Positions 1-64,000 of a DNA stretch of 64,000 bases are shown here, piece by piece. The first letter of the stretch is position 1. The number at the start of each line of letters is the position of its first letter. The position numbers and the translations under genes are program-made. The DNA is from Arthrobacter sp. Edens01 (GTDB taxonomy: Bacteria > Actinomycetota > Actinomycetes > Actinomycetales > Micrococcaceae), in contig NZ_LKIU01000005.1 of NCBI RefSeq assembly GCF_001307035.1, positions 265,664 through 329,663 of the forward strand, in the 5' to 3' direction. The notes beneath the pieces are model-generated. The model was given only the letters and a program-made list of their open reading frames with translations, ran no database searches and was not told the DNA's origin.

Positions 1-2
1 TG

Positions 3-203
<201 letters not shown>

Positions 204-206
204 GCC

Positions 207-671
207 ATGAGCTCGGATTTGGAACAGCTGTACCAGCAGATCATCCTGGATCACGCCAAGACCAGGCACGGCGAGGGCCTGCAGGAAGCGCCGGCCGGGG
301 CCCCGGCGGGGGAGTCCCATCAGCTGAACCCGACGTGCGGGGATGAGATCACTCTGCGCGCTGTACTAGGCGACGGTGCGGGGAGCGATGCCCGCGTTGA
401 TGGGATCAGCTGGGAGGGGCAGGGCTGCTCCATCTCGATGGCATCTGCCTCCGTGCTTACGGATCTGATGGCAGGGATGTCCCGGGATGAGGCGCTGAGC
501 CTGGTGGAGAACTTCCGCGAGGTGATGCGTTCGCGCGGAACCGTGGAAGCTGATGAGGAAGTGCTTGGCGACGCCGCTGCCTTTTCCGGGGTCTCGCGCT
601 ACCCGGCGCGGGTCAAGTGCGCCATGCTCGCGTGGGTTGCACTGGAAGAGGCTGTCCGGGCAGCAGAGTAG
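207..671 (+). CDS. sufU: SufU iron-sulfur assembly sulfurtransferase
   Basis: This 154-residue protein has the SufU fold. NPTCGDEI supplies Cys44 and Asp46, GQGCSIS supplies Cys74, and RVKCAML supplies Cys138. These are the zinc ligands and sulfur-accepting Cys of SufU. It takes persulfide sulfur from SufS and passes it to the SufBCD scaffold. The short insert after the first Cys and the normal length argue for SufU rather than IscU. An ATG follows GGAGTGAAGTAAGCC, a good ribosome binding site inside the end of sufS, which indicates translational coupling. The next gene is convergent and ends 7 bases away. Confidence 0.95.
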   Translation: MSSDLEQLYQQIILDHAKTRHGEGLQEAPAGAPAGESHQLNPTCGDEITLRAVLGDGAGSDARVDGISWEGQGCSISMASASVLTDLMAGMSRDEALSLVENFREVMRSRGTVEADEEVLGDAAAFSGVSRYPARVKCAMLAWVALEEAVRAAE

Positions 672-677
672 GCTCGC

Positions 678-1253
678 TCACCGGTACTGCGCTTCCCAGG
701 CCAGGAGGTCCCGTACCGCGGGGGTAAGCTCGCGGACCATTTGCAGGTAGACGGAGTCTTCCCGGCGGAACGGATCCGTCACATCGTCCCCGCCCGGTCC
801 GGCGGGATGCGCTGAACGCAGGCGGAGCGCCCGGGACACTGCATTGCGCCAGCGTTCTGGGGCAGAGGCATTCGGATCTCCGTCTACATCGGGGAGCAGG
901 CGGGCGAGTTCCCGAAGGGTGAAGGTGCGCCGCAGCAGCCCGGGGACCAGCTCCAGCACCCGGCCGCGGTGTCCACGTGTCATGGCCAGCACCAGGTCCT
1001 GGTCGGCCAGGACTTCCTCGCTTAGCTGGCGGGATACGAAATTGCTTGAATCGCCTCCGAAGACGTTGACGTATCCGGCGACGTGCGGCTCCATGCCATG
1101 CCCGAGCAACGCGCCGGTGCCGGCGCTGGTCACTGAGAATTCTCCCGGAGCAAACGAGTCGAACCCTGCCTGAAGCAGCCGTTCGGCCATGGGGGAACGG
1201 CAGATGTTGCCGGTGCAAACAGTCAGGATGCGGTAGGGGTCGTGGTCAGTCAT
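678..1253 (-). CDS. Low molecular weight protein tyrosine phosphatase
   Basis: A 191-residue cytosolic protein of the LMW-PTP/arsenate reductase fold. The P-loop VCTGNICRS lies at residues 12-20, with nucleophile Cys13 and Arg19. The general acid is probably Asp160 in DVTDPFRRED, the usual DP motif near the C terminus. LMW-PTPs dephosphorylate tyrosine on proteins, in bacteria often on kinases of polysaccharide export. No BY-kinase is present in the window, so the substrate is unknown. It is slightly longer than the usual 150-165 residues because of inserts around residues 105-135. It converges on sufU and is followed upstream, on the same strand, by the histidine kinase gene. Confidence 0.88.
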   Translation of the reverse strand: MTDHDPYRILTVCTGNICRSPMAERLLQAGFDSFAPGEFSVTSAGTGALLGHGMEPHVAGYVNVFGGDSSNFVSRQLSEEVLADQDLVLAMTRGHRGRVLELVPGLLRRTFTLRELARLLPDVDGDPNASAPERWRNAVSRALRLRSAHPAGPGGDDVTDPFRREDSVYLQMVRELTPAVRDLLAWEAQYR

Positions 1254-1325
1254 GTCCTCGGATTCCAGTCGGAACAGCAGCGGCCACCGCAGGCAACACG
1301 CCTGTGGGAAGTGCCGGGGTCGAGA

Positions 1326-3017
1326 CTACCCTGCTGTGGAGGCGCGGACGGAGCAGGACTCGAGCGGCAGCTCGACGCGGAAGGTTGTCCCCTGACCCGG
1401 CTGGGATGTGAGGGTGATGCTCCCTCCGTGGGCTTCAACTATGTCCCGCGTAATTCCAAGGCCCAGACCGACGCCGGGGATGGCCGCCTTTTTGACCGCA
1501 GCGCTGCGGAAGAACCGGTTGAACACCTCGGACTGGTCCGCCGCCGTCATCCCTATCCCTTCGTCCTGGACTTCCAGGATGGCAGCCGTCTTCCCCCGTA
1601 ATACCCGCAGGGTCACGGTTCCGCCGCCGGGGGAGTACTTGATGGCATTGGAGATGAGGTTGTCCAGGACCTGCTGCATTCGCATCGCATCAAAGGAACC
1701 AACGACGTCAGCAGGAGCCTGCAGTTCGATTTTGATGCCGGATTCAGCGGCTCGGGGAGCAGCCGAATCAGCAGCACATGACACCAGTTCACGCAGCGAC
1801 AATTCAGCGAGTTCCAAATGGACCGAACCTGAAGCTGTGGTCAGCAAGTCAGCCACCAGGACCAGGAGCCGCTCAGCGTTGCGCAATGCCACTCCGAGTG
1901 CAGCCTGCAGCGAATCGGAATTCATCTCCTCTGCGTCTGCCAAAGCCAGATCCAGGTAGCCAATGATTGAGGTGAGCGGTGTCCGGAGTTCATGCGAAAC
2001 GCTGGCCACGAAATCGTCCTTGGCCCGGAGAGCCAGCATCGTTTCCGTGACATCGCCAAAGGCCACCACTGAACCGTTGAACGCTCCGGTTTCATCCGCC
2101 ATTGGTCTAGCCGAGACTATGAGCGCACGTTTCTGTGCTCCGCTGCCCACCCATAGGAGCGAGTCCGAGAAAGCTTCCCGCCGCCGGGCTCGGGCTAACG
2201 GGCGCTGATCAGATGCCATGGGTGTGGCGCCGTCGGGCTCGAAAAGGAACATATCTGCTTCACTCCACGGGCCCGGCCCTTCCGGCAGGGCCAGTTCATG
2301 GGTGGCGAACTGCCGGTGGTTCATCAGCATCACGTGTCCGTCCTTGCCCAGGACAATGACACCGACGTCGATGGTGTCCAGAACCGCGTCAAGAAGCTGC
2401 GCCCGGCGTCTGCTGTCTTGGAGACTCTGCTTCAGCTCCCGGTCTTTGGCCTCCAGGGCACGCTGCTGGCCGGAGGCATCCTGAGTCATCACCGTGGCTG
2501 ACTTGTGGACCAGCAGCATAATGACGGGCACCAGGGCTGACCGGGCGAACTCCTGGGGAGACGGCTGCGTACCAAGCAACGGGCTCCAGATGATAAGCAG
2601 CGAACCGAAGATAGTCAGTACGGACGCGGTCCGCGGCGCGAAGCCGGACCAGGCGAGCCAAAAAACCGGGAAAACGGTAAGCAGGAGCATTCCGGTGACG
2701 TCAGGCTGGACCGCCCGGTAAAGCAGGGCAATGACAGCAAAATCCAGGATGGGAATAACCCAGTAGGCAGGCTGGAAATATTTCTCCCACGGAAGCGCGG
2801 CGGAGAGCACCGTCAATACGGTGATGAGTCCCAGGCCCGCGAGGAAAGCCGGATCGGCAAAAGCCGAGGGCTTGTTCATGAAAACGATGGGTACCGAAAC
2901 GAGTACGGCGACGAACAGCGGGAGCTGGCTCAGAGCAACCCGGCGCCGGAGGGTAAGTTCGTGGAAATTGCGTTGAATTCCGAGGAAAGCCAAGGGGCCG
3001 CCCCTTAGACTGGACAT
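1326..3017 (-). CDS. Membrane sensor histidine kinase with PAS domain
   Basis: This 563-residue protein is an orthodox sensor kinase. About five or six hydrophobic helices fill residues 28-175. A short coiled linker (180-210) leads to a PAS-like domain (about 211-325). HisKA follows with SHELRTPLTSIIGY, phospho-acceptor His342. The C-terminal ATPase domain shows the N box NLISNAIKYSPGGG, the G1 box DEGIGM and the G2 box GVGLGLGI. It phosphorylates a response regulator in answer to a membrane or cytosolic signal that cannot be read from sequence. The divergent response regulator gene, which starts 124 bases away, is the obvious partner, and the shared gap probably carries both promoters. Confidence 0.9.
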   Translation of the reverse strand: MSSLRGGPLAFLGIQRNFHELTLRRRVALSQLPLFVAVLVSVPIVFMNKPSAFADPAFLAGLGLITVLTVLSAALPWEKYFQPAYWVIPILDFAVIALLYRAVQPDVTGMLLLTVFPVFWLAWSGFAPRTASVLTIFGSLLIIWSPLLGTQPSPQEFARSALVPVIMLLVHKSATVMTQDASGQQRALEAKDRELKQSLQDSRRRAQLLDAVLDTIDVGVIVLGKDGHVMLMNHRQFATHELALPEGPGPWSEADMFLFEPDGATPMASDQRPLARARRREAFSDSLLWVGSGAQKRALIVSARPMADETGAFNGSVVAFGDVTETMLALRAKDDFVASVSHELRTPLTSIIGYLDLALADAEEMNSDSLQAALGVALRNAERLLVLVADLLTTASGSVHLELAELSLRELVSCAADSAAPRAAESGIKIELQAPADVVGSFDAMRMQQVLDNLISNAIKYSPGGGTVTLRVLRGKTAAILEVQDEGIGMTAADQSEVFNRFFRSAAVKKAAIPGVGLGLGITRDIVEAHGGSITLTSQPGQGTTFRVELPLESCSVRASTAG

Positions 3018-3141
3018 GTGGCCCGGTACCTCGCAATTTCGCAGTGATATGGAGTCCTTAGTTTATCCGGCAAGGCTGTAGGATGCCGAATAAGGGGAGC
3101 GGGTACAGCAGGTCTCGCAGGACAGGAAAACCGGAAAAAGT

Positions 3142-3930
3142 ATGGAAACACAGCGCGTCGCAGTCATCATCGAAGACGACAAAGACATCCGCGACTTATT
3201 ACACGCTGTACTCCAGCAGTCGGGTTTTGAAGTCCACGCCAGTCCCACGGGAACCGAGGGAGTGGAAGCGGTTCGCAGGCACAAGCCTGCCGTCGTCACT
3301 TTGGATTTGGGACTCCCGGACATTGACGGCTTTGAGGTGATTCGGCAGCTGCGTCTCTTCAGCGATGCATACATTGTCATGCTGACGGCCCGTGCCGAAG
3401 AGCTGGACACCCTGATGGGACTTGAAGCGGGAGCGGACGACTACATTACGAAGCCGTTCCGTCCGCGTGAGCTGCGCGCACGGATTTCCGCCATGATGCG
3501 GCGTCCCCGCAAAGACGACGGCGAGACCGCACCGGCACAGCCGGCCAGTCCACAGGCAGACCCCATGGTCTCTCCAGCGGTGCCTGTTCCGGCTAGCGGG
3601 AACGAAGTCTTTACGCACAACGGGCTATTGCTGAACCCCGGTACGAGGACGACGTCACTCGGAGGCCAGGAAGTTGAGCTGACCCGCACGGAGTTCGATT
3701 TGCTCCACGCAGTGCTGGAAAGCGGACGGCGTGTACGCAGCAAGACTGACCTCGTCAGGCGCCTGCGCGGTGAGGAGTACGACACCGGTTCATACATCAG
3801 CGAATCGGACGAACGGACTATTGAGGTTCATGTGGGTAACCTGCGCCGAAAACTGGGGGATGATTCACGTTCGCCCCGGTGGCTGGAGACTGTTCGCGGG
3901 GTGGGCTACCGTCTGGCACCGTCCAGGTAA
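3142..3930 (+). CDS. OmpR/PhoB-type response regulator
   Basis: A 262-residue DNA-binding regulator. The receiver domain (about 1-120) has the acidic pair Glu11/Asp12, phospho-acceptor Asp55 in LDLGLPDIDG and Lys104 in DDYITKPF. A Pro/Ala-rich linker (about 120-150) is longer than usual. The winged helix (about 155-260) contains LTRTEFDLL and the recognition segment ending ERTIEVHVGNLRRKLGDD with VRGVGYRLA. It should be phosphorylated by the divergent PAS histidine kinase and then bind DNA. The ATG is preceded by GGAAAAAG, a weak but plausible ribosome binding site. Its regulon is unknown; the neighbouring Hpt-like gene, which is convergent, may belong to the same pathway. Confidence 0.9.
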   Translation: METQRVAVIIEDDKDIRDLLHAVLQQSGFEVHASPTGTEGVEAVRRHKPAVVTLDLGLPDIDGFEVIRQLRLFSDAYIVMLTARAEELDTLMGLEAGADDYITKPFRPRELRARISAMMRRPRKDDGETAPAQPASPQADPMVSPAVPVPASGNEVFTHNGLLLNPGTRTTSLGGQEVELTRTEFDLLHAVLESGRRVRSKTDLVRRLRGEEYDTGSYISESDERTIEVHVGNLRRKLGDDSRSPRWLETVRGVGYRLAPSR

Positions 3931-3981
3931 ATGCCCTGCTGCGGAGGCAGTCCTGCTGTTGTTTTGAAGTGGTGAACACAG

Positions 3982-4347
3982 TCAGACGTTTGGGAGAGCC
4001 TGTTCCAGCTGATGGAGCGTGTCTTCTCCGCACTTTCGGAATGATTCCAGCATTGAGACCAGTCCACCCTGGTCCTGTTTATGGACCAGCTGCTCGGCGT
4101 GCTGAGCCAACTTCGCCAGACGGTCAGCGCCTGCCATATGACTTGAAATCTTAATGCTTAGGACGACGTCCAGCGCCGCCGGATAATCCTGCATATGCAG
4201 TGTGGACACCAGCTTTGAATACCGCCCGTCCCACATTTCCATGTAGTTGCCGACGAACTGCCGGCAGACATCGGGGCCCATTTGATTGCTCAGCTCGCGC
4301 AGGGTGCCCACGGAGACCAGGCTCAGGGAAATCCTGCGGTCTGACAT
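3982..4347 (-). CDS. Degenerate Hpt-domain-like protein
   Basis: A helical protein of about 121 residues, taking the ATG at 4347; the frame stays open upstream to 4497 but that stretch looks non-coding. The core VLSIKISSHMAGADRLAKLA aligns with the Hpt consensus AHxLKGSAxNLGAxRLAxLA. The Lys, Ser, Gly-Ala and Leu positions match, but the phosphorylatable His is Leu, encoded by the CTA codon complementary to 4159-4161. It therefore should not accept phosphate and may act as a docking or inhibitory protein for a kinase or receiver domain. It converges on the response regulator gene with a 51-base gap, which supports a link. The start codon is uncertain because I see no clear ribosome binding site. 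Confidence 0.65.
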   Translation of the reverse strand: MSDRRISLSLVSVGTLRELSNQMGPDVCRQFVGNYMEMWDGRYSKLVSTLHMQDYPAALDVVLSIKISSHMAGADRLAKLAQHAEQLVHKQDQGGLVSMLESFRKCGEDTLHQLEQALPNV

Positions 4348-4572
4348 GGCAATCATGCCGCGGTTACGGGGACATGAGCGGGGCAGCAGCAGGTGCGGGT
4401 GGCGCATCCTGAAGGCGCGGTGCTCTGACGGGGAGACATGGGGGTCCTCCTGTGGCAGCGTCCTTTTGTGGGGACGCGGATGGATCAGTTGTGCCACCGT
4501 CCCATGGCAAGCTCAGGAACTATCCCCGCAGAGGCTCAAGATCGAGGCAATTATGCCTGCCGGACATGCGGA

Positions 4573-4605
4573 GGGCGGCGCCGGCCGTCTGGCTTGGCGC
4601 CGCCC
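4573..4605 (-). terminator. GC-rich hairpin downstream of the aldehyde dehydrogenase
   Basis: Perfect 10-bp arms GGGCGGCGCC and GGCGCCGCCC flank a 13-base loop, ten bases after the aldehyde dehydrogenase stop on the minus strand. There is no clear T run, so it may be a weak terminator or an mRNA-stabilising hairpin. Confidence 0.45.
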
Positions 4606-4615
4606 CCGTTACTGA

Positions 4616-6013
4616 TCAGTCAGCGACGTAGAAGAGCCGCTTGTTGACAAACTCATCCATGCCCAGCGGGCCAAGTTCCCGGCCGTAGCCGGAGCGCTTG
4701 ACTCCACCGAACGGAATGTCGGCGCCTTCACCGACGCCGTTGACGTTGGCCATGCCCACCTCGAGCTGCTGGGCGACCTTGCGGGCACGCTCAACATCGG
4801 TGGAGAAGACGGCCCCGCCCAGGCCGTAGTCGGAATCGTTGGCCAGCTTGACCGCTTCCTCGTCGCTGCCAACCTTGTAAACCACCGCTACCGGACCGAA
4901 AAGCTCCTCCCGGTAAGCCCTCATCTCCGGGGTGATGCCGGTCAGGACAGCCGGGGCCAGGTAAGCGGCGGGCCCGTCCTGCAGGGTGCCGCCGGCATGC
5001 AGGGTGGCGCCCTTGGAAACGGCATCCTGGATCTGCTCGGCCAGGCCTTCTGCTGCGGAACGGGAGGAGAGCGGGGCGTAGGTCCCCTCGGCTGCTTCGG
5101 CAGGGTTGCCGGGCTTTAGGTCCTTGGCGAGGTTGGTCAGTTCAGCAACAAACTCGTCGAAGATGCCGTCAGACACGATCATGCGCTTGTTGGAGTTGCA
5201 GGCCTGGCCCGTGTTCTCCAGACGGGTAGCCCAGGCGTTGGCTGCCGCTTCCTTCACATCGTCGGTGTCCAGGACCACGTACGGGTCTGAACCGCCGAGT
5301 TCCAGCACAACCTTCTTGAGGTTCTTGCCGGCCAGTTCTCCAATGATTGCGCCGGCGCGCTCCGAGCCGGTTAGCGAAACACCCTGAATGCGGGGATCGG
5401 CAATGATGTCCGCAATCTGGTCATGGCTCGCGAAGACGTTCTGGTACACGCCCGAGGGAACACCGGCGTCGTCCATGATCTTCTGGATGGCCAGTGCCGA
5501 CTTGGGGCAGGATTCGGCGTGCTTGAGGACGATGGTGTTGCCCAGCATCAGGTTCGGCGCGGCGAACCGGGCCACCTGGTAGTACGGGTAGTTCCACGGC
5601 ATGATGCCCAGCAGCGGGCCAACCGGAAGCTTCTGGATCATGGCCCGGCCGCCGCCGATGGCCTTGATCTCCTGGTCCGCGGCCAGCGAGGGGCCTTCTG
5701 TGGCGAAGTAGTTGAAGATGTCGGTGCAGTACTCGGCCTCGCCCGCAGACTCCGGCAGCGGCTTGCCCATCTCTTCGGTGATGATGGCGGCAAGCTCATC
5801 CTTGCGCTCGGTGAACAGCGCAGCAACGCGCGTGACGATCCGGCCGCGTTCCTCAATCGGAACCTCGCGCCAGGATTCAAAAGCCGACTGTGACGCCGCC
5901 AGTGCCTCCTGGATCTCGGCGTCTGTGGCGACTGGGAATTCATCGCCCGGTTCGCCGGTAGCCGGATTGATAACCCGGTAGGACCTGGCCGATGTATTGG
6001 AAGTGGTGCTCAC
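4616..6013 (-). CDS. NAD(P)-dependent aldehyde dehydrogenase, succinate-semialdehyde type
   Basis: A 465-residue member of the aldehyde dehydrogenase superfamily. It shows PWNYPYYQ (substrate/cofactor region), LTGSERAG (Rossmann loop), the general base Glu238 in LELGGSDP and the catalytic Cys272 in NTGQACNS. The short N terminus and the LELGGSDP/NTGQACNSNKR signature match the NAD-dependent succinate-semialdehyde dehydrogenase group, which oxidises the semialdehyde to succinate in GABA or polyamine breakdown. Substrate assignment from family alone is tentative. It is monocistronic. The polyamine-type cluster at 21-30 kb could supply such a semialdehyde, but no direct genetic link is visible. 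Confidence 0.88.
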   Translation of the reverse strand: MSTTSNTSARSYRVINPATGEPGDEFPVATDAEIQEALAASQSAFESWREVPIEERGRIVTRVAALFTERKDELAAIITEEMGKPLPESAGEAEYCTDIFNYFATEGPSLAADQEIKAIGGGRAMIQKLPVGPLLGIMPWNYPYYQVARFAAPNLMLGNTIVLKHAESCPKSALAIQKIMDDAGVPSGVYQNVFASHDQIADIIADPRIQGVSLTGSERAGAIIGELAGKNLKKVVLELGGSDPYVVLDTDDVKEAAANAWATRLENTGQACNSNKRMIVSDGIFDEFVAELTNLAKDLKPGNPAEAAEGTYAPLSSRSAAEGLAEQIQDAVSKGATLHAGGTLQDGPAAYLAPAVLTGITPEMRAYREELFGPVAVVYKVGSDEEAVKLANDSDYGLGGAVFSTDVERARKVAQQLEVGMANVNGVGEGADIPFGGVKRSGYGRELGPLGMDEFVNKRLFYVAD

Positions 6014-6102
6014 GTCCGTACTCCTTACGCATGTATGTGGGTTATGTCATCATGCCGTGAAACGCCTGCGGTGGTAAACAAAATGCCTCATGGTGACGCA
6101 AA

Positions 6103-6582
6103 TTAGTGTTTTGCAGGGCGTACAGGATGCTCCGTATGTGTGGCCGGCTGCAACCGGCGCACTCGGAAGGCGTAGACAACGATCGTTCCAAGGGCAGCGC
6201 CGAGTCCGTTCGCTATAACGTCCTGCGGGGTGCCAAACCGCTCCGGCAAAAGCAGCGACTGACCCGCTTCAATCGCCGCTGAGCACACGATCCCCGCGGC
6301 AGCCGCACACCATGCCCACCTCAGGCTCAGCCAGGCTGCGAGGAGGAGCCCCGCGGGGAAGAACAGGAGCACGTTAGCCGCGCTCTCGACCATGCCGTAA
6401 TCCACCCATGACGGGACCCCCAGAGAATGGATGCCGTCCAGGAAGCGCCCCAATTGGCTGGAGAAGCCGCGGTCTACTGGTTTCGGCCAGAAGACTATGG
6501 CCACCAAAAGAGCACCGTAAGAAGCCAGGGCGATGCCCAGGAGAGCACGTCGGGAGGTGCGGGTGGCATTGGCAGCTGGCAT
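6103..6582 (-). CDS. VanZ-family membrane protein
   Basis: A 159-residue integral membrane protein with about four transmembrane helices. The VanZ signature is clear: ESAANVLLFFPAGLLLAAW, then GIVCSAAIEAGQSLLLPERFGTPQDVIANGLGA with the conserved Glu-Gln and Arg-x5-Asp pattern. VanZ proteins are small envelope proteins; the founding member gives low-level teicoplanin resistance, but most homologues have no known activity and resistance should not be assumed. The gene stands alone, divergent from the SipW/TasA-like operon across a 216-base gap that must hold the operon promoter. I could not pick a confident promoter in that gap. Confidence 0.8.
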   Translation of the reverse strand: MPAANATRTSRRALLGIALASYGALLVAIVFWPKPVDRGFSSQLGRFLDGIHSLGVPSWVDYGMVESAANVLLFFPAGLLLAAWLSLRWAWCAAAAGIVCSAAIEAGQSLLLPERFGTPQDVIANGLGAALGTIVVYAFRVRRLQPATHTEHPVRPAKH

Positions 6583-6798
6583 GCACGGTCCGTTCTTTAT
6601 CAGGGTGGATCAGCCGGAACCGACTGGATTCCGGCCGTTGTGTCGATGTTGCGGATGTCTTGCGGACGCCTTGAGTATTGTCGCAATGTTCTCCGAACCC
6701 TGCGCCGCCGGTGGCCGGTTTCTTGAGTAAGGGCTAGCAGATTAGGGGTGTCGGCCGGGGAAATCCCCACGATGTAATTCAACTCAAAGGGGAACGAT

Positions 6799-7311
6799 AT
6801 GAACAAGATGGCAAAAGGCGCACTGGCAACCGGCGTAGGCGTGGCACTGCTGCTCGGCGGCGGCGGAACGCTGGCAACCTGGAATGCCTCCGCAGACGCC
6901 ACGGCGGGGAGCATCGTGGCCGGCGAGCTGAACCTGGTGTCGACAACCGGTACGTGGACCAACGCCGCCGGCGTGCAGATCGATCTCCAGAACTACAAAA
7001 TCGTTCCGGGAGAGACCATCAAGTACAGCCAGCCGCTGGAGATCAAGCTTGACGGCCCCGAGCTGAAGGCCACACTGACTCCTGACCTCAACGGCAGCAC
7101 CGATAGCTTCCGAGGCATGGCTACCTACGACTACAGCATCAAGAGCGCCGCCGGCCGTGAGTTGAAGGGCCAGATCCTGACCCAGAAGGATGCAGGGGCC
7201 GCTACCGTAACTGCCACCGTCACGCTCTCCAAGGACGCAAAGAACGACATGCAGAAGGTCGCCCAGGACGTTTCAAAGATCCAGTACAACCTGCAGCAGG
7301 TTATCCGCTAG
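6799..7311 (+). CDS. SipW-dependent TasA-like exported protein A
   Basis: A 170-residue secreted protein that opens the export operon. The N terminus is Lys-containing, then hydrophobic (about 8-27), then LATWNASADATAGSI. This aromatic/WN motif just after the hydrophobic core is typical of alternate signal peptides cut by a dedicated SipW-type peptidase. The mature part is predicted to be mostly beta strand, with alternating Thr/Val/Lys segments, as in TasA/CalY/camelysin proteins that form surface fibres or act as metalloproteins. No metalloprotease motif is visible. A good ribosome binding site, AAAGGGGAACGAT, precedes the ATG. The signal peptidase is two genes downstream. Fibre formation is inferred from the family and operon. 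Confidence 0.75.
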   Translation: MNKMAKGALATGVGVALLLGGGGTLATWNASADATAGSIVAGELNLVSTTGTWTNAAGVQIDLQNYKIVPGETIKYSQPLEIKLDGPELKATLTPDLNGSTDSFRGMATYDYSIKSAAGRELKGQILTQKDAGAATVTATVTLSKDAKNDMQKVAQDVSKIQYNLQQVIR

Positions 7312-7404
7312 CGGTTCCCCCGCCACTTGTTCACCCCGGCTGTGCGCGGCGACGACGCCGCGCACAGCACCCCCCACCGGCCCCGACCTCCTGGAAAGCA
7401 GACC

Positions 7405-7983
7405 ATGGCTAAGAACACAGCACTGAAAGCAACCGGACTTGTGTCCGGTGCCGTGCTGCTGGGCCTGCTGACTGTGCAGGGTACGTACGCCCTCTGGAAC
7501 GCCGCAGTCCAGGCCGCTGAGGGCAGCATCCAGGCTGCGGCCTTCAACGTTGAGATGGACGGCGGCATCGGAACTGTCATGATGGCGCAGCCGGACGGCT
7601 CCCAGGGCACGGTTGCCCTTGCCACTACGGCGCTTGGGACAGTGGACGCAGGCAAGTCGGTCTACGCCGGCGTCCGGCTCACCAACCACACAGACGCAGG
7701 CGGGGAGTTCACTGTGCGTGCCTCCGCAGGACAAGCGAACACCGGCAGCCTCGGGGGCCTCCTTTCGGTCCAGCAGCGCGCAGTCTCCGGCTCGGATCTC
7801 AACGCCTGCTATGACCCCTCGCTGTACGCAGGGACGGCAACCGGCCATGTGGATATCCCCAAGCACGGTTCCGGTGTTCTTTGCTTCGAGGTCAGCCTCG
7901 CGGCGTCCGCCAGCGCAGAGGGCCAGGTATCCACCATCTCCGTCCCGCTCACCGTCGAACAAATCGTCGAACACAAAGGATAG
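7405..7983 (+). CDS. SipW-dependent TasA-like exported protein B
   Basis: A 192-residue exported protein, second in the operon. The start at 7405 follows GGAAAGCAGACC; the frame is open further upstream but that part has no signal-peptide character. The hydrophobic stretch ends in GTYALWNAAVQAAEGSI, the same aromatic/WN motif followed by EGSI/AGSI as in the first gene, so both should be substrates of the same peptidase. The mature part is rich in beta-prone segments and contains two Cys residues that could pair. It has the general features of TasA/camelysin-like proteins but little recognisable motif sequence. It lies 93 bases after the first gene and 8 bases before the peptidase gene. Confidence 0.72.
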   Translation: MAKNTALKATGLVSGAVLLGLLTVQGTYALWNAAVQAAEGSIQAAAFNVEMDGGIGTVMMAQPDGSQGTVALATTALGTVDAGKSVYAGVRLTNHTDAGGEFTVRASAGQANTGSLGGLLSVQQRAVSGSDLNACYDPSLYAGTATGHVDIPKHGSGVLCFEVSLAASASAEGQVSTISVPLTVEQIVEHKG

Positions 7984-7991
7984 TGACGTCC

Positions 7992-8741
7992 ATGTCAACT
8001 GGTCGCAGCAACACCTCTCCGGCGCTCCGTGCATTGAAGTTCACCGGTTCGGCCCTGAGCCTCGTGGCCATGTCCGCAGCGGCACTGGCGGCCCTGGTGC
8101 TGATCATCGTTCCACTGCTGACCGGGTCGCAGACGTACTCCGTGCTGACGAATTCGATGGCGCCGAAATACGCGCCCGGTACGTTCCTCGTAGTGAAGCC
8201 GGCACCTGCCGATACCCTGCAGGTGGGCGACGTCATTACTTATCAGATTGAATCCGGGGATCCCACGGTCATCACGCACCGGATCATTGGTGTCGGCGCC
8301 GGACAGAGCGGCGAACGCGTCTTCACTACCCAGGGCGACAACAACGATCTCGCCGATGAGTTCCCGGTCCAGGAAGTCCAGATCCGGGGCAAGCTCTCCT
8401 ACGCAGTGCCTTACGTCGGGTTTATTGCCAATGGCCTCGGGAACAGCGACCGGGGAGCCATAGCCCAGTGGGCCGCCGTCGGTCTCTTGGGTTACGGGAT
8501 CGTCCTCCTGGTCCGCGGCAGCCTCGAAAAGAAGCGCAGGGGCACGGAACCGGAGCTCGACGCCGTGCTGCTGGATATGCCGGCGCGCATCGACACTCCG
8601 GCACAGGAACGGGACGGCTCCTTCCCGCACCTGCACGGCACCGACGTTTCCCTCATGGGCGACGATCCGCTTCTCCACGACTGCGACCATTGCGACCACG
8701 AAACGTCGTCCCGCCACGCAGCCAAGAGCGTGGCCGTCTGA
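7992..8741 (+). CDS. SipW-like (ER-type) signal peptidase I
   Basis: A 249-residue membrane protease. The N-terminal membrane helix (about 22-43) precedes SVLTNSMAPKYAPGTFLVV with nucleophile Ser55. VITHRIIGV carries His96 where ordinary bacterial leader peptidases have Lys, and TTQGDNND supplies Asp116/Asp119. This Ser-His-Asp layout is that of SipW and eukaryotic/archaeal signal peptidases. A second hydrophobic helix lies at about 155-172. The cytoplasmic tail ends in an unusual His/Cys/Asp cluster, HDCDHCDHE. It should cleave the WN-type signal peptides of the flanking proteins. The ATG at 7992 is chosen because the frame above it is antisense-like filler; the stop overlaps the next start by one base. 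Confidence 0.88.
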   Translation: MSTGRSNTSPALRALKFTGSALSLVAMSAAALAALVLIIVPLLTGSQTYSVLTNSMAPKYAPGTFLVVKPAPADTLQVGDVITYQIESGDPTVITHRIIGVGAGQSGERVFTTQGDNNDLADEFPVQEVQIRGKLSYAVPYVGFIANGLGNSDRGAIAQWAAVGLLGYGIVLLVRGSLEKKRRGTEPELDAVLLDMPARIDTPAQERDGSFPHLHGTDVSLMGDDPLLHDCDHCDHETSSRHAAKSVAV

Positions 8742-9658
8742 TGATTCCTTCCCGCCGGACCGCCGCGCTCCAGGGTGCGAGGATCGGCCTGGCAGCCCTA
8801 ACCGGAGGGATGCTGGCCGCTGCCTTCCTGGCCACTGCACCTTCTGCCCAGGCTGCCGAAGATTACCTCCAGGTCAGCCTGGACGGAACAACATTTGGCA
8901 CCTCTACTGCGGGAGCCGTCTTCACCGACGACGTCCGGCTGGTGCCAGGTACTTCAAACACAGCCCGGATCTGGGTGAGGAACGCTGGCCCTGAGGCTGC
9001 CTTCCTCACTGTTGCAGCCTTCAGCCGGACGATGGACCCTGAACTGTCGGGCCACCTGTCCCTGGCCGCAGACCCCGCAACTGTCACAGCACACGGCCGA
9101 ACGCTGCTTGGTCCCGCGGGTACCTGCACCGATCTTGACCTGTCCGCGGCTGTGCCGGCCGGCACCGACTTGAGGCTGGACCTCGCCGCAGGACTCGCAC
9201 CCGATTCGCCGAACACCACGATGAACAAACGGGGTTCATTCGACCTGGTGTTCCTGCTCGACGCCGCAGGGGACGGGACCCGCTCTGCCTGCGACGGGAT
9301 CCCGGAGGCCATGCCTCCGATCCAGCTTCCACAAACCGGTGGAAGGCCCGTCGACGCCCCGGACGCACGCGCGCCAGGCGTATCAACACTGTTCATTCAG
9401 GGGACACCAGCCGCGGCAGCTGCTCCCGCGGGTCCGCCGGTTGTGCCCGCAGCACAGGCGGAGCCCCCGGCACAGCGCGCTGAGCCGCCTGCGGTCCCGG
9501 GCGCCCCGGCAGATGTGGAGCCGGCGTCCTTCATTGAAAGCACAGTGGAGCCGATCATCCGCACCTGGCAGGGAACGCTGATGGTGCTTCTGACCGTAGG
9601 CTTCTTCGCCGCCGCCGCTGTCCGGACGCGCATCAGCAGAAGAACGGCCCAGGCATGA
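8741..9658 (+). CDS. Secreted membrane-anchored protein with internal LPQTG
   Basis: A 305-residue exported protein translationally coupled to the peptidase gene (1-base TGATG overlap). It has a classical Sec signal with AxA cleavage near APSAQA (residue 38). A beta-rich domain (about 40-185) contains two Cys. LPQTGG lies at 196-201, then a Pro/Ala-rich stretch (205-262). A hydrophobic helix (279-294) and an Arg-rich tail end the protein. The LPxTG-like motif is about 80 residues before the membrane helix, so it is not a normal sortase signal; the helix alone could anchor it. It may be the membrane anchor or minor subunit for the TasA-like proteins. I do not recognise the domain. Confidence 0.75.
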   Translation: MIPSRRTAALQGARIGLAALTGGMLAAAFLATAPSAQAAEDYLQVSLDGTTFGTSTAGAVFTDDVRLVPGTSNTARIWVRNAGPEAAFLTVAAFSRTMDPELSGHLSLAADPATVTAHGRTLLGPAGTCTDLDLSAAVPAGTDLRLDLAAGLAPDSPNTTMNKRGSFDLVFLLDAAGDGTRSACDGIPEAMPPIQLPQTGGRPVDAPDARAPGVSTLFIQGTPAAAAAPAGPPVVPAAQAEPPAQRAEPPAVPGAPADVEPASFIESTVEPIIRTWQGTLMVLLTVGFFAAAAVRTRISRRTAQA

Positions 9659-10404
9659 ACAAGGGAACCATGGACACGAACGACACCCGGCAGCAACGCC
9701 GCGGGGGCATGAAGCGGTTGGCGGGCCTGCCCGGCTCCCGGACCGCTGCAGCGGCCTTCGTCCTGACAGTGGCCCTGGGCGCAGGCGGCCCCGCCGCCTA
9801 CGCCTGGTGGAATCAGCAGGGCACCGCCGCCATCACCGTTACAGCGGGCAAGCCCACTGCTTCTGCGGTGACGCCCCCGGCAACTCCGGATCCCACGCCG
9901 TCGCCCACTGTGCCCGGCCCAACGACTCCGGCCCCAACACCGACGACGCCGCCGGTAACCACTCCGGCGGCACCGGCAGCTCCGACAGTGCTCAGCTGCG
10001 CCCGGAACCCCGGAACCGGTTCGAACGGCGGGCGTGACACCACGATCTCCTGGTCAGCGCCCGGAGCACCGGCAGGCACGTCCACAATCGTCGATGTCAT
10101 TCTCATGAGCAAGAACGGTCAAGCAGTCTCCGGCACTCTGAGCTATGCCGTCCCCGGGGCATCCGGAACGGTAGCGCTGGCAGCCCTTCCCGGCGTCGAA
10201 ACCTATCTGGCGGACGCACAGGGCAAAAACACCAAGTTCGCCGTTGCGGTGCGGAACGCATGGCTCAGCACATCCATCGCGGCACCAGTCGTCCTCGGCG
10301 GCCCGGTGACTGTAGCAGGAACGCCGTCGACGGCGCTGACGAGGGACGGGTTCCAGTACAAGGAGAACGGCGACTGGTTCAACTGCCCCAACGGCACGCA
10401 CTGA
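9655..10404 (+). CDS. SipW-dependent exported protein C with Pro/Thr stalk
   Basis: A 249-residue protein that ends the operon; its ATG overlaps the previous stop by 4 bases. The hydrophobic segment ends AAYAWWNQQGTAAITV, the third example of the aromatic-W-N motif. Then comes a Pro/Thr-rich stalk (about 70-110, repeated TPxP), followed by a domain with two Cys (SCARNPG and DWFNCPNG) near its ends that may form a disulfide. The middle has the strand pattern and SWSAP turn of a fibronectin III-like or other beta-sandwich domain. It is probably secreted by the operon peptidase and may decorate or cap the surface structure. This role is inferred from context only. Confidence 0.7.
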   Translation: MNKGTMDTNDTRQQRRGGMKRLAGLPGSRTAAAAFVLTVALGAGGPAAYAWWNQQGTAAITVTAGKPTASAVTPPATPDPTPSPTVPGPTTPAPTPTTPPVTTPAAPAAPTVLSCARNPGTGSNGGRDTTISWSAPGAPAGTSTIVDVILMSKNGQAVSGTLSYAVPGASGTVALAALPGVETYLADAQGKNTKFAVAVRNAWLSTSIAAPVVLGGPVTVAGTPSTALTRDGFQYKENGDWFNCPNGTH

Positions 10405-10420
10405 GGCTGGGGAGGGGCAG

Positions 10421-11797
10421 CTACCCCGCTGGCTTGTCGCCCTCCTCGAACACATCGGGAATCCCGTTGTCGTCCGCGTCGAGTCGTTCGGCTTTCTCCA
10501 GCACGGCGTAATGGCGGTTGCGGATGCTCAGGAGGATGGAAGCCAGCACGGCAGCAAGCACGGATGCCGTGAGGATGGCGATCTTGGCATCCTCGTGGTG
10601 GGCAGAGCCCAGGCCGAAGCTGAGGTCGTTTACCAGCAGGGATACCGTGAAGCCGATGCCGGCCAGGATGCCGATGCCGGTAAGGTCCACCCACTTCACG
10701 GACTTGTCCAGAGTGGCCCTTGTAGCTGAGGTCAGCAGCCACGTGGTCAGCAGCACGCCAATCGGCTTGCCCAGTACCAGCGCAGCCACAATACCCAGGG
10801 CCACGGGATCCATCAGTGCCCGGCTCAGGCCTTCGAACCCGCCAATCGCGACGCCGGCGGAGAAGAACGCGAAGACCGGCACCGCGAAACCGGTGGAGAT
10901 CGGGCGGAAGCGGTGCTCAAAGATCTCGGCCAGGCCCGGCTTGTTCTCGTTGGGCGGGATGGGGGTGCCGTCCGGAGTGCGGCGCAGCACCGGTACGGTG
11001 AAGCCAAGCAGCACGCCGGCCACCGTCGCGTGAACGCCCGAGGCATGCATCAGGATCCAAACGGCAACGGCAAGAGGCGCCAGGATCACCCAGAACGGCC
11101 AGCGCCGGGCCCCGAAGAACCGGGGTTCGCGCTGCACCAGCAGGGCAAAGGCTGCCAGTGGAATCAGCATGAGTCCCAGCATCACCAGATTCACGTCTTC
11201 CGAATAGAAGAGCGCAATGATCGTGATCGCGATGAGGTCATCCACGACGGCGAGGGTCAGCAGGAAGATTCGAAGCGCGGTTGGCAGGTGGGAACTGATG
11301 ACGGCGAGGACTGCCAGCGCGAAGGCGATGTCGGTAGCGGTCGGGATCGCCCAGCCGCGCAGGCCGTCAGAGCCGGAGAGCATGTTCACGCCAACATAGA
11401 TCAGCGCCGGAATGATCACCCCGCCAAAGGCTGCAGCCACGGGCACAATGGCTTTGCTGATCTGCCGCAGATCCCCTGCGACAAACTCCTTCTTGAGCTC
11501 CAGGCCCACCAGGAAGAAGAAGATGGCCAGCAGCCCGTCGGCTGCCCAGGCCCCGAGGCTCAGGTCCAGGTGCCAGGGCTCGTAGCCGAACCGGAAATCA
11601 CGCAGTGCAAAATAACTGTCCGACGCCGGTGAGTTGGCCCAGATGAGGGCGGCGACGGTGGCGATGAGCAGCAGGACACCGCCAACGGTTTCCTTGCGCA
11701 GGATCTCCCCGATGCGCAGGTGCTCCCCGTAGCTGTTCCGTCCAAAAAAGACGGGGTTTGCGCCGGAGGGCTGGCGGTTGGGCTCGTTTGAGGCCAT
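10421..11797 (-). CDS. nhaA: NhaA-type Na+/H+ antiporter
   Basis: A 458-residue, 11-12 helix transporter with the full NhaA pattern. [14 protein letters not shown] contains one conserved Asp, and [23 protein letters not shown] contains the ion-binding Asp-Asp pair. The motifs [12 protein letters not shown] and [13 protein letters not shown] also match. NhaA exchanges cytoplasmic Na+ (or Li+) for external protons and so supports pH and salt homeostasis. The C-terminal tail ([20 protein letters not shown]) is longer and more acidic than in E. coli. It is monocistronic and converges on the SipW-type operon with 16 bases between stops. Confidence 0.95.
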
Positions 11798-11919
11798 GAA
11801 GGCTCGGCTCCTAAAAGGTAAGCGGGTGCGGCTGAGTTATTGCCGACCAGACTTCCCGGCTCACCTTTCCCTACTTTACTGGTGCTGCGGCCCGGGAACA
11901 GGGACGCATGCCACTACGG

Positions 11920-12141
11920 TCAGCTGATTAGCCCACGGACTCCGATCACCGCGGTGGCGAGGGCGAAGATGATGGCCGTGCTGATCATCATCAGATTGGT
12001 GGTCAGGAAACGGGTGGGTGCGCCGTTGGCGTCACGGGCCTGGGGATCCTTCAGCACGCGTTTCAGGAACACGGGCCAGACAAGGATCGACCAGAGGCCG
12101 GCAATGACCAGGACAAGGGCAAGCGGGGTGGGAAGGTCCAC
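11920..12141 (-). CDS. SCO4848-family small membrane protein
   Basis: A 73-residue protein with two membrane helices (about 6-25 and 47-70). It keeps the family pattern of a Trp-rich first helix (GLWSILVWPVF), a basic loop KDPQARD, a PTRFLTTN segment and a C-terminal helix ending VIGVRG. SCO4848-type proteins are widespread in actinobacteria and have no established function. The start is GTG with GGAGATTCCC upstream. It lies 25 bases downstream of the DUF2505 gene on the same strand, so the two may be cotranscribed. Confidence 0.7.
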   Translation of the reverse strand: MDLPTPLALVLVIAGLWSILVWPVFLKRVLKDPQARDANGAPTRFLTTNLMMISTAIIFALATAVIGVRGLIS

Positions 12142-12166
12142 GGGAATCTCCTACTGGCAGGGCCGG

Positions 12167-12664
12167 CTAGTTGTTTTCAATCCACTTGCCGGCCTGGGCG
12201 GCCTGGATGGTCAGGGCCTTGCCGATCATCGGCTCTGCCGCCTTGGCGATCTTGTCCCCGAGGAAGGGGATGGAGGAGGAGACGCTGCCCTCAACATCAA
12301 CACGGGTGCCTTCGGCCAGCACTACGAGGCGCTGCACGGCGCTGACCTTCAGCGGAACTCCTCCGACTGAAAGGTCAATGGATGCGGTGCGTGAACCGTC
12401 GGCAGCCGGAGCGTCCCAGGACTCTTTCTGGGTAACGGTCAGGGAGGAACCCACAAGCTTTTTGGCCATGTCCGGCAGGCGGTCCGTAGGCAGCTGGCGC
12501 ACAGCGGTGAGCTTGAACGGACCGCTTGTGTCGCCGTCGACCGTCAGCGAAACCAGAGTGCCCCCGACGTGCTCGCTGATGCTGCGGACGAACCCTTCAT
12601 CGGTGAAGGTCTTGGTCAGCGTCGCGGCGTCGTAGGGCAGAGTGGTGGAAGCAGACAGGGCCAT
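12167..12664 (-). CDS. DUF2505 domain protein
   Basis: A 165-residue cytosolic protein of the DUF2505 family, a START/polyketide-cyclase-like fold common in actinobacteria. It opens MALSASTTLPYDAATL and continues with KESWDAP and a late GSVSSSIPFLGDKIAKAAEP segment that is characteristic of the family. A hydrophobic ligand pocket is likely from the fold, but no substrate is known. The ATG at 12664 follows CCGGAGGACCCC, a strong ribosome binding site; the open frame above it to 12727 is not needed. It probably forms a small operon with the SCO4848-type gene. Confidence 0.8.
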   Translation of the reverse strand: MALSASTTLPYDAATLTKTFTDEGFVRSISEHVGGTLVSLTVDGDTSGPFKLTAVRQLPTDRLPDMAKKLVGSSLTVTQKESWDAPAADGSRTASIDLSVGGVPLKVSAVQRLVVLAEGTRVDVEGSVSSSIPFLGDKIAKAAEPMIGKALTIQAAQAGKWIENN

Positions 12665-12778
12665 GGGGTCCTCCGGTTGGGAATGTGCGGCAGATCCGGC
12701 GGTTTCGGTGCCGGACCCGCCAATCATCCTAGTCCGTGAACCGGTGCAGTCCCCAACGGGCTTTGGGCGCCCGCGGAG

Positions 12779-13474
12779 TCAGGGGATGTTCACGCACCCC
12801 ACCACTGCCATCTGCTGGTCGGTCAGGATAATGGAGTTCCCCTTTGCCTGGTTCGGAACCTGGAACGGGACAGTGACAGTGGTGTCTGCGGACCCGTCGG
12901 ACTCGGTGGTGAAGTCCAGCGTCACGGTGGCGTTCGGGTTGTCCCCGCTGCCCGGGTGCACGTATTGCGGTCCCAGCTCGCCGGGATTCTCGGTGCAGGG
13001 ACCCTCGTGGAGCATCCCGGTGTAGGCGGTGGAGGCTGCAAAGTCCTGCACCTGCATTTCGACGGTGGTGTCCATGTCGGTTTCGGTGATGCGCAGTTCG
13101 GTCTCGGCGCCCTCCGGGATGAGCGCCCCGGTGTCAGAAGTGGGGTAGGCCGTCGCCACGGCGCCTTCGCACCAGGGGCCAAAGGCTCCCTCGATCACTC
13201 CGCCCTCCAGCGGCGTCGGGGACGGCGCGGCGCACCGGTCCGCATTGACCGTCGTGCCCGGGCCTGCTGCCTCGCAGGAGGACGACGTCGCCTCCGGTCC
13301 GGTTTGGCAGTCGCTGCTCAGGGTGGACGCGGCCGCGGAGGAGGTGGCGTTGTTCGCGGTGTCCTCCTCGTTTCCCGCGTTGGAGCAGGCGGTGACGAAG
13401 AGGGAGAAAGCTGTCAGGGCGGTGAGCAGGAACAGGATTCTGCGTCCCGCGGTGCGTTCCGGTGTGGATTCCAT
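12779..13474 (-). CDS. Lipoprotein with degenerate Cu/Zn superoxide dismutase-like domain
   Basis: A 231-residue lipoprotein: the hydrophobic leader ends in LFVTAC with lipobox Cys30, so it is attached to the outer face of the membrane. A Ser/Thr/Cys-rich linker (31-95) follows. The C-terminal region (about 110-231) resembles the SodC beta barrel: a GMLHEGPC segment at the HxH copper site, GPQYVHPG at the bridging-His site, and a final VVGCV strand. The first copper His is Met and the bridging His appears to be Gln, so dismutase activity is unlikely. It may be a structural or metal-binding relative. The SOD assignment rests on short motifs and is tentative. Confidence 0.6.
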   Translation of the reverse strand: MESTPERTAGRRILFLLTALTAFSLFVTACSNAGNEEDTANNATSSAAASTLSSDCQTGPEATSSSCEAAGPGTTVNADRCAAPSPTPLEGGVIEGAFGPWCEGAVATAYPTSDTGALIPEGAETELRITETDMDTTVEMQVQDFAASTAYTGMLHEGPCTENPGELGPQYVHPGSGDNPNATVTLDFTTESDGSADTTVTVPFQVPNQAKGNSIILTDQQMAVVGCVNIP

Positions 13475-13746
13475 GGGGCCGGCCTCCGATGCGCTGGGGA
13501 AAGGCGGTTGCGGTGCCTTTCAAGCGTGGCAGTCACCCTGCGCAAAAGCCACACCCCGGCCAGCTGGGCCGGGAGGAAACCTAGCCGAAAACCAGTGCTT
13601 TGAGAAGGGCACCTGCCGGTATTGCCTCGCAGTTGCCCCGCACTCTGTTAGGACACCGAAACACTCCCATAGCATCGCGGCACGGCTTGTGCCTCGGGGG
13701 CGGCGCGCAGCAGGCCATTCATTCACTCGCACTCTTAGGGGAACTG

Positions 13747-15459
13747 ATGAAACTCAGTAAATCCATGCGCGGTGCTGCCCTGGCGGCCACCGTTGTCCTC
13801 ACCTTCTCAGCGGGAGCACCGGCGGCGTTTGCCGCTGAAGTGAACTCCGGTGGAAAGGCCGGCCAGAGTTCGCACCAGGGGCCGGGCAAGAACCAGCCGG
13901 GGCACGGCAACGGCAAGCCGGACAAGCCCGGAAAGCCGGGGCACGGCAACGGCAAGCCGGACAAGCCCGGAAAGCCGGGGCACGGCAACGGCAAGCCGGA
14001 CAAGCCGGGAAAGCCGGGCAAATCCGACTCCGAGAAACTGCTTGAAAAAGTCTCGCTGAAGGGCCTGATGGGCCACCTCGAGGCGTTCCAGGCCGCAGCG
14101 GATGCCAACGATGGCAACCGTGCCGCAGGAACCCCAGGGTACGAAGCCACCGCCCAGTATGTGGAGAAGCAGCTGCGTAAGGCCGGCTATGAGCCGTTCC
14201 GCCAGGCATTCACGTACGAGCAGTTCATCCTCAACGCGGAATCGCTGGAACAGGTGAGCCCGGACCCCGTGGTCTATACGGCAGGCACAGATTATCGCGC
14301 CATGAGCTACTCCGGTCCCGGAGACGTTACGGCGGAAGTGACAGAGGTAGACATCAACCTCACCGGAGACCGCGCCAACACCTCCGGCTGTGAACCGGAG
14401 GACTTCGCGGACTTCACGGCAGGGAACATCGCCCTCATGCAGCGCGGAACCTGTCCCTTCGCGGACAAGGTCGCCAATGCGGCGGCAGCCGGCGCCTCAG
14501 CTGCGATCGTCTTCAACCAGGGAGTGATTCCCACAGAGGACCGCACCGGTCTGGTCAACGGGACGCTGGGTGGCGTTACGTCGGCGATTCCCGCCGTCGG
14601 CACCACCTATGCCCTTGGCGAGACGCTGGCCGGCACCGAGGGAGCGACGGTGCGCGTCGTCGTCGACTCGACCGTCCAGGAAACCGAAACGTTCAACGTC
14701 ATTGCGGACACCCCCAAGGGAGATCCCACGCGGCAGGTAGTTGTGGGCGCGCACCTTGATTCCGTGCAGGAGGGTGCAGGCATCAATGACAACGGAAGCG
14801 GTTCGGCCGCCATCCTGGAAACCGCCATCCAGCTCGGCAAGACCGGGAAATTCAAGCTCGAGAACCAGGTTCGGTTCGCCTTCTGGGGAGCTGAGGAAGA
14901 CGGCCTGCTGGGATCGACCCACTACGTTGAGCAGCTCAGTGAGGCTGAACTGGGGAACACCCTTCTGAACCTGAACTTCGACATGGTGGGTTCGATCAAC
15001 GGCGGCCGGTTCGTCTACGACGGAGACGGCGACGCCTTCGGTCTGACGGGCCCCACCGGTTCGGACGTCATTGAGGGCGTCTTTGAGGACTACTTCGCTT
15101 CGCAGGGGCAGGCATCTGCACCCAGCGAGTTCAGTGGACGCTCGGATTACCAGGCCTTCATCAACAACGGCATCCCTGCCGGCGGCCTGTTCACCGGCGC
15201 CGAGGGCGTCAAGACCGAAGAGGAAGCAGCTCTCTTCGGCGGCACTGCCGGGGTTTCCTACGATCCCTGCTACCACAGTGAATGCGACGACCTTTCCAAC
15301 ATCGACCGGAAGCTTTTCCACGAGATGTCCGACGCCGTTGCCCACTCAGTGCTGACCTTCGCCCAGACCGATGCGGACATTCGGGGCGGTGCCGGACTCT
15401 TCTCCGCACGTGCCCTGCCCGCTGCGCCTGAGTACCGGGGACACGAGGCACTGCGCTAG
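13747..15459 (+). CDS. Secreted M28-family zinc aminopeptidase with PA domain
   Basis: A 570-residue exported peptidase. A Sec signal ends near AFAAEV (residue 27). A Gly/Pro/Lys-rich low-complexity segment with three 13-residue repeats occupies about 38-95. A PA (protease-associated) domain is at about 190-300. The M28 catalytic core shows GAHLDSV (His336), NDNGSGS (Asp348), WGAEEDGLLGS (Glu383/Glu384), NFDMVG (Asp412) and CYHSECDD (His510), so all zinc ligands and the catalytic Glu are present. It should remove N-terminal residues from peptides outside the cell. AGGGGAACTG precedes the ATG; the open frame above it lacks a signal sequence. It is monocistronic, with a hairpin terminator after the stop. 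Confidence 0.92.
   Translation: MKLSKSMRGAALAATVVLTFSAGAPAAFAAEVNSGGKAGQSSHQGPGKNQPGHGNGKPDKPGKPGHGNGKPDKPGKPGHGNGKPDKPGKPGKSDSEKLLEKVSLKGLMGHLEAFQAAADANDGNRAAGTPGYEATAQYVEKQLRKAGYEPFRQAFTYEQFILNAESLEQVSPDPVVYTAGTDYRAMSYSGPGDVTAEVTEVDINLTGDRANTSGCEPEDFADFTAGNIALMQRGTCPFADKVANAAAAGASAAIVFNQGVIPTEDRTGLVNGTLGGVTSAIPAVGTTYALGETLAGTEGATVRVVVDSTVQETETFNVIADTPKGDPTRQVVVGAHLDSVQEGAGINDNGSGSAAILETAIQLGKTGKFKLENQVRFAFWGAEEDGLLGSTHYVEQLSEAELGNTLLNLNFDMVGSINGGRFVYDGDGDAFGLTGPTGSDVIEGVFEDYFASQGQASAPSEFSGRSDYQAFINNGIPAGGLFTGAEGVKTEEEAALFGGTAGVSYDPCYHSECDDLSNIDRKLFHEMSDAVAHSVLTFAQTDADIRGGAGLFSARALPAAPEYRGHEALR
13897..14013 (+). repeat. Three 39-bp in-frame tandem repeats in the M28 peptidase
   Basis: Three nearly identical 39-base units encode PGHGNGKPDKPGK three times. 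Units two and three differ from each other by a few bases. The segment makes a basic, flexible linker between the signal peptide and the catalytic part and may bind the anionic cell wall. Copy number could vary between strains. Confidence 0.9.
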
Positions 15460-15476
15460 AAACTGCAACCACCGGG

Positions 15477-15508
15477 AAGGCCGTCCACAGGGAACTGTGG
15501 GCGGCCTT
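15477..15508 (+). terminator. Hairpin after the M28 peptidase
   Basis: Arms AAGGCCGTCCACAG and CTGTGGGCGGCCTT pair over 14 bases with one wobble position and a 4-base loop, 18 bases after the peptidase stop. The downstream T content is modest. It is a likely intrinsic terminator. Confidence 0.65.
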
Positions 15509-15529
15509 GCTGTTGCGCCCCGCACACTT

Positions 15530-15591
15530 CATCGAGATGACAGTTACGGCTCTTTTCGGCGCCGAAAAGAGCCGTAACTGTCATCTCGATG
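15530..15591. repeat. Perfect 62-bp palindrome
   Basis: Two 31-base arms meet without a loop at 15560/15561; the centre reads TTTTCGGCGCCGAAAA and every base pairs. The outer arms contain GAGCCGTAACTGTCAT, related to the palindromic elements at 20.5 and 58.1 kb. It lies between the M28 terminator and mfd. It could act as a second terminator, a protein-binding site or a REP-like mobile palindrome. Confidence 0.9.
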
Positions 15592-15729
15592 GTGAAGGGA
15601 ACAAGACTTCGCCCTCAGCGGTATCCCGGTGCCGACGGCCAGGCACCGGGTAGGCTGGAATTACCTACCCGGGGTTGATTGCCAGCTTCGGGTTCTTGCG
15701 TTGCCTGCCCTGAAGGAGATACCCCCGCA

Positions 15730-18700
15730 ATGAGCCTGAACGGACTGCGCGCCGCCCTGGCCGAGGACCCGTCCTACGCCCGCCTTCGGGCGCACGCCGC
15801 GCGTCCGCCCGCCAAGCGCAGCCAGGATCTGGAGATCGGCGCGCCGCAGGGAATGCGCGCCGCGTTGCTGGCGGAAATGGTGGACGGGCTGGCAGAAGCG
15901 CACGACGGCGCCGCGGGGGACACTGCCGGCGCACCCGTAGTCCTCGCCGTCACTGCCACGGGCCGTGAAGCGGAGGACCTCGCCGCCGCGCTGCGCTCCT
16001 ACCTGCCGCTGGCCGGCATCGAGGAGTTCCCCAGCTGGGAAACCCTGCCGCACGAACGCCTCTCTCCCCGCTCGGACACGGTAGGCCGCCGGCTCTCCGT
16101 CCTCCGCCGCCTTGCGCACCCGGAGAACGATCCGGTGCAGATAGTCGTCGCACCGGTCCGCGCCGTGGTGCAGCCCCTGGTCAAAGGGTTGGGCGACCTG
16201 CAGCCGGTCTCCCTGGCGGTAGGGGATGAGCGGCCCTTTGACGACGTAGTCAAAGCGCTCGCCGACGCCGCCTACGCCCGGGTGGACATGGTCTCCCACC
16301 GCGGTGAGTTCGCCGTGCGCGGCGGCATCCTTGACGTTTTCCCGCCCACGGACGACCACCCCATCCGCATCGACTTCTTCGGCGACGAAGTGGAGTCCAT
16401 GCGCTGGTTCGCCGTCGCCGACCAGCGCACCCTTACCGGCGAGCACGTTATCCATCCCAAGGAGCTCTACGCCCCGCCGTGCCGCGAACTGCTAATCACC
16501 CCGGATGTGATGAGCCGCGCCGCGAAACTGCAGGGCCAGATGCCGGCCGCCGCGGACATGCTGGAGAAGATCGCCGGAGGCATCGCCGTCGAAGGCATGG
16601 AATCCCTGGCCCCGGTGCTGGTGGATGAAATGGTGCCGCTGATGGCGCAGCTGCCGCCGGGGTCCATCTCCGTGGTGATTGAACCCGAGAAGGTCCGCGC
16701 CCGCGCCCACGACCTTGAATCCACCAACGAGGAGTTCCTCGCCGCCGCCTGGGCCACAGCGTCCGACGGCGGTGCGGCGCCCGTTGATCTCTCCGCCGGC
16801 CTGAGCGCCGATCTGGAAGCTGCCAGCTTCCGCTCCCTGACGGACACCCGCTCCGCGGCCCTGGCCAACGACGTCGCGTGGTGGGCCATCACGTCCTTCA
16901 ACCCGGACGCGGAGACCGTGCTGGACATCGACACCCTGTCCATCAACGCCCGCGAACCGCGCGGCTACAAGGGCGACGTTGCAGAGATGATGGACTTCAT
17001 CGGCTCCCGGATTAAGGACCAGTGGCGCCTCGTCGTTGTCACCGAAGGTCCCGGACCGGCGTCCCGGCTGGCCGAACTGTTCCACGACAATGACATTCCC
17101 GCCGCCCGCGTGGAGTCCCTGGACTCCGAACCGCAGCCGGGCATCATCGAGATCACCACCGCCAGCGCCGGGCGCGGCTTCGTCTTCGACAACCTGAAGA
17201 CCGGGCTGCTGACCGAAGCGGACCTGCTGGGCCGGGCGAGCACCTACTCCACCCGGGACATGCGCAAGATGCCCTCCCGCCGGCGCAACGCCGTCGACCC
17301 CCTGCAGCTGCAGGAAGGCGACTACGTGGTGCACGAACAGCACGGCGTGGGCCGGTTCGTGGAGCTGCTGCAGCGCGCCACCGGCGCCGGAGTGAACAAG
17401 ACCGTCCGCGAATACCTGGTGCTCGAATACGCGCCGTCCAAGCGCGGGGCGCCGGGGGACCGGCTGTTTGTGCCCACCGACCAGCTGGACCAGATCACCC
17501 GCTACGTGGGCGGGGAAACCCCGGTGCTGTCCAAGATGGGCGGCTCGGACTGGGCCAAGACCAAGTCCAAGGCCCGCAAGGCCGTCAAGGAAATCGCCGG
17601 TGAACTGATCCGGCTCTACTCGGCGCGGATGGCCTCCAAGGGCCACGCGTTCGGGCAGGACACCCCGTGGCAGCGCGAGCTGGAAGAGGCATTCCCGTAT
17701 GTGGAGACCCCGGACCAGCTGACCACCATCAACGAGGTCAAGGCGGACATGGAACGCGAAGTTCCCATGGACCGCCTGGTCTCCGGCGACGTCGGCTACG
17801 GCAAGACCGAGATTGCGGTGCGCGCTGCGTTCAAGGCCGTGCAGGACGGCAAGCAGGTTGCAGTGCTCGTGCCGACGACGCTGCTTGCCCAGCAGCACAT
17901 GGAAACCTTCTCGGAACGGTTCTCCGGTTTCCCCGTCCGCGTCGCCACGCTCTCCCGCTTCCAGACGGCCAAGCAGGCCAAGGAAGTGATCGAGGGTGTG
18001 CGCAACGGGTCCGTGGACGTCATCATCGGCACGCACCGGCTGCTCTCACAGGAGGTCCAGTTCAAGGACCTGGGACTGGTAATCGTTGATGAGGAGCAGC
18101 GCTTCGGCGTCGAACACAAGGAAGCGCTGAAGAAGCTGCGCACCAACGTGGACGTGCTGGCCATGAGTGCCACCCCGATTCCGCGAACCCTGGAAATGTC
18201 GCTGACCGGCATCCGGGAGACCTCCACGCTGGCCACTCCGCCGGAAGAGCGGCACCCGGTGCTAACTTACGTTGGCCCGTACACGGACAAGCAGGCCTCG
18301 GCAGCGATTCGCCGCGAACTGATGCGCGAAGGCCAGGTCTTCTTCGTCCACAACCGGGTCTCCTCGATCGACCGGACCGCCGCGCACCTGCAGGAGCTGG
18401 TCCCGGAGGCGCGCATCGCCGTCGCGCACGGCCAGATGAGCGAAGCGAAGCTCGAGCAGATCATCGTGGACTTCTGGGAAAAGCGCTTCGACGTGCTGGT
18501 GTGCACCACCATCATCGAAACCGGCCTGGACATATCCAACGCCAACACCCTGATCGTGGACCGGGCGGACCACTTTGGCCTCTCCCAGCTGCACCAGCTG
18601 CGCGGCCGTGTGGGCCGCGGCCGGGAACGGGCGTACGCGTACTTCCTCTACCCGTCGGAAAAGCCGCTGGGCGAGGTGGCGCTGGAACGGCTGAAGGCTG

Positions 18701-19341
18701 TCGCGGCGCACAACGAACTCGGTGCCGGCATGCAGCTGGCCATGAAGGACCTCGAAATCCGCGGTGCCGGCAACCTGCTGGGCGGGGAGCAGTCCGGGCA
18801 CATTGCCGGCGTCGGCTTCGATCTGTACATCCGGCTGGTAGGCGAGGCAGTGGCGGACTTCCGCGGCGAGGCCGAGGAGAAGGCCGCCGAGATGAAGATC
18901 GAGCTGCCGGTCAACGCGCACCTGCCGCACGAGTACGTGCCGGGGGAGCGGCTGCGGCTGGAGGCCTACCGCAAGCTGGCTTCGGCGCTGACCAACGAGG
19001 CGATCGACGAAGTCCTTGCCGAGCTCGTGGACCGCTACGGCGAGCCGCCGCAGGAAGTGAAGAACCTGATCGACGTCGCCCGGTTCCGGGTGGATGCCCG
19101 CGCCGCCGGCCTGACCGACGTCGCGCTGCAGGGCAACTTCATCAAGTTCTCCCCGGGCGACCTGCCCGAATCCCGTGTGATGCGCCTGCAGCGGATGTAC
19201 CCGGGCTCGCAGGTGAAGCCGGCGCTGAACGCGATCCTGATTCCGAAGCCCAAGACTGCGAAGATCGGCGGCCGGGACCTGCAGGATGCCGAGATGCTGC
19301 AGTGGGCGCACCAGGTGCTGGACGCGATCTTCAAGGAATAG
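15730..19341 (+). CDS. mfd: Transcription-repair coupling factor Mfd
   Basis: A 1203-residue DNA translocase, the usual Mfd length. The N-terminal UvrB-like module includes FPSWETLPHERLSP (about 115). The RNA polymerase-interacting domain begins at LQLQEGDYVVHEQHGVGRF (about 530). The RecG-like motor has SGDVGYGKTEIAVRAA (Walker A), VIVDEEQRFGVEHKE (DEEQ box), MSATPIPRTLEMS and RGRVGRGRERAYAYF. The TRCF C-terminal domain closes the protein. Mfd pushes stalled RNA polymerase off lesions and recruits UvrA for nucleotide excision repair. The ATG at 15730 follows GAAGGAGATACCCCCGCA, which decides the start. The methyltransferase gene starts 26 bases downstream. Confidence 0.97.
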   Translation: MSLNGLRAALAEDPSYARLRAHAARPPAKRSQDLEIGAPQGMRAALLAEMVDGLAEAHDGAAGDTAGAPVVLAVTATGREAEDLAAALRSYLPLAGIEEFPSWETLPHERLSPRSDTVGRRLSVLRRLAHPENDPVQIVVAPVRAVVQPLVKGLGDLQPVSLAVGDERPFDDVVKALADAAYARVDMVSHRGEFAVRGGILDVFPPTDDHPIRIDFFGDEVESMRWFAVADQRTLTGEHVIHPKELYAPPCRELLITPDVMSRAAKLQGQMPAAADMLEKIAGGIAVEGMESLAPVLVDEMVPLMAQLPPGSISVVIEPEKVRARAHDLESTNEEFLAAAWATASDGGAAPVDLSAGLSADLEAASFRSLTDTRSAALANDVAWWAITSFNPDAETVLDIDTLSINAREPRGYKGDVAEMMDFIGSRIKDQWRLVVVTEGPGPASRLAELFHDNDIPAARVESLDSEPQPGIIEITTASAGRGFVFDNLKTGLLTEADLLGRASTYSTRDMRKMPSRRRNAVDPLQLQEGDYVVHEQHGVGRFVELLQRATGAGVNKTVREYLVLEYAPSKRGAPGDRLFVPTDQLDQITRYVGGETPVLSKMGGSDWAKTKSKARKAVKEIAGELIRLYSARMASKGHAFGQDTPWQRELEEAFPYVETPDQLTTINEVKADMEREVPMDRLVSGDVGYGKTEIAVRAAFKAVQDGKQVAVLVPTTLLAQQHMETFSERFSGFPVRVATLSRFQTAKQAKEVIEGVRNGSVDVIIGTHRLLSQEVQFKDLGLVIVDEEQRFGVEHKEALKKLRTNVDVLAMSATPIPRTLEMSLTGIRETSTLATPPEERHPVLTYVGPYTDKQASAAIRRELMREGQVFFVHNRVSSIDRTAAHLQELVPEARIAVAHGQMSEAKLEQIIVDFWEKRFDVLVCTTIIETGLDISNANTLIVDRADHFGLSQLHQLRGRVGRGRERAYAYFLYPSEKPLGEVALERLKAVAAHNELGAGMQLAMKDLEIRGAGNLLGGEQSGHIAGVGFDLYIRLVGEAVADFRGEAEEKAAEMKIELPVNAHLPHEYVPGERLRLEAYRKLASALTNEAIDEVLAELVDRYGEPPQEVKNLIDVARFRVDARAAGLTDVALQGNFIKFSPGDLPESRVMRLQRMYPGSQVKPALNAILIPKPKTAKIGGRDLQDAEMLQWAHQVLDAIFKE

Positions 19342-19367
19342 GGTCCAGAGGATTGTAGGGTCGGGGG

Positions 19368-20105
19368 ATGCCGGACGCGATCTTCTCCCATCCCAGGCTT
19401 GCCCGGGTGTACGACGTCCTCGGAGGCGGCCGCAGCGACCTCGACACGTATCTTGGCCTGGCCGCTGAGCCCGGCGTGAATGCCGTGCTCGACGTCGGCT
19501 GTGGAACGGGGACGCTCGCGTGCCTTCTCGCAGCGAAGGGGGTGGAAGTGCTGGGTGTGGATCCGGCGTCGGCTTCCGTTGACGTTGCCCGCGCCAAACC
19601 GGGAGCCGGTGCCGTGAGATGGGTGGTGGGAACAGCGCCGGACGCTGCGGCTGACCCGGCGAACCACCAGCGGTTTGACCTCGCCACCATGACGGCGAAT
19701 GTCGCCCAGGTTTTCCTGTCCGACGCCGACTGGATTCGTACGCTCCGTTCCATTCACACCTGCCTCCGGCCGGGAGGGCGGCTCGCTTTCGAGACCCGGA
19801 ACCCGGCGGACCGGGCCTGGGCGAGGTGGACGAAGGAACGTTCCCATCAGGTGGTCGACGCCGGTGCCGAAGGATTGGTCGAGGACTGGGTCGAGGTCAC
19901 CGGCGTCGACGGCGAGCTGGTGAGCTTCGAGTCGCCCACCATTTTCCAATCCGACGGGGAAAGGCTGGACTCCACCAGCACCCTGCGCTTCCGCAACCGG
20001 GATGCGCTGCGGTCCAGCCTGGCGGAGGCTGGATTCGGGGAAGTGGAGATCCGGGATCTGCCCTACGCTCCAACACGCGGATGGCTGGTCCTGGTCCAGG
20101 CCTGA
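19368..20105 (+). CDS. Class I SAM-dependent methyltransferase
   Basis: A 245-residue cytosolic methyltransferase. VLDVGCGTGTLACLLAAKG (about 41-59) is the SAM-binding glycine loop, VLGVDPASASVDVARAK gives the acidic residue that binds ribose, and FDLATMTANVAQVF is the post-motif II segment. LRPGGRLAFETRNP is motif III. The C-terminal lobe has the strand pattern common in uncharacterised actinobacterial methyltransferases. The substrate cannot be deduced. It lies 26 bases after mfd, so it may be read through from it, though no functional link to repair is known. Confidence 0.88.
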   Translation: MPDAIFSHPRLARVYDVLGGGRSDLDTYLGLAAEPGVNAVLDVGCGTGTLACLLAAKGVEVLGVDPASASVDVARAKPGAGAVRWVVGTAPDAAADPANHQRFDLATMTANVAQVFLSDADWIRTLRSIHTCLRPGGRLAFETRNPADRAWARWTKERSHQVVDAGAEGLVEDWVEVTGVDGELVSFESPTIFQSDGERLDSTSTLRFRNRDALRSSLAEAGFGEVEIRDLPYAPTRGWLVLVQA

Positions 20106-20216
20106 ACCGGGGCTCGTGCTTAGGGTGTTCCCTCATCCGGCTCCGGTACACCACGGCGGACACAGAAAGGAGGGCAGGGAAACAACCGGAAATCCGCCCC
20201 GGATCCCGAGGACAGC

Positions 20217-20433
20217 ATGGGCGAGGTCTATGTCCCGGCCGTCGACCCACGGTACCAGCGCCACGGCGTCGGGCGGGCTCTGCTGGAGCACTCGTTCGCC
20301 AGGTCCCGGCACGCGGAAATGGCGATGGTTATGGTGGAAACCGGCGACGACGCGGTCACGCCCCGGCGCGGCTGGCCTACGAAGCCATGGGCTTCGAATG
20401 CTGGCCCGTGGCGCGCTATTTCAAGGACCTCGG
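20217..20433 (+). pseudogene. Broken GNAT acetyltransferase remnant
   Basis: One frame reads GEVYVPAVDPRYQRHGVGRA, the acetyl-CoA-binding signature of GNAT proteins, as far as about 20350. The next GNAT segment, GHAPARLAYEAMGFECWPVA, then continues in another frame, consistent with loss of one base near 20350. The N-terminal half is also missing or unrecognisable upstream. Both pieces together would make only the C-terminal half of a GNAT domain. It is therefore a decaying remnant rather than an active gene, unless the frameshift is a sequencing error. Confidence 0.7.
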
Positions 20434-20501
20434 CCGCTGGGGGTGCCCCACACCAGGACTCTGGGGATCTTCGGGGAGGCGCCCGTCGCGCGGCATCCCC
20501 A

Positions 20502-20647
20502 CAACCTTCGGGCAGGTAACGTCCTTTAGGAAGTGTTCCCTCGATCCTTCGGGCAGTTGACGTCGCTTTGAGAGCTTCAAAACGACGTCAACTGCCCGAG
20601 AGATATGCGGAAGGTGCCCAGAGCAGCGTTATCTCCCCGAAGGTTGG
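20502..20647. repeat. Cluster of palindromic repeat elements
   Basis: Three related units lie here. 20502-20529 reads, on the minus strand, GGACGTTACCTGCCCGAAGG. 20549-20599 is a 22-bp inverted repeat with one mismatch (outer arms CGGGCAGTTGACGTCG and CGACGTCAACTGCCCG) around a short loop. 20622-20647 contains AGCGTTATCTCCCCGAAGGT. They share a core near GACGTTATCTGCCCGAAGGT with elements at 15.5, 46.2 and 58.1 kb. No gene is visible in this stretch. They follow the GNAT remnant. Confidence 0.75.
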
Positions 20648-20681
20648 ACGGCGGAGCCCAGGAACGTTCGCGCCCGGGCCC

Positions 20682-20737
20682 CTGCAGATCACCAGATACC
20701 GTGGCACCCATCCTGCAGATCAGCAGATACCGCGGCA
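20682..20737 (+). repeat. Two 25-bp direct repeats and low-complexity sequence
   Basis: CTGCAGATCACCAGATACCG at 20682 and CTGCAGATCAGCAGATACCG at 20713 begin two 25-base copies that differ at two positions. They are followed to about 20820 by CAGCCCGCAGCCCTCCG-type low-complexity sequence. Nothing here looks coding. Confidence 0.7.
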
Positions 20738-20825
20738 GCCCGAAGCCCGCAGCCCTCCGAAGCGCGGCAGCCCGAGCAGCCCGCAGCCCTCCGGTCGGCA
20801 GCCCACAAACCGCACACCAGAATGA

Positions 20826-20869
20826 GCGTGCCTCCTTCGGGAGGGGGAATCAGGCCGAAGGAGGCACGC
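20826..20869. terminator. Strong hairpin terminator downstream of the FAD oxidase
   Basis: Perfect 15-bp arms GCGTGCCTCCTTCGG and CCGAAGGAGGCACGC enclose a 14-base loop. A GTTTTT run follows on the plus strand and the FAD oxidase stop lies 20 bases away on the minus strand. It probably stops transcription from both sides. Confidence 0.8.
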
Positions 20870-20888
20870 GGTTTTTGCGGGAAGCGGG

Positions 20889-22322
20889 CTAGGAGTCGAA
20901 CCCCATCCCCACGGCATCCATCAGCTTCAGCCACGGACCCCGTTTGCCCTGCCGGCGGTCCGACCGGACCATGGCGGCAGTCGTGATCTTCACGCCCAGC
21001 CAGGCAACAGGTTCCGGCGGGAACGGGATCGGAAGCTTGCGCACCAGCTCCAGCGACGTCCGCCGGGTCTGCACTCCGGAGAGCAAATCCAGCAGCACAT
21101 TCGCGGCAAACCGGCTGGCGCCCACACCCAGGCCGGTGAACCCGGCGGCGTAGGCCACCCGTCCGCCGTACGCCTTCATAAAGAAGGAGAAGAAGCGGCT
21201 GCAGGTATCGATCGCCCCGCCCCACTTGTGGCTGAAGGTGATGCCTTCCAGCTGCGGGAACGTCGCAAGGAAATGCGCAGCCAGACGGCGGAAGGATTCC
21301 TCGCTCTGCTCATACTCCGGCTTCATGCTGCGGCCGTAGTGGTAGGGCGCGTCGTAGCCGCCGAACAGGATGCGGTTGTCTTCGGTGAGCCGGTAGTAGT
21401 GGAACCGGTTGGAAACGTCATCCAGTCCCTGCCGCCGGGTCCAGCCGATGGATTCAAGCTGCTCCTCGGTCAGCGGCTCGGTCATCAGGGCGTAGTCGTA
21501 GACCGGCACAGTGTGCAGGCGCGCCCGGCGCAGCAGCGACGGAAACACGTTCGTCGCCAGGGCCACCTTCGCCCCGGAGACTGTGCCGCCGTCGGTCTCC
21601 ACCTCCACACCGTGCCTGGACTTGGCCAGGGACCGAACGGGGGAGTGCTCGAAAATCCGTACGCCCAGCTCCAGGCAGGCGCGCTTCAGGCCCCAGGCCA
21701 GCTTGGCCGGATCCACCAGCGCGCTGCCCTTTTTGTTCCAGGCCCCGGCCAGGTACAGCGGGGACTTCACCTCGGACTGGACCTGCTCCCGGTCAAAGAA
21801 CTCGACGCCGTCATGGCCGGCTTCCTCGCGCAGCCACTGGACCTGGTGCGGGTCGGTGGCCAGTGCCAGGGTGCCGTTCCACTGGAAGTCGCAGTCGATC
21901 CCGTAACGCTGGATCGCCTGGGCAAACTCGGCGAGGTTCTCGTCTCCCATGTCCTTGAGCAGGTCCACCTCCTGGGGCAGGTGCTTGACCCCGTTGCTGT
22001 AGCCGTGGGTCAGGCTCGCAGAGACAAAACCGCCGTTACGGCCCGACGCCGCCCAGCCGACTTCCCGGCCCTCCAGCAGCACGACTGAGGCCGATGGATC
22101 CCGTTCCTTGGCCAGCAGCGCCGTCCACAGTCCGGTGTATCCGCCACCGACTACAACGAGGTCCGCTGAGATCCGGGAATCCAGCGGGGGCAGGGGCGCA
22201 GGGCGTTCGGGGCGGTCCAGCCAGTACGGAGCCGGTGCTGCCCCGGCGAGGGCAGCGGTGACGGTGGCGGCCGGGATGCGCTGCTCGGCCAGCTCATAGG
22301 TGGTTGGGGTGGTGCGTGGCAC
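20889..22322 (-). CDS. FAD-dependent amine oxidase, gamma-glutamylputrescine oxidase-like
   Basis: A 477-residue flavoprotein of the DAO (D-amino acid oxidase/glycine oxidase) fold. The FAD-binding motif is VVVGGGYTGLWTALLA (about 55), followed by GWAASGRNGGFVSAS, typical of the PuuB/OrdL branch. A C-terminal GFTGLGVGASRFAA segment contacts FAD. PuuB-like enzymes oxidise a primary amine, such as gamma-glutamylputrescine, to an aldehyde, with H2O2 released. The aldehyde dehydrogenase just upstream in the operon could then oxidise that product, and a PotABCD-like transporter is nearby, so polyamine breakdown is the best guess. It starts with GTG. The exact amine is unproven. Confidence 0.82.
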   Translation of the reverse strand: MPRTTPTTYELAEQRIPAATVTAALAGAAPAPYWLDRPERPAPLPPLDSRISADLVVVGGGYTGLWTALLAKERDPSASVVLLEGREVGWAASGRNGGFVSASLTHGYSNGVKHLPQEVDLLKDMGDENLAEFAQAIQRYGIDCDFQWNGTLALATDPHQVQWLREEAGHDGVEFFDREQVQSEVKSPLYLAGAWNKKGSALVDPAKLAWGLKRACLELGVRIFEHSPVRSLAKSRHGVEVETDGGTVSGAKVALATNVFPSLLRRARLHTVPVYDYALMTEPLTEEQLESIGWTRRQGLDDVSNRFHYYRLTEDNRILFGGYDAPYHYGRSMKPEYEQSEESFRRLAAHFLATFPQLEGITFSHKWGGAIDTCSRFFSFFMKAYGGRVAYAAGFTGLGVGASRFAANVLLDLLSGVQTRRTSLELVRKLPIPFPPEPVAWLGVKITTAAMVRSDRRQGKRGPWLKLMDAVGMGFDS

Positions 22323-22371
22323 GGTATCTGCTTTCGTTTGGTAGTGGTTCGCAGTTGCTGGCAGGACCGGA

Positions 22372-23829
22372 TTAGGCCGGACGGTAGCCCGTGGTTTCCG
22401 GCGGCACCGCGTGGCGGATCATCAGGTGGCGGGTCACCGAGTAGTCCAGCAGCGGCTCGATGCTCATGTCCTTGCCGAAACCGGAGCCCTTCACGCCGCC
22501 GTGCGGTGCCTCCGAGGCGAGCGGCAGGTGGTCGTTGATCCAGGTGACGCCCACCTCCAGCTGGTGGCTGACGCGGATGGCACGCCCGACGTCGGCGGTC
22601 CAGACTGAGGACGCCAGCCCGTAGGCGCTGTCGTTGGCCAGCGCAACGGCGTCGTCCTCCGTGTCGAACGGGAGGGCAACGAGCACCGGTCCGAAGATTT
22701 CACCCTGCACCAGCTCCGAGGACTGCGCAGCGCCCACCACCAGGGTCGGCGGGAAGTAGAAGCCGGGTCCCTCCAGGGGTGAGCCGCCTTCAAGCGCCTG
22801 GGCGCCGGAGTCGACCGCCCGCTGCACAAACCCGGCAACCTTCTCCCGGTGCGCGGCGGAGATCAGCGGGCCGATGTGCGTGGCGGGATCGTGCGGGTCG
22901 CCGATGTTGATGCCCTTCAGCTCCGCGCGCAGGGCCGCTACGGCGTCGTCGAAGATGCTGCGGTGGATGTAGACGCGGGTGGCAGCGGTGCAGTCCTGTC
23001 CGGTGTTGTAGGTGGCACCGAGAGCGACGGCGCGGGCCATCTGGGGGATGTCCGCGTCGGCGAAGACCAGTGCGGGGGCCTTGCCGCCGAGCTCCAGGTG
23101 CACGCGCTTGACGTCCTTGACCGCTCCCTGCATCACGGCCCGCCCGGTAGCGGTGGATCCGGTCACGGAGACCATGTCCACCCCGCGGTGGGACGCCAGC
23201 GCAGAGCCGATGTCCCCGCCGCCGGTCACAACGTTCAGGACGCCGGCGGGCAGCCCGGCACCGGCGGCAAGCTCGGCCAGCCGCAGGGTGGACCCCGGAG
23301 TCAGCGGAGCGGGCTTGAGGATCACAGTGTTGCCCGCGGCAAGTGCCGGGCCGGCCTTCCACAGTGCCATGATCAGCGGGAAGTTCCACGGCGTGATGCC
23401 GGCGACCACACCCACCGGACGGCGGACCATCATAGAGGTGTAGCCGTCAGAGAACATGCCGGCTCCGGTGCCGTCCACGGACCGCGCAGCTCCGGCGAAG
23501 AAGCGCAGGTTGTCCGCCCCGAACGGAATCTCCCCGTCCAGCACCGTGGTCCAGGGCTTGCCGCCCTCCGTGACTTCGCGTTCGGTGAGCGCTTCGGCGT
23601 CCTCTTCGAGCGCGTCGGCGAGCTTCAGCAGCACACGGGCACGCTGGCCCGGGGTCTGCGCGGCCCAGCCGGCAGCGGCGTCGCGGGCGGCAGCGACGGC
23701 GGAATCGACGTCGCTCACGGTTGAGGAGGTGAGGATGCCCGAGACCTCGCCGGTGGCGGGATTAATGAGTTCCTGCACTTCGCCGGCGGAGTCGCGGTAG
23801 TCGTTGGAGATAAAAGTTCCGGATGCCAT
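22372..23829 (-). CDS. Aldehyde dehydrogenase, gamma-aminobutyraldehyde type
   Basis: A 485-residue aldehyde dehydrogenase. PWNFPLIMA, VSVTGSTATGR, LELGGKAPALVF (general base Glu247) and YNTGQDCTAATR (catalytic Cys280) are all intact. The Cys context GQDCTAATR resembles gamma-aminobutyraldehyde/PatD-type enzymes rather than succinate-semialdehyde ones. It would oxidise the aldehyde formed by the FAD oxidase encoded 49 bases downstream. The ATG at 23829 is chosen because CAAGGAACCACC precedes it; the open frame above to 23982 overlaps the end of the glycosyltransferase gene in another frame. The operon order is glycosyltransferase, dehydrogenase, oxidase. Confidence 0.85.
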   Translation of the reverse strand: MASGTFISNDYRDSAGEVQELINPATGEVSGILTSSTVSDVDSAVAAARDAAAGWAAQTPGQRARVLLKLADALEEDAEALTEREVTEGGKPWTTVLDGEIPFGADNLRFFAGAARSVDGTGAGMFSDGYTSMMVRRPVGVVAGITPWNFPLIMALWKAGPALAAGNTVILKPAPLTPGSTLRLAELAAGAGLPAGVLNVVTGGGDIGSALASHRGVDMVSVTGSTATGRAVMQGAVKDVKRVHLELGGKAPALVFADADIPQMARAVALGATYNTGQDCTAATRVYIHRSIFDDAVAALRAELKGINIGDPHDPATHIGPLISAAHREKVAGFVQRAVDSGAQALEGGSPLEGPGFYFPPTLVVGAAQSSELVQGEIFGPVLVALPFDTEDDAVALANDSAYGLASSVWTADVGRAIRVSHQLEVGVTWINDHLPLASEAPHGGVKGSGFGKDMSIEPLLDYSVTRHLMIRHAVPPETTGYRPA

Positions 23830-23872
23830 GGTGGTTCCTTGCATTGGTGGTGATTTGGTGATGTGGTGCGGG

Positions 23873-25159
23873 TCAGTGTGAGGCGGCAACGTTTTCAAGC
23901 GCTGTGGCCGCTGCAGACAAGCCGTCGGCGGCGCGGATCCGTTCCCCGGCTGCACGGCAGCGGGCCTGGAGCTCCGTATCATTCAGCAGCTCGGCGACCG
24001 TGCCCAGCAGTTCTTCCGGCGTGCAGGTGTAGGTGTCCAGCCGCCGGCCGTAGCCGGATTCGTGGACGCGCTGGGCGTTGTCGTACTGGTCCCAGAACAG
24101 CGGCAGCAGGATCATCGGCTTGCCGAAGTGCAGGGCTTCGGTGGTGGTGTTGTTCCCGCCGTGGGTGATCACCAGGTCCACCAGGGGAATGATGCGGGTC
24201 TGCGGCAGGAACTCCGAACCCCACATGTTCTCTGCGAGGGTGATTTCCTCATGGCGCGGGCCCTTGGAAACAATGAAGTTGTACTCCGTCGCGGCTCCGA
24301 GGATGTCCACGGTGCGCTGCATCAGTTCGACGTCGGCACCGCCCAGGGAGCCCAGGCTGAAGTAGATCAGCGGCTTGGACGCATCCAGGAAGTGTTCGGG
24401 CAGTTCGACCGCGGACTCGGTCTCGCGGACGGCCGAGTCCACCCGGGTCCAGTTCCCGTCCAGCGGGCGGCTGCCGGTGTAGTCGAGTTCTTCCGGGTAG
24501 ACGTAGATGTTGTGCACGCCGGAGTGGATGAACTCAAGGCGCGGCAGCGCCGGAGCGCCCTGGTCCTGGACCCAGGCGTTGAAGTCCTCCCAGAGATCCT
24601 TGTGGGTGCGTTCGTATTCGGCACGGTATTCCGCCCAGGCACCCTCGTCATCCTTGCCCAGCCCGGAATAGGCCGGGGCGATGCCGGGGCCGGGCACCTC
24701 CAGCGGGTTGCAGGAGACGATCCGCACGAAGGGCTTGCCGGCGGTGACCAGTGCAGGAAATGCCACCACGTTATCCTCGATGATTACATCGGGATTTACT
24801 TGCTCAATTATCCGGCGCAATTCCGGTTCGCAGTACTTTGCGCCGTCAATGGCACCTTCCCAGATGGGCCGGATAACCGTTTCCGCCTGCTCAAGCGTCG
24901 ATTTCCGGAATTCCGGGGAGATGGCTTTGATGTATTCCTTCCAGAAGTCGCCGGCACCGGCGTCCTCGTCCGCCGGCGGGGCGAAGTCCACCAGTGCTTC
25001 CTCAAAGCCCAGCGGGGCCAGCTTGCCGCGCCAGGAGGACTCCGCCGCGAACACAACGCGGTGTCCGCGCTTGAGAAGTTCATTGCCGATGCCAATGCAG
25101 TTATTGGTGGGGCCGTAGGCGCTTTCCGGCATGAAAAGAAAAGTCCGTGAATTTGTCAA
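23873..25159 (-). CDS. GT1/MGT-type glycosyltransferase
   Basis: A 428-residue cytosolic glycosyltransferase of the GT-B fold. The N-terminal acceptor domain starts TFLFMPESAYGPTNNCIG, like macrolide glycosyltransferases (MGT). LIYFSLGSLGG begins the donor domain and ITHGGNNTTTEALHFGKPM is the nucleotide-sugar signature. Family members move a sugar from a UDP or TDP donor to a small hydrophobic acceptor. Its presence upstream of an aldehyde dehydrogenase and amine oxidase is unusual. The start is TTG, supported by AGGAGG six bases upstream. It is divergent from the TetR gene, which may control it. Acceptor and donor are unknown. Confidence 0.85.
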   Translation of the reverse strand: MTNSRTFLFMPESAYGPTNNCIGIGNELLKRGHRVVFAAESSWRGKLAPLGFEEALVDFAPPADEDAGAGDFWKEYIKAISPEFRKSTLEQAETVIRPIWEGAIDGAKYCEPELRRIIEQVNPDVIIEDNVVAFPALVTAGKPFVRIVSCNPLEVPGPGIAPAYSGLGKDDEGAWAEYRAEYERTHKDLWEDFNAWVQDQGAPALPRLEFIHSGVHNIYVYPEELDYTGSRPLDGNWTRVDSAVRETESAVELPEHFLDASKPLIYFSLGSLGGADVELMQRTVDILGAATEYNFIVSKGPRHEEITLAENMWGSEFLPQTRIIPLVDLVITHGGNNTTTEALHFGKPMILLPLFWDQYDNAQRVHESGYGRRLDTYTCTPEELLGTVAELLNDTELQARCRAAGERIRAADGLSAAATALENVAASH

Positions 25160-25266
25160 TGGGTGCCTCCTGGAAACAGCGGGTGATGGAAATTACTTTT
25201 TGCGGGTTCGATAATTCCGGGTGATGTGCCTTATTGTGGTGAATCTGCAAACGAGGAAGGTTTCAC

Positions 25267-25878
25267 ATGGCACGCCCGAAGAACCAGACCGCACGCCGCA
25301 GCGAAATTGTGGCGGCCGCACAGCGGGCGGTTGCCAAGCACGGACCCGACGGTGCGCGGCTGAACCGTGTTGCGGAGGAAGCCGGGCTGACCAGCGGAGC
25401 GGTGCTGTACTACTACCCGAACCTCGACGACCTGATCCTCGAAGCCAACCGGGAAGTCATGGAACGCTTCTACGAGGGCCGGGTGCAGATGCTCGCGTCC
25501 ATGCCGGATGATCCGGGCACCAGGCTGCTGGCGCTGATCCGTTCCGGGCTGCCGTCCGGGCCGGACGACGTCCAGGTGGCCATGCTGTGTGCCCTCGGCG
25601 GGTCCGCTGCCAACCATCCGGTCACCGCGAGCCTGCTGACCACCCTCTACGAGCGGCAGGTGGGTATGTACCAGGTGGTCCTGGAACAGGGAGCAGCCCG
25701 CGGGGAGTTCCATCTGGCGCAGGATGCGCTGACCGTGGCCCGGAACCTGGTGGCCCTGGAAGACGCCTACGGCTACCGGATCATTGCCCGCCACCCCAGC
25801 ATCGATTCCGAAACTGCTGCCGCGCTGATCGCTGACTACGCGAGGATCGCAACCGGTCATGAGCTGACAGTTTCCTGA
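25267..25878 (+). CDS. TetR-family transcriptional regulator
   Basis: A 203-residue repressor-type protein. The helix-turn-helix occupies about 10-56 with RLNRVAEEAGLTSGAVLYYYPNLDDLI, a standard TetR recognition helix. The C-terminal ligand domain is helical and variable. It is divergent from the glycosyltransferase-dehydrogenase-oxidase genes with a 107-base gap and so probably represses them until a substrate is bound. Its last 22 bases overlap the end of the convergent ATP-binding protein gene. GAGGAAGGTTTCAC precedes the ATG. I could not find a convincing operator palindrome in the gap. Confidence 0.9.
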   Translation: MARPKNQTARRSEIVAAAQRAVAKHGPDGARLNRVAEEAGLTSGAVLYYYPNLDDLILEANREVMERFYEGRVQMLASMPDDPGTRLLALIRSGLPSGPDDVQVAMLCALGGSAANHPVTASLLTTLYERQVGMYQVVLEQGAARGEFHLAQDALTVARNLVALEDAYGYRIIARHPSIDSETAAALIADYARIATGHELTVS

Positions 25879-27011
25879 GCGGCTCCCCGGGCATCGCCCT
25901 GCGTGGCTCCGGCCGCAGCGGCCGCCGCTCCGGCGTCGCGGTCATCCGCCACGGCAACCGTGCGTGCCGCATCCAGCACCAGTCCCACCCGGGAACCGCG
26001 CTCCGGAACCTGCACTGCCCGCACGTTGGCGGTGAAGGGCGCCCGCAGCCCCGGGACCTGCACGGAAACCGTGGACGTGCCGCCGAGGAAGAACGTGTCC
26101 ACCACGGTTCCCTCCAGAGTGCCGGAACCGGCAGGAGCCAGTGACACATCCTCAGGACGTACGACGGCGGTTGCCGGGCTTCCGGCGGGCAGCTGGTGCT
26201 CCACTGCCACCACCAGGCCTGAGCCCAGGCTGATGCCCCCGGCGACGGCGGTTCCGTCCAGCAGGTTGGCGGTGCCGATGAAATCGGCCACGAACCGGGT
26301 GCGGGGAGCGGCATAGAGCGTAACGGGGGTGTCCACCTGTTCCAGCCGTCCGGCGTTGAGCACTGCAACCCGGTCCGCCATGGACATGGCTTCCTCCTGG
26401 TCATGCGTGACCACCACGAACGTCATGCCTGCCTCGTGCTGCAGGCGCTTGAGTTCCAGCTGCATTTCCGCCCGGACCTTGCGGTCCAGCGCGGAGAGCG
26501 GCTCATCCAGCAGCAGCAGGCGCGGCCGCTTGACGATCGCGCGTGCCAGGGCAACCCGCTGCCGCTGGCCGCCGGAGAGCTGGCCCGGCCGGCGTTTGGC
26601 GAACTTGGTCAGGCCGATGGTCTCCAGGACTTCGCCGACCCGCTGGCGTACTTCTGTTTTGGCGGTGCCTTCTGCCTCCAGCCCGTAGGCCACGTTCTTC
26701 TCCACGCTGAGGTGGGGGAACAGTGCATAGGACTGGAACATCATGTTCACCGGGCGTCGGTGGGCCGGGAGCCGGGTCAGCGGTTCGCCGTCGAGCAGGA
26801 TCTCTCCTTCGGCAGGAGTCTCGAAGCCGGCAATCGAGCGCAGCAGCGTGCTCTTGCCGCAGCCGGAAGGTCCCAGCAGGGCAAAGAACTCGTTGCCGGC
26901 AATGTCCAGGTCAATCCCGTGCAGGGCCTGGACGGAACCGTAGCTGTGGCTGAGTCCGCGCAGCTGAAGCAGCGGCTGGGGACCGGGAACGGGGGCAGGT
27001 CCGGTGGTCAT
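25857..27011 (-). CDS. PotA-like ABC transporter ATPase
   Basis: A 384-residue ATPase of the polyamine/iron/sulfate importer class. Walker A GPSGCGKST (about 51), Q-loop MMFQSYALFPHL, signature LSGGQRQRVALARAI, Walker B LLLLDEPLSALD and the H-loop VVTHDQEEAM are complete. A TOBE domain follows (about 290-365), then an Ala-rich tail. It powers the importer formed by the two permeases and binding protein encoded upstream. Its ATG overlaps the PotC-like stop by 4 bases (27008-27011). The substrate class, spermidine/putrescine, comes from family resemblance and the nearby amine oxidase; aminosugars or other cations cannot be excluded. Confidence 0.92.
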   Translation of the reverse strand: MTTGPAPVPGPQPLLQLRGLSHSYGSVQALHGIDLDIAGNEFFALLGPSGCGKSTLLRSIAGFETPAEGEILLDGEPLTRLPAHRRPVNMMFQSYALFPHLSVEKNVAYGLEAEGTAKTEVRQRVGEVLETIGLTKFAKRRPGQLSGGQRQRVALARAIVKRPRLLLLDEPLSALDRKVRAEMQLELKRLQHEAGMTFVVVTHDQEEAMSMADRVAVLNAGRLEQVDTPVTLYAAPRTRFVADFIGTANLLDGTAVAGGISLGSGLVVAVEHQLPAGSPATAVVRPEDVSLAPAGSGTLEGTVVDTFFLGGTSTVSVQVPGLRAPFTANVRAVQVPERGSRVGLVLDAARTVAVADDRDAGAAAAAAGATQGDARGAAQETVSS

Positions 27012-27850
27012 AGTGAATCCGCAATCTTGGTCAGTCGCTGCGTGCCGAGGACCGCAAGGACGGTCAGACCGAGCAGCATGGTGGCGAGGGCATTGATCTC
27101 GGGGGAGACGCCGAAGCGCACCATCGAGTAGATGTTGATGGGCAGGGTGGAGACGGTGGGGCTGGTGGTGAAGAAGGCGATCACGAATTCATCCAGGGAC
27201 AGGGTGAAGGCCAGCAGCCCGCCGGAAATGATCGCCGGTCCCAGCTGCGGAACCGTCACCTTCAGCAGGGTCCGCGCCGGGGAAGCGCCCAGGTCCCGGG
27301 AAGCTTCCTCCAGGGACGGGTCCACCTGGGCCAGCCGGGCCAGGACGATCGCGGTGACAAAGGCCATCGCGAATACTGTGTGCGCCAGGATCACCGAGAC
27401 CAGGCCCAGGGTGAAGTTCAGCAGCGTGAAGAGGCTGAGGAGCCCGATGGCAAGCAGCAGGTCCGGCAGCATGGCCGGGGCAATGGCAATCGCGCGGATC
27501 AGCCCGCCGCTGGTATAGCGGTGGATTCCGACGGCGGTCAGGGTACCCAGCACCGTGGCCAGGACTGCCGCTGCCGCGGCCACCACCAGGGTGTTGCCCA
27601 GGGACGCGAGGATCTCCGGGGAGCGGAAGACCTCTGCGTACCACTTCAGCGAGAACCCGGACCAGGAGAAGAGGTTGGACGAGGCGTTGAAGGACATGGC
27701 CGTGACCACGAGGATCGGCAGGTACAGGAACGCGATGGCCGCCCAGAACGGGACCCTCAGGTGCCAGGCCTTACCTTGCTGCGCGCCGCGGCGTCGTACC
27801 TTGCTCACTGCTGCCGGACGGGTGCCCGGCGCGGCTGCGGTGGTGCTCAT
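27008..27850 (-). CDS. PotC-like ABC transporter permease
   Basis: A 280-residue inner-membrane permease with about six helices. The conserved cytoplasmic EAA loop is LEEASRDLGASPARTLLKVTVPQLGP (about 180-205), which contacts the ATPase. It is the second permease of a PotABCD-type importer, and lies between PotB-like and PotA-like genes with 4-base ATGA overlaps on both sides, so all are one transcript. An N-terminal basic extension of about 30 residues precedes the first helix. Confidence 0.92.
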   Translation of the reverse strand: MSTTAAAPGTRPAAVSKVRRRGAQQGKAWHLRVPFWAAIAFLYLPILVVTAMSFNASSNLFSWSGFSLKWYAEVFRSPEILASLGNTLVVAAAAAVLATVLGTLTAVGIHRYTSGGLIRAIAIAPAMLPDLLLAIGLLSLFTLLNFTLGLVSVILAHTVFAMAFVTAIVLARLAQVDPSLEEASRDLGASPARTLLKVTVPQLGPAIISGGLLAFTLSLDEFVIAFFTTSPTVSTLPINIYSMVRFGVSPEINALATMLLGLTVLAVLGTQRLTKIADSL

Positions 27851-28749
27851 GCGCCCGCCTTCCGTGGGGTCTTGCCTCCGCTGACGGCGCGGGATGCGCG
27901 CTGCTGCAGCACGAGCAGCAGCACCAGGAACGCGGTCATGACCAGCGCCAGGGCTGCGCCGAACGGCCAGTCGCGTGCCTTCAGGAACTGGTCGCGGATG
28001 AGGTTGCCGATCAGGACGGTCTTACCGCCGCCGATCAGTTCCGGAATGATGAAGTTGCCCATCGCCGGGACGAACACGAAGATGCAGCCGGTCAGGGCGC
28101 CCGGGGCGGACAGCGGCAGGGTGACCGTCCGGAAGACCCGGAACGGGGAAGATCCCAGGTTGGTTGCCGCTTCGGTCAGCTGCGGGTCCTGCGAGGACAG
28201 GGAGGCGTACAGCGGCAGGATCATCAGCGGCAGGTACATGTACACCAGCCCGACGACGACGGCCGGTTCGGTATAGAGCATCGCCACCGGTTCGCTGGTG
28301 ATGCCCAGCCACTGCAGCCCCTGGTTGATCCAGCCGGCATTGTTCAGCAGCAGGATCCAGGCATAGGTGCGGATCAGGAAGTTGGTCCAGAACGGGAGCA
28401 GGACGGCGATGAGTGCCAGCGTGCGCCACCGCTTGGGCAGGCGTGCGATGAACAGGGCCGCCGGGTAGCCGATCAGCAGGGCAATGGCGGTGGCGGCACC
28501 GGCAATCAGGATGGACTTCAGCACCACGCCCAGGTACAGCGGGTCCGCCAGGCGGACGAAGTTCTCCAGGGTGAAGTTGTATTCGACGCCGCCAAACCGT
28601 CCGCGCTCAAAGAACGCGTAAACGGTGACCAGCGCAACGGGCAGGACGGCCAGCACAAACAGGAACACGACGCCGGGCCCGAGGATTGGGAGCCCGGCGA
28701 GCCTCCGGCGCCAGGCGGCGCCGGAGGCTGCGGAGCGGGTAACAGGCAC
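27847..28749 (-). CDS. PotB-like ABC transporter permease
   Basis: A 300-residue permease with about six membrane helices. The EAA loop is LTEAATNLGSSPFRVFRTVTLPLSAPG (about 196-221). RTYAWILLLNNAGWINQGLQ is a hallmark of the PotB branch. It forms the channel with the PotC-like protein. The start codon is GTG; the gap to the binding-protein stop is 6 bases. Gene order is binding protein, PotB, PotC, PotA, a common actinobacterial arrangement. Confidence 0.92.
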   Translation of the reverse strand: MPVTRSAASGAAWRRRLAGLPILGPGVVFLFVLAVLPVALVTVYAFFERGRFGGVEYNFTLENFVRLADPLYLGVVLKSILIAGAATAIALLIGYPAALFIARLPKRWRTLALIAVLLPFWTNFLIRTYAWILLLNNAGWINQGLQWLGITSEPVAMLYTEPAVVVGLVYMYLPLMILPLYASLSSQDPQLTEAATNLGSSPFRVFRTVTLPLSAPGALTGCIFVFVPAMGNFIIPELIGGGKTVLIGNLIRDQFLKARDWPFGAALALVMTAFLVLLLVLQQRASRAVSGGKTPRKAGA

Positions 28750-28755
28750 GGAGAG

Positions 28756-29844
28756 CTACTTCGCGGAGATTTCCGTGGCCAGGCGTGTGTATTCGGTGCT
28801 GTAGTCACCGAGGTCAACAATCACTTCCTGCTCAGCCAGCTCGGCAGGGGTCACGGTCAGGTTCGGGTAGGTGGCAAGCAGTTCCGCGTCCAGTGCCTCC
28901 ATGGCGGCCTTGTTCGGGACCTTGTAGAGGATGTTTTCGGCTGCCCAGGAGTGAACCTCCGGCTCCAGTACGTAGTTCAGGAACGCCATGGCGGCTTCCT
29001 TGTTCTGCGAGGACTTCAGTACGGTCATGGTGTCCACCCAAAGGTCACTGCCTTCCTCGGGAACCGTGAACTTGATGTTCGGATCCTCGGCAATGCCGTA
29101 GTTGCACCAGCCGTCCCAGGCCTCGGTCAGCACGGCTTCGCCGGTGACGAGCTTGGAGTAGAAGGTGGTGTCATCGAAGGACAGCAGGGTGGGCTTGGTG
29201 GCGGTGAGCTGCTCCTTCACGGCTGCCAGCTCGTCCGGGTTGTCGGAGTTAACCGAGTAGCCCAGCGCCTTCAGCGCCGGCAATGCCATCCAGCGTTCAG
29301 TGGAGAGCATGGTGGTCTTCCCGGATGCTTCGGCTGACGGTTCCAGCAGATCCTTCCAGGACGTAGGCTCCGCCGGGAGCAGATCGGAGCGGTAGCAGAG
29401 CCCGGTGGTTCCCCAGGTATAGGGCAGGGAGAAGGTGTTGCCGTCGTCGTAAGCCATTTCCATGGCCTCGGGATAGAGGTTCTCAATGTTGGGAATCAGG
29501 GAGTGGTCAAGTTCCTGGAGCATTCCGCCTTCATTGAGGGCCTGGGCGTACTGGCCGGAGACGAAGGCGACGTCGATTCCGGAGTCACCGCCGGCAGTCA
29601 GCTTCGCCATGATCTCTTCGTTCGTGGCGTGGTGGACAATCTGGACGGGCACGCCCGTCTCCGCTTCGAAAGTCTCGGCGAGGTCCTCGGGGTAGTAGTC
29701 GGCCCAGATGCCGACTACAAGTTTCTGCTGGCTGATGTCGGCTTCGGGATCCAGGTCCGAAGACCCGCTTCCTCCGCCGCAAGCCGACAGGGCAAAGACC
29801 GCTGATGCTGCAACTGCGGTCCGGGTAATGCGCTGGAAACTCAC
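28756..29844 (-). CDS. PotD-like substrate-binding lipoprotein
   Basis: A 362-residue extracytoplasmic binding protein and first gene of the importer operon. The leader ends FALSACGGGSG, a lipobox, so it is tethered outside the membrane. VVGIWADYYPEDLAETFEAE opens the mature fold; GTTGLCYRSDL and WDGWCNYGIAEDPNI fit the spermidine/putrescine-binding (SBP_bac_8) family. The GTG at 29844 is chosen because AGTAGGAGCCATC precedes it; the ORF stays open to 29931 but that part lacks signal character. Two TTCAAG sites lie upstream. It delivers a cationic ligand, probably a polyamine or amine-bearing compound. Confidence 0.88.
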   Translation of the reverse strand: MSFQRITRTAVAASAVFALSACGGGSGSSDLDPEADISQQKLVVGIWADYYPEDLAETFEAETGVPVQIVHHATNEEIMAKLTAGGDSGIDVAFVSGQYAQALNEGGMLQELDHSLIPNIENLYPEAMEMAYDDGNTFSLPYTWGTTGLCYRSDLLPAEPTSWKDLLEPSAEASGKTTMLSTERWMALPALKALGYSVNSDNPDELAAVKEQLTATKPTLLSFDDTTFYSKLVTGEAVLTEAWDGWCNYGIAEDPNIKFTVPEEGSDLWVDTMTVLKSSQNKEAAMAFLNYVLEPEVHSWAAENILYKVPNKAAMEALDAELLATYPNLTVTPAELAEQEVIVDLGDYSTEYTRLATEISAK

Positions 29845-29915
29845 GATGGCTCCTACTCTGCGCGCTATGGCGTGGATCACACTCCGGGTGGGTGGTGAGA
29901 TGATCTTTGCACTAG

Positions 29916-29992
29916 AGTTCAAGGAATACAACGGTTATTTTCAGGTGTAACAAGCATTTAACAATCGGTTCTTGAATCTAAGTTCAAGGAAT
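29916..29992. promoter_or_regulatory. TTCAAGGAAT repeats in a divergent promoter region
   Basis: AGTTCAAGGAAT occurs at 29916-29927 and again at 29981-29992. The second copy pairs with CTTGAA at 29971-29976 to give CTTGAA-6-TTCAAG, a perfect 6-bp inverted repeat. The region lies between the start of the importer operon (minus) and the kinase/SIS genes (plus), so one regulator may control both. The palindrome ends 18 bases before the kinase ATG. The protein that binds it is unknown. Confidence 0.55.
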
Positions 29993-30006
29993 GTGAAGGT
30001 GGATTC

Positions 30007-31227
30007 ATGGACGAAGTGCGGGCCGGTCACGGCTCTTTGCGGCTGGAGACGGACGGCGCCCTGACGGCCCTGGATGCTGCCGGCCTCCCCGCCGCCGCCG
30101 GATCAGGCCTCGCCGCGGACCTCACGCACGCCGTCCTTTCCGGCAGTCCGGACACGCTTAAAGCCTCCGTGGGGGAACTTCACGTGGTGCGTACGGCGCT
30201 GGCCGCGGGGGAGTGCCTGGGGGAAACTCCGGTGCCGGTGGACATGACCAACCTGTCCGTGGTGGTTGGCGGGGATAAGATCATCAAGCTGGTGCGCCAG
30301 TGGAGCGGTGCCGACCGTTCCGCCCGGCTGCTGGCCCGGCTGGCGGATGCAGGCGTGGACTCGGTTCCTGGCTATTACGGTTCCCTCGACTGGGAGCATC
30401 CGGAGCACGGACGCGGCACCCTGGCACTTCTCAGTGCCGTAATTCCCGACGCCGGTGACGGCTGGACCTGGGCTGTGGACGACGTCGTAGCCTGGTTCCG
30501 CGGGGGAAAGGCACCGGAGTTTCCTGCTGCCCTGGGGCGCCTGGCGGCGGAAGTGCACGCGGCACTGCTTGCCGGCGGGGCACATCCCGCACCCGGCGCG
30601 GCAGAAGTACGCGCCCGCGCCGACGGTGTGCTGGACGTGGCGCTTGCCCTCACCGGCGGCGACGCCGGAATCCGTCTGTCGAACCGCGCAGGCAGGATCC
30701 GGGAGCAGCTGGCAGCTGTTCCGGAAACCGCTGCGCCGGCGTTCGACCTGCATGGCGACCTGCACGTGGGGCAGGTGCTGCGCTCCGGCGAACAGTATTG
30801 GCTCTTGGATTTCGACGGCGATCCGCAGCTGCCAGATGCCGAACGTGACCGTCCGGACAGCGCAGCCCGCGACGTCGCACATCTGGCCGCCAGCCTGGAA
30901 ATGGTTGCCTCTGTGGCGGCCAAGCGGTTGCAGGCGGCGGACGAAGCGTCCCTCGGGCGGCTCTATGGCTGGGCAGATGAAGCCAGCGTGCAGCTCACGG
31001 GGGCCTACCAGCTGGCCGCCGCGGAGGCGGGGTTGCCGGACCTGCTGGATGAAGCGATGCTTCCAGGCCTGATCGCCGAGCAGCTGCTGCGTGAACTGAT
31101 TTACGCCCACCGTTTCCTGCCGCGCTGGCAGTACGCCGCGGACGGCGCCATAACCCACCGATTCGCCCGGGATTCTGCCCGTGCACCAAGGACAAAGGAG
31201 CCCGCATGGACACCTCCCGCTTTATAG
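30007..31227 (+). CDS. Maltokinase-related sugar kinase, probable glucosamine kinase
   Basis: A 406-residue protein of the aminoglycoside-phosphotransferase/protein kinase-like fold. An N-terminal cap and intermediate domain (about 1-110) are followed by an ATP lobe with VGGDKIIKLVRQ. The catalytic loop is FDLHGDLHVGQVL (His249, Asp251) and the metal-binding motif is WLLDFDGDP. This pattern matches maltokinase-like enzymes, including actinobacterial glucosamine kinases such as the Streptacidiphilus one. The overlap with a SIS-domain isomerase gene favours a free (amino)sugar substrate rather than maltose. It is divergent from the importer operon and may share regulation. GAAGGTGG precedes the ATG. 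Substrate assignment is inference. Confidence 0.72.
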   Translation: MDEVRAGHGSLRLETDGALTALDAAGLPAAAGSGLAADLTHAVLSGSPDTLKASVGELHVVRTALAAGECLGETPVPVDMTNLSVVVGGDKIIKLVRQWSGADRSARLLARLADAGVDSVPGYYGSLDWEHPEHGRGTLALLSAVIPDAGDGWTWAVDDVVAWFRGGKAPEFPAALGRLAAEVHAALLAGGAHPAPGAAEVRARADGVLDVALALTGGDAGIRLSNRAGRIREQLAAVPETAAPAFDLHGDLHVGQVLRSGEQYWLLDFDGDPQLPDAERDRPDSAARDVAHLAASLEMVASVAAKRLQAADEASLGRLYGWADEASVQLTGAYQLAAAEAGLPDLLDEAMLPGLIAEQLLRELIYAHRFLPRWQYAADGAITHRFARDSARAPRTKEPAWTPPAL

Positions 31228-32207
31228 AGGACCTGCAGCAGGTCCCGGACTACCTGGACCGTATGGCTGCCCTGCTCGACGGCGGCTACCCGGGCTTGGC
31301 GGAGCTGCCGCCGGCCGGGCGGATCCTGATTCTGGGAATGGGCTCCAGCGCCTACGCCGCCGCCACGGCTGCTCGGAAGGCACGGGCGGACGGGTTCAAC
31401 GTGCAGGTGGAACTGGCCAGCACGGAGCTGCTGCCCGCGCCGGCGCCGGATCTGCTGGTCGTTGCTGTATCTGCCACCGGAACCAGTGTGGAGGTGCTTG
31501 CGGCGGCGGAACGCTACCGCGGCAGCGGCGGACTGGTAGCAGTGACCAACAAGCCCGATTCAGCTCTGGCTGTGATGGCCGATTACACGGTGCTGATGAA
31601 TGCGGGGGACGAGGTCTCCGGGATCTCCTGCCGCAACTTCCGGCATTCGCTCCTGGTGATAGCTGCGATTCTGGAGCGCTACGGTGCGTCCTACGGTGTG
31701 CTCTCCGAAGCCGCGTCAGGTGCGGCTGCCGGCACGCAGTCGCTGCTGGAGCGTGCGGACGAGTGGCTGCCCGAGGTGTCCCGGGCCCTGCAGGGGCCGG
31801 ACGGCACCTTCCTGCTGGCCCCGGCGGAAAGGTTCTCCAGTGCAGCTCAGGGGTCACTGATGATCCGCGAAGTTCCGCGCAGGCCTGCATTCGGCAGCGA
31901 AACCGGTGACTGGTCCCACGTGGACGTCTACCTGTCCAAGACCCTGGACTACCGGGCCCTGCTGTTCAACGGCTCGCGGTGGGACCAGCAGGCACTGGAC
32001 TGGATGGTGCCCCGCGGGGCGAGCATCGTCGCCGTCGGCGGAAGTTTCCCGGAAGCATCCGTGTCGGTGACGTATCCCGGCCAGGAGCAGTGGCTGGTCT
32101 CCGCACTGGTGGAGACCTTGGTACCGGAGCTCGTTGCCTGGGACTGGTATGTGACTGACCCAGGGTTTTCCTGGAGCGCTTGGTTGTCCCGGGAAGCTGC
32201 GCAGTAG
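31206..32207 (+). CDS. SIS-domain sugar-phosphate isomerase-like protein
   Basis: A 333-residue protein with two SIS domains, resembling the isomerase half of GlmS and its deaminase-type relatives (AgaS, FrlB). GRILILGMGSSAYAAATAA (about 38-57) is the first phosphosugar loop, VVAVSATGTSVEVLAAAERY (about 85-105) the second. No glutaminase domain is present. It would act on the phosphorylated sugar made by the upstream kinase, for example deaminating glucosamine 6-phosphate to fructose 6-phosphate. The start overlaps the kinase end by 22 bases and follows AAGGAGCCCGC. The reaction is inferred from pairing. Confidence 0.75.
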   Translation: MDTSRFIEDLQQVPDYLDRMAALLDGGYPGLAELPPAGRILILGMGSSAYAAATAARKARADGFNVQVELASTELLPAPAPDLLVVAVSATGTSVEVLAAAERYRGSGGLVAVTNKPDSALAVMADYTVLMNAGDEVSGISCRNFRHSLLVIAAILERYGASYGVLSEAASGAAAGTQSLLERADEWLPEVSRALQGPDGTFLLAPAERFSSAAQGSLMIREVPRRPAFGSETGDWSHVDVYLSKTLDYRALLFNGSRWDQQALDWMVPRGASIVAVGGSFPEASVSVTYPGQEQWLVSALVETLVPELVAWDWYVTDPGFSWSAWLSREAAQ

Positions 32208-32278
32208 CGGGGCAGGCAGCACGGAGCGCAGTCGTCGCAGGAGGGCACGAGGTTCATGCGGCGCCGGCACCGGCCGGA

Positions 32279-32416
32279 TTATGTCTGGATGGCGATCGCG
32301 AACACCACAGCCGCGGCCAGCACAAGGGCAGCGATCGCGGAGTAGGAAATTCGGGTAAACCGCAACTGGCGGGTGCGTTCTGCCCGCCATTCCCTGCGCG
32401 TCAATGTTGTGCTCAT
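32279..32416 (-). CDS. Small single-helix membrane protein
   Basis: A 45-residue reading frame, too short for most ORF lists. It opens MSTTLTRREWRAERTRQ, a basic cytoplasmic segment, followed by one hydrophobic helix (about 24-43) rich in Ala/Val/Ile. The positive-inside layout suggests a real small membrane protein. The ribosome binding site is weak. I do not recognise a family. Confidence 0.45.
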   Translation of the reverse strand: MSTTLTRREWRAERTRQLRFTRISYSAIAALVLAAAVVFAIAIQT

Positions 32417-32524
32417 GCGGACGACTTTAAGAACGTGCCGGACTAATTGCTAAGAGTACTTACTACTTGTTTTCTGCAGGTTGGTACCTATTTGCGCGCT
32501 GGAATCGCAGCTGTCGCCAAAACG

Positions 32525-32564
32525 GAAAACTGCCCGTCAGAACTGTGTCTGACGGGCAGTTTTC
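32525..32564. terminator. Intrinsic terminator hairpin
   Basis: Perfect 17-bp arms GAAAACTGCCCGTCAGA and TCTGACGGGCAGTTTTC with a 6-base loop. T-rich sequence flanks both sides. It probably ends the transcript of the small membrane protein gene at 32613-32864 on the minus strand. Confidence 0.8.
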
Positions 32565-32612
32565 ATTCATGTTTACGTCCCGGCAAAGCTCCGCAGGGGC
32601 GCGAATATGAGG

Positions 32613-32864
32613 TTACTCGTTGTGGGACTGGCCCTCTGCAAGCTCCACGGTGGTGTCCGAGCGGCCCATCATGAACGGGACGAGGTACACGAGAGTGCCG
32701 ACGACGAGGCAGACGACCATCGGCCAGACTACGTCGAGGGTGAGCCAGTTCAGGGCGTAAATCGAGGCGAGGAAGAGCCCGAAGAAGACGATGAAGGTGA
32801 CGAGGTTCGAGACCAGGTGTCCTTCGCCCGAGTGGGTGGGCTGCTTGGCCTTGGTTCGTGCCAT
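32613..32864 (-). CDS. Small two-helix membrane protein, unknown function
   Basis: An 83-residue protein with a basic N terminus, two membrane helices (about 19-40 and 44-67) and an acidic tail. Helices contain LVTFIVFFGLFLASIYALNW and VVWPMVVCLVVGTLVYLVPF. I do not recognise a family name. It lies 42 bases downstream of deoC on the same strand, so it may be cotranscribed. GAAACGGAGAAACTCCCC precedes the ATG. Confidence 0.75.
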   Translation of the reverse strand: MARTKAKQPTHSGEGHLVSNLVTFIVFFGLFLASIYALNWLTLDVVWPMVVCLVVGTLVYLVPFMMGRSDTTVELAEGQSHNE

Positions 32865-32906
32865 GGGGAGTTTCTCCGTTTCAAAAAGTTTTTCGCGGCG
32901 GACGGA

Positions 32907-33614
32907 TCAGTAACCGGACCCGCCGTTACCACCCTTAACAATAGCGATTCCGGAGCTAGCTCCAATTCGCGTGGCGCCCGCGTCGATCATTGCGAGGGCA
33001 TCTTCGCGGCTGCGGACGCCGCCGGAAGCCTTTACTCCCAAGTCAGGGCCAACAGTACGGCGCATCAGTGCGACGTCCTCAACGGTTGCCCCGCCGCCGT
33101 TGAATCCGGTGGACGTCTTCACAAAGTCGGCTCCCGCGGCTACGGCAGCTTCGCAGGCAAGGACCTTCTGCTCATCAGTAAGCAGTGAGGTTTCGATGAT
33201 GACCTTCAGGATGCTGCCTGCCTCGTGCACGGCGTCGGCGACGGCGGCGATATCCCGGACCAGGGTTTCCCGGTCTCCACGGCGTGCAGCTGCGATATCG
33301 ATGACCATGTCGATCTCGTCTGCTCCGTCCTGGAGCGCGCCCTGCGCTTCAAAGACCTTGACTTCAGTGGTGGTTGCCCCCAGGGGGAAGCCGATGACCG
33401 AGCAGGTGTCGACTCCGGAGTCCTTCAGGGCTGTGTGGACGGTTGAGACCCAGAGCGGGTTTACACAGACGGACTTGAATCCGTACTGGGCTGCTTCTTC
33501 GCAGACCCGTAGGATGTCCTCGCGTGAAGCTTCGGGCTTCAGCAGGGTGTGGTCAATGTAGGAGGCGAGGTCAGCGGTGGACTGATTCTCTTGAGGCGCG
33601 GCGTTCGTGGGCAT
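32907..33614 (-). CDS. deoC: Deoxyribose-phosphate aldolase
   Basis: A 235-residue class I aldolase. [13 protein letters not shown] opens the TIM barrel, EIDMVIDI and KVIIETSLL are conserved strands, and [15 protein letters not shown] carries the Schiff-base Lys166. GVKASGGVR is the phosphate-binding end. It splits 2-deoxyribose 5-phosphate into acetaldehyde and glyceraldehyde 3-phosphate in deoxynucleoside breakdown. The ATG at 33614 follows GGAAAGGACCGCT; the open frame above is not needed. A purine nucleoside phosphorylase and a phosphohexomutase of the same salvage route lie 4-6 kb away, beyond the peptide/c-di-GMP module. Confidence 0.95.
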
Positions 33615-33713
33615 AGCGGTCCTTTCCAAACTGGTCTTCCAGTCTCCCATATGACGCCTTGCGCACAGGCCCGCGATGGGCGGCAAGGTTACTTGGGCAG
33701 TTAAGTAAGAAAA

Positions 33714-33749
33714 GCCGGGCGATGATCCATTTCGGAATCGCCGCCCGGC
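33714..33749 (-). terminator. Terminator of the small peptide gene
   Basis: On the minus strand GCCGGGCGGCGAT pairs with ATCATCGCCCGGC (8-bp stem, a 2-base internal mismatch, then 3 more pairs) and is followed by TTTTCTTACTT. It lies 15 bases after the stop of the 47-aa peptide gene and separates it from deoC. Its presence supports the peptide gene as an independent transcript. Confidence 0.75.
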
Positions 33750-33763
33750 CTCATCTCAACGAC

Positions 33764-33907
33764 TTAGTTCGGCCACCAGCCAACTAGCGGCGATACAACA
33801 CTGCCACCGTTGCCGTTCCCGAAGGACGGAGCCGCATTTGCGGGTGCTGCTACGCCAACGGCCGTGACGGCAGCTGCGAGAAGAAGGGATGCCCCCAGTT
33901 TCTTCAT
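33764..33907 (-). CDS. Small secreted peptide precursor (47 aa)
   Basis: A 47-codon gene. The precursor starts MKKLGASLLLAAAVTAVGVA and has a textbook Sec signal: two Lys, a 17-residue hydrophobic core and an ANA-A cleavage site near residue 25. The predicted mature part has 22 residues, APSFGNGNGGSVVSPLVGWW then PN; it is Gly/Asn-rich with an aromatic C terminus. TAGGAGTACGAA precedes the ATG, a TATAGT -10 box lies 45 bases upstream and a hairpin terminator follows, so it is a complete transcription unit. It is divergent from the TPR-like gene. A signalling role is suggested by that pairing; it could instead be a simple exported peptide. Confidence 0.75.
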   Translation of the reverse strand: MKKLGASLLLAAAVTAVGVAAPANAAPSFGNGNGGSVVSPLVGWWPN

Positions 33908-33951
33908 TTCGTACTCCTATGAATGTGTCGCCGAGTTGCTGACAAGGAAAA

Positions 33952-33957
33952 ACTATA
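33952..33957 (-). promoter_or_regulatory. -10 box of the small peptide gene
   Basis: TATAGT on the minus strand, preceded by GTAGG, would place a transcript start near 33945 and give a leader of about 38 bases before the ATG. No good -35 hexamer is seen. The 230-base gap up to the TPR-like gene is less GC-rich than the flanking housekeeping genes. Confidence 0.45.
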
Positions 33958-34137
33958 CCTACGATTCGTGGCTTTTGTGCCGTAGATTGGGAATTGAGGA
34001 TATCTTGTGGAGGAGCCAAGCGGCTCGTAGTGTCTTGGAACGTAACGTTGGACCTGACTGCCCTAGCATGCGCACAATCGAATAACTCGCGTTCGCGACA
34101 CGTAGTCCGACATACAGAGAAAGTTCCGTGGCTTTGA

Positions 34138-35226
34138 ATGACAAGTGACTTCATCCTGAATGAGTACAAGGCCCGGCAAATGTGGGAACGGCGGGAATAC
34201 TCTTCAGCCATGGCAGCCGCCAAGACAGCGGCTGAATCGGCTGCCCTGCGGAATGATGACGCAGGATGGTGGCGGATGATGTTCCTGTACGGGGAATGCC
34301 AGCTTGAACTGGGATTTATGGATGGATGCGCTGAGACAGCACGGTTGCTGGCGGACCATCCAGTGGCCCAAAACGCCCCGGAAGTCGCCGGGAAAGCTAA
34401 GGCTCTTATGTCGCTGGGGCTTCAGGGCATGGGGCTTTTGCCAGAGGCTCTTGTCGTTGCCCGGTCTGCGGCGTTGGATTCGCCAGAGGCCGGTATGGGA
34501 GGACGCGGACGGATTGAGGCGCAGCAGGCGCTGGTCGCGGTTCTTAGCGAGAGCGGGCACTTGGAAGACGCTTGGCATGAGGCGCAAACTCTCGCACAGA
34601 TGGTCGGTGATGAGGCAGTTCTGGAGAAAGCTGGGAAGGCCTACTGGTCTATCGGAAACGTTGCATTCCTGGCAGGCATGGAGCGGGAGGGAACGTATTA
34701 CCACGGTCTTGCTGCCTCTAGTCTCTCCCCAAGCAACGACGTGAACCTCTGGGCGTTGTTCAACAAGGCATCTGCGTTCATGAGATTGACCGCCAACCTG
34801 GTCGAGCCCGAGACCCTGCAGTGCATTGAACGGGCAGAAATGGCGCTTTCTATTACGGGAGGGACGCGTCAGGATGAACTGGATATTGAAGTCATCCGTG
34901 CTTACTGGAGTTACCTGACGGGGGACATCGCGGCAGCCAGACGTCAAATGTCAGCCGTACTCGACGAGTCTGCCGCCCTCTCACCTCTAAGCCATGGAGA
35001 TGCCCGGCTGCTTTTCGCGCGAATAATTGCCGACGACGGTGACCTTCATGCGTCGGTCGACCATGCCACAACAAGTGCCGAAATCTTTGGTAAGGCCGGG
35101 GCCGTAGCCAGGGAAGAACTAGCCAGGGAATTTGGCCGCCAGGTTCGTGCCAGAGCCGAGCAGAGGGCGGGACGTGCCGCTTCGTCTTTGGGACATGGTG
35201 TCACGGGACAAGAAATCGACCATTGA
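34138..35226 (+). CDS. TPR-like helical protein, possible peptide sensor
   Basis: A 362-residue cytosolic protein that is almost entirely alpha-helical. Repeated helix pairs of about 34-40 residues with TPR-like A/G/Y/A spacing run from 10 to 330, for example REYSSAMAAAKTAAESAA, GHLEDAWHEAQTLAQM and AYWSIGNVAFLAGMEREG. There is no DNA-binding domain, signal peptide or membrane helix. Length and layout resemble Rap-type TPR proteins of firmicutes, which bind secreted peptides, but I see no specific Rap signature. A stop codon abuts the ATG, so no longer start exists. It heads a group with STAS-like and GGDEF-EAL genes. GC content looks lower than its neighbours. Confidence 0.65.
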   Translation: MTSDFILNEYKARQMWERREYSSAMAAAKTAAESAALRNDDAGWWRMMFLYGECQLELGFMDGCAETARLLADHPVAQNAPEVAGKAKALMSLGLQGMGLLPEALVVARSAALDSPEAGMGGRGRIEAQQALVAVLSESGHLEDAWHEAQTLAQMVGDEAVLEKAGKAYWSIGNVAFLAGMEREGTYYHGLAASSLSPSNDVNLWALFNKASAFMRLTANLVEPETLQCIERAEMALSITGGTRQDELDIEVIRAYWSYLTGDIAAARRQMSAVLDESAALSPLSHGDARLLFARIIADDGDLHASVDHATTSAEIFGKAGAVAREELAREFGRQVRARAEQRAGRAASSLGHGVTGQEIDH

Positions 35227-35278
35227 TTGTCCTCGATTTTAGGGATAGCTAAGGTAGCTTTGGGTTTTGGGGGGAAAC

Positions 35279-35383
35279 ATGGGAAAGCATCGAGTTTTAT
35301 CTATAGGGCAAAAGGCGGAGCTTTTCGCCTTGCATGCCGAGCGGCGACAGGTTGTTGGGGGACGGCATGACGTTGGTGGATAG
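35279..35383 (+). CDS. Possible 34-aa small protein
   Basis: A 34-codon frame starts at an ATG with GGGGGGAAAC directly upstream, a strong ribosome binding site. It opens MGKHRVLSIGQKAELFALHA and is amphipathic and basic, without signal or membrane segment. It overlaps the STAS-like start by 17 bases, an arrangement that would couple translation. No family is recognised. It might instead be the decayed front end of a longer gene or a leader ORF. Confidence 0.4.
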   Translation: MGKHRVLSIGQKAELFALHAERRQVVGGRHDVGG

Positions 35384-35798
35384 TGCTGTACCGATACCGG
35401 ACGAGACTGCTACAGCAGCGGACGACTGCGTTTCAGAACCCAGGGAGAGCCACGCAGAGGTCTACCAGGACGACGGACACGTAACCATCGTCCTGCCGGC
35501 CGGCGAAGTCATAACCGGAGGCATCGCAGCCCAGGCTGCCAAGGAGTTCGAAGGGCTGGCCGGAACCGGATTCAGCCCGCTGCTGCTTGAGCTGACCGGG
35601 GTCGAATCACTGACGCGCACCGCCCGGAAGATCTTCGGCGCGGCACGCAATGCCTCTGCTGTTGCCGTAGTTGGCTCATCGCAGGTGGACCGGGTCATTG
35701 CGAACTTCCTGCTCGGGGGTGACTTGCCGCCCTGTCCCACCAGGTATTTTTCCTCGAAGAGTGACGCGCTGAACTGGCTCAGGGGCAAGGCGCGATGA
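35367..35798 (+). CDS. STAS/SpoIIAA-like protein
   Basis: A 143-residue cytosolic protein starting at the ATG at 35367, which follows GTTGGGGGACGGC. An acidic, probably disordered N terminus (1-35) is followed by alternating strands and helices: HVTIVLPAGEV, PLLLELTGVESLTRTARKIF, ASAVAVVGSSQVDRVIANFL and a closing YFSSKSDALNWL. This fits the SpoIIAA/STAS-like families whose ends read F-x-S-x(2)-DAL-x-WL. Such domains act as phospho- or ligand-controlled partner switches. Its stop overlaps the GGDEF-EAL start by 4 bases, so the products should be made in equal amounts and may interact. Confidence 0.7.
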   Translation: MTLVDSAVPIPDETATAADDCVSEPRESHAEVYQDDGHVTIVLPAGEVITGGIAAQAAKEFEGLAGTGFSPLLLELTGVESLTRTARKIFGAARNASAVAVVGSSQVDRVIANFLLGGDLPPCPTRYFSSKSDALNWLRGKAR

Positions 35799-37360
35799 CG
35801 GAACCCGAACCGGGGGACACACGGCTCCAGCAGGTTGTGGATGGCATCGTCAGGATCGCTGCGGGCGATCTGAGTACAAGGATTCGTACCTCACCGAGGC
35901 GTGACGACGTTGATGCTGTCATCACCGGGATCAACCTTCTTGCCGAGGAACTGAATTCTGTATACCAGGAGTTCGAAGACAGGGTTGAAACCCGGACCCG
36001 GGAGCTGGAGGCCGCGCACCGGCAAATGCAGCGCATGGCCATGAGCGATGCGCTGACGGGAACAGCGAACCGAACGGCCCTGATGCACGAGCTGGCAGTG
36101 GCCCTGCTGGCCGCAGACGGCGGCGACAAGCGTCCGGCGGTGCTGATGATCGACTTGGACGAGTTCAAGGACATCAATGACAGCTTCGGCCACCAGACCG
36201 GAGACCAGGTGCTGGTGGAGGTCGCGCGCAGGATCCGCTGGGCGGTCCGCCGTGGGGACACCGTGGCCAGGCTTGGTGGTGACGAGTTCGCCGTCCTGCT
36301 CCCCGAAACAGGCCTGACGACCGCCATGAGCGTAGCCGCGCGCATCCAGGAAGCGCTGGGGGAGTGCATCCGGGTGGAAGAAATCGATGTCTGGCCGCAC
36401 GCCAGCATTGGTGTCCACGCGGCCCTGCCGGGTGAGAGCGCCGAGGACATCATGGTGCGCGCGGACACCGCTATGTACTCTGCCAAGGACTCAGGCCGCA
36501 GCCAGAGCAAGGCCTTTGAACCGGTCATGCTGTACTCCCGCCAACTTCGCCGGGACATGGCCGCAGAGCTCCGCGAGGGCGTGGGGCGCAGCGAGCTCTT
36601 CCTTGATTATCAGCCCGTGGTTGAACTCGCGACGGGCCGGATGACCGGCGTTGAAGCCCTGGTCCGCTGGCGGCATCCGGAACGCGGGCTGATCATGCCC
36701 GACGATTTCATCCCCATTGCCGAGGAGACAGGCATCATCCTGGACATGGGCAGGTGGGTCCTGCGCGCTGCGCTGGAACAGCTTGCCCGCTGGGAAGATG
36801 AACTGGTCCTCGACGAGGACTTTAAGGTCAGGGTCAACCTGTCAGCCATGGAGCTGCAGCGGCTGGATCTCATCGACCACGTTCGGCAGACGCTGGCCGA
36901 AACCAGGATCGCCCCCTCGAGACTGGTCATCGAAATCACCGAGAGCGCGTTTGTCAGCGGCGGTGATGTGGAGATGTACTCGCTCAAGTCCTTGAACGCA
37001 CTTGGAGTCGGGATCGAGATAGACGACTTCGGCACCGGATACTCATCCATCAGTTACCTGCGCAGGCTTCCGGTCCATACGGTGAAGGTGGACCGCAGCC
37101 TCATCCGCGACATCAGCGCTGATCCTGGACAGCGCCGTTTCGTCGACGCCGTCCATGGACTCATCCAGGCAGCCGGAATGGAAGCCGTCTTCGAGGGGAT
37201 CGAGACCCTGGACCAGGCCGCCGATCTCCTGGTCCTCGGCTGCCGGAACGGGCAGGGCTACTACTTCAGCAGGCCATTAACCGGGCAACAGGTCGCGGCG
37301 ATAATCACCGCGGGAACGACGCTGCCCCTGGTTGACTCGGCAATAGCTGCAGGGGAATAG
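35795..37360 (+). CDS. Soluble GGDEF-EAL c-di-GMP enzyme with HAMP-like N terminus
   Basis: A 521-residue protein without membrane helices. An N-terminal HAMP/coiled-coil region (about 5-75) leads to a GGDEF domain with intact GGDEF at 161-165 and an inhibitory RxxD site at 152-155 (RRGD). The EAL domain follows, with EAL at 287-289, a DDFGTGYSS motif from Asp410 and a late FEGIET, so the residues for both synthesis and hydrolysis look complete. It can set cellular c-di-GMP; which activity dominates cannot be told. It is coupled to the STAS-like gene by ATGA and ends the signalling module, facing the convergent phosphohexomutase. Confidence 0.92.
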   Translation: MTEPEPGDTRLQQVVDGIVRIAAGDLSTRIRTSPRRDDVDAVITGINLLAEELNSVYQEFEDRVETRTRELEAAHRQMQRMAMSDALTGTANRTALMHELAVALLAADGGDKRPAVLMIDLDEFKDINDSFGHQTGDQVLVEVARRIRWAVRRGDTVARLGGDEFAVLLPETGLTTAMSVAARIQEALGECIRVEEIDVWPHASIGVHAALPGESAEDIMVRADTAMYSAKDSGRSQSKAFEPVMLYSRQLRRDMAAELREGVGRSELFLDYQPVVELATGRMTGVEALVRWRHPERGLIMPDDFIPIAEETGIILDMGRWVLRAALEQLARWEDELVLDEDFKVRVNLSAMELQRLDLIDHVRQTLAETRIAPSRLVIEITESAFVSGGDVEMYSLKSLNALGVGIEIDDFGTGYSSISYLRRLPVHTVKVDRSLIRDISADPGQRRFVDAVHGLIQAAGMEAVFEGIETLDQAADLLVLGCRNGQGYYFSRPLTGQQVAAIITAGTTLPLVDSAIAAGE

Positions 37361-37372
37361 CGAACACCGGCC

Positions 37373-39127
37373 CTACAGGCCCAGGGCCGCCGAGATGTCC
37401 GCCTTCGCCGCAGCCAGCCGGTCCGCAGCCGCAGCACGTGCCGCCGGAAGCTCAGCGCCGCCGGCAACCGGCACGATGACCTCCAGATAGCACTTGAGCT
37501 TCGGCTCTGTCCCCGACGGGCGGACGATGATCCGTGTGTCGTCCTGGGTCCGGTAGAGCAGCCCGTCGGTGGGCGGGAGATCCGCGGACCCGGCAGACAG
37601 GTCGACAGCGGAGATTACGGCTGAGCCGCCCAGCGAGACCGGAGGCTCCTCCCGCAGACGCGTCATCATCTGCGGAATCAGCGCCAGATCGTCGACCCGC
37701 ACCGAGAGCTGGTCAGAGGCGTGGAGGCCATGTTCAAGTGCCAGATCGTCGAGCATGTCGAACAGCGTGCGGCCGGATGCCTTCAGCGAGGCGGCCAGTT
37801 CGGCGATGAGCAGGCCGGCGGAGATTCCGTCCTTGTCCCGGACCAGGCCCGGAGCCACGCAGTAGCCCAGTGCTTCCTCGTACCCGTAGACCAGGCCCGG
37901 CACGCGGGAAATCCATTTAAACCCGGTGAGGGTTTCGTGGTGGGCAAACCCTGCGGACGCCGCGATGCGGGCAAGCAGCCGGGAAGAGACAATCGAGTTT
38001 GCGAAGACCGGCGGGCGGCCCGCTGCGCCGCGCAGCTTCAGATGTCCCGCACGGATCCGGGTGGCGAGGTGGGCTCCAAGCAGCGCTCCGGTTTCGTCAC
38101 CGCGCAGCATGCGCCACTCGCCGGTCGAAGGGTCCTTCGCGGCGACGGCCGCACGGTCTGCATCGGGGTCGTTGGCAAGGACGATGTCCGCGTCAGTCTC
38201 CGCTGCCATTGCGACGGCGAGGTCCAGTGCACCGGGTTCTTCCGGGTTCGGGAACGCCACAGTCGGGAAATCAGGGTCCGGCTCGGCCTGTGCCGCTACG
38301 AGCTTCACGGAGGTGAATCCGGCATCGCGGAGGACCGCCGTCATGGTTTCGCCGCCGACCCCGTGCATGGGAGTGAGCACAATCTTGAGGTCACGCGCGG
38401 GGTAGCCGTCCCGTGACACCAGGCCGTCAACGGCACTGATATAGTCCGCCACGATCGATTCGGAGACCTCGGTCCAGCCTTCCGGAGCGGTCTCAATCGA
38501 GCCCAGGGGGACCGTGTAGTCGATCCGCGCGGCGATCTCGGCGTCGTACGGCGGAACAATCTGCGCGCCGCGTCCCGGACCCTTTACCGTCCGGCCGCCA
38601 AGATAGACCTTGTAGCCGTTGTCCTGGGCCGGGTTGTGGCTGGCAGTGACCATCACTCCCGCATCGGTGTCCAGCGCCCGCACAGCGTAGGCGAGCACCG
38701 GCGTCGGAAGAGTGCAGGGGAGGAGGAATGCTTCAATGCCGGCAGCGCTGAAAACTGCCGCAGTCTCCAGGGCAAACGCCTTGGAGTTATAGCGTGCGTC
38801 GTAGCCAATCACTGCGCTGGGGACCCAGCCTTCGGACTTGTCCTGCAGGAACGAGGCGATACCCGCCGCGGTCCGGCGCACGACGGCGCGGTTCATCCGC
38901 ATGGGTCCGGCACCAAGGGCAGCACGCAGGCCTGCGGTACCGAACTCCAGAGTGCCGGAGAACCTGTCCGTCAGCTCCGCCAGTGCCGCTTCCGCTGCTG
39001 CGCCTTCTGCTGAAGCTTCCTCCAGCAGTTTGCGCAGCTGGGCTGCAGTTGCGTGGTCCGGGTCGGAATCGGCCCAGTGCCGGGCTTCAACCAGCAGTTC
39101 GTTGCGTTCCGTGGCGGTCAGGCTCAT
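37373..39127 (-). CDS. Phosphohexomutase (phosphoglucomutase/phosphomannomutase family)
   Basis: A 584-residue alpha-D-phosphohexomutase. VMVTASHNPAQDNGYKVY holds the catalytic phospho-Ser, DPDADR the metal-binding loop, and RPSGTEPKLKCYLEV the phosphate-binding C-terminal loop. The large size matches the PgcA/PGM2 branch, which converts hexose or pentose 1-phosphates to 5/6-phosphates. Sitting 29 bases downstream of a purine nucleoside phosphorylase gene on the same strand, it may use (deoxy)ribose 1-phosphate released there, feeding deoC. The exact sugar preference is unproven. Confidence 0.92.
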   Translation of the reverse strand: MSLTATERNELLVEARHWADSDPDHATAAQLRKLLEEASAEGAAAEAALAELTDRFSGTLEFGTAGLRAALGAGPMRMNRAVVRRTAAGIASFLQDKSEGWVPSAVIGYDARYNSKAFALETAAVFSAAGIEAFLLPCTLPTPVLAYAVRALDTDAGVMVTASHNPAQDNGYKVYLGGRTVKGPGRGAQIVPPYDAEIAARIDYTVPLGSIETAPEGWTEVSESIVADYISAVDGLVSRDGYPARDLKIVLTPMHGVGGETMTAVLRDAGFTSVKLVAAQAEPDPDFPTVAFPNPEEPGALDLAVAMAAETDADIVLANDPDADRAAVAAKDPSTGEWRMLRGDETGALLGAHLATRIRAGHLKLRGAAGRPPVFANSIVSSRLLARIAASAGFAHHETLTGFKWISRVPGLVYGYEEALGYCVAPGLVRDKDGISAGLLIAELAASLKASGRTLFDMLDDLALEHGLHASDQLSVRVDDLALIPQMMTRLREEPPVSLGGSAVISAVDLSAGSADLPPTDGLLYRTQDDTRIIVRPSGTEPKLKCYLEVIVPVAGGAELPAARAAAADRLAAAKADISAALGL

Positions 39128-39156
39128 GTCGTACCCCTGTAGATCGGTATGTGTTG

Positions 39157-39960
39157 CTAGAGGGCGCCGATGAATCCGGCGAGCAGCCGCGAGATGCGGG
39201 GACCTGCTTCGGCGCCTGCTTCCAGAACTTCCTGGTGGCTCAGCGGCTGAGGGCTGATGCCGGCGGCGAGGTTCGTTATCAGGCTGATGCCGAAAACCTC
39301 CATTCCGGCGTGGCGTGCGGCAATGGCTTCCAGCGCGGTGGACATGCCGACCAGGTCCGCGCCGATTGTCTTGGCGTAGCGGACTTCGGCCGGGGTTTCG
39401 TAGTGCGGGCCGGGGAACTGGGCATAGACGCCCTCGGCCAGGGTGGGGTCAACGGTTCGGGCCAGGTCGCGCAGCCGGGGAGAGTAGAGGTCCGTGAGGT
39501 CCACGAACGTGGCGCCCTCGAGCGGAGAGGTGGCGGTCAGGTTGATGTGGTCGCTGATCAGCACGGGGGTGCCGGGCTTCCAGTCCAGGTTCAATCCGCC
39601 GCAGCCGTTGGTCAGCACCATCACCTTGGCGCCTGCGGCAGCTGCCGTCCGGACACCGTGGACGACGGCGCGTACGCCCTTGCCCTCGTAGTAGTGCGTA
39701 CGGGCGCCCAGGACCAGGGCGCGCTTGCCGCCCGGAGTCAGGATGGAACGGATGGTTCCAACATGGCCCTGTACTGCGGGGGCGGAGAAGCCGGGGATTT
39801 CCGACGCCGGGATGGTGGCTGTGGTTTCGCCGATCAGTTCAGCGGCCTCACCCCATCCGCTGCCCAGGACCAGGGCGATGTCATGGCGGGGTACGCCGGT
39901 TTTCTCGGCAATGTACGCTGCGGCGTGCCGGGCAAGTTCAAAGGGTTCGTCGTTGCTCAC
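39157..39960 (-). CDS. Purine nucleoside phosphorylase
   Basis: A 267-residue trimeric-type (PNP/MTAP family) phosphorylase. LVLGSGWGE is the phosphate loop, [20 protein letters not shown] the ribose-1-phosphate region, LTNGCGGLN and [13 protein letters not shown] the family signatures, and [18 protein letters not shown] closes the purine site. It releases the base from inosine or guanosine and makes (deoxy)ribose 1-phosphate. It starts with GTG and is followed by the mutase gene, forming a salvage operon. The divergent gene lpdA starts 94 bases away. Confidence 0.95.
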
Positions 39961-40054
39961 CCGTACAACTTACCGTGTGTTGGGCTGGCCTGCCGGTGCC
40001 CGCCCCAGCCGGCTCGTTTGAGCGGCATCCCCGGATGCGACAGAATGGACAATT

Positions 40055-41458
40055 GTGACGAGCCAACTAGATTTCACTGCCCGAAAAATCGCAATCCTCG
40101 GCGGCGGCCCCGGCGGGTATGAGGCCGCCATGGTGGCAGCATCGCTGGGGGCGGACGTCACCATCGTTGAGCGCAACGGGCTGGGAGGCTCCGCCGTCCT
40201 CACCGACGTCGTTCCTTCCAAAACCCTCATCGCCACCGCTGACGTGATGACCCGCTTCAGTTCCGCCTCCAACCTTGGCGTGGACTTTGGCGACGCCCAG
40301 CCGGTGGCCGCTGACCTGAAGATGGTCAACCACCGCCTCCTGGCGCTGGCCCGCGAGCAGTCCAACGATATTCGCCGGACCCTCGAGCGGATGGGCGTCA
40401 AGGTGGTCCTGGGCAACGGACGCCTGCTGGACAACCACACCATTGAGGCCACCGCGGAAGACGGCACCGTCACTACGGTGGACGCCGAAGCGCTGCTGAT
40501 CTCTACCGGAGCCAACCCCCGCGAGCTGGAAACCTCCATGCCGGACGGCGAGCGGATCTTCACCTGGAAGCAGATCTACAACCTGACCGAGGTGCCTGAG
40601 CACCTGATCGTGATTGGCTCCGGCGTAACCGGTGCCGAGTTTGCCTCCGCTTACAACGGGCTCGGTGCCCGCGTCACCCTCATCTCCAGCCGCGACCGCG
40701 TGCTTCCCGGCGAGGACGCCGATGCCGCCCGCGTCCTGGAGGACGTGTTCCAGGCCCGCGGCATGACCGTTCTCTCCCGCTCCCGCGCAGATTCGGTGAA
40801 GAACACGGGCGACGGCGTGCTCGTCACGCTCTCCGACGGACGCACCGTGGAAGGCTCCCACTGCCTGGTGGCCGTCGGCGCCATCCCGAATACACAGGGA
40901 ATCGGGCTGGAGGAAGCCGGCATCGCGCTGGATGACCGCGGACAGATCAAGGTCGACGGCGTCTCCCGCACCACCGCTCCTAACGTCTACGCTGCCGGTG
41001 ACTGCACCGGCGTGTTCAACCTGGCCTCCGTGGCCGCCATGCAGGGACGCATCGCAATTGCCCACCTGATGGGGGACAGCGTCAAGCCGCTGAAGCTCAA
41101 GCACGTAGCGTCCAACATTTTCACTTCGCCGGAAATTGCCTCGGTGGGTGTTTCCGAAGCCGACGTGGACGCGGGGCGCTACCAGGGCGACGTCATCAAG
41201 CTCTCGCTGCACACCAACGCGCGGGCAAAAATGATGGACGTGAAGGAAGGCTTCGTGAAGATCATTGCCCGCAAGGGATCCGGAACGGTGATCGGCGGCG
41301 TCGTCGTCGGCCCCCGTGCCTCCGAACTGATCTTCCCGATCGCACTGGCCGTCACGCAGAAACTGCACGTCGACGACGTGGCGAATACCTTCACGGTCTA
41401 CCCGTCGCTGACCGGGTCCATCTCAGAGGCTGCACGCCGCCTGCACGTGCACATCTAG
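40055..41458 (+). CDS. lpdA: LpdA-type NAD(P)H-quinone dehydrogenase
   Basis: A 467-residue two-dinucleotide-binding flavoprotein resembling dihydrolipoamide dehydrogenase. AILGGGPGGYEAAMVAASLGA binds FAD and VIGSGVTGAEFASAYNGLGA binds NAD(P)H; YAAGDCTGVFNLASVAAMQG is the second FAD motif. The redox disulfide CxxxxC is absent: GLGGSAVLTDVVPSKTLIA takes its place, as in the mycobacterial LpdA (Rv3303c), a quinone reductase. It should reduce quinones rather than lipoamide. The start is a GTG without a clear Shine-Dalgarno, so translation may be leaderless. A long terminator hairpin follows. Confidence 0.88.
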   Translation: MTSQLDFTARKIAILGGGPGGYEAAMVAASLGADVTIVERNGLGGSAVLTDVVPSKTLIATADVMTRFSSASNLGVDFGDAQPVAADLKMVNHRLLALAREQSNDIRRTLERMGVKVVLGNGRLLDNHTIEATAEDGTVTTVDAEALLISTGANPRELETSMPDGERIFTWKQIYNLTEVPEHLIVIGSGVTGAEFASAYNGLGARVTLISSRDRVLPGEDADAARVLEDVFQARGMTVLSRSRADSVKNTGDGVLVTLSDGRTVEGSHCLVAVGAIPNTQGIGLEEAGIALDDRGQIKVDGVSRTTAPNVYAAGDCTGVFNLASVAAMQGRIAIAHLMGDSVKPLKLKHVASNIFTSPEIASVGVSEADVDAGRYQGDVIKLSLHTNARAKMMDVKEGFVKIIARKGSGTVIGGVVVGPRASELIFPIALAVTQKLHVDDVANTFTVYPSLTGSISEAARRLHVHI

Positions 41459-41481
41459 CGGTTCCCGCCTCCACAAACGAG

Positions 41482-41529
41482 GTAACAGAAACTGCCCGTA
41501 TCAGGTCTGATACGGGCAGTTTCTGTTAT
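41482..41529 (+). terminator. Long perfect terminator hairpin after lpdA
   Basis: Arms of at least 22 bases (TAACAGAAACTGCCCGTATC and its exact complement) meet around a two-base loop at 41505-41506. It contains ACTGCCCG, also present in the palindromic repeat family. Confidence 0.85.
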
Positions 41530-41542
41530 CTGGATGGGAGAG

Positions 41543-41585
41543 AAAGCCCGCTTCCGGACGAATCCAGGTTCCTGAGGCGGGCTTT
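41543..41585 (+). terminator. Second intrinsic terminator before the MFS gene
   Basis: AAAGCCCGC pairs with GCGGGCTTT across a 25-base loop and is followed by TTTTT. It gives tandem termination after lpdA. Confidence 0.65.
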
Positions 41586-41619
41586 TTTGCGCGGAAAATC
41601 AGGGTTTGTCCAACGTTAC

Positions 41620-41634
41620 GTCCACATTGTGGAC
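41620..41634. promoter_or_regulatory. Palindromic operator candidate upstream of the MFS transporter
   Basis: GTCCACATTGTGGAC is a perfect palindrome with a single central base, 70 bases before the MFS start. Further TGTCC-type half-sites flank it (TTTGTCC at 41605, AATGTCC at 41636), suggesting cooperative binding of an unidentified repressor or activator. Confidence 0.5.
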
Positions 41635-41704
41635 AAATGTCCGAATGGCGGACGCGGGGTTTTAGGATGAACCTACTTTCCAACCCGCACCCGAAAGACT
41701 TGCC

Positions 41705-43105
41705 ATGTCAACTAACACTCCAAGTGCCGAGACCGAAAAGGCCCCGGCCAATTCCCGCGGACGCGTGATCGTAGCGTCCCTGGTCGGCACCTCCATCGAG
41801 TTCTACGACTTCTACGTTTACGCGACGGCTGCGGTCCTGGTCTTCCCGATTCTCTTCTTCCCGAATGCGGAAGGCGTTACCGCACTGCTGAGCTCCTTCG
41901 CCGTGTTTGGCGTGGCCTTTATTGCACGGCCGCTGGGTTCAATCGTCTTTGGCCACTTCGGAGACAAGGTCGGCCGCAAGGGGACCCTGGTGGCGTCCCT
42001 GCTGACCATGGGTATCGCCACGTTCCTCATCGGCTGCCTGCCGACCGCAACAATGGACGGCTGGACCTTCTGGGCTCCGGCCCTGCTGGTGGTCATGCGC
42101 TTCGCCCAGGGCCTGGCACTCGGCGGCGAATGGTCCGGTGCCGCACTGCTGGCCACCGAGAACGCCCCGGCCAACAAGCGCGCCATCTACGGCACCTTCC
42201 CGCAGCTGGGTGCTCCGATCGGCTTCATCCTGGCCAACGGCCTGTTCCTGATCCTGAGCTTCAACCTGGCTGAAGAGCAGTTCATGTCCTGGGGCTGGCG
42301 CATCCCGTTCCTGGCCAGCGCCGTCATGGTCATCATCGGCCTGTACGTCCGCCTGAAGCTGGTTGAAACTCCGGCCTTCCAGAAGGTTGTGGACTCCGGC
42401 GAAGTGAGCAAGCTGCCCCTGGCTGCCGCGTTCAAGTTCTCCTGGCGTCCGATGATTGCCGGCACTTTCATCATGCTGGCCACCTACGTGCTCTTCTACC
42501 TGATGACCACCTTCACCCTCTCCTACGGCACCGCTGCCAAGACTGAGGAAGAAGCTGCGGCCAAGGCGGAAGCAGCAGGCAAGGCCTTCGACCCGGATGC
42601 CTTCGCTTCCGGCCTGGGCTACGCCCGGAACGACTTCCTGATCATGCTGATCGTCGGCGTCGTCTTCTTCGGCATCTTCACCATGGTTGCCGGTCCGCTC
42701 GCGGAGAAGTACGGCCGCCGCAAGACCCTGCTCTGGGTCACTGCCGCGATCTTCGTATTCGGCTTCGCCTTCGACCCGCTGTTCGGCGGCGGATTCGTGG
42801 GCACCATGGCACTGCTGATCATCGGCTTCACGCTGATGGGTCTGACCTTCGGGCCGATGGGTGCTGTGCTGCCGGAGCTGTTCCCGACTAACGTCCGGTA
42901 CACCGGCTCGGCGATCGCCTACAACGTCTCCTCGATCCTCGGTGCTGCTGTTGCCCCGTTCATCGCAGTGGCGCTGTGGCAGGCTGCTGACGGCAGCCCC
43001 TGGCTGGTGGGTATCTATCTCTCCTCGATGGCCGTGCTGACGTTCATTGCGCTGTGGGTTACCCGCGAAACCAAGGACGTGGACTACGTAAACCACTCCA
43101 GCTAG
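41705..43105 (+). CDS. MFS transporter, metabolite:H+ symporter (MHS) family
   Basis: A 466-residue, 12-helix major facilitator. VGTSIEFYDFYVYATAAVLV is the hallmark first helix of the MHS family (ShiA, ProP, citrate and dicarboxylate carriers). FGHFGDKVGRKGTLVASL is the conserved loop 2-3, RFAQGLALGGEWSGAALL the helix 4-5 motif, and AGPLAEKYGRRKTLLW the repeat in the second half. An Ala/Glu-rich insert sits near residue 285. It imports a small organic acid, polyol or osmolyte with protons; the substrate is not clear. It stands alone with its own operator-like site and terminator. Confidence 0.9.
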   Translation: MSTNTPSAETEKAPANSRGRVIVASLVGTSIEFYDFYVYATAAVLVFPILFFPNAEGVTALLSSFAVFGVAFIARPLGSIVFGHFGDKVGRKGTLVASLLTMGIATFLIGCLPTATMDGWTFWAPALLVVMRFAQGLALGGEWSGAALLATENAPANKRAIYGTFPQLGAPIGFILANGLFLILSFNLAEEQFMSWGWRIPFLASAVMVIIGLYVRLKLVETPAFQKVVDSGEVSKLPLAAAFKFSWRPMIAGTFIMLATYVLFYLMTTFTLSYGTAAKTEEEAAAKAEAAGKAFDPDAFASGLGYARNDFLIMLIVGVVFFGIFTMVAGPLAEKYGRRKTLLWVTAAIFVFGFAFDPLFGGGFVGTMALLIIGFTLMGLTFGPMGAVLPELFPTNVRYTGSAIAYNVSSILGAAVAPFIAVALWQAADGSPWLVGIYLSSMAVLTFIALWVTRETKDVDYVNHSS

Positions 43106-43122
43106 TTCCACCGCTGGTACGC

Positions 43123-43156
43123 AAGAGGCCCGGATCCGATTGGATCCGGGCCTCTT
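43123..43156. terminator. Bidirectional terminator between the MFS and accA genes
   Basis: Perfect 15-bp arms AAGAGGCCCGGATCC and GGATCCGGGCCTCTT around GATT, placed between two convergent genes. TTT follows on the plus strand. Confidence 0.85.
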
Positions 43157-43164
43157 TGCTGCGG

Positions 43165-44958
43165 TTAGTCCAGGATTGTGGCGATGACGGCCCCGGCAGA
43201 CACCGTGGCACCGGGCGCTGCGGTCAGTCCGCTGACCGTGCCGGCCTTATGGGCGGTAAGGGGCTGTTCCATCTTCATGGCTTCGAGCACCACCACCAGG
43301 TCGCCTTCGGCTACCTGCGCACCATCTTCGACCGCCACCTTCACGATTGTGCCCTGCATCGGGGACGTCAGGTCATTGCCCGTTGCCGCAGCAGTCGCGG
43401 ACCGGGAGCGGCCCTTGCGCTGCTTGCCGTTTGAGGATGCCGAGCCGCGGCCGGAAAGCTGTGCCAGTCCTGCCGGAAGGGTGATCTCAAGGCGCTTGCC
43501 GCCTACCTCAACCGTGAGGCGCTGGCGGGAGGCGTCGTCGTCGTTTCCGTTTGCCGGCTCACCGCTGAACGGCGCGATCGTGTTGTTGAATTCGGTCTCG
43601 ATCCAGCGGGTGTGGATGCTGAACGGGCCCTGTTCCGGTGCGAATGCGGGGTCCGAGACAACTGCTGCGTGGAACGGGAGAACAGTCGGCAGGCCGGTGA
43701 TTTCCATTTCCTGCAGGGCGCGGCGGGCACGCTGCAGTGCCTGCTCACGGGTGGCGCCGGTGATGATCAGCTTTGCGAGCATGGAGTCGAAGTTGCCGCC
43801 GACGGTTTCGCCGGCTTCGATGCCCGAGTCGACGCGGACGCCGGGGCCCGTGGGCAGGCGCAGGGTTTCAACGGTGCCGGGGGAGGGCATGAACCCGCGC
43901 CCGGCGTCTTCGCCGTTGATGCGGAACTCGATGGAGTGGCCGCGGATTTCGGGATCGGTGTAGCCAAGCTCTTCGCCGCGGGCGATCCGGAACTGTTCGC
44001 GGACCAGGTCCAGGCCGGTGACTTCTTCGGAAACGGGGTGTTCCACCTGCAGGCGGGTGTTCACCTCGAGGAAGGAGATGGTGCCGTCCGTGCCCACGAG
44101 GAACTCGCAGGTTCCCGCGCCCTGGTAGCCGGCCTCGCGGAGCAGCGCCTTGGAAGATTCGTAGAGGCTGCGGGTCTGCTCTTCGGTGAGGAACGGCGCC
44201 GGGGCCTCTTCTACCAGCTTCTGGTTGCGGCGCTGCAGCGAGCAGTCTCGTGTCGAGACTACGACGACGTTGCCGTGCGCATCGGCCAGGCACTGGGTCT
44301 CAACGTGACGCGGTGCATCGAGGAACCGTTCGATGAAGCATTCGCCGCGGCCGAAGGCAGCTGTGGCCTCCCGCACGGCGGAGTCGTACAGTTCGGGGAT
44401 TTCCTCAAGCGTGCGGGCAACCTTGATGCCGCGTCCGCCGCCGCCGAAGGCGGCCTTGATGGCAACGGGCAGCCCATGTTCCTGCGCGAAGGCGAGGACT
44501 TCGTCGGCGCTTGTGACGGGATCCGGCGTGCCCGGAACCAGCGGAGCGCCAACCTTTGCAGCGAGGTGCCGCGCCTGGACCTTATCGCCGAGCTGTTCGA
44601 TGGCTTCGGGCGACGGGCCAATCCAGGTCAGTCCGGCATCGATCACCTTGCGGGCGAACTCTGCGTTCTCGGACAGGAACCCGTAGCCGGGGTGGATGGC
44701 ATCGGCTCCCGCGCGCGTTGCCGCGGCCAGGACCTTGTCCATGTCCAGGTAGGAGTCAGCAGCCGTGCTGCCGCCCAGGGCGAACGCTTCGTCAGCGAGA
44801 CGGACATGGAGTGCATCCCTGTCCGGATCGGCGTAGACGGCGACCGTGCCGATGCCCTCGTCGCGTGCGGCCCGGATAATCCGGACGGCGATCTCTCCGC
44901 GGTTGGCAATCAGGACCTTGCCCAGTGGGGCGGGGGTGTTCTGGCTCATGAAATGCAC
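43165..44958 (-). CDS. Acyl-CoA carboxylase alpha subunit (biotin carboxylase and BCCP)
   Basis: A 597-residue fusion. Biotin carboxylase covers about 10-455: [18 protein letters not shown], the ATP-grasp loop [31 protein letters not shown] and the catalytic RxxR region. A linker rich in Ser/Arg follows. The biotin carrier domain is C-terminal with EAMKMEQPL, the Lys being biotinylated by BirA (encoded at 54.9 kb). With the beta and epsilon subunits at 50.6-52.5 kb it makes malonyl- or methylmalonyl-CoA. GTG at 44958 and ATG at 44949 both follow AAAGGAG; the choice is open. Confidence 0.94.
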
Positions 44959-45140
44959 TGGCTCCTTTGATCTCTTGGGAGCGTAGCGCGGTTTTGTTGT
45001 CTCCCGCCATAAACCGTGCTGTTTCTGCGTGGGGCGACGGCTTTCGTTGTGGGGACCCTACAAAGGTGTCGCCCAGCCCGGAGACATGTTGCGTCTGTGG
45101 ATAACTCCGGCTCCGCCGGACCAGCAGGTAGAAGTGGGGG

Positions 45141-46094
45141 ATGCGCCTACCCAAGCCGCTCCCGCCGTCGTTGTCCGGGCCTTTCCTGATCTCCGAGGCG
45201 CGGGACCTTGGGCTTAGTGAGGGGCGGCTGCGGGCATCAGACCTCCGGATCCCGAGCCGGGGCATCCGCGTGCCGCGTTTGTCCGGCAATGCCGGTGATG
45301 ACGGGGACCTCACGGCCCGGGCGAGGCCGTACCTCGAGCTCCTGCCCGATGCTGTCCTCAGCCACACAACTGCGGCGAGGCTGCACGGGATGCCGCTGCC
45401 GGCGTCATACCGGCACGAGTCGGTGCTGCACCTGGCGCGGGAACCGGCGAAGCCCGCTGCGAGACGCAGGCACATCCGGGGTCACCGGCTGGCGCTCCGT
45501 CCAGGGGACATCCTCAGCCCCCTGCCGGGGATCCGTGTCACGTCGCCCGCGAGGACATGGTTTGACCTCGCCGGAGTGCTGCCGCTTCCCGCGCTGGTCG
45601 CCGCGGGCGACTGGCTGGTTTCGGCACATGGGCGCAGCTTCGGGTACCCGCGGCAAGCAGTGGTGGCGCTGAACGAACTGCAGGACTTCGTAGCGGAGCT
45701 GCGCGGCGTGCCGGGAATCCGCACTGCACGGTTCGCTGTCGATCTTTTGCGGTCCGGGGTGGACTCACCACAGGAAAGCTACCTTCGCCTTATGCTGCAG
45801 AAAAACGGCCTGCCGGAGTTCCGGCCGAGCTGTCCACTGCTGGACGGAGCCGGCCGTCCTGTGGTGTGGGCCGACCTCGGCTGTCCGGAGTTCCGCACCT
45901 GTGTGGAGTACGACGGCGAACACCACCTGACCCGCGAACAGCAGCTGAGGGACCACAACCGGGACCTCCTGGTACGCGAGCTCGGATGGCATCAGGTGAA
46001 AGTTTCGAGCGGAGATATGCGGCGTGGAAGCGCTTGGGTTGCGGCGAAGGTGGCCCGCGGACTCAAGCTCGGGGGCTGGATCCCGGAGGGGTGA
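45141..46094 (+). CDS. AbiEi/DUF559-type protein
   Basis: A 317-residue protein common in actinobacteria. The N terminus resembles AbiEi-like antitoxin modules: a short winged-helix segment (GPFLISEARDLGLSEGRLRA), then LPDAVLSHTTAARLHGMPLP and RGHRLALRPGDI, then SPARTWFDLAGVLPL. The C terminus (about 225-310) is a DUF559/Vsr-like nuclease fold with VWADLGCPEFRTCVEYDGEHH and a late VRELGWHQVKVSS. A type IV toxin-antitoxin or defence role is often assigned, but no AbiEii-like toxin gene is adjacent. It is monocistronic and lies beside a repeat-rich gap. Confidence 0.75.
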   Translation: MRLPKPLPPSLSGPFLISEARDLGLSEGRLRASDLRIPSRGIRVPRLSGNAGDDGDLTARARPYLELLPDAVLSHTTAARLHGMPLPASYRHESVLHLAREPAKPAARRRHIRGHRLALRPGDILSPLPGIRVTSPARTWFDLAGVLPLPALVAAGDWLVSAHGRSFGYPRQAVVALNELQDFVAELRGVPGIRTARFAVDLLRSGVDSPQESYLRLMLQKNGLPEFRPSCPLLDGAGRPVVWADLGCPEFRTCVEYDGEHHLTREQQLRDHNRDLLVRELGWHQVKVSSGDMRRGSAWVAAKVARGLKLGGWIPEG

Positions 46095-46489
46095 CCCGCT
46101 GGGAGGTTGACGGGTTGGGAAAGAGCTGTACGTACGTAAACCTTCGGTGAGATAACGCAGCTTAGAAGGGGTCCGCGGGAAGTCTCGGTGCGATATCGCT
46201 GCTCTGGGGCAACCAGAGGGACATTATCTGCACGGGGGTTGGGCGCAGAGGGCTCTAAGGGACGTTATCTGCACAAAGGTTGGGCCGGAGGTTGCCAGCG
46301 GTCGGTTTCGGAGGCGGGCAGCGGCGTGGAACGTGCCTGAAACCGGCCACTCCAGCGCACCCTGCGCCGCCAGCTCGCCCCGGCGCCGCTAGCTCGCCCG
46401 GCCCCAGAGCCCCGCCAGCTCACCCCGGCTGGCCCGGCCCACCGGCCCCGGTGCAGCCCCGGCCCGCCCGACGGCCACCTCAAGCAGGC
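46095..46489. repeat. Repeat-bearing intergenic region
   Basis: No gene is seen in these 395 bases. A unit near 46138-46163 reads on the minus strand TGCGTTATCTCACCGAAGGT. Two 24-base copies, GACATTATCTGCACGGGGGT at 46220 and GACGTTATCTGCACAAAGGT at 46261, lie 41 bases apart. These belong to the dispersed palindromic family. From about 46350 to 46470 the sequence is C-rich (CCAGCTCGCCCCGGC-type) low complexity. Confidence 0.7.
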
Positions 46490-47113
46490 CTACTTCCAGA
46501 GCGAAGTAACCCCGACGCCGGCACTGGCCAGCAGATGGCGAAGCGTCGAGACCGAAAGCCCCACGACGGCATGCGGATCACCAACAACCTTCTCGATGAA
46601 AGCACCGCCCAGGGAATCGATCGTAAAGGAGCCGGCAACCTGCAGCGGTTCACCGGTGGCGATGTAAGCCTCGATCTCGTCGTCCAGCAGCTTGGCGAAG
46701 TGGACTTCTGCCGAACTGACCGCACCCAAGGTGGCACCTGATCCGTCCTCGTCCGTGTCGCGGCAGTCCACCAGCCAGTGGCCGGTGTGCAGGACACCGT
46801 AGGTGCCGCTCATCCGCCGGATCCGTTCCCGGGCGACGTCGGCCTCCCACGGCTTGCCGTGTGCCTCGCCCTGGAACTCGAACACCGAATCGCAGCCGAG
46901 CACCAGTGCGCCCTCGGACTCGGGCAGTGATGCCACGGCCTCAGCCTTGGCCCGGGCCAGCAGCAGCGCGGTGTCGTGCGGGTCGGTGAGGCCGTAGCGT
47001 GCGGTCACGGCGTCTTCGTCGACGTCGGACACCATAACCCGATGGGCTATGCCTGCGTTGTCGAGCAGCTTGGTGCGGGCCGGGGAAGCGGAAGCGAGAA
47101 TCAGTTCAATCAC
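46490..47113 (-). CDS. maf: Maf-type nucleotide pyrophosphatase
   Basis: A 207-residue member of the Maf/Ham1-like fold. ELILASASPARTKLLDNAG is the Maf signature (SASPAR), SDVDEDAV follows, ALVLGCDSVFEF carries the catalytic Asp, and KPWEADVARERIRRMSG is conserved. Maf enzymes hydrolyse non-canonical or pyrimidine nucleoside triphosphates to monophosphates and so protect DNA or RNA. The GTG at 47113 is chosen because the family starts two residues before ELILAS; the frame is open further up but that part overlaps the terminator. Maf commonly neighbours acyl-CoA carboxylase genes in this group. Confidence 0.93.
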   Translation of the reverse strand: MIELILASASPARTKLLDNAGIAHRVMVSDVDEDAVTARYGLTDPHDTALLLARAKAEAVASLPESEGALVLGCDSVFEFQGEAHGKPWEADVARERIRRMSGTYGVLHTGHWLVDCRDTDEDGSGATLGAVSSAEVHFAKLLDDEIEAYIATGEPLQVAGSFTIDSLGGAFIEKVVGDPHAVVGLSVSTLRHLLASAGVGVTSLWK

Positions 47114-47141
47114 GCCTCCCAGCCTAATGGTCGCCAAAACT

Positions 47142-47177
47142 AAGAACGGCCGCCCCAGCAGTGGGACGGCCGTTCTT
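47142..47177 (-). terminator. Terminator of the dicarboxylate symporter gene
   Basis: On the minus strand AAGAACGGCCGTCCCA pairs with its complement over 16 positions (one wobble), then AGTTTT follows. It lies 25 bases after the symporter stop. Confidence 0.75.
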
Positions 47178-47201
47178 TTGAAAGTGCGAGCAGGAAAAAC
47201 C

Positions 47202-48647
47202 TTACCCCCTGGACGCGGATCCTGCAGGAACGGATGAGGAGGAAGTGTCCTCCTGCGCAGGAAGTTCCGAAGGATCCGGGGTGATTGTTTCCGAATCGTC
47301 ATCGAACGGGTCGCCGTTGCGCTTGGCGTTGTACAGCTCCGGCAGGAGCAGGCCGTTGCGCTTGGCAACGATGGTCGGCACAACAGTCTGTCCGGCCACG
47401 TTCACCGCGGTGCGTCCCATGTCCAGGATCGGATCGACGGCCAGCAGGAGCGCCACGCCTTCAAGCGGCAAGCCCAGAGTTGAGAGCGTCAGGGTGAGCA
47501 TGACGACGGCGCCGGTGGTTCCGGCGGTTGCCGCGGAGCCCAGGACTGCAACGACGGCGATGAGCAGGTACTGCCCAATGCTGAGGTCAATGCCGAAGAA
47601 CTGTGCCACAAAAATCGCCGCGATGGCCGGGTAGATCGCTGCGCAGCCGTCCATCTTGGTGGTGGCGCCCAGCGGCACGGAGAAGGATGCGTAGGCACGG
47701 GGCACACCGAGGTTCCGCTCAGTGACTCGCTGCGTCAGCGGCAGGGTACCCACGGAGGAGCGGGAGACGAAGGCCAGCTGGATGGCAGGCCAGGCGCCGG
47801 AGAACCACTGGCGCACCGAGAGGCCGTGGGCCTTGATCAGCACGGGGTAGACCACGAACAGCACCAGGGCCAGACCCAGGTAGATGGCCAGCGTGAAGGT
47901 ACCCAGGGATCCGATGGTGTCCCAGCCGTAGGTTGCGACGGCGCGGCCGATCAGGCCAACGGTACCCAGCGGGGCCAGCCGGATGATCCACCACAGGACC
48001 TTCTGGATAACAGCCAGGGCGGAAGCGTTCAGCGCCAGGAACGGTGCGGCGGGCTTGCCGACCTTCAGTGCAGCGATGCCGACGGCGATTGCGATGACCA
48101 GCACCTGCAGCACGTTGAAGTTCAGAGTGGTCGTCAGGGTTTCGCTGGTGGAGGCGGTCAGGCCCAGGAAGTTGCCCGGGATCAGGCCGGTGAGGAAACC
48201 GATCCAGCTGCCGGTGCCGCCGTCGTACCCGTCAGGGGCGGTGGCATCAGCGTTGGCGCCGGGCTGCAGGATCACGCCAAGCGCGATGCCGATTGCGACG
48301 GCGATCAGTGCAGTGATGGCGAACCAGAGCAGCGTCTGCCAGGCCAGGCGCGCAGCATTGGAAACCTGGCGCAGGTTGGCGATGGAGCTGACGACGGCGG
48401 TGAAGATCAGGGGAACGACGGCGGCCTTCAGCAGCGAGACGTAGCTCGAGCCGATGGTCGACAGCGTGGTGGTGAGCCAGTTGGGCTCGCCGTCGACTGT
48501 GCCCATGTTCTTCGCTAGCAGGCCCAGGCCAAGGCCGATCAGCAGGGCAGCGATGATCTGCGGACCAAAGGAGGTGGCCCAGCGTGGAAGCCTGCGCCGG
48601 GTCTCGGCGGCGGCGGGGGACTGTGGGGTTGTCTGTGGTGATGTCAC
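47202..48647 (-). CDS. Dicarboxylate/amino acid:cation symporter (DAACS)
   Basis: A 481-residue transporter of the GltP/DctA family with eight membrane helices and two re-entrant loops. The Ser-rich loop is replaced by VSRSSVGTLPLT, and the unwound helices show GATTKMDGCA and DPILDMGRTAVNVAGQ, which bind Na+/H+ and the substrate carboxylates. It imports glutamate, aspartate or C4-dicarboxylates. Substrate choice cannot be settled by eye. An acidic C-terminal tail of about 50 residues is longer than in E. coli. It starts with GTG. Confidence 0.92.
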   Translation of the reverse strand: MTSPQTTPQSPAAAETRRRLPRWATSFGPQIIAALLIGLGLGLLAKNMGTVDGEPNWLTTTLSTIGSSYVSLLKAAVVPLIFTAVVSSIANLRQVSNAARLAWQTLLWFAITALIAVAIGIALGVILQPGANADATAPDGYDGGTGSWIGFLTGLIPGNFLGLTASTSETLTTTLNFNVLQVLVIAIAVGIAALKVGKPAAPFLALNASALAVIQKVLWWIIRLAPLGTVGLIGRAVATYGWDTIGSLGTFTLAIYLGLALVLFVVYPVLIKAHGLSVRQWFSGAWPAIQLAFVSRSSVGTLPLTQRVTERNLGVPRAYASFSVPLGATTKMDGCAAIYPAIAAIFVAQFFGIDLSIGQYLLIAVVAVLGSAATAGTTGAVVMLTLTLSTLGLPLEGVALLLAVDPILDMGRTAVNVAGQTVVPTIVAKRNGLLLPELYNAKRNGDPFDDDSETITPDPSELPAQEDTSSSSVPAGSASRG

Positions 48648-48838
48648 CCGTCGATGCTAGACGGGGTTTCTTAGCAGAGCCTTTTTGAGATTGCGAAATG
48701 TTACATGCGCTCCGAGGGTGTGCCCTTGGTATTCAGCCCCGGGAAACCGTTCTGTGGCGCGGGACCGCGGATGTCCGCCCTTATTCCCGTGGGCGGCTGT
48801 GACGATTGTCCCATTGGAGAACCATCCATGGCAGCAAA

Positions 48839-48868
48839 AACGCCCGGCCGGAAACCCGGCCGGGCGTT
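48839..48868 (-). terminator. Terminator after the DUF885 gene
   Basis: AACGCCCGGCCGG and CCGGCCGGGCGTT pair perfectly over 13 bases with a 4-base loop; TTTT follows on the minus strand, 10 bases after the stop. Confidence 0.85.
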
Positions 48869-48878
48869 CAGGCAGGCG

Positions 48879-50597
48879 CTAGTTTTCCAGCAGCGCCCGG
48901 CGCAGGGTGTCCAGGCCTACCGAACCCAGACGCAGGGCGCGGGTGTGGAAGGTCCGCGCGTCGTAGGCGTCGCCTTCGCGGCTGCGCACTTCGTCGCGGA
49001 TCTGCTCCCAGAGGCGCTGGCCCAGCTTGTAGGCCGGTGCCTGTCCCGGCCAGCCGAGGTAGCGGGTGAACTCGAAGTTCAGCTGGCCTTCGGAGATGGC
49101 GATGTTCTGCTTCAGGAAGTCATATCCCTTCTCCGGGGTCCAGGTGCCTGTGCCCCAGCGCTCGGGGATTTCAAGTTCCAGGTGCACGCCGATGTCGAAG
49201 ACCACGCGGGCTGCGCGCATACGCTGGGCGTCCAGCATGCCCATCCGGTCCCCGGGATCGGAGAGGTAGCCGAGCTCCTCCATCAGCCGCTCGGCGTACA
49301 GTGCCCAGCCTTCGCCGTGGCCGGAGACCCAGCAGACGTTGCGGCGCCAGCTGTTCAGGGTTTCCCTGGCCGCAGTGGCCGTGGCGATCTGCAGGTGGTG
49401 GCCCGGAACGCCCTCGTGGTAGACCGTGGTGGTTTCCTTCCACGTGGTGAACGTGTCTTCGCCCTCGGGGACGGACCACCACATGCGGCCGGGACGGGAG
49501 AAGTCCTCGGACGGACCGGTGTAGTAGATGCCGCCCTCGTTGGTGGGCGCGATCATGCACTCAAGCCGGCGCATGGGCCCGGTGATTTCGAAGTGTGTTT
49601 CGGAGAGCTCCGCGACGGCGCGGTCGGAGAGTTCCTGCATCCAGGCCTGCAGCTCGGCGGTGCCGTGCAACTGGCGCTCGGGATCGGCGTCGAGCAGTTC
49701 CATGGCTTCGCGGACGGAGGCGCCTTCCTTGATCTGGTTCGCCACCTTCTCCTGCTCGGCAATGATGCGGTCCAGCTCTGCCACGCCCCAGGCATAGGTC
49801 TCTTCCAGGTCCACGGCTGAGCCGAGGAACTGGCGGGAGAAGAGCGCATAGCGTTCCGCACCGACGGCGTCCTTTTCCGGCGCCGCGGGCAGCAGCTCCG
49901 TTTCCAGGAAGTTCACCAGCGAGCGGTAGGCGGCACGGGCGCCGTCGGAGTTTTCCTTCAGGGCCGCCTGCAGCTGCTCGGGCAGGGCGGAGCCGTCCGG
50001 AAGCTTGGCGCCGGAGGTGTAGGCGTCGAAGAATCCACCGTCCTCGGCATACTTCGTGGCCTGTTCCATGACGATCTTCACCTGGCGGCGGGCCGCAATC
50101 CGGTCCTGCTCGGCACCGCTGCGCAGCGAGGTGATGTACCCGGCGACGGCGTCGGGAACGTTGTGCAGGCGGCCGCAGATGTGTTCCCAGGCCTCCACGG
50201 TGTCCGTGGGCATGAGGTCGAAGATGGCCCGGATGTCCTGCGCGGGGGACGCAATGTTGTTCAGGTCGGCCAGATCCCAGCCGGATGCATGGATTTCCAG
50301 GGCCAGCCCAAGGCGTTCGCGCATGGCGTCCAGGGTTACGCGGTCGACGTCGTCCGCAGGCTGGAGGTCTTCCAGCCGCTCAAGGGTTTCGCGCATGGCC
50401 TCGGCCATGGATTCCAGCCCGGCGGGGGAGTAGTCGGCGTACTCCGTTTCATGGCCGGGAATGCCCAGGGAAGTCGCGAAGGAAGGATCCAGGGAGAGGA
50501 GGTTCTCCGTGAAGGCTTCGGCGACGGCATCAATCGCGGTGGGCATGCGCGAGGCGGCGTTGGACAGGGTATCTGATGAGTTTGTCTGTTCAGTCAC
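48879..50597 (-). CDS. DUF885 family (HExGH-like metallopeptidase) protein
   Basis: A 572-residue protein of the DUF885 family. YHEGVPGHHLQIATAT is the family's HExxGHH-type putative zinc site and CMIAPTNEGGIYYTGPSED and GWALYAERLMEELGYLSDP are typical. Members are thought to be metallocarboxypeptidase-like hydrolases, but few have been tested. No signal peptide is present, so it should be cytosolic. It starts with GTG, 19 bases downstream of accE on the same strand, and may be in the same transcript. Confidence 0.85.
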   Translation of the reverse strand: MTEQTNSSDTLSNAASRMPTAIDAVAEAFTENLLSLDPSFATSLGIPGHETEYADYSPAGLESMAEAMRETLERLEDLQPADDVDRVTLDAMRERLGLALEIHASGWDLADLNNIASPAQDIRAIFDLMPTDTVEAWEHICGRLHNVPDAVAGYITSLRSGAEQDRIAARRQVKIVMEQATKYAEDGGFFDAYTSGAKLPDGSALPEQLQAALKENSDGARAAYRSLVNFLETELLPAAPEKDAVGAERYALFSRQFLGSAVDLEETYAWGVAELDRIIAEQEKVANQIKEGASVREAMELLDADPERQLHGTAELQAWMQELSDRAVAELSETHFEITGPMRRLECMIAPTNEGGIYYTGPSEDFSRPGRMWWSVPEGEDTFTTWKETTTVYHEGVPGHHLQIATATAARETLNSWRRNVCWVSGHGEGWALYAERLMEELGYLSDPGDRMGMLDAQRMRAARVVFDIGVHLELEIPERWGTGTWTPEKGYDFLKQNIAISEGQLNFEFTRYLGWPGQAPAYKLGQRLWEQIRDEVRSREGDAYDARTFHTRALRLGSVGLDTLRRALLEN

Positions 50598-50615
50598 ACG
50601 TCCGAGCGTAGCGCG

Positions 50616-50888
50616 TCAGCGGTAGCTGCGCCGCCACGAACCTGGCCCTGGCATGGGCTGCAGGCTCAGCGCACGGCGCCGGGTCCATGCCCTGCGGTTG
50701 CGCGCTGGATCCAGCCCGGACGCGGATCCGCTGGCCTGGACAGAGTCCGGGGAACCGGCGCCCAGGCCAATAACGACGGCGGTGAGCGCCGCGAGTTCTT
50801 CCTCCGTCGGGTTGCCGGAAAGAACCTGCAGCAGGGGCTCGGGCGGGGCCTGGAAAGCGGGGGTGCCGTCTGGCTCGAAAATGCTCAC
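50616..50888 (-). CDS. Acyl-CoA carboxylase epsilon subunit
   Basis: A 90-residue protein. [22 protein letters not shown] is the diagnostic AccE segment (x-V-x-G-x-P-x-x-E-E-x-A-A-L-x-A-V). The rest is disordered and ends in Trp/Arg-rich sequence. AccE is the small actinobacterial subunit that stabilises the alpha-beta carboxylase complex. The GTG start overlaps the beta-subunit stop by 4 bases, giving translational coupling. Confidence 0.88.
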
Positions 50889-52480
50889 AGCGGAATGTTC
50901 CCGTGCTTCTTGTGCGGCAGAGTGGCACGCTTTTCACGCATGACCCGCAGTCCGCGGATCAGCTGCAGCCGCGTTTCGGACGGCGCGATCACGGCATCCA
51001 CGTACCCCAGTTCTGCCGACTGGTAGGGATTCAGCAGTTCTTCTTCATACGCGGTGATGTAATCCTGGCGGGCTTCCTCTACGTCGCGCCCGTCGGCTGC
51101 GGCAGCTGCAAGCTGGCTCCGGTAGAGGATATTCACCGCCCCCTGCGCCCCCATGACGCCGATCTGTGCGGTTGGCCAGGCAAGGTTCAGGTCCGCGCCC
51201 AGCTTCTTGGAACCCATGACGATGTACGCGCCGCCGTAGGCCTTGCGGGTGATGACGGTCAGCTTGGGAACTGTCGCCTCAGCGTAGGCATAGAGCAGCT
51301 TGGCTCCGCGGCGGATGATGCCCTGGAACTCCTGGTCCTTGCCGGGCAGGAAACCGGGCACGTCCACGAAGGTCAGGATGGGGATGTTGAACGCGTCGCA
51401 GTGCCGGACAAACCGGGCTGCCTTTTCCGAGGCGGCAATGTCCAGGGTGCCGGCAAACTGCAGCGGCTGGTTGGCCACCACGCCTACCGTGTGCCCCTCC
51501 AGGCGGCCGTAGCCAATGATGACGTTCGGGGCGTAGAGGGCCTGCATCTCCAGGAAGTGGGCGTCGTCCACCACCTGTTCGATGACGGTGCGCATGTCAT
51601 ACGGCTGGTTCGCCGAGTCGGGGATGAGCGCGTCCAGGGCCAGGTCGCCGTCGTTGGTTTCTTCGTCCTGGTCGAAGGGTGCCAGTGGAGCTTCGGCGAG
51701 GTTGTTGCTGGGCAGGAAGTCCAGCAGTTCGCGGACAAAGTCCACGGCGTCTTCTTCATCCGTTGCCAGGTAGGTGGAGGTGCCGGTGGTGGCGTTGTGC
51801 TGGCGCGCGCCGCCGAGGGTCTCCATGTCCACGTCCTCGCCGGTGACGGTCTTGATCACGTCGGGCCCGGTGATGAACATGTGCGAGGTCTTGTCCACCA
51901 TCACCACGTAGTCGGTGAGGGCGGGGGAGTAGGCGGCGCCGCCGGCGGAGGGACCCATGATCAGGGAGATCTGGGGTACGACGCCGGAGGCATGGACATT
52001 GTTGCGGAAGATATCGGCGAACATCGCCAGGGACGCAACACCCTCCTGGATGCGGGCGCCTCCGCCGTCCAGGATGCCGACGACGGGACATCCGTTGCGG
52101 AGCGCAAACTCCTGGACCTTGACGATCTTCTCGCCGTTGACCTGGCTCAGGGAGCCGCCGTAGACGGTGAAGTCCTGGCTGTAGACCGCCACGGGCCGGC
52201 CGTCCACTGTGCCGTAACCGGAGACCAGGCCGTCGCCCAAGGGCTTCTTCTTTTCCATGCCGAACGCCGTGGAACGGTGCACGGCCAGGGCATCGAATTC
52301 AACAAACGAACCTTCGTCCAGCAGCAGGTCGATGCGCTCGCGGGCGGTGTGCTTCCCGCGGGCGTGCTGCTTCTCAACGGCTGCCTCGCCGGAGGGCACC
52401 CGGGCCTGGGCCTGGCGGCGCCGGAAGTCGGCGATCTTCCCGGCGGTCGTCTGCAGATCGATGTCCTGGTCGATGCTCAT
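50885..52480 (-). CDS. Acyl-CoA carboxylase beta subunit (carboxyltransferase)
   Basis: A 531-residue carboxyltransferase. The N-terminal half holds [25 protein letters not shown] and [13 protein letters not shown], the C-terminal half [13 protein letters not shown] and [20 protein letters not shown], which form the oxyanion holes at the subunit interface. It transfers CO2 from biotin on the alpha subunit to acetyl- or propionyl-CoA. It heads an operon with accE and probably DUF885. Two copies of a GTAGGAAACCTAC-type motif lie just upstream and may regulate it. Confidence 0.95.
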
Positions 52481-52549
52481 TTACTCTCCGGTGCTGGGTC
52501 TGACGGATGGCAGGTGGATCGCCACCCCAAGGGCCGCACAGCCGGTTCA

Positions 52550-52628
52550 GTAGGTTTCTTACAAGCGTGCGGGCGATTCACCCAGTCTAGTGAGCACCAA
52601 CACGCATGTTGGGTGTAGGAAACCTACA
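52550..52628. promoter_or_regulatory. Repeated GTAGGAAACCTAC operator candidates
   Basis: TGTAGGAAACCTACA (52614-52628) is a 6-3-6 palindrome. On the opposite strand 52550-52562 reads GTAAGAAACCTAC, 12 of 13 identical to its core. Both are within 150 bases of the carboxylase beta start. The rest of the 361-base gap to 52841 shows no gene. A TetR-type lipid regulator is one possibility. Confidence 0.55.
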
Positions 52629-52841
52629 ATTTGTGTCTCTGTGCCTTGGCCTGCCTGAGGCCGCCGGCGGGTTGACAGCCGGAGACTGGCGGGACACTCG
52701 CAGGAAACTTTCGAACTACTTGGATGAGTCCGTCTCCATACCCTGTTTAGGCGCGCGGGGCACACGTAGTCTCGACGAAAGGCGCCCAGTCTCCGGATCC
52801 TCTCTGACACACGCAGAACAGACGATTGCGAGGAGCAGGTT

Positions 52842-53912
52842 ATGCACAGAATCCGCCGCTTCCGGTTTCACATTCTTTCCTTTACGGCCATCCTTGCGTT
52901 GCTGTTCCTCGGCATCGCCGGGCCGGCCCAGGGGGCGGCTGCACCAGCCCAGGTGGGGGCTCCTCCGGGCGGGAAGGTAACCCTCTGCCACGCAACGTCG
53001 TCCGCTTCCAACCCATACGTTTCAATCACTGTGGACCCGGCATCTGTGTATAAGCAGGGGCACGATTCCCACGCAGGGGACATCATTCCGCCGTTCGAGG
53101 ACTATCCGGGCAGTGCCGCGTGGGCTGACCCCTACAACCAGGCGGTCCTGGCCAACGGCTGCAAGGCTCCGCCTCCGTGTCCCACCCCCACCCCGACCCC
53201 GACGCCCACCCCAACTCCGACCCCCACGCCGGAGACCACGACGCCGACGCCGGAGACGACAACCCCGACGCCGGAGACGACAACCCCGACGCCGGAGACG
53301 ACAACCCCGACTCCGGAGACGACGACGCCGACTCCGGAGACGACGACGCCGACGCCGACGCCGGAGACGACAACCCCGACTCCCGAGACCACAACTCCAA
53401 CCCCGGAGACGACAACCCCGACTCCGGAGACCACAACTCCAACGCCGGAGACCACAACGCCGACCCCGGAGACGACCTCCCCAACCCCGACTGATACGGG
53501 CACCGGTACGCCGACCGGCACGGCAACCCAAAGCGGAACCGGCACGACCGCGTCGACCGGAACCGGCGGCGGGGCAACCGGGGGCGGCGCTGCCGCTGAT
53601 TCGTCCTCCTGCGTCTGTCCCGCTGCTGCAGGCAGCACATCAGGCCCAGGCGGTGCGGCTGCAGGGGATGACGGGGCTACGGCCGGAACCACAGCCGGGT
53701 CAACTGCCGGGACCACCGGGGGCGCAGTAACAACGGCGCCGGGTGGAACCCTTCGCGGCCCCGGCGGCTGCGTCACCCAGACAGCCCTTGCTGATACCGG
53801 CATCGAAGGTTCTTCCTCATCCCTGGGGCTGATGGTTGTAGCGCTCGGCGCACTCATTGCCGGCGCCGCAGCCCTCGCATTGACGATGCGTCCGCGGGGC
53901 AACCACAGCTAG
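52842..53912 (+). CDS. Cell-wall-anchored protein with LADTG sorting signal
   Basis: A 356-residue surface protein. A Sec signal ends near AQGAAA (about 33). An N-terminal domain (about 44-106) opens KVTLCHATSSASNPYVSITV and closes in LANGC, with two Cys likely paired; similar domains occur in other actinobacterial wall proteins. A long TPTPETT repeat stalk follows (about 110-218), then a Gly/Ala/Thr-rich spacer. The C terminus has LADTG (316-320), a hydrophobic helix and an Arg tail, the pattern for class E sortases. GAGGAGCAGGTT precedes the ATG. The ligand is unknown; no sortase gene is in the window. Confidence 0.82.
   Translation: MHRIRRFRFHILSFTAILALLFLGIAGPAQGAAAPAQVGAPPGGKVTLCHATSSASNPYVSITVDPASVYKQGHDSHAGDIIPPFEDYPGSAAWADPYNQAVLANGCKAPPPCPTPTPTPTPTPTPTPTPETTTPTPETTTPTPETTTPTPETTTPTPETTTPTPETTTPTPTPETTTPTPETTTPTPETTTPTPETTTPTPETTTPTPETTSPTPTDTGTGTPTGTATQSGTGTTASTGTGGGATGGGAAADSSSCVCPAAAGSTSGPGGAAAGDDGATAGTTAGSTAGTTGGAVTTAPGGTLRGPGGCVTQTALADTGIEGSSSSLGLMVVALGALIAGAAALALTMRPRGNHS
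53178..53494 (+). repeat. Tandem repeats encoding TPTPETT
   Basis: About a dozen 21-base units of the type ACGCCGGAGACGACAACCCC run in frame after a shorter (ACCCCG)n stretch. They encode the Pro/Thr stalk. The repeat keeps several other frames open, which creates spurious ORFs on both strands. Confidence 0.9.
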
Positions 53913-53985
53913 CCCAAACCGGGATGCACCCGCGGATGTTACTGGTGAGTAACATTTTCTCCCGCGGGTGCATTACCCTGTCCGT

Positions 53986-54837
53986 ATGACTTCGAACACA
54001 GCATCCTCTTCCCCTCGTTCGCTGGCCGGACGCACCATCCTGATGTCCGGCGGCAGCCGGGGAATCGGCCTGGCCATTGCGCTGCGGGCGGCTGCGGACG
54101 GGGCTAACGTCGCAATGCTCGCCAAGACCGGTGAACCGCACCCGAAGCTGGAAGGTACCGTCTACACCGCGGCGGAACAGCTGGAAGCTGCCGGCGGAAA
54201 GGCCCTGCCGATCATTGGCGACGTGCGCCGCGACGAAGACGTGGAAAGGGCCGTGGCTGCCACCGTGGAGCAGTTCGGCGGAATCGATATTGTGCTGAAC
54301 AATGCGTCAGCCATCGACCTGCGAAATACCGACGACGTGACCATGAAGAGTTACGACCTCATGCAGGACATCAACGCACGCGGAACCTTCCTGCTGTCAA
54401 AGACTGCGCTGCCGGCCCTGCGCGAATCGGACAACGGGCACATCCTGACCCTTTCCCCGCCACTGAACCTGGACCCCAAATGGGCCGGCAATTACCTGGC
54501 CTACACCATGGCCAAGTACGGCATGTCCCTCACCACGCTGGGCCTTGCGGAAGAGCTGAAGAAGGACGGCATTCGCGTGAACTCGCTGTGGCCGTGCACT
54601 TCCATCGACACCGCTGCCATCCGGAATATGCCCGGCGGTTCCGAACTGGCACGGGTATCCCGCAGCGCGGACATCATGGCCGACGCCGCGCATGCCATCC
54701 TGACGCGCTCCGGCCGTGAGTCGACCGGCAACTTCTATACGGATGAAGAGGTGCTGCGCCAGGAAGGTGTCACGGACTTCACGAAGTACAGCCTGGGCGC
54801 CCCCGAAGACAAGCTGATGGCCGATTTCTTCCTCTAA
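53986..54837 (+). CDS. SDR-family oxidoreductase
   Basis: A 283-residue short-chain dehydrogenase close to the HSDL2-like group. TILMSGGSRGIGLAIALRAA binds NAD(P), DIVLNNASAI is the NNAS motif, and YLAYTMAKYG carries the catalytic Tyr and Lys; the usual Ser position is occupied within LTLSPPLN. Members act on acyl-CoA or alcohol substrates, often in lipid metabolism; the substrate is unknown. The ATG at 53986 has TACCCT seven bases upstream and no ribosome binding site, so it is probably leaderless. It lies between wall-protein and birA genes. Confidence 0.88.
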   Translation: MTSNTASSSPRSLAGRTILMSGGSRGIGLAIALRAAADGANVAMLAKTGEPHPKLEGTVYTAAEQLEAAGGKALPIIGDVRRDEDVERAVAATVEQFGGIDIVLNNASAIDLRNTDDVTMKSYDLMQDINARGTFLLSKTALPALRESDNGHILTLSPPLNLDPKWAGNYLAYTMAKYGMSLTTLGLAEELKKDGIRVNSLWPCTSIDTAAIRNMPGGSELARVSRSADIMADAAHAILTRSGRESTGNFYTDEEVLRQEGVTDFTKYSLGAPEDKLMADFFL

Positions 54838-54899
54838 CCCGGGAGCGCTGCCAGCGGGTCCCAAAGGGAGTGGGGGAGGGGACGCGTAAGATCGGAAGT

Positions 54900-55787
54900 A
54901 TGCACCTGCACTACTCCAGCATGGAGCGTCCGCCCCTGGAGCCGGAGCGTCTCCGTGCAAGCCTCGTAGCACCCGTCGGCCCGCTGGCACGCCTGGACGT
55001 TATTGCCGAAACCGGTTCAACCAACACTGATCTGGCAGAGTTCGCACGGCTGGTGCCGTCCGAGTATCCGGACATGTCCGTGCTGACGGCTGAGCTGCAG
55101 ACCGCAGGGCGCGGACGGCTGGGACGCTCCTGGCAGGCTCCGGAACGTTCCTCACTCTTCGTCAGCGTGCTCCTGCGTCCGGTCAATCCTGCCGGGCGGC
55201 CCCTTCCCACGCAGTCCTACGGGTGGCTGTCCCTGTTGGCAGCGCTGTCGCTGACCAAGAGCGTGGCAGCGCGGACCGGCGTCGCCCCCCGCCTCAAATG
55301 GCCCAATGACGTACTGGTTGACGGGCGCAAACTGGCCGGGGTCCTAGCGCAGCTGGTCCCGGATAGCTCAGGCAACCCTCCCGCCGTCGTGGTTGGTGCC
55401 GGCCTGAACGTCTCACTGACGGATGAGGATCAGCCGGTCCCCACGGCCACGAGCCTGCTGATGGAATACGCCTCAACCACGGACCGGAACGTCCTGCTGC
55501 AGGACTTCCTGCTCCAGCTGAACCTGGACTACCGCGCCTTCTGCGCCGTTGACGGCGACGCCACGGCACCCTGGTCCGGCGACGGATCCCTGCGGGACAA
55601 CATTGCCGAGCGGATGGTGACCTTGGGACAGACGGTCCGCGCGCACCTGCCCGGCGGCGGCGAAGTCGTTGGCCGAGCCCTCGAACTTGCTTCCGACGGT
55701 GGACTGGTAGTCATCGACTCCGACGCCGGCATCCGCCAAACGATTACCGCTGCCGACGTCATCCATTTGAGGCCATCAGAGGCATGA
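54900..55787 (+). CDS. birA: Biotin--[acetyl-CoA-carboxylase] ligase
   Basis: A 295-residue monofunctional biotin ligase without the N-terminal DNA-binding domain. TGSTNTDLAEFA starts the ligase fold, AGRGRLGRSWQAPERSSLF is the biotinyl-AMP loop, and RLKWPNDVLVDGRKLAGVL carries the catalytic Lys. A small C-terminal SH3-like domain follows. It attaches biotin to the carrier domain of the carboxylase alpha subunit. TAAGAT lies seven bases before the ATG with no ribosome binding site, which suggests a leaderless transcript. Confidence 0.94.
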   Translation: MHLHYSSMERPPLEPERLRASLVAPVGPLARLDVIAETGSTNTDLAEFARLVPSEYPDMSVLTAELQTAGRGRLGRSWQAPERSSLFVSVLLRPVNPAGRPLPTQSYGWLSLLAALSLTKSVAARTGVAPRLKWPNDVLVDGRKLAGVLAQLVPDSSGNPPAVVVGAGLNVSLTDEDQPVPTATSLLMEYASTTDRNVLLQDFLLQLNLDYRAFCAVDGDATAPWSGDGSLRDNIAERMVTLGQTVRAHLPGGGEVVGRALELASDGGLVVIDSDAGIRQTITAADVIHLRPSEA

Positions 55788-55809
55788 GTATTCGATTCAC
55801 CGGGTTCCG

Positions 55810-56379
55810 GTGCGGATGAGGCTGGAGCCGGGCGAGCAGGTGATCGTTTCAGCACGGCCCCACGCAGGGCCGTTGGCTGGACCTGTCCTGCTCGCTGTGG
55901 TTGCTTGTGCTGCCGGCGGATTTGTGCTCGGTTATCTGGGCAGGGACAGTGCTCCGTCAGAGCTGCTGGACTGGGCGCCGGTGCTGGGTCCCGCAGTCGT
56001 TCTGCTGGTGTTTCTGGTCCTGCTGAGGTTTTCCGTCCCGGCCGTGCTGCGCTGGAACACGACCCGCTACGTTCTCACCAACCGCAGGATGATCCACCGC
56101 CGCGGCGTACTGAGACGGCGCGAACACGACCTTCCCCTCGCCTCGGTCTATCAGCTGGAAGCGAGGCAGGGGATACTGCAACGCATGCAGCGTGCCGGGA
56201 CCCTGCGCGTGGACCTGGGGAGAGGAAGGGTTATCGACTACCCGTCGGTTCCGGAAGTGCACAGGTTCAAGTCGATTGTGTTGGCCACCATAGAAGACCT
56301 GCCGATGACCGTTATGTTCGATGGTGTAGATATTGAAGGAAGCGCGGTCTACGAAGACGAATGGAGCACCGATGAGTGA
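55810..56379 (+). CDS. PH-domain membrane protein (bPH2 type)
   Basis: A 189-residue protein. Two membrane helices (about 25-43 and 53-73) are followed by a bacterial PH-like domain: TTRYVLTNRRMIHRRGVLRR, then HDLPLASVYQLEARQG and GTLRVDLGRGR. It is related to YdbS/YdbT proteins, whose role is poorly known. The start may be GTG at 55810 or ATG at 55816. It overlaps the adenylate cyclase start by 8 bases, so both are cotranslated and may work together at the membrane. Confidence 0.82.
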   Translation: MRMRLEPGEQVIVSARPHAGPLAGPVLLAVVACAAGGFVLGYLGRDSAPSELLDWAPVLGPAVVLLVFLVLLRFSVPAVLRWNTTRYVLTNRRMIHRRGVLRRREHDLPLASVYQLEARQGILQRMQRAGTLRVDLGRGRVIDYPSVPEVHRFKSIVLATIEDLPMTVMFDGVDIEGSAVYEDEWSTDE

Positions 56380-57514
56380 GCAGGGCCAGGACGCACCGGA
56401 CGGTGCCGCCGAGCCCGAGCCGCTGACACTGTCGATGAATGCGGTGCCGATGCCGGAGAAACCAGTCAATCCGGACGCGTCGGGAACGATCGACCGTGAA
56501 GACGTGCGCCGGCTTGAGGCGCAGCTGATTGGCGGGCCCCGCACGCTCAAGCGGCGCGAGGCCGCCGCCGGCGCCGGCGTCTCCCTGCTCTCTGCCCGCA
56601 AGCTCTGGCGGGCCATGGGTTTCCCAAACCTTGACGACGACGCCGTGTTCTTCACCGAGGCCGACCGCGACGCGCTGAGCACCGTGATCCAGCTGGTCCG
56701 TGACGAGCAGCTGACCGAAGAAGCGGCAATCTCCATCATGAGGTCCATCGGTCAGATGACCGACCGCATGGTGGTGTGGCAGATCGAAGCCCTGGTCGAA
56801 GAAATGGTGGTTCAGCGCGGGATTACCGACGCCGAGGCACGCAAGAAGCTTGTGGCCGCGCTTCCAGACCTGATTGAGCCGCTTGAAAAGACGCTGGTCT
56901 ATGCCTGGAAACGGCAGCTGAACGCCGCGATCCAGCGGCTCGCGCTCCGTGCCGAAGCCGGGCTGGCCAGCCATGAAGGGGAAACGGACGACAACCCGCT
57001 GCCGCTGGCCCGCGCCGTCGGCTTTGCTGACCTGGTTTCCTACACCAGCCTCTCGCGCCAGATGAATGAGAAGACCCTGGCGCAGATGGTGCAGCGTTTC
57101 GAGCACAAGTGCTCCGAGATCATCTCCGTGGGCGGCGGCCGGCTGGTCAAGACGATCGGCGATGAAGTGCTCTTCAACGCCGAGACCCCTGAAGCCGGAG
57201 CTGAAATCTCCCTGGCTCTGGCGAAGGCGTTCACCGAGGATGAGCTGCTGCCGTCGGCACGTGTGGCCATGGTGTGGGGCCGGGTACTCTCCCGGCTCGG
57301 GGACATCTACGGACCGACCGTGAACCTGGCTTCCCGGCTGACCTCGCTCGCTGAGCCCGGCACCGTGCTGACCGACGCTTCCACCGCCGCAGCGCTGCGC
57401 AACAACGACCGCTTCATCCTCATTCCGCACTCTCCGCGCAACGTGCGCGGGTTCGGGGAGATCCACCCGGTGACCCTGGCCCGCGGCACCGGTCCGGGGC
57501 TGGTCCTGGACTAG
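56372..57514 (+). CDS. Class III adenylate cyclase with Rv1264-type regulatory domain
   Basis: A 380-residue cytosolic cyclase. The N-terminal helical domain (about 30-200) resembles the pH-sensing autoinhibitory domain of mycobacterial Rv1264. The catalytic domain has GFADLVSYT (metal Asp220), VKTIGDEV (adenine-selecting Lys260, metal Asp264), Asp311 in GDIYGPTVN and the transition-state pair Asn318/Arg322 in NLASRL, so all catalytic residues are intact. It makes cAMP from ATP, probably in response to pH. The ATG at 56372 overlaps the PH-protein gene by 8 bases. Confidence 0.93.
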   Translation: MSEQGQDAPDGAAEPEPLTLSMNAVPMPEKPVNPDASGTIDREDVRRLEAQLIGGPRTLKRREAAAGAGVSLLSARKLWRAMGFPNLDDDAVFFTEADRDALSTVIQLVRDEQLTEEAAISIMRSIGQMTDRMVVWQIEALVEEMVVQRGITDAEARKKLVAALPDLIEPLEKTLVYAWKRQLNAAIQRLALRAEAGLASHEGETDDNPLPLARAVGFADLVSYTSLSRQMNEKTLAQMVQRFEHKCSEIISVGGGRLVKTIGDEVLFNAETPEAGAEISLALAKAFTEDELLPSARVAMVWGRVLSRLGDIYGPTVNLASRLTSLAEPGTVLTDASTAAALRNNDRFILIPHSPRNVRGFGEIHPVTLARGTGPGLVLD

Positions 57515-57897
57515 GGGTTTCCCGGCGGCTTGACCGGGGACGTTTGCCGGGCTGACCCGGTCATTCCTGGTCGTGTGCGGGCTGCTTGGACCGGATGCAG
57601 GGCGGCGGCGACGTTCCTCGGCGGCCGTATGCGTATGACTTCGTCTGGTTCGTTCGTTCATCCGGGCCCGCTGCCGAGCTGAGCTGGACGCTGGCCTGCG
57701 GTTACGGTCCTTGGCGGCGGCGGCGGCGGCGGCGACGTCGGTGTGGGATTGGATCCCCGGGCTCATTTGCTCCACTTTGGGAGATGCCTCCGTTTGGGGC
57801 ACCTTGGCGCGGGCATTTCCCTGCCTTTTGGGACAATCCTCCCTAACGGGACACCCTCGGACTCCATTTTCCGCCAGCTTAGGGACTTCCCTGCCGG

Positions 57898-57940
57898 TTT
57901 GGGACTTTCCTGCGCGGCGCCACGGAAGGAAAGTCCCAAA
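57898..57940. repeat. 14-bp inverted repeat TTTGGGACTTTCCT
   Basis: TTTGGGACTTTCCT at 57898-57911 and its exact complement at 57927-57940 flank a 15-base GC-rich loop. Nearby single copies of similar GGGAC sequences suggest an array of degenerate sites. Confidence 0.8.
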
Positions 57941-58124
57941 GTGGCAGGCATGTCCCAAGACGGAGGGAAAGCACCGCGGCTGCGCGGCCGCACCCGGCAG
58001 GGGTCCTGGGCGAGTGTTGCCGGGTGGATCTTCCTGTGCTCCGGGTCGGAGGCTAGGCGGATCGGCCTCTGTTATCCATTGTCGCGATAACGCCATTTTC
58101 GAAGACGCTCGTTCGTCCTGTGGC

Positions 58125-58165
58125 GCAATAACGTCGCTTTCACAACCTGAAAACGACGTTATTGC
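58125..58165. repeat. Palindromic repeat element
   Basis: GCAATAACGTCG (58125-58136) pairs with CGACGTTATTGC (58154-58165); inside, CTTTCA and TGAAAA extend the stem with one mismatch. It shares ACGTCGCTTT and AAAACGACGT with the element at 20549-20599. Confidence 0.8.
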
Positions 58166-58633
58166 AGCAAAGGATTCTGTGACGGGTTCCTAAACGGCCT
58201 TATCTCACCACTGGATGAACGCCCCAGCCCGGCAGACCTCCGCAGTCGGCACCTTGCGGACGGAAGAGTCACGGCTCCTTCAGCCGCGTGCCAAGAGCAG
58301 CCACAGCCTCGGTGGCCCCGACCGGCCCGGCCCCGACCGGCCACACCCCGACCGGCCCCACCCCGACCGGCCCGGCCCCGATACCATCCGGCCCCCGACA
58401 CCATCCGGCCCCGACACCAGCCGCAGCGCCCCGTACACACGGATTCAGCACCATCCGGAATCACAGCCCACCAGGATTAGACAGCAACCTTAACTTTTTG
58501 GGCAGGAACCTTAGCTATATGCGACACTAAGTCCGTCTGCCTGCCGTTCTGCCACTGCCGTGCGACTGGACACCGTACATACAGGGCGCTGGAAGCCGGC
58601 AAGGTCTTGGGGAACCGCAACAGGGGGAAGCAC

Positions 58634-61600
58634 GTGTCAGCATTGAGGGGGGCTGTGCCCGCGCGTCTGCGTGCGCACCGGAAAGCCATCTCGGCCGGCG
58701 CCGCCGTTGCAGCAGCAGGCGCACTGGTCGCCACCGCGATCCTTTACCCCGGTTTCGCCAGCGCCGACGTGGACCTCAACGACGGCGGTGTCTGGGTCAC
58801 CAACCAGACCCAGGGCATGGTGGGCCACCTCAACTACCCTTCGAGGATGCTCGACGGCGCCTATGCCTCAAACAGCGACCGCTTCGATGTCACCCAGCAC
58901 GAAAAAACGGTCTTCCACACCAACTCGGACCAGGCCAAGGTTTCGCCCGTAGACGTGGCCAACGTGGCACGCGGCACCGAAGTGCAGCTCCCGGCGTCGG
59001 CCGTCCTTAGCCAGGGCGGCACCGCCGTGGCCATAACCGACCCGGCGACCGGAAGCGTCTGGCTGACCAGTACCGGGTCCCTTCCCTTCTTCAGCGAAAC
59101 CGAGGCAGAGCCGGTGCTGGAGAACTCGCCTGGTGCCGCCGCTGATGTATCGCCCGAAGGCACGGCGGTGATCGCTGACCCGCGCGGCGGCCGGATCCAT
59201 ACCTATGACGTAGCCGCTGACGGCAGCTACGGTGAACCGAAAACCACGGACGTCGAGGAGCTTCAGGGCTTTGGCGACGTTCAGGTGGCCGCGGTGGGGA
59301 ACAAGCCGGTGGCGTTCGATGCCGAATCGGGAACCCTGCTGCTCCCGGGCGGGCGCAGCGTTGGCTTCGCAGACACCCGCGGCGCGCAGCTTCAGGATTC
59401 CGGCCCCGAGGCGGACTTCGTTGTCCTGGCCACGGGAACGTCCCTGATCAAGCAGCCGCTGAACGGGTCCGAAGCCACTGTCACCGAGATTGGCGACGCC
59501 GGTACCCCCGCGCCGCCGGTGCTTGTCGACGGCTGTGTGCACGCAGCCTGGACCGGGGCAGGTACGTACCTGCGCGACTGCGCAGATGATAAGGACGACG
59601 TCCGCGAGGACATTCCGGGCGTGGGTGCTTCCTCCGAGCTGGTCTTCCGAGTCAACCGCTCCGTGGTGGTGCTCAATGACATCAACGGCGGCAACGTGTG
59701 GCTGGTGCTGGAGAACATGCAGCTGGTGGACAACTGGGGGGACGTCATCCCGCCCAAGCAGGAATCATCGGACGACGAAGAAGAATCTGCCAGCGAAAAC
59801 CCGGTCAACACGCTCCCGGACCGCACCGCGGAAAACCGTCCCCCGGTGGCATCCGACGACCGCTTCGGCGTCCGTGCCGGGCGGACCACTATCCTGAACG
59901 TCCTCGACAACGACACCGATCCGGACGGCGACCTGCTCACTGTCCGGCCCGCCGGAGAGCAGCCGGCAGCCGGAACAGTCCAGGAAATCTACAACGGCGC
60001 CGGTCTGCAGATCGTGGTGCCGCCCGAGGCGGCCGGTACCAGCTCCTTCAGCTACGAGGTGGCGGACGGCCGCGGCGGAACCGCGTCCGCCACCGCTACC
60101 GTGCAGGTGCTGGGCGCCGGAGAGAACAGTCCCCCTGAAGCTCGCCGGTCCACCAGGATCCTGGTGGAAGAGGGCAAATCCGTCAGCCAGAACATCCTTA
60201 ATGACTGGATGGATCCCGACGGCGACGACCTGGTTCTCGTCTCAGCGGAACCGACCGCGGACGGCGACCAGGTACGCACCCGCTCCGACGGACTCCTGAC
60301 CTTCCGCGACATCGGCAAGACCCAGGGAGTCAAGGACGTTGCCGTCACTGTGTCCGACGGATCTGAAACCGCCGCCGGTACCGTGACGTTCGATGTCCGT
60401 CCCGCAGGGGTGCTGCCGCCGGTAACTAATTTCGACCACTTCACCGCCACCGTCGGGGAAGCCGTGACGTTCTACCCGCTGCAGAATGACCTGGATCCGG
60501 CCGGCGGACAGCTCAGCCTGGCCAGGGTGAATGCCGAAGAAGAAGACGCTTCGGAACTGGTCCCCAACTATGAGACCGGTGCGGTGTCCTTCACCCCGGC
60601 TGCGGCGTCGACCTATTACCTCGAATATCTGGTGACCAACGGTCCGCAGAGCGCCGGCGGCCTCATCCGCGTTGATGCCGCGGAGTCCGGCCGGCAGGGC
60701 GCCCCGGTGGCAGTCCGCGACGTAGCACTGCTGCCCCGCGGTGGAAGTGTGCTGGTGGATGTACTGGGCAATGACACCGACCCGACCGGCGGTGTGCTGG
60801 TGGTCCAGTCGGTCAACGCCGGAGCCAGTTCACCGCTGGACGTGGAGGTGCTGGACCACAACATCCTGCAGATCCACGACGTGCGCGGACTTCAGCAGCA
60901 GGGCGCCATCCGCTACACCGTCTCCAACGGCACGGCCAGTGCCAGCGGCGAGGTCAGCGTGCTGCCCGTTGAACCGCCGGAGACGCTGCTGCCTCCCTCC
61001 GCCTCGGCGGACACCGCCACCGTCCGGGTGGGAGACGTTGTGGACATTCCCGTCCTGGACAACGATTCTTCGCCGACGGGCGACGAACTGACCCTGAACC
61101 CGGTGCTGGCCCAGGGCATCGATCCGTTGGACGGACAGCTGTTCGTCTCCGAAAACACGCTCCGTTTCGTCGCGGGGGACACTGCCAAGACGGTGTACGC
61201 AATCTACGAGGTCCAGGATTCCACCGGGCAGAGCGACTCCGCGCAGGTGCGCGTCAACATCCGTCCCCGGGATGACGAGAAGAACACCCCGCCGGTGCCT
61301 CGGAACCTGGAAGGCCGGGCGATTGCGGGAACCACCGTGCGCATCCCCGTTCCCCTGAACGGCCTCGACGCCGACGGCGACTCGGTGTTCCTGGACGGTA
61401 TTGCGGCCGCTCCGGCCCAGGGAGCAGCTGTTCCCGGGCCGGATTACATCGATTACACCGCCTCTGCCTCCGGTGCCGGGACCGACTCGTTCACCTACAC
61501 GGTGCGCGACCGGCTGGGACTGGTGAATTCGGGAACAGTCCGGGTAGGCATCGCTCCCGCTGCGGAGGCTAACCAGAAGCCCGTGGCCGTGAACGACGCC

Positions 61601-64000
61601 GTCACTGTGCGTCCCGGACGCGAAGTTGCCGTTCCGGTCCTGGACAACGACTCGGACCCCGACGGCGACCCTATCTCCCTGGTCCCCGACGGCGTCACCA
61701 CCCAGGCTGCCGGCATGGAGGTCCGGGCCGACGGGCCGCGGGTTCGCTTCACCGTGCCCGAAGAAGCGGGCACCTACAACGTGCGCTACGCAGTGAGGGA
61801 CAACCGCGGCGGAACCGCCAACGGCAACGTCGCCGTTGTCTCAGACCCGAACGCCGAACTGCTGGCCCCCATTGCACGGGATGACCGGGTGGAAGTCTCA
61901 GAGATCCGTGGACGGACTGCCGTGGATGCCGCCGTCCTGGACAATGACGAGGATCCCGACGGCGTAGCCGAAGACCTGGAGGTTTCCGTGGACCCGTCCC
62001 GGACCACGGCTTCCGTGGTGGGGGACAGTGTGCGGGTGGAGCTGCTCGAGGAAGCCCAGGCCATTCCCTACACCGTGCAGGACATGGACGGCGGCACGGC
62101 CACCGCAGTGCTCTGGGTGCCGGGCCTGAGCGCCCAGTACCCCACGCTGCGCAGCAGCGCCGTCCAGGAAGTGCAGGCGGGGGACACCCTGAACCTTGAA
62201 CTGCGGGATCTTGTGGACGTGCGGGAGGGCAGGACACCGCGCATCACCGAAACCGCGAAGGTCAGCGCCATCGGCTCTTCCAACCGGGACACCTGGGTCA
62301 CTGACGAAGACACACTCGCGTACACCGCCGACGAAGACTACGTCGGCATGGGGTCAATCACCTTCGAAGTCACGGATGGTACCGGGCCGGATGATCCCGA
62401 AGGGCTCAAAGCGACCCTGACGGTCCTGGTCAACGTGACCCCGCTGCCGGAGCAGAACCTGCCCCCGGCCATGAGCCCCGGTTCGCTGGAAGCCGCCAAG
62501 GGTGAGGACGCGCTCAGGCTGGACCTGGCGCCGCTGGCGTCCGATCCCAACCCGGAGGACGCCGGCAGGCTTTCATTCGCCCTGGCGGGCCCGGTTCCGG
62601 AGGGTTTTGAAGCCAGGCTTTCCGGCACTGTTCTCCAGGTCGCCGCCGCGGACGACGCCGCAGTCGGCACCCTGGGCCAGCTGGCCGTCACCGTTACGGA
62701 CGGGCGCAGCGACCCGGTGCCCGGGCGTGTGGACCTCACTGTCCTCGCCTCCACCCGACCACTCCCGGTGGCTTCCGACGATTCAGTGGACGATGCTGTC
62801 CAGGGCCGTCCGGTAACAGTGGATGTGCTGGCCAACGACGACAATCCCTTCCCTGATACTCCGCTGCAGATCGTGGAAGCGACCGCTGACGGCAATGGAA
62901 CCGCAGAAGTGCAGGGGGACTCGATCGTGGTGACCCCCGACGCCGAGTTCGTGGGCAGCATGAGCGTGCAGTACCGGGTGGAGGACAAGACCGGCCAGGC
63001 CGACCGGCAGGCGTCGGCCCAGATCCGGCTTTCCGTCCAGGGCCGCCCGGATCCGCCGTCGACTCCCGTTGTGGAAAGCACCCGGAGCCGCACGGTGGTC
63101 CTCGCCTGGGACCCGCCTGCCGCCAACGGCTCGCCCATCACCGGCTACACCGTTACCGGCAGCAGCGGCTTCACCCAGGAATGCCGGGCGACCACCTGCA
63201 CACTTACCGGGCTGACAAACAACGTCGAATACACGTTCGCAGTCACCGCCACGAACGCCAACGGTACCTCCGACCCGTCCCCGCAGTCCGCTGCCGCCCG
63301 CCCGGACACGCAGCCTGCCCAGCCGGCCCCGCCGGTCCTGGCGTTTGGGGACAAACAGCTGGACATCTCCTGGACGGCACCGGCGAACGACGGGTCGCCC
63401 ATTGAGAGCTACGACCTGCAGATTTCTCCGGCACCGCCCGGAGGCACCGCACAGAAAACCGTCCCTGCATCCATGACGCGCACCACCTGGACCGGGCTGT
63501 CCAACGGCACCAGCTACCGGGTTCGCGTGCAGGCACGGAACGCCGCACCGGAACCGTCCGGCTTCAGTGACTATTCCTCCCCGGAAGTACCCGCCGGAGC
63601 TCCCGCAGCTCCCGGTGCACCGACGACGGCCAGGGCCAACCCGGTAGGCGTGCAGAGCCAGCTCAATGTGGACTGGCCCGACGCCGCTGCCAACGGTGCC
63701 GACGTCACCGCCTACCAGCTCCGCGAGTTCCGTGGCTCAACGCTGGTCCGTACACATGAGGCCGGCGCCACCTCGAACATGACCATTCGCGTGGACAACT
63801 CGGAGCAGGACTACTCCTACTCGGCCCGCGCCAGGAACAAGGCGGGCTGGAGCGAGTGGGGGCCCGCCTCTGCACCCCGCCGTGCTGTAGGCATACCGGA
63901 CGCACCGGCAGCTCCGGCACTGGCGGCGTCGCGCACCGGAGCCGAGGGACGAGCGCTCACCATTACGTTTACACCGCTCTCTGCCAGCGCACGCAACGGT
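58634..64000 (+). CDS. Giant Ig-like/fibronectin III surface protein, 3' end outside the window
   Basis: An open frame of 1789 codons runs to the window edge. The GTG start follows GGGGGAAGCAC. A basic N terminus and one hydrophobic helix (about 19-40) export or anchor it. A beta-rich, propeller-like region (about 45-400) precedes a series of cadherin/VCBS-like domains (about 415-1470) marked by NDTDPDGD-type calcium-loop motifs roughly every 95 residues. From about 1475 come three full fibronectin III domains and the start of a fourth. In actinobacteria similar proteins precede MoxR, DUF58, transglutaminase and PP2C genes. It probably acts in the cell envelope; partners lie beyond the window. 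Confidence 0.85.
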   Translation, partial: MSALRGAVPARLRAHRKAISAGAAVAAAGALVATAILYPGFASADVDLNDGGVWVTNQTQGMVGHLNYPSRMLDGAYASNSDRFDVTQHEKTVFHTNSDQAKVSPVDVANVARGTEVQLPASAVLSQGGTAVAITDPATGSVWLTSTGSLPFFSETEAEPVLENSPGAAADVSPEGTAVIADPRGGRIHTYDVAADGSYGEPKTTDVEELQGFGDVQVAAVGNKPVAFDAESGTLLLPGGRSVGFADTRGAQLQDSGPEADFVVLATGTSLIKQPLNGSEATVTEIGDAGTPAPPVLVDGCVHAAWTGAGTYLRDCADDKDDVREDIPGVGASSELVFRVNRSVVVLNDINGGNVWLVLENMQLVDNWGDVIPPKQESSDDEEESASENPVNTLPDRTAENRPPVASDDRFGVRAGRTTILNVLDNDTDPDGDLLTVRPAGEQPAAGTVQEIYNGAGLQIVVPPEAAGTSSFSYEVADGRGGTASATATVQVLGAGENSPPEARRSTRILVEEGKSVSQNILNDWMDPDGDDLVLVSAEPTADGDQVRTRSDGLLTFRDIGKTQGVKDVAVTVSDGSETAAGTVTFDVRPAGVLPPVTNFDHFTATVGEAVTFYPLQNDLDPAGGQLSLARVNAEEEDASELVPNYETGAVSFTPAAASTYYLEYLVTNGPQSAGGLIRVDAAESGRQGAPVAVRDVALLPRGGSVLVDVLGNDTDPTGGVLVVQSVNAGASSPLDVEVLDHNILQIHDVRGLQQQGAIRYTVSNGTASASGEVSVLPVEPPETLLPPSASADTATVRVGDVVDIPVLDNDSSPTGDELTLNPVLAQGIDPLDGQLFVSENTLRFVAGDTAKTVYAIYEVQDSTGQSDSAQVRVNIRPRDDEKNTPPVPRNLEGRAIAGTTVRIPVPLNGLDADGDSVFLDGIAAAPAQGAAVPGPDYIDYTASASGAGTDSFTYTVRDRLGLVNSGTVRVGIAPAAEANQKPVAVNDAVTVRPGREVAVPVLDNDSDPDGDPISLVPDGVTTQAAGMEVRADGPRVRFTVPEEAGTYNVRYAVRDNRGGTANGNVAVVSDPNAELLAPIARDDRVEVSEIRGRTAVDAAVLDNDEDPDGVAEDLEVSVDPSRTTASVVGDSVRVELLEEAQAIPYTVQDMDGGTATAVLWVPGLSAQYPTLRSSAVQEVQAGDTLNLELRDLVDVREGRTPRITETAKVSAIGSSNRDTWVTDEDTLAYTADEDYVGMGSITFEVTDGTGPDDPEGLKATLTVLVNVTPLPEQNLPPAMSPGSLEAAKGEDALRLDLAPLASDPNPEDAGRLSFALAGPVPEGFEARLSGTVLQVAAADDAAVGTLGQLAVTVTDGRSDPVPGRVDLTVLASTRPLPVASDDSVDDAVQGRPVTVDVLANDDNPFPDTPLQIVEATADGNGTAEVQGDSIVVTPDAEFVGSMSVQYRVEDKTGQADRQASAQIRLSVQGRPDPPSTPVVESTRSRTVVLAWDPPAANGSPITGYTVTGSSGFTQECRATTCTLTGLTNNVEYTFAVTATNANGTSDPSPQSAAARPDTQPAQPAPPVLAFGDKQLDISWTAPANDGSPIESYDLQISPAPPGGTAQKTVPASMTRTTWTGLSNGTSYRVRVQARNAAPEPSGFSDYSSPEVPAGAPAAPGAPTTARANPVGVQSQLNVDWPDAAANGADVTAYQLREFRGSTLVRTHEAGATSNMTIRVDNSEQDYSYSARARNKAGWSEWGPASAPRRAVGIPDAPAAPALAASRTGAEGRALTITFTPLSASARNG

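Follow-up and report, generated by a model that had tools for sequence, protein, structure and literature searches.

The closest described systems are the peptide-controlled receptors called RRNPP, which are treated as a family of Firmicutes in the accessible parts of two earlier papers (PMC10075063, PMC9765709). The criteria set out in the available part of one of them include a propeptide of 10-100 aa with a Sec signal, a receptor of 250-500 aa recognized by TPR models, and adjacency of the two genes; the same text describes the quorum-sensing signals of actinobacteria as typically enzyme-made small molecules (PMC10075063). More than one signal copy per precursor, with duplicated copies, is reported for Phr3T and Phr105 of Rap-Phr systems in the accessible portion of another study (PMC11343458). 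"TPR" is named among the domains in earlier quorum-sensing surveys of Streptomyces, Rhodococcus, Saccharopolyspora and Thermobifida, as far as the available part of that work goes, which counts against full novelty of what we describe here (PMC4748050). In the literature searched, that is, outside bioRxiv preprints and most subscription papers, the present peptide family was not described, and the motif strings returned only unrelated work among the matches listed.

We analysed a stretch of 64,000 nucleotides from Arthrobacter sp. Edens01, referred to as the window. A preliminary description of it had proposed a module of four genes, all of which were found where it had placed them. A candidate pheromone precursor gene of 47 aa (33764..33907, minus strand) is assigned on its open reading frame, its conservation in the genus and its position as divergent neighbour of lone-TPR genes. 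Across an intergenic region of 230 bp (33908..34137) lies the lone-TPR receptor candidate of 362 aa (34138..35226, plus strand), followed by genes for a STAS/SpoIIAA-like protein (DUF7793) of 154 aa (35334..35798, plus strand) and a HAMP-GGDEF-EAL enzyme of 521 aa (35795..37360, plus strand). The overlap of four bases claimed for the last two genes is present and reads ATGA.

Compared with PlcR-PapR/RRNPP(A), the likeness lies in the HTH and TPR layout of sister receptors, in a small precursor of the exported type adjoining the receptor gene, and in a signal word at or near the C-terminus of the precursor. The differences are the other phylum, the core [VI]GxWP, a precursor divergent from the receptor, and a lone-TPR branch that lacks the HTH and is accompanied by a c-di-GMP enzyme. 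With Rap-Phr of Bacillus the locus shares a TPR protein without a DNA-binding domain next to the precursor gene and, in outline, the presumed working; however, no response-regulator target was seen here, and the neighbour is a GGDEF-EAL enzyme instead. Multi-copy precursors are shared with Phr3T and Phr105, but here they reach up to eight copies and lie beside HTH-TPR receptors. The propeptide of 47 aa and the receptor of 362 aa are within the RRNPP size ranges, some relatives of the propeptide being longer, to about 165 aa. The best reading is a pheromone-receptor family that may work as PlcR or Rap systems do, one branch of it being tied to c-di-GMP: the lone-TPR form would work like RRNPP receptors, and the HTH form appears to resemble PlcR. 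The window locus is probably a cell-cell peptide signalling module with c-di-GMP as its output.

The window precursor (MKKLGASLLLAAAVTAVGVAAPANAAPSFGNGNGGSVVSPLVGWWPN, 47 aa) is composed of a signal-like region (33833-33907), a linker and the C-terminal core VGWWPN (33767-33784), followed by the stop codon (33764-33766), all on the minus strand. The N-termini of this precursor and its relatives are signal-like by a crude hydropathy rule. The ATG is preceded at a distance of six bases by AGGAG (33914..33918, minus strand), read from the sequence as a Shine-Dalgarno-like element, which sits inside a short block conserved in six species of the genus. All conserved blocks of the intergenic region in these six species are short, and a simple scan of 33908-34137 found no consensus promoter. 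Directly 3' of the gene, a terminator-like hairpin (33712..33751, minus strand) is followed by TTTTCTTACTT; the hairpin with its T tract has a folding energy of -32 kcal/mol (z -5.4), and 0 of 200 shuffles were equally stable. An earlier simple hairpin scan with a loop limit of 3-8 did not list this terminator, and an Rfam search of 33600-37500 gave no match. In each of 29 genomes of the genus, a match to the peptide was located 2.0-2.2 kb away from the one GGDEF gene, with E <= 1e-3 in 24 of the 29 and a weakest E of 0.24. In NCBIfam none of four precursors gave a match above cut-off, one of them matching AimP_fam only weakly (E 0.066, 13.4 bits, cut-off 35). In Pfam the window peptide matched nothing, and of three other precursors two had no match above cut-off; a HAT repeat that passed the cut-off in the third was taken as a repeat artefact, because no single stretch matched.

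The 362-aa protein had been described as TPR-like without a DNA-binding domain. No DNA-binding domain was found, in agreement with that description, but the protein has no TPR domain match of its own: NCBIfam gave no match at all and Pfam none near cut-off. The AlphaFold2 model, built from seven sequences (the window and six Arthrobacter loci), is all helical, with a mean pLDDT of 86.9 and a pTM of 0.80. Among six receptor relatives scanned with Pfam, the TPR cut-offs were passed by L089 only, so that the name TPR rests on the model and on this relative. The HTH cut-offs were passed in L057, L089 and L151; L048, the other receptor of the window genome, stayed below them. The nearest named relatives of the 362-aa protein are from Arthrobacter species (57-66% identity), and a search of 197 family genomes, themselves sampled from a larger set, found it in 89. 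A profile of the HTH-TPR form searched against the PDB found PlcR first (E 3.7e-9), aligned over the HTH and the first helical repeats; next in the list came HTH repressors and repeat proteins, some designed and some ordinary. The lone-TPR profile found TTC29, AfsR and G-protein-signaling modulator 2 first, with RapJ at E 0.047 and RapF at 0.12, and was no closer to Rap than to ordinary TPR proteins; the window protein alone (phmmer) had no match in the PDB. Homology with Rap is not supported by sequence, RapJ being the best Rap match and hhalign against Rap60 giving a probability of 0.2%, and the Rap analogy of the preliminary description holds as a likeness of working.

To place the locus among its relatives, 120 stretches were fetched; another 20 covered the tail of the receptor list and gave wider views. 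The first 120, together with the window and L032, contained 124 TPR matches, which were split by an HMM made from visible XRE-type domains into 75 HTH-TPR and 48 lone TPR genes (L032 not counted). Two of the genes counted as lone are frameshifted, namely L127 and L163, and L163 is really an HTH form with its HTH in another frame. On a quick tree of 122 rows with long branches, from which L032 and the short L163 were left out, the HTH/lone label changes at least twice, with lone groups of 41 and 6. As the split changes only about twice, the many loci amount to few independent events.

Under a strict rule, which asked for a divergent, signal-like ORF of 30-180 aa that starts 100-600 bases upstream and has xWP beyond residue 22, a peptide gene was found at 43/48 lone-TPR and 37/75 HTH-TPR genes. 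The same rule gave 5 matches upstream of 346 other long ORFs from these stretches; 4 of the 5 belong to second TPR genes, in the tandem loci L064 and L068, which leaves a control rate of 1/342. This rate against 43/48, together with the conservation in the genus, led us to reject a chance ORF. When the start was relaxed to 20-650 bases upstream, 46 of the 48 lone-TPR loci (Micrococcaceae stretches, window included) had a divergent peptide gene, which is also the adjacency listed for RRNPP systems, and the two genes without one are the frameshifted L127 and L163. Hence the co-occurrence with orthologous TPR genes expected in the preliminary description was borne out. The relaxed rule gave 41 of 75 HTH-TPR genes by script and 39 after L161 and L166 were dropped by eye; no peptide was found beside the other 36, including L048, and the relatives of L048 in ten other genomes of the genus likewise have no adjoining peptide. 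The link of the peptide to the proposed layout stands within the lone-TPR module, but the peptide family is wider, extending to HTH-TPR receptors. In the tail of the list a peptide is present in L176 and L177; L175 and L179-L184 showed none that could be recognised. The distant L174 and L178 have both a lone TPR and a GGDEF-EAL gene with no peptide found. Two tandem peptide-receptor pairs with differing cores occur, in L064 and in L068/L168.

The putative GGDEF-EAL enzyme of the window has Pfam matches of E 1.4e-43 and 5.7e-71 and a HAMP-like N-terminus (E 1.6e-5), and was judged soluble by eye. Its RxxD, GGDEF, EAL and DDFGTG motifs appear intact by eye. The sole GGDEF and the sole EAL match of the window genome are in this one protein, and exactly one GGDEF protein was found per genome in 29/29 genomes of the genus; the TPR gene was searched for in 12 of these and matched in all 12. 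That neither domain was found elsewhere in the genome adds weight to the proposed c-di-GMP output.

It is possible, though unlikely, that the pheromone pair has no action on c-di-GMP, the lone TPR acting elsewhere, for example on an orphan HTH-TPR paralogue, with the GGDEF-EAL gene a mere neighbour. Such a paralogue without a peptide exists in the window genome (L048) and in 10 other genomes of the genus, and the enzyme gene sometimes lies about 5 kb from the lone TPR. Against this, the GGDEF-EAL gene stays with lone TPRs through differing local gene orders, being within about 6 kb of 46/46 lone TPRs having a peptide (only its beginning being visible in L111, L115, L160 and L164, where the stretch end cuts it). 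It was found in 0/75 HTH-TPR stretches; as these extend only about 3-4 kb to either side, they would not show an enzyme gene at 5 kb. Nor was it found in seven longer stretches (13-14 kb; L175, L179-L184), of which three or more are HTH forms. A Fisher test of this association takes no account of the tree and is given no weight here. The broken L127 has no peptide and no GGDEF-EAL gene within 20 kb of sequence (L169). We consider it likely that the peptide is read by the TPR family and, given such reading, very likely that the lone TPR acts on c-di-GMP.

The STAS-like ORF matched DUF7793 (E 1.4e-12) and SpoIIAA-like (E 2.8e-5) in Pfam, and its relative in the PDB is 3bl4 (E 7.9e-21). In SiaABCD of Pseudomonas a STAS-like protein acts on a GGDEF enzyme. 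The window locus also pairs a STAS-like protein with a GGDEF enzyme, but here the enzyme has EAL and HAMP-like parts as well, and no phosphatase or kinase partner of the SiaABCD type was recognised by eye at 30-41 kb of the window. The STAS-like gene belongs to the module in the window, as described before; as an obligatory link it was rejected, since an HMM search found none at 8 lone-TPR loci (L055, L064, L067, L069, L073, L077, L094 and L154).

At loci with the enzyme gene some 5 kb from the lone TPR, the intervening genes encode a GT2 membrane glycosyltransferase (about 770-840 aa) and, divergently, a protein with two CBM_5_12 domains that looks chitinase-like on inspection by eye alone (other genera; Pfam on L186). 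Related GT2 genes are present in stretches of other genera, where the output of the cluster, and hence the target of the signal, would probably be exopolysaccharide made by the GT2 enzyme. The GT2 enzyme was set aside as effector in the window genus, with no match in 29 genomes in a search that had no positive genome as control. A search of the window genome for PilZ and MshEN effectors found none.

The consensus of the C-terminal core is [VI]GxWP, with the majority form [VI]-G-N-W-P-[DNH] over 217 copies (L161 and L166 still included), its W-P being fixed by the search pattern itself. A precursor carries 1-4 copies beside a lone TPR and 1-8 beside an HTH-TPR receptor. These repeats are kept as amino-acid words within multi-copy precursors. 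Copies within one precursor were compared codon by codon, W and P being excluded because the search pattern fixes both. Over all copy pairs (53 genes), the three positions directly before W (-3 to -1) had 256 silent and 12 changing differences, all 12 from L107, and positions -6 and -5 had 107 silent versus 279 changing ones. All-pair comparisons are not independent, and therefore only neighbouring copies in the first precursor of each 70%-identity receptor cluster (18 clusters, L107 thereby left out) were compared; the core then had 29 silent and 0 changing differences, the flank 8 and 37 (Fisher p 2.5e-13). The frame of the peptide is conserved, and so is its core by this comparison within the genes of multi-copy relatives; loss of the frame would have counted against the preliminary description. 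Among six species of the genus, with pairs not independent, the signal part had 159 silent and 38 changing differences and the last nine residues 26 and 45, the word differing between species. The distances between receptors and between cores were correlated in a Mantel test (r 0.41 for lone and 0.53 for HTH receptors; 0 of 2000 permutations each), shared ancestry being included in both values.

Short peptides rich in Trp and Pro are found among antimicrobial peptides, and with the signal-like region of the precursor this composition would fit a peptide that acts outside or at the membrane, as an antimicrobial or surface peptide, the TPR protein only regulating or protecting. We regard this as improbable: a short conserved word, variable linkers and up to eight copies are the pattern of a processed signal, and inspection of the neighbouring genes by eye revealed none for modification or immunity.

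In a wider receptor search across the order, 26 of 396 genomes gave a match at E <= 1e-20, and four of these belong to a single family other than Micrococcaceae (f17); in the class, 21 of 394 genomes matched at E <= 1e-15. Five of the seven f17 places were examined: L210 and L211 have repeat peptides with VGGSWPT three and two times, L212 has a possible single word, and L213 and L235 have none. Outside the order, 16 places (L218-L232, L236) were scanned for ATG-started ORFs with W only, four of them again with all starts. Repeats were found in three, all of family f37, with DIEWP twice in L219, DIGWP twice in L220 and DISWP three times in L224; L218 and L222 have a possible single word, and the other eleven none. 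Among plasmids, 43 records matched the HTH-TPR protein, 40 of them of Streptomyces, and two matched the window protein. Six plasmid stretches were read; nothing convincing was seen in five, and L241 has a divergent "hypothetical" gene with IDWP three times. Two phage records gave weak matches, to the N-terminal (HTH) part only. Repeat peptides of like kind thus adjoin HTH-TPR genes in f17, f37 and one Streptomyces plasmid, and outside Micrococcaceae a peptide is present at a minority of the receptor genes examined. A mere sharing of one divergent promoter by two unrelated genes, which would fit their single 230-bp intergenic region, is very improbable, because the pairing is kept with receptors of less than 40% identity, outside the family and upstream of both receptor classes.

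The recurrence of the pairing in many relatives, often with a repeated signal word, points to a peptide language in the group. This reading takes in Micrococcaceae, one more family of the same order, another family elsewhere in the class, and plasmids of Streptomyces. On balance we favour an actinobacterial language in which repeated [VI]GxWP or DIxWP-like words would be read intracellularly by HTH-TPR receptors, with the lone-TPR branch wired to the cell's sole GGDEF-EAL enzyme, and in several genera also to a cluster for exopolysaccharide. If so, the phylum would have readable peptide words, and signals could be inferred from genome sequence and then checked with synthetic peptides. Through the lone-TPR branch a pheromone would be coupled to c-di-GMP in cells with one GGDEF-EAL protein found, a simple setting in which to ask how c-di-GMP follows density or kin.

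For the window locus we infer the following steps, including the direction of the effect. The 47-aa precursor would be exported, and its C-terminal end cut free outside to give a short peptide around VGWWPN. This peptide would bind the TPR solenoid inside the cell, and the lone TPR would then change its hold on the HAMP-GGDEF-EAL enzyme, directly or via the STAS-like protein, so that c-di-GMP synthesis and breakdown would shift with population density or kin. Between cutting and binding, the peptide would be re-imported by an oligopeptide ABC transporter, and seven SBP_bac_5 proteins were found in the window genome, suggesting that an oligopeptide importer is at hand.

Two peptide-receptor pairs were found in tandem in one genome at locus L064 (3448-6023), where the peptide words are IDDWPH and, twice, VGNWPG, and likewise in one genome at locus L168 (9408-12020), with IDNWPN and, four times, VGNWPD. 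At both loci the words differ between the paired precursors of the same genome, and such tandem pairs with unlike words constitute a specificity test provided by nature.

The receptors of loci L033 and L037 (both at 6001-7026) were 58% identical over alignment columns 1-200 and 94% identical over columns 201-330, and VNWWP was present in the peptides of both species (L050 and L053). This split in identity and the common VNWWP hint that a specificity part was exchanged.

The window's own genome carries a second receptor outside the window (L048, 3322-4554, on G000:C5), of the HTH form with a weak HTH. No peptide gene was found beside it at that locus, and its signal may be the peptide that the window receptor would sense. 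The receptor genes at L127/L169 (G028:C45) and L163 (G058:C6), which are frameshifted and have no adjoining peptide gene, are probably decaying copies or assembly errors.

On a Streptomyces plasmid, a precursor gene with three copies of IDWP (L241, 1448-1675), annotated as 'hypothetical protein', is divergent from an HTH-TPR gene. At L186 (3307-7567), genes for a CBM_5_12 protein and a GT2 enzyme are placed between the receptor and STAS genes, an arrangement which recurs in several other genera and is a possible exopolysaccharide cluster.
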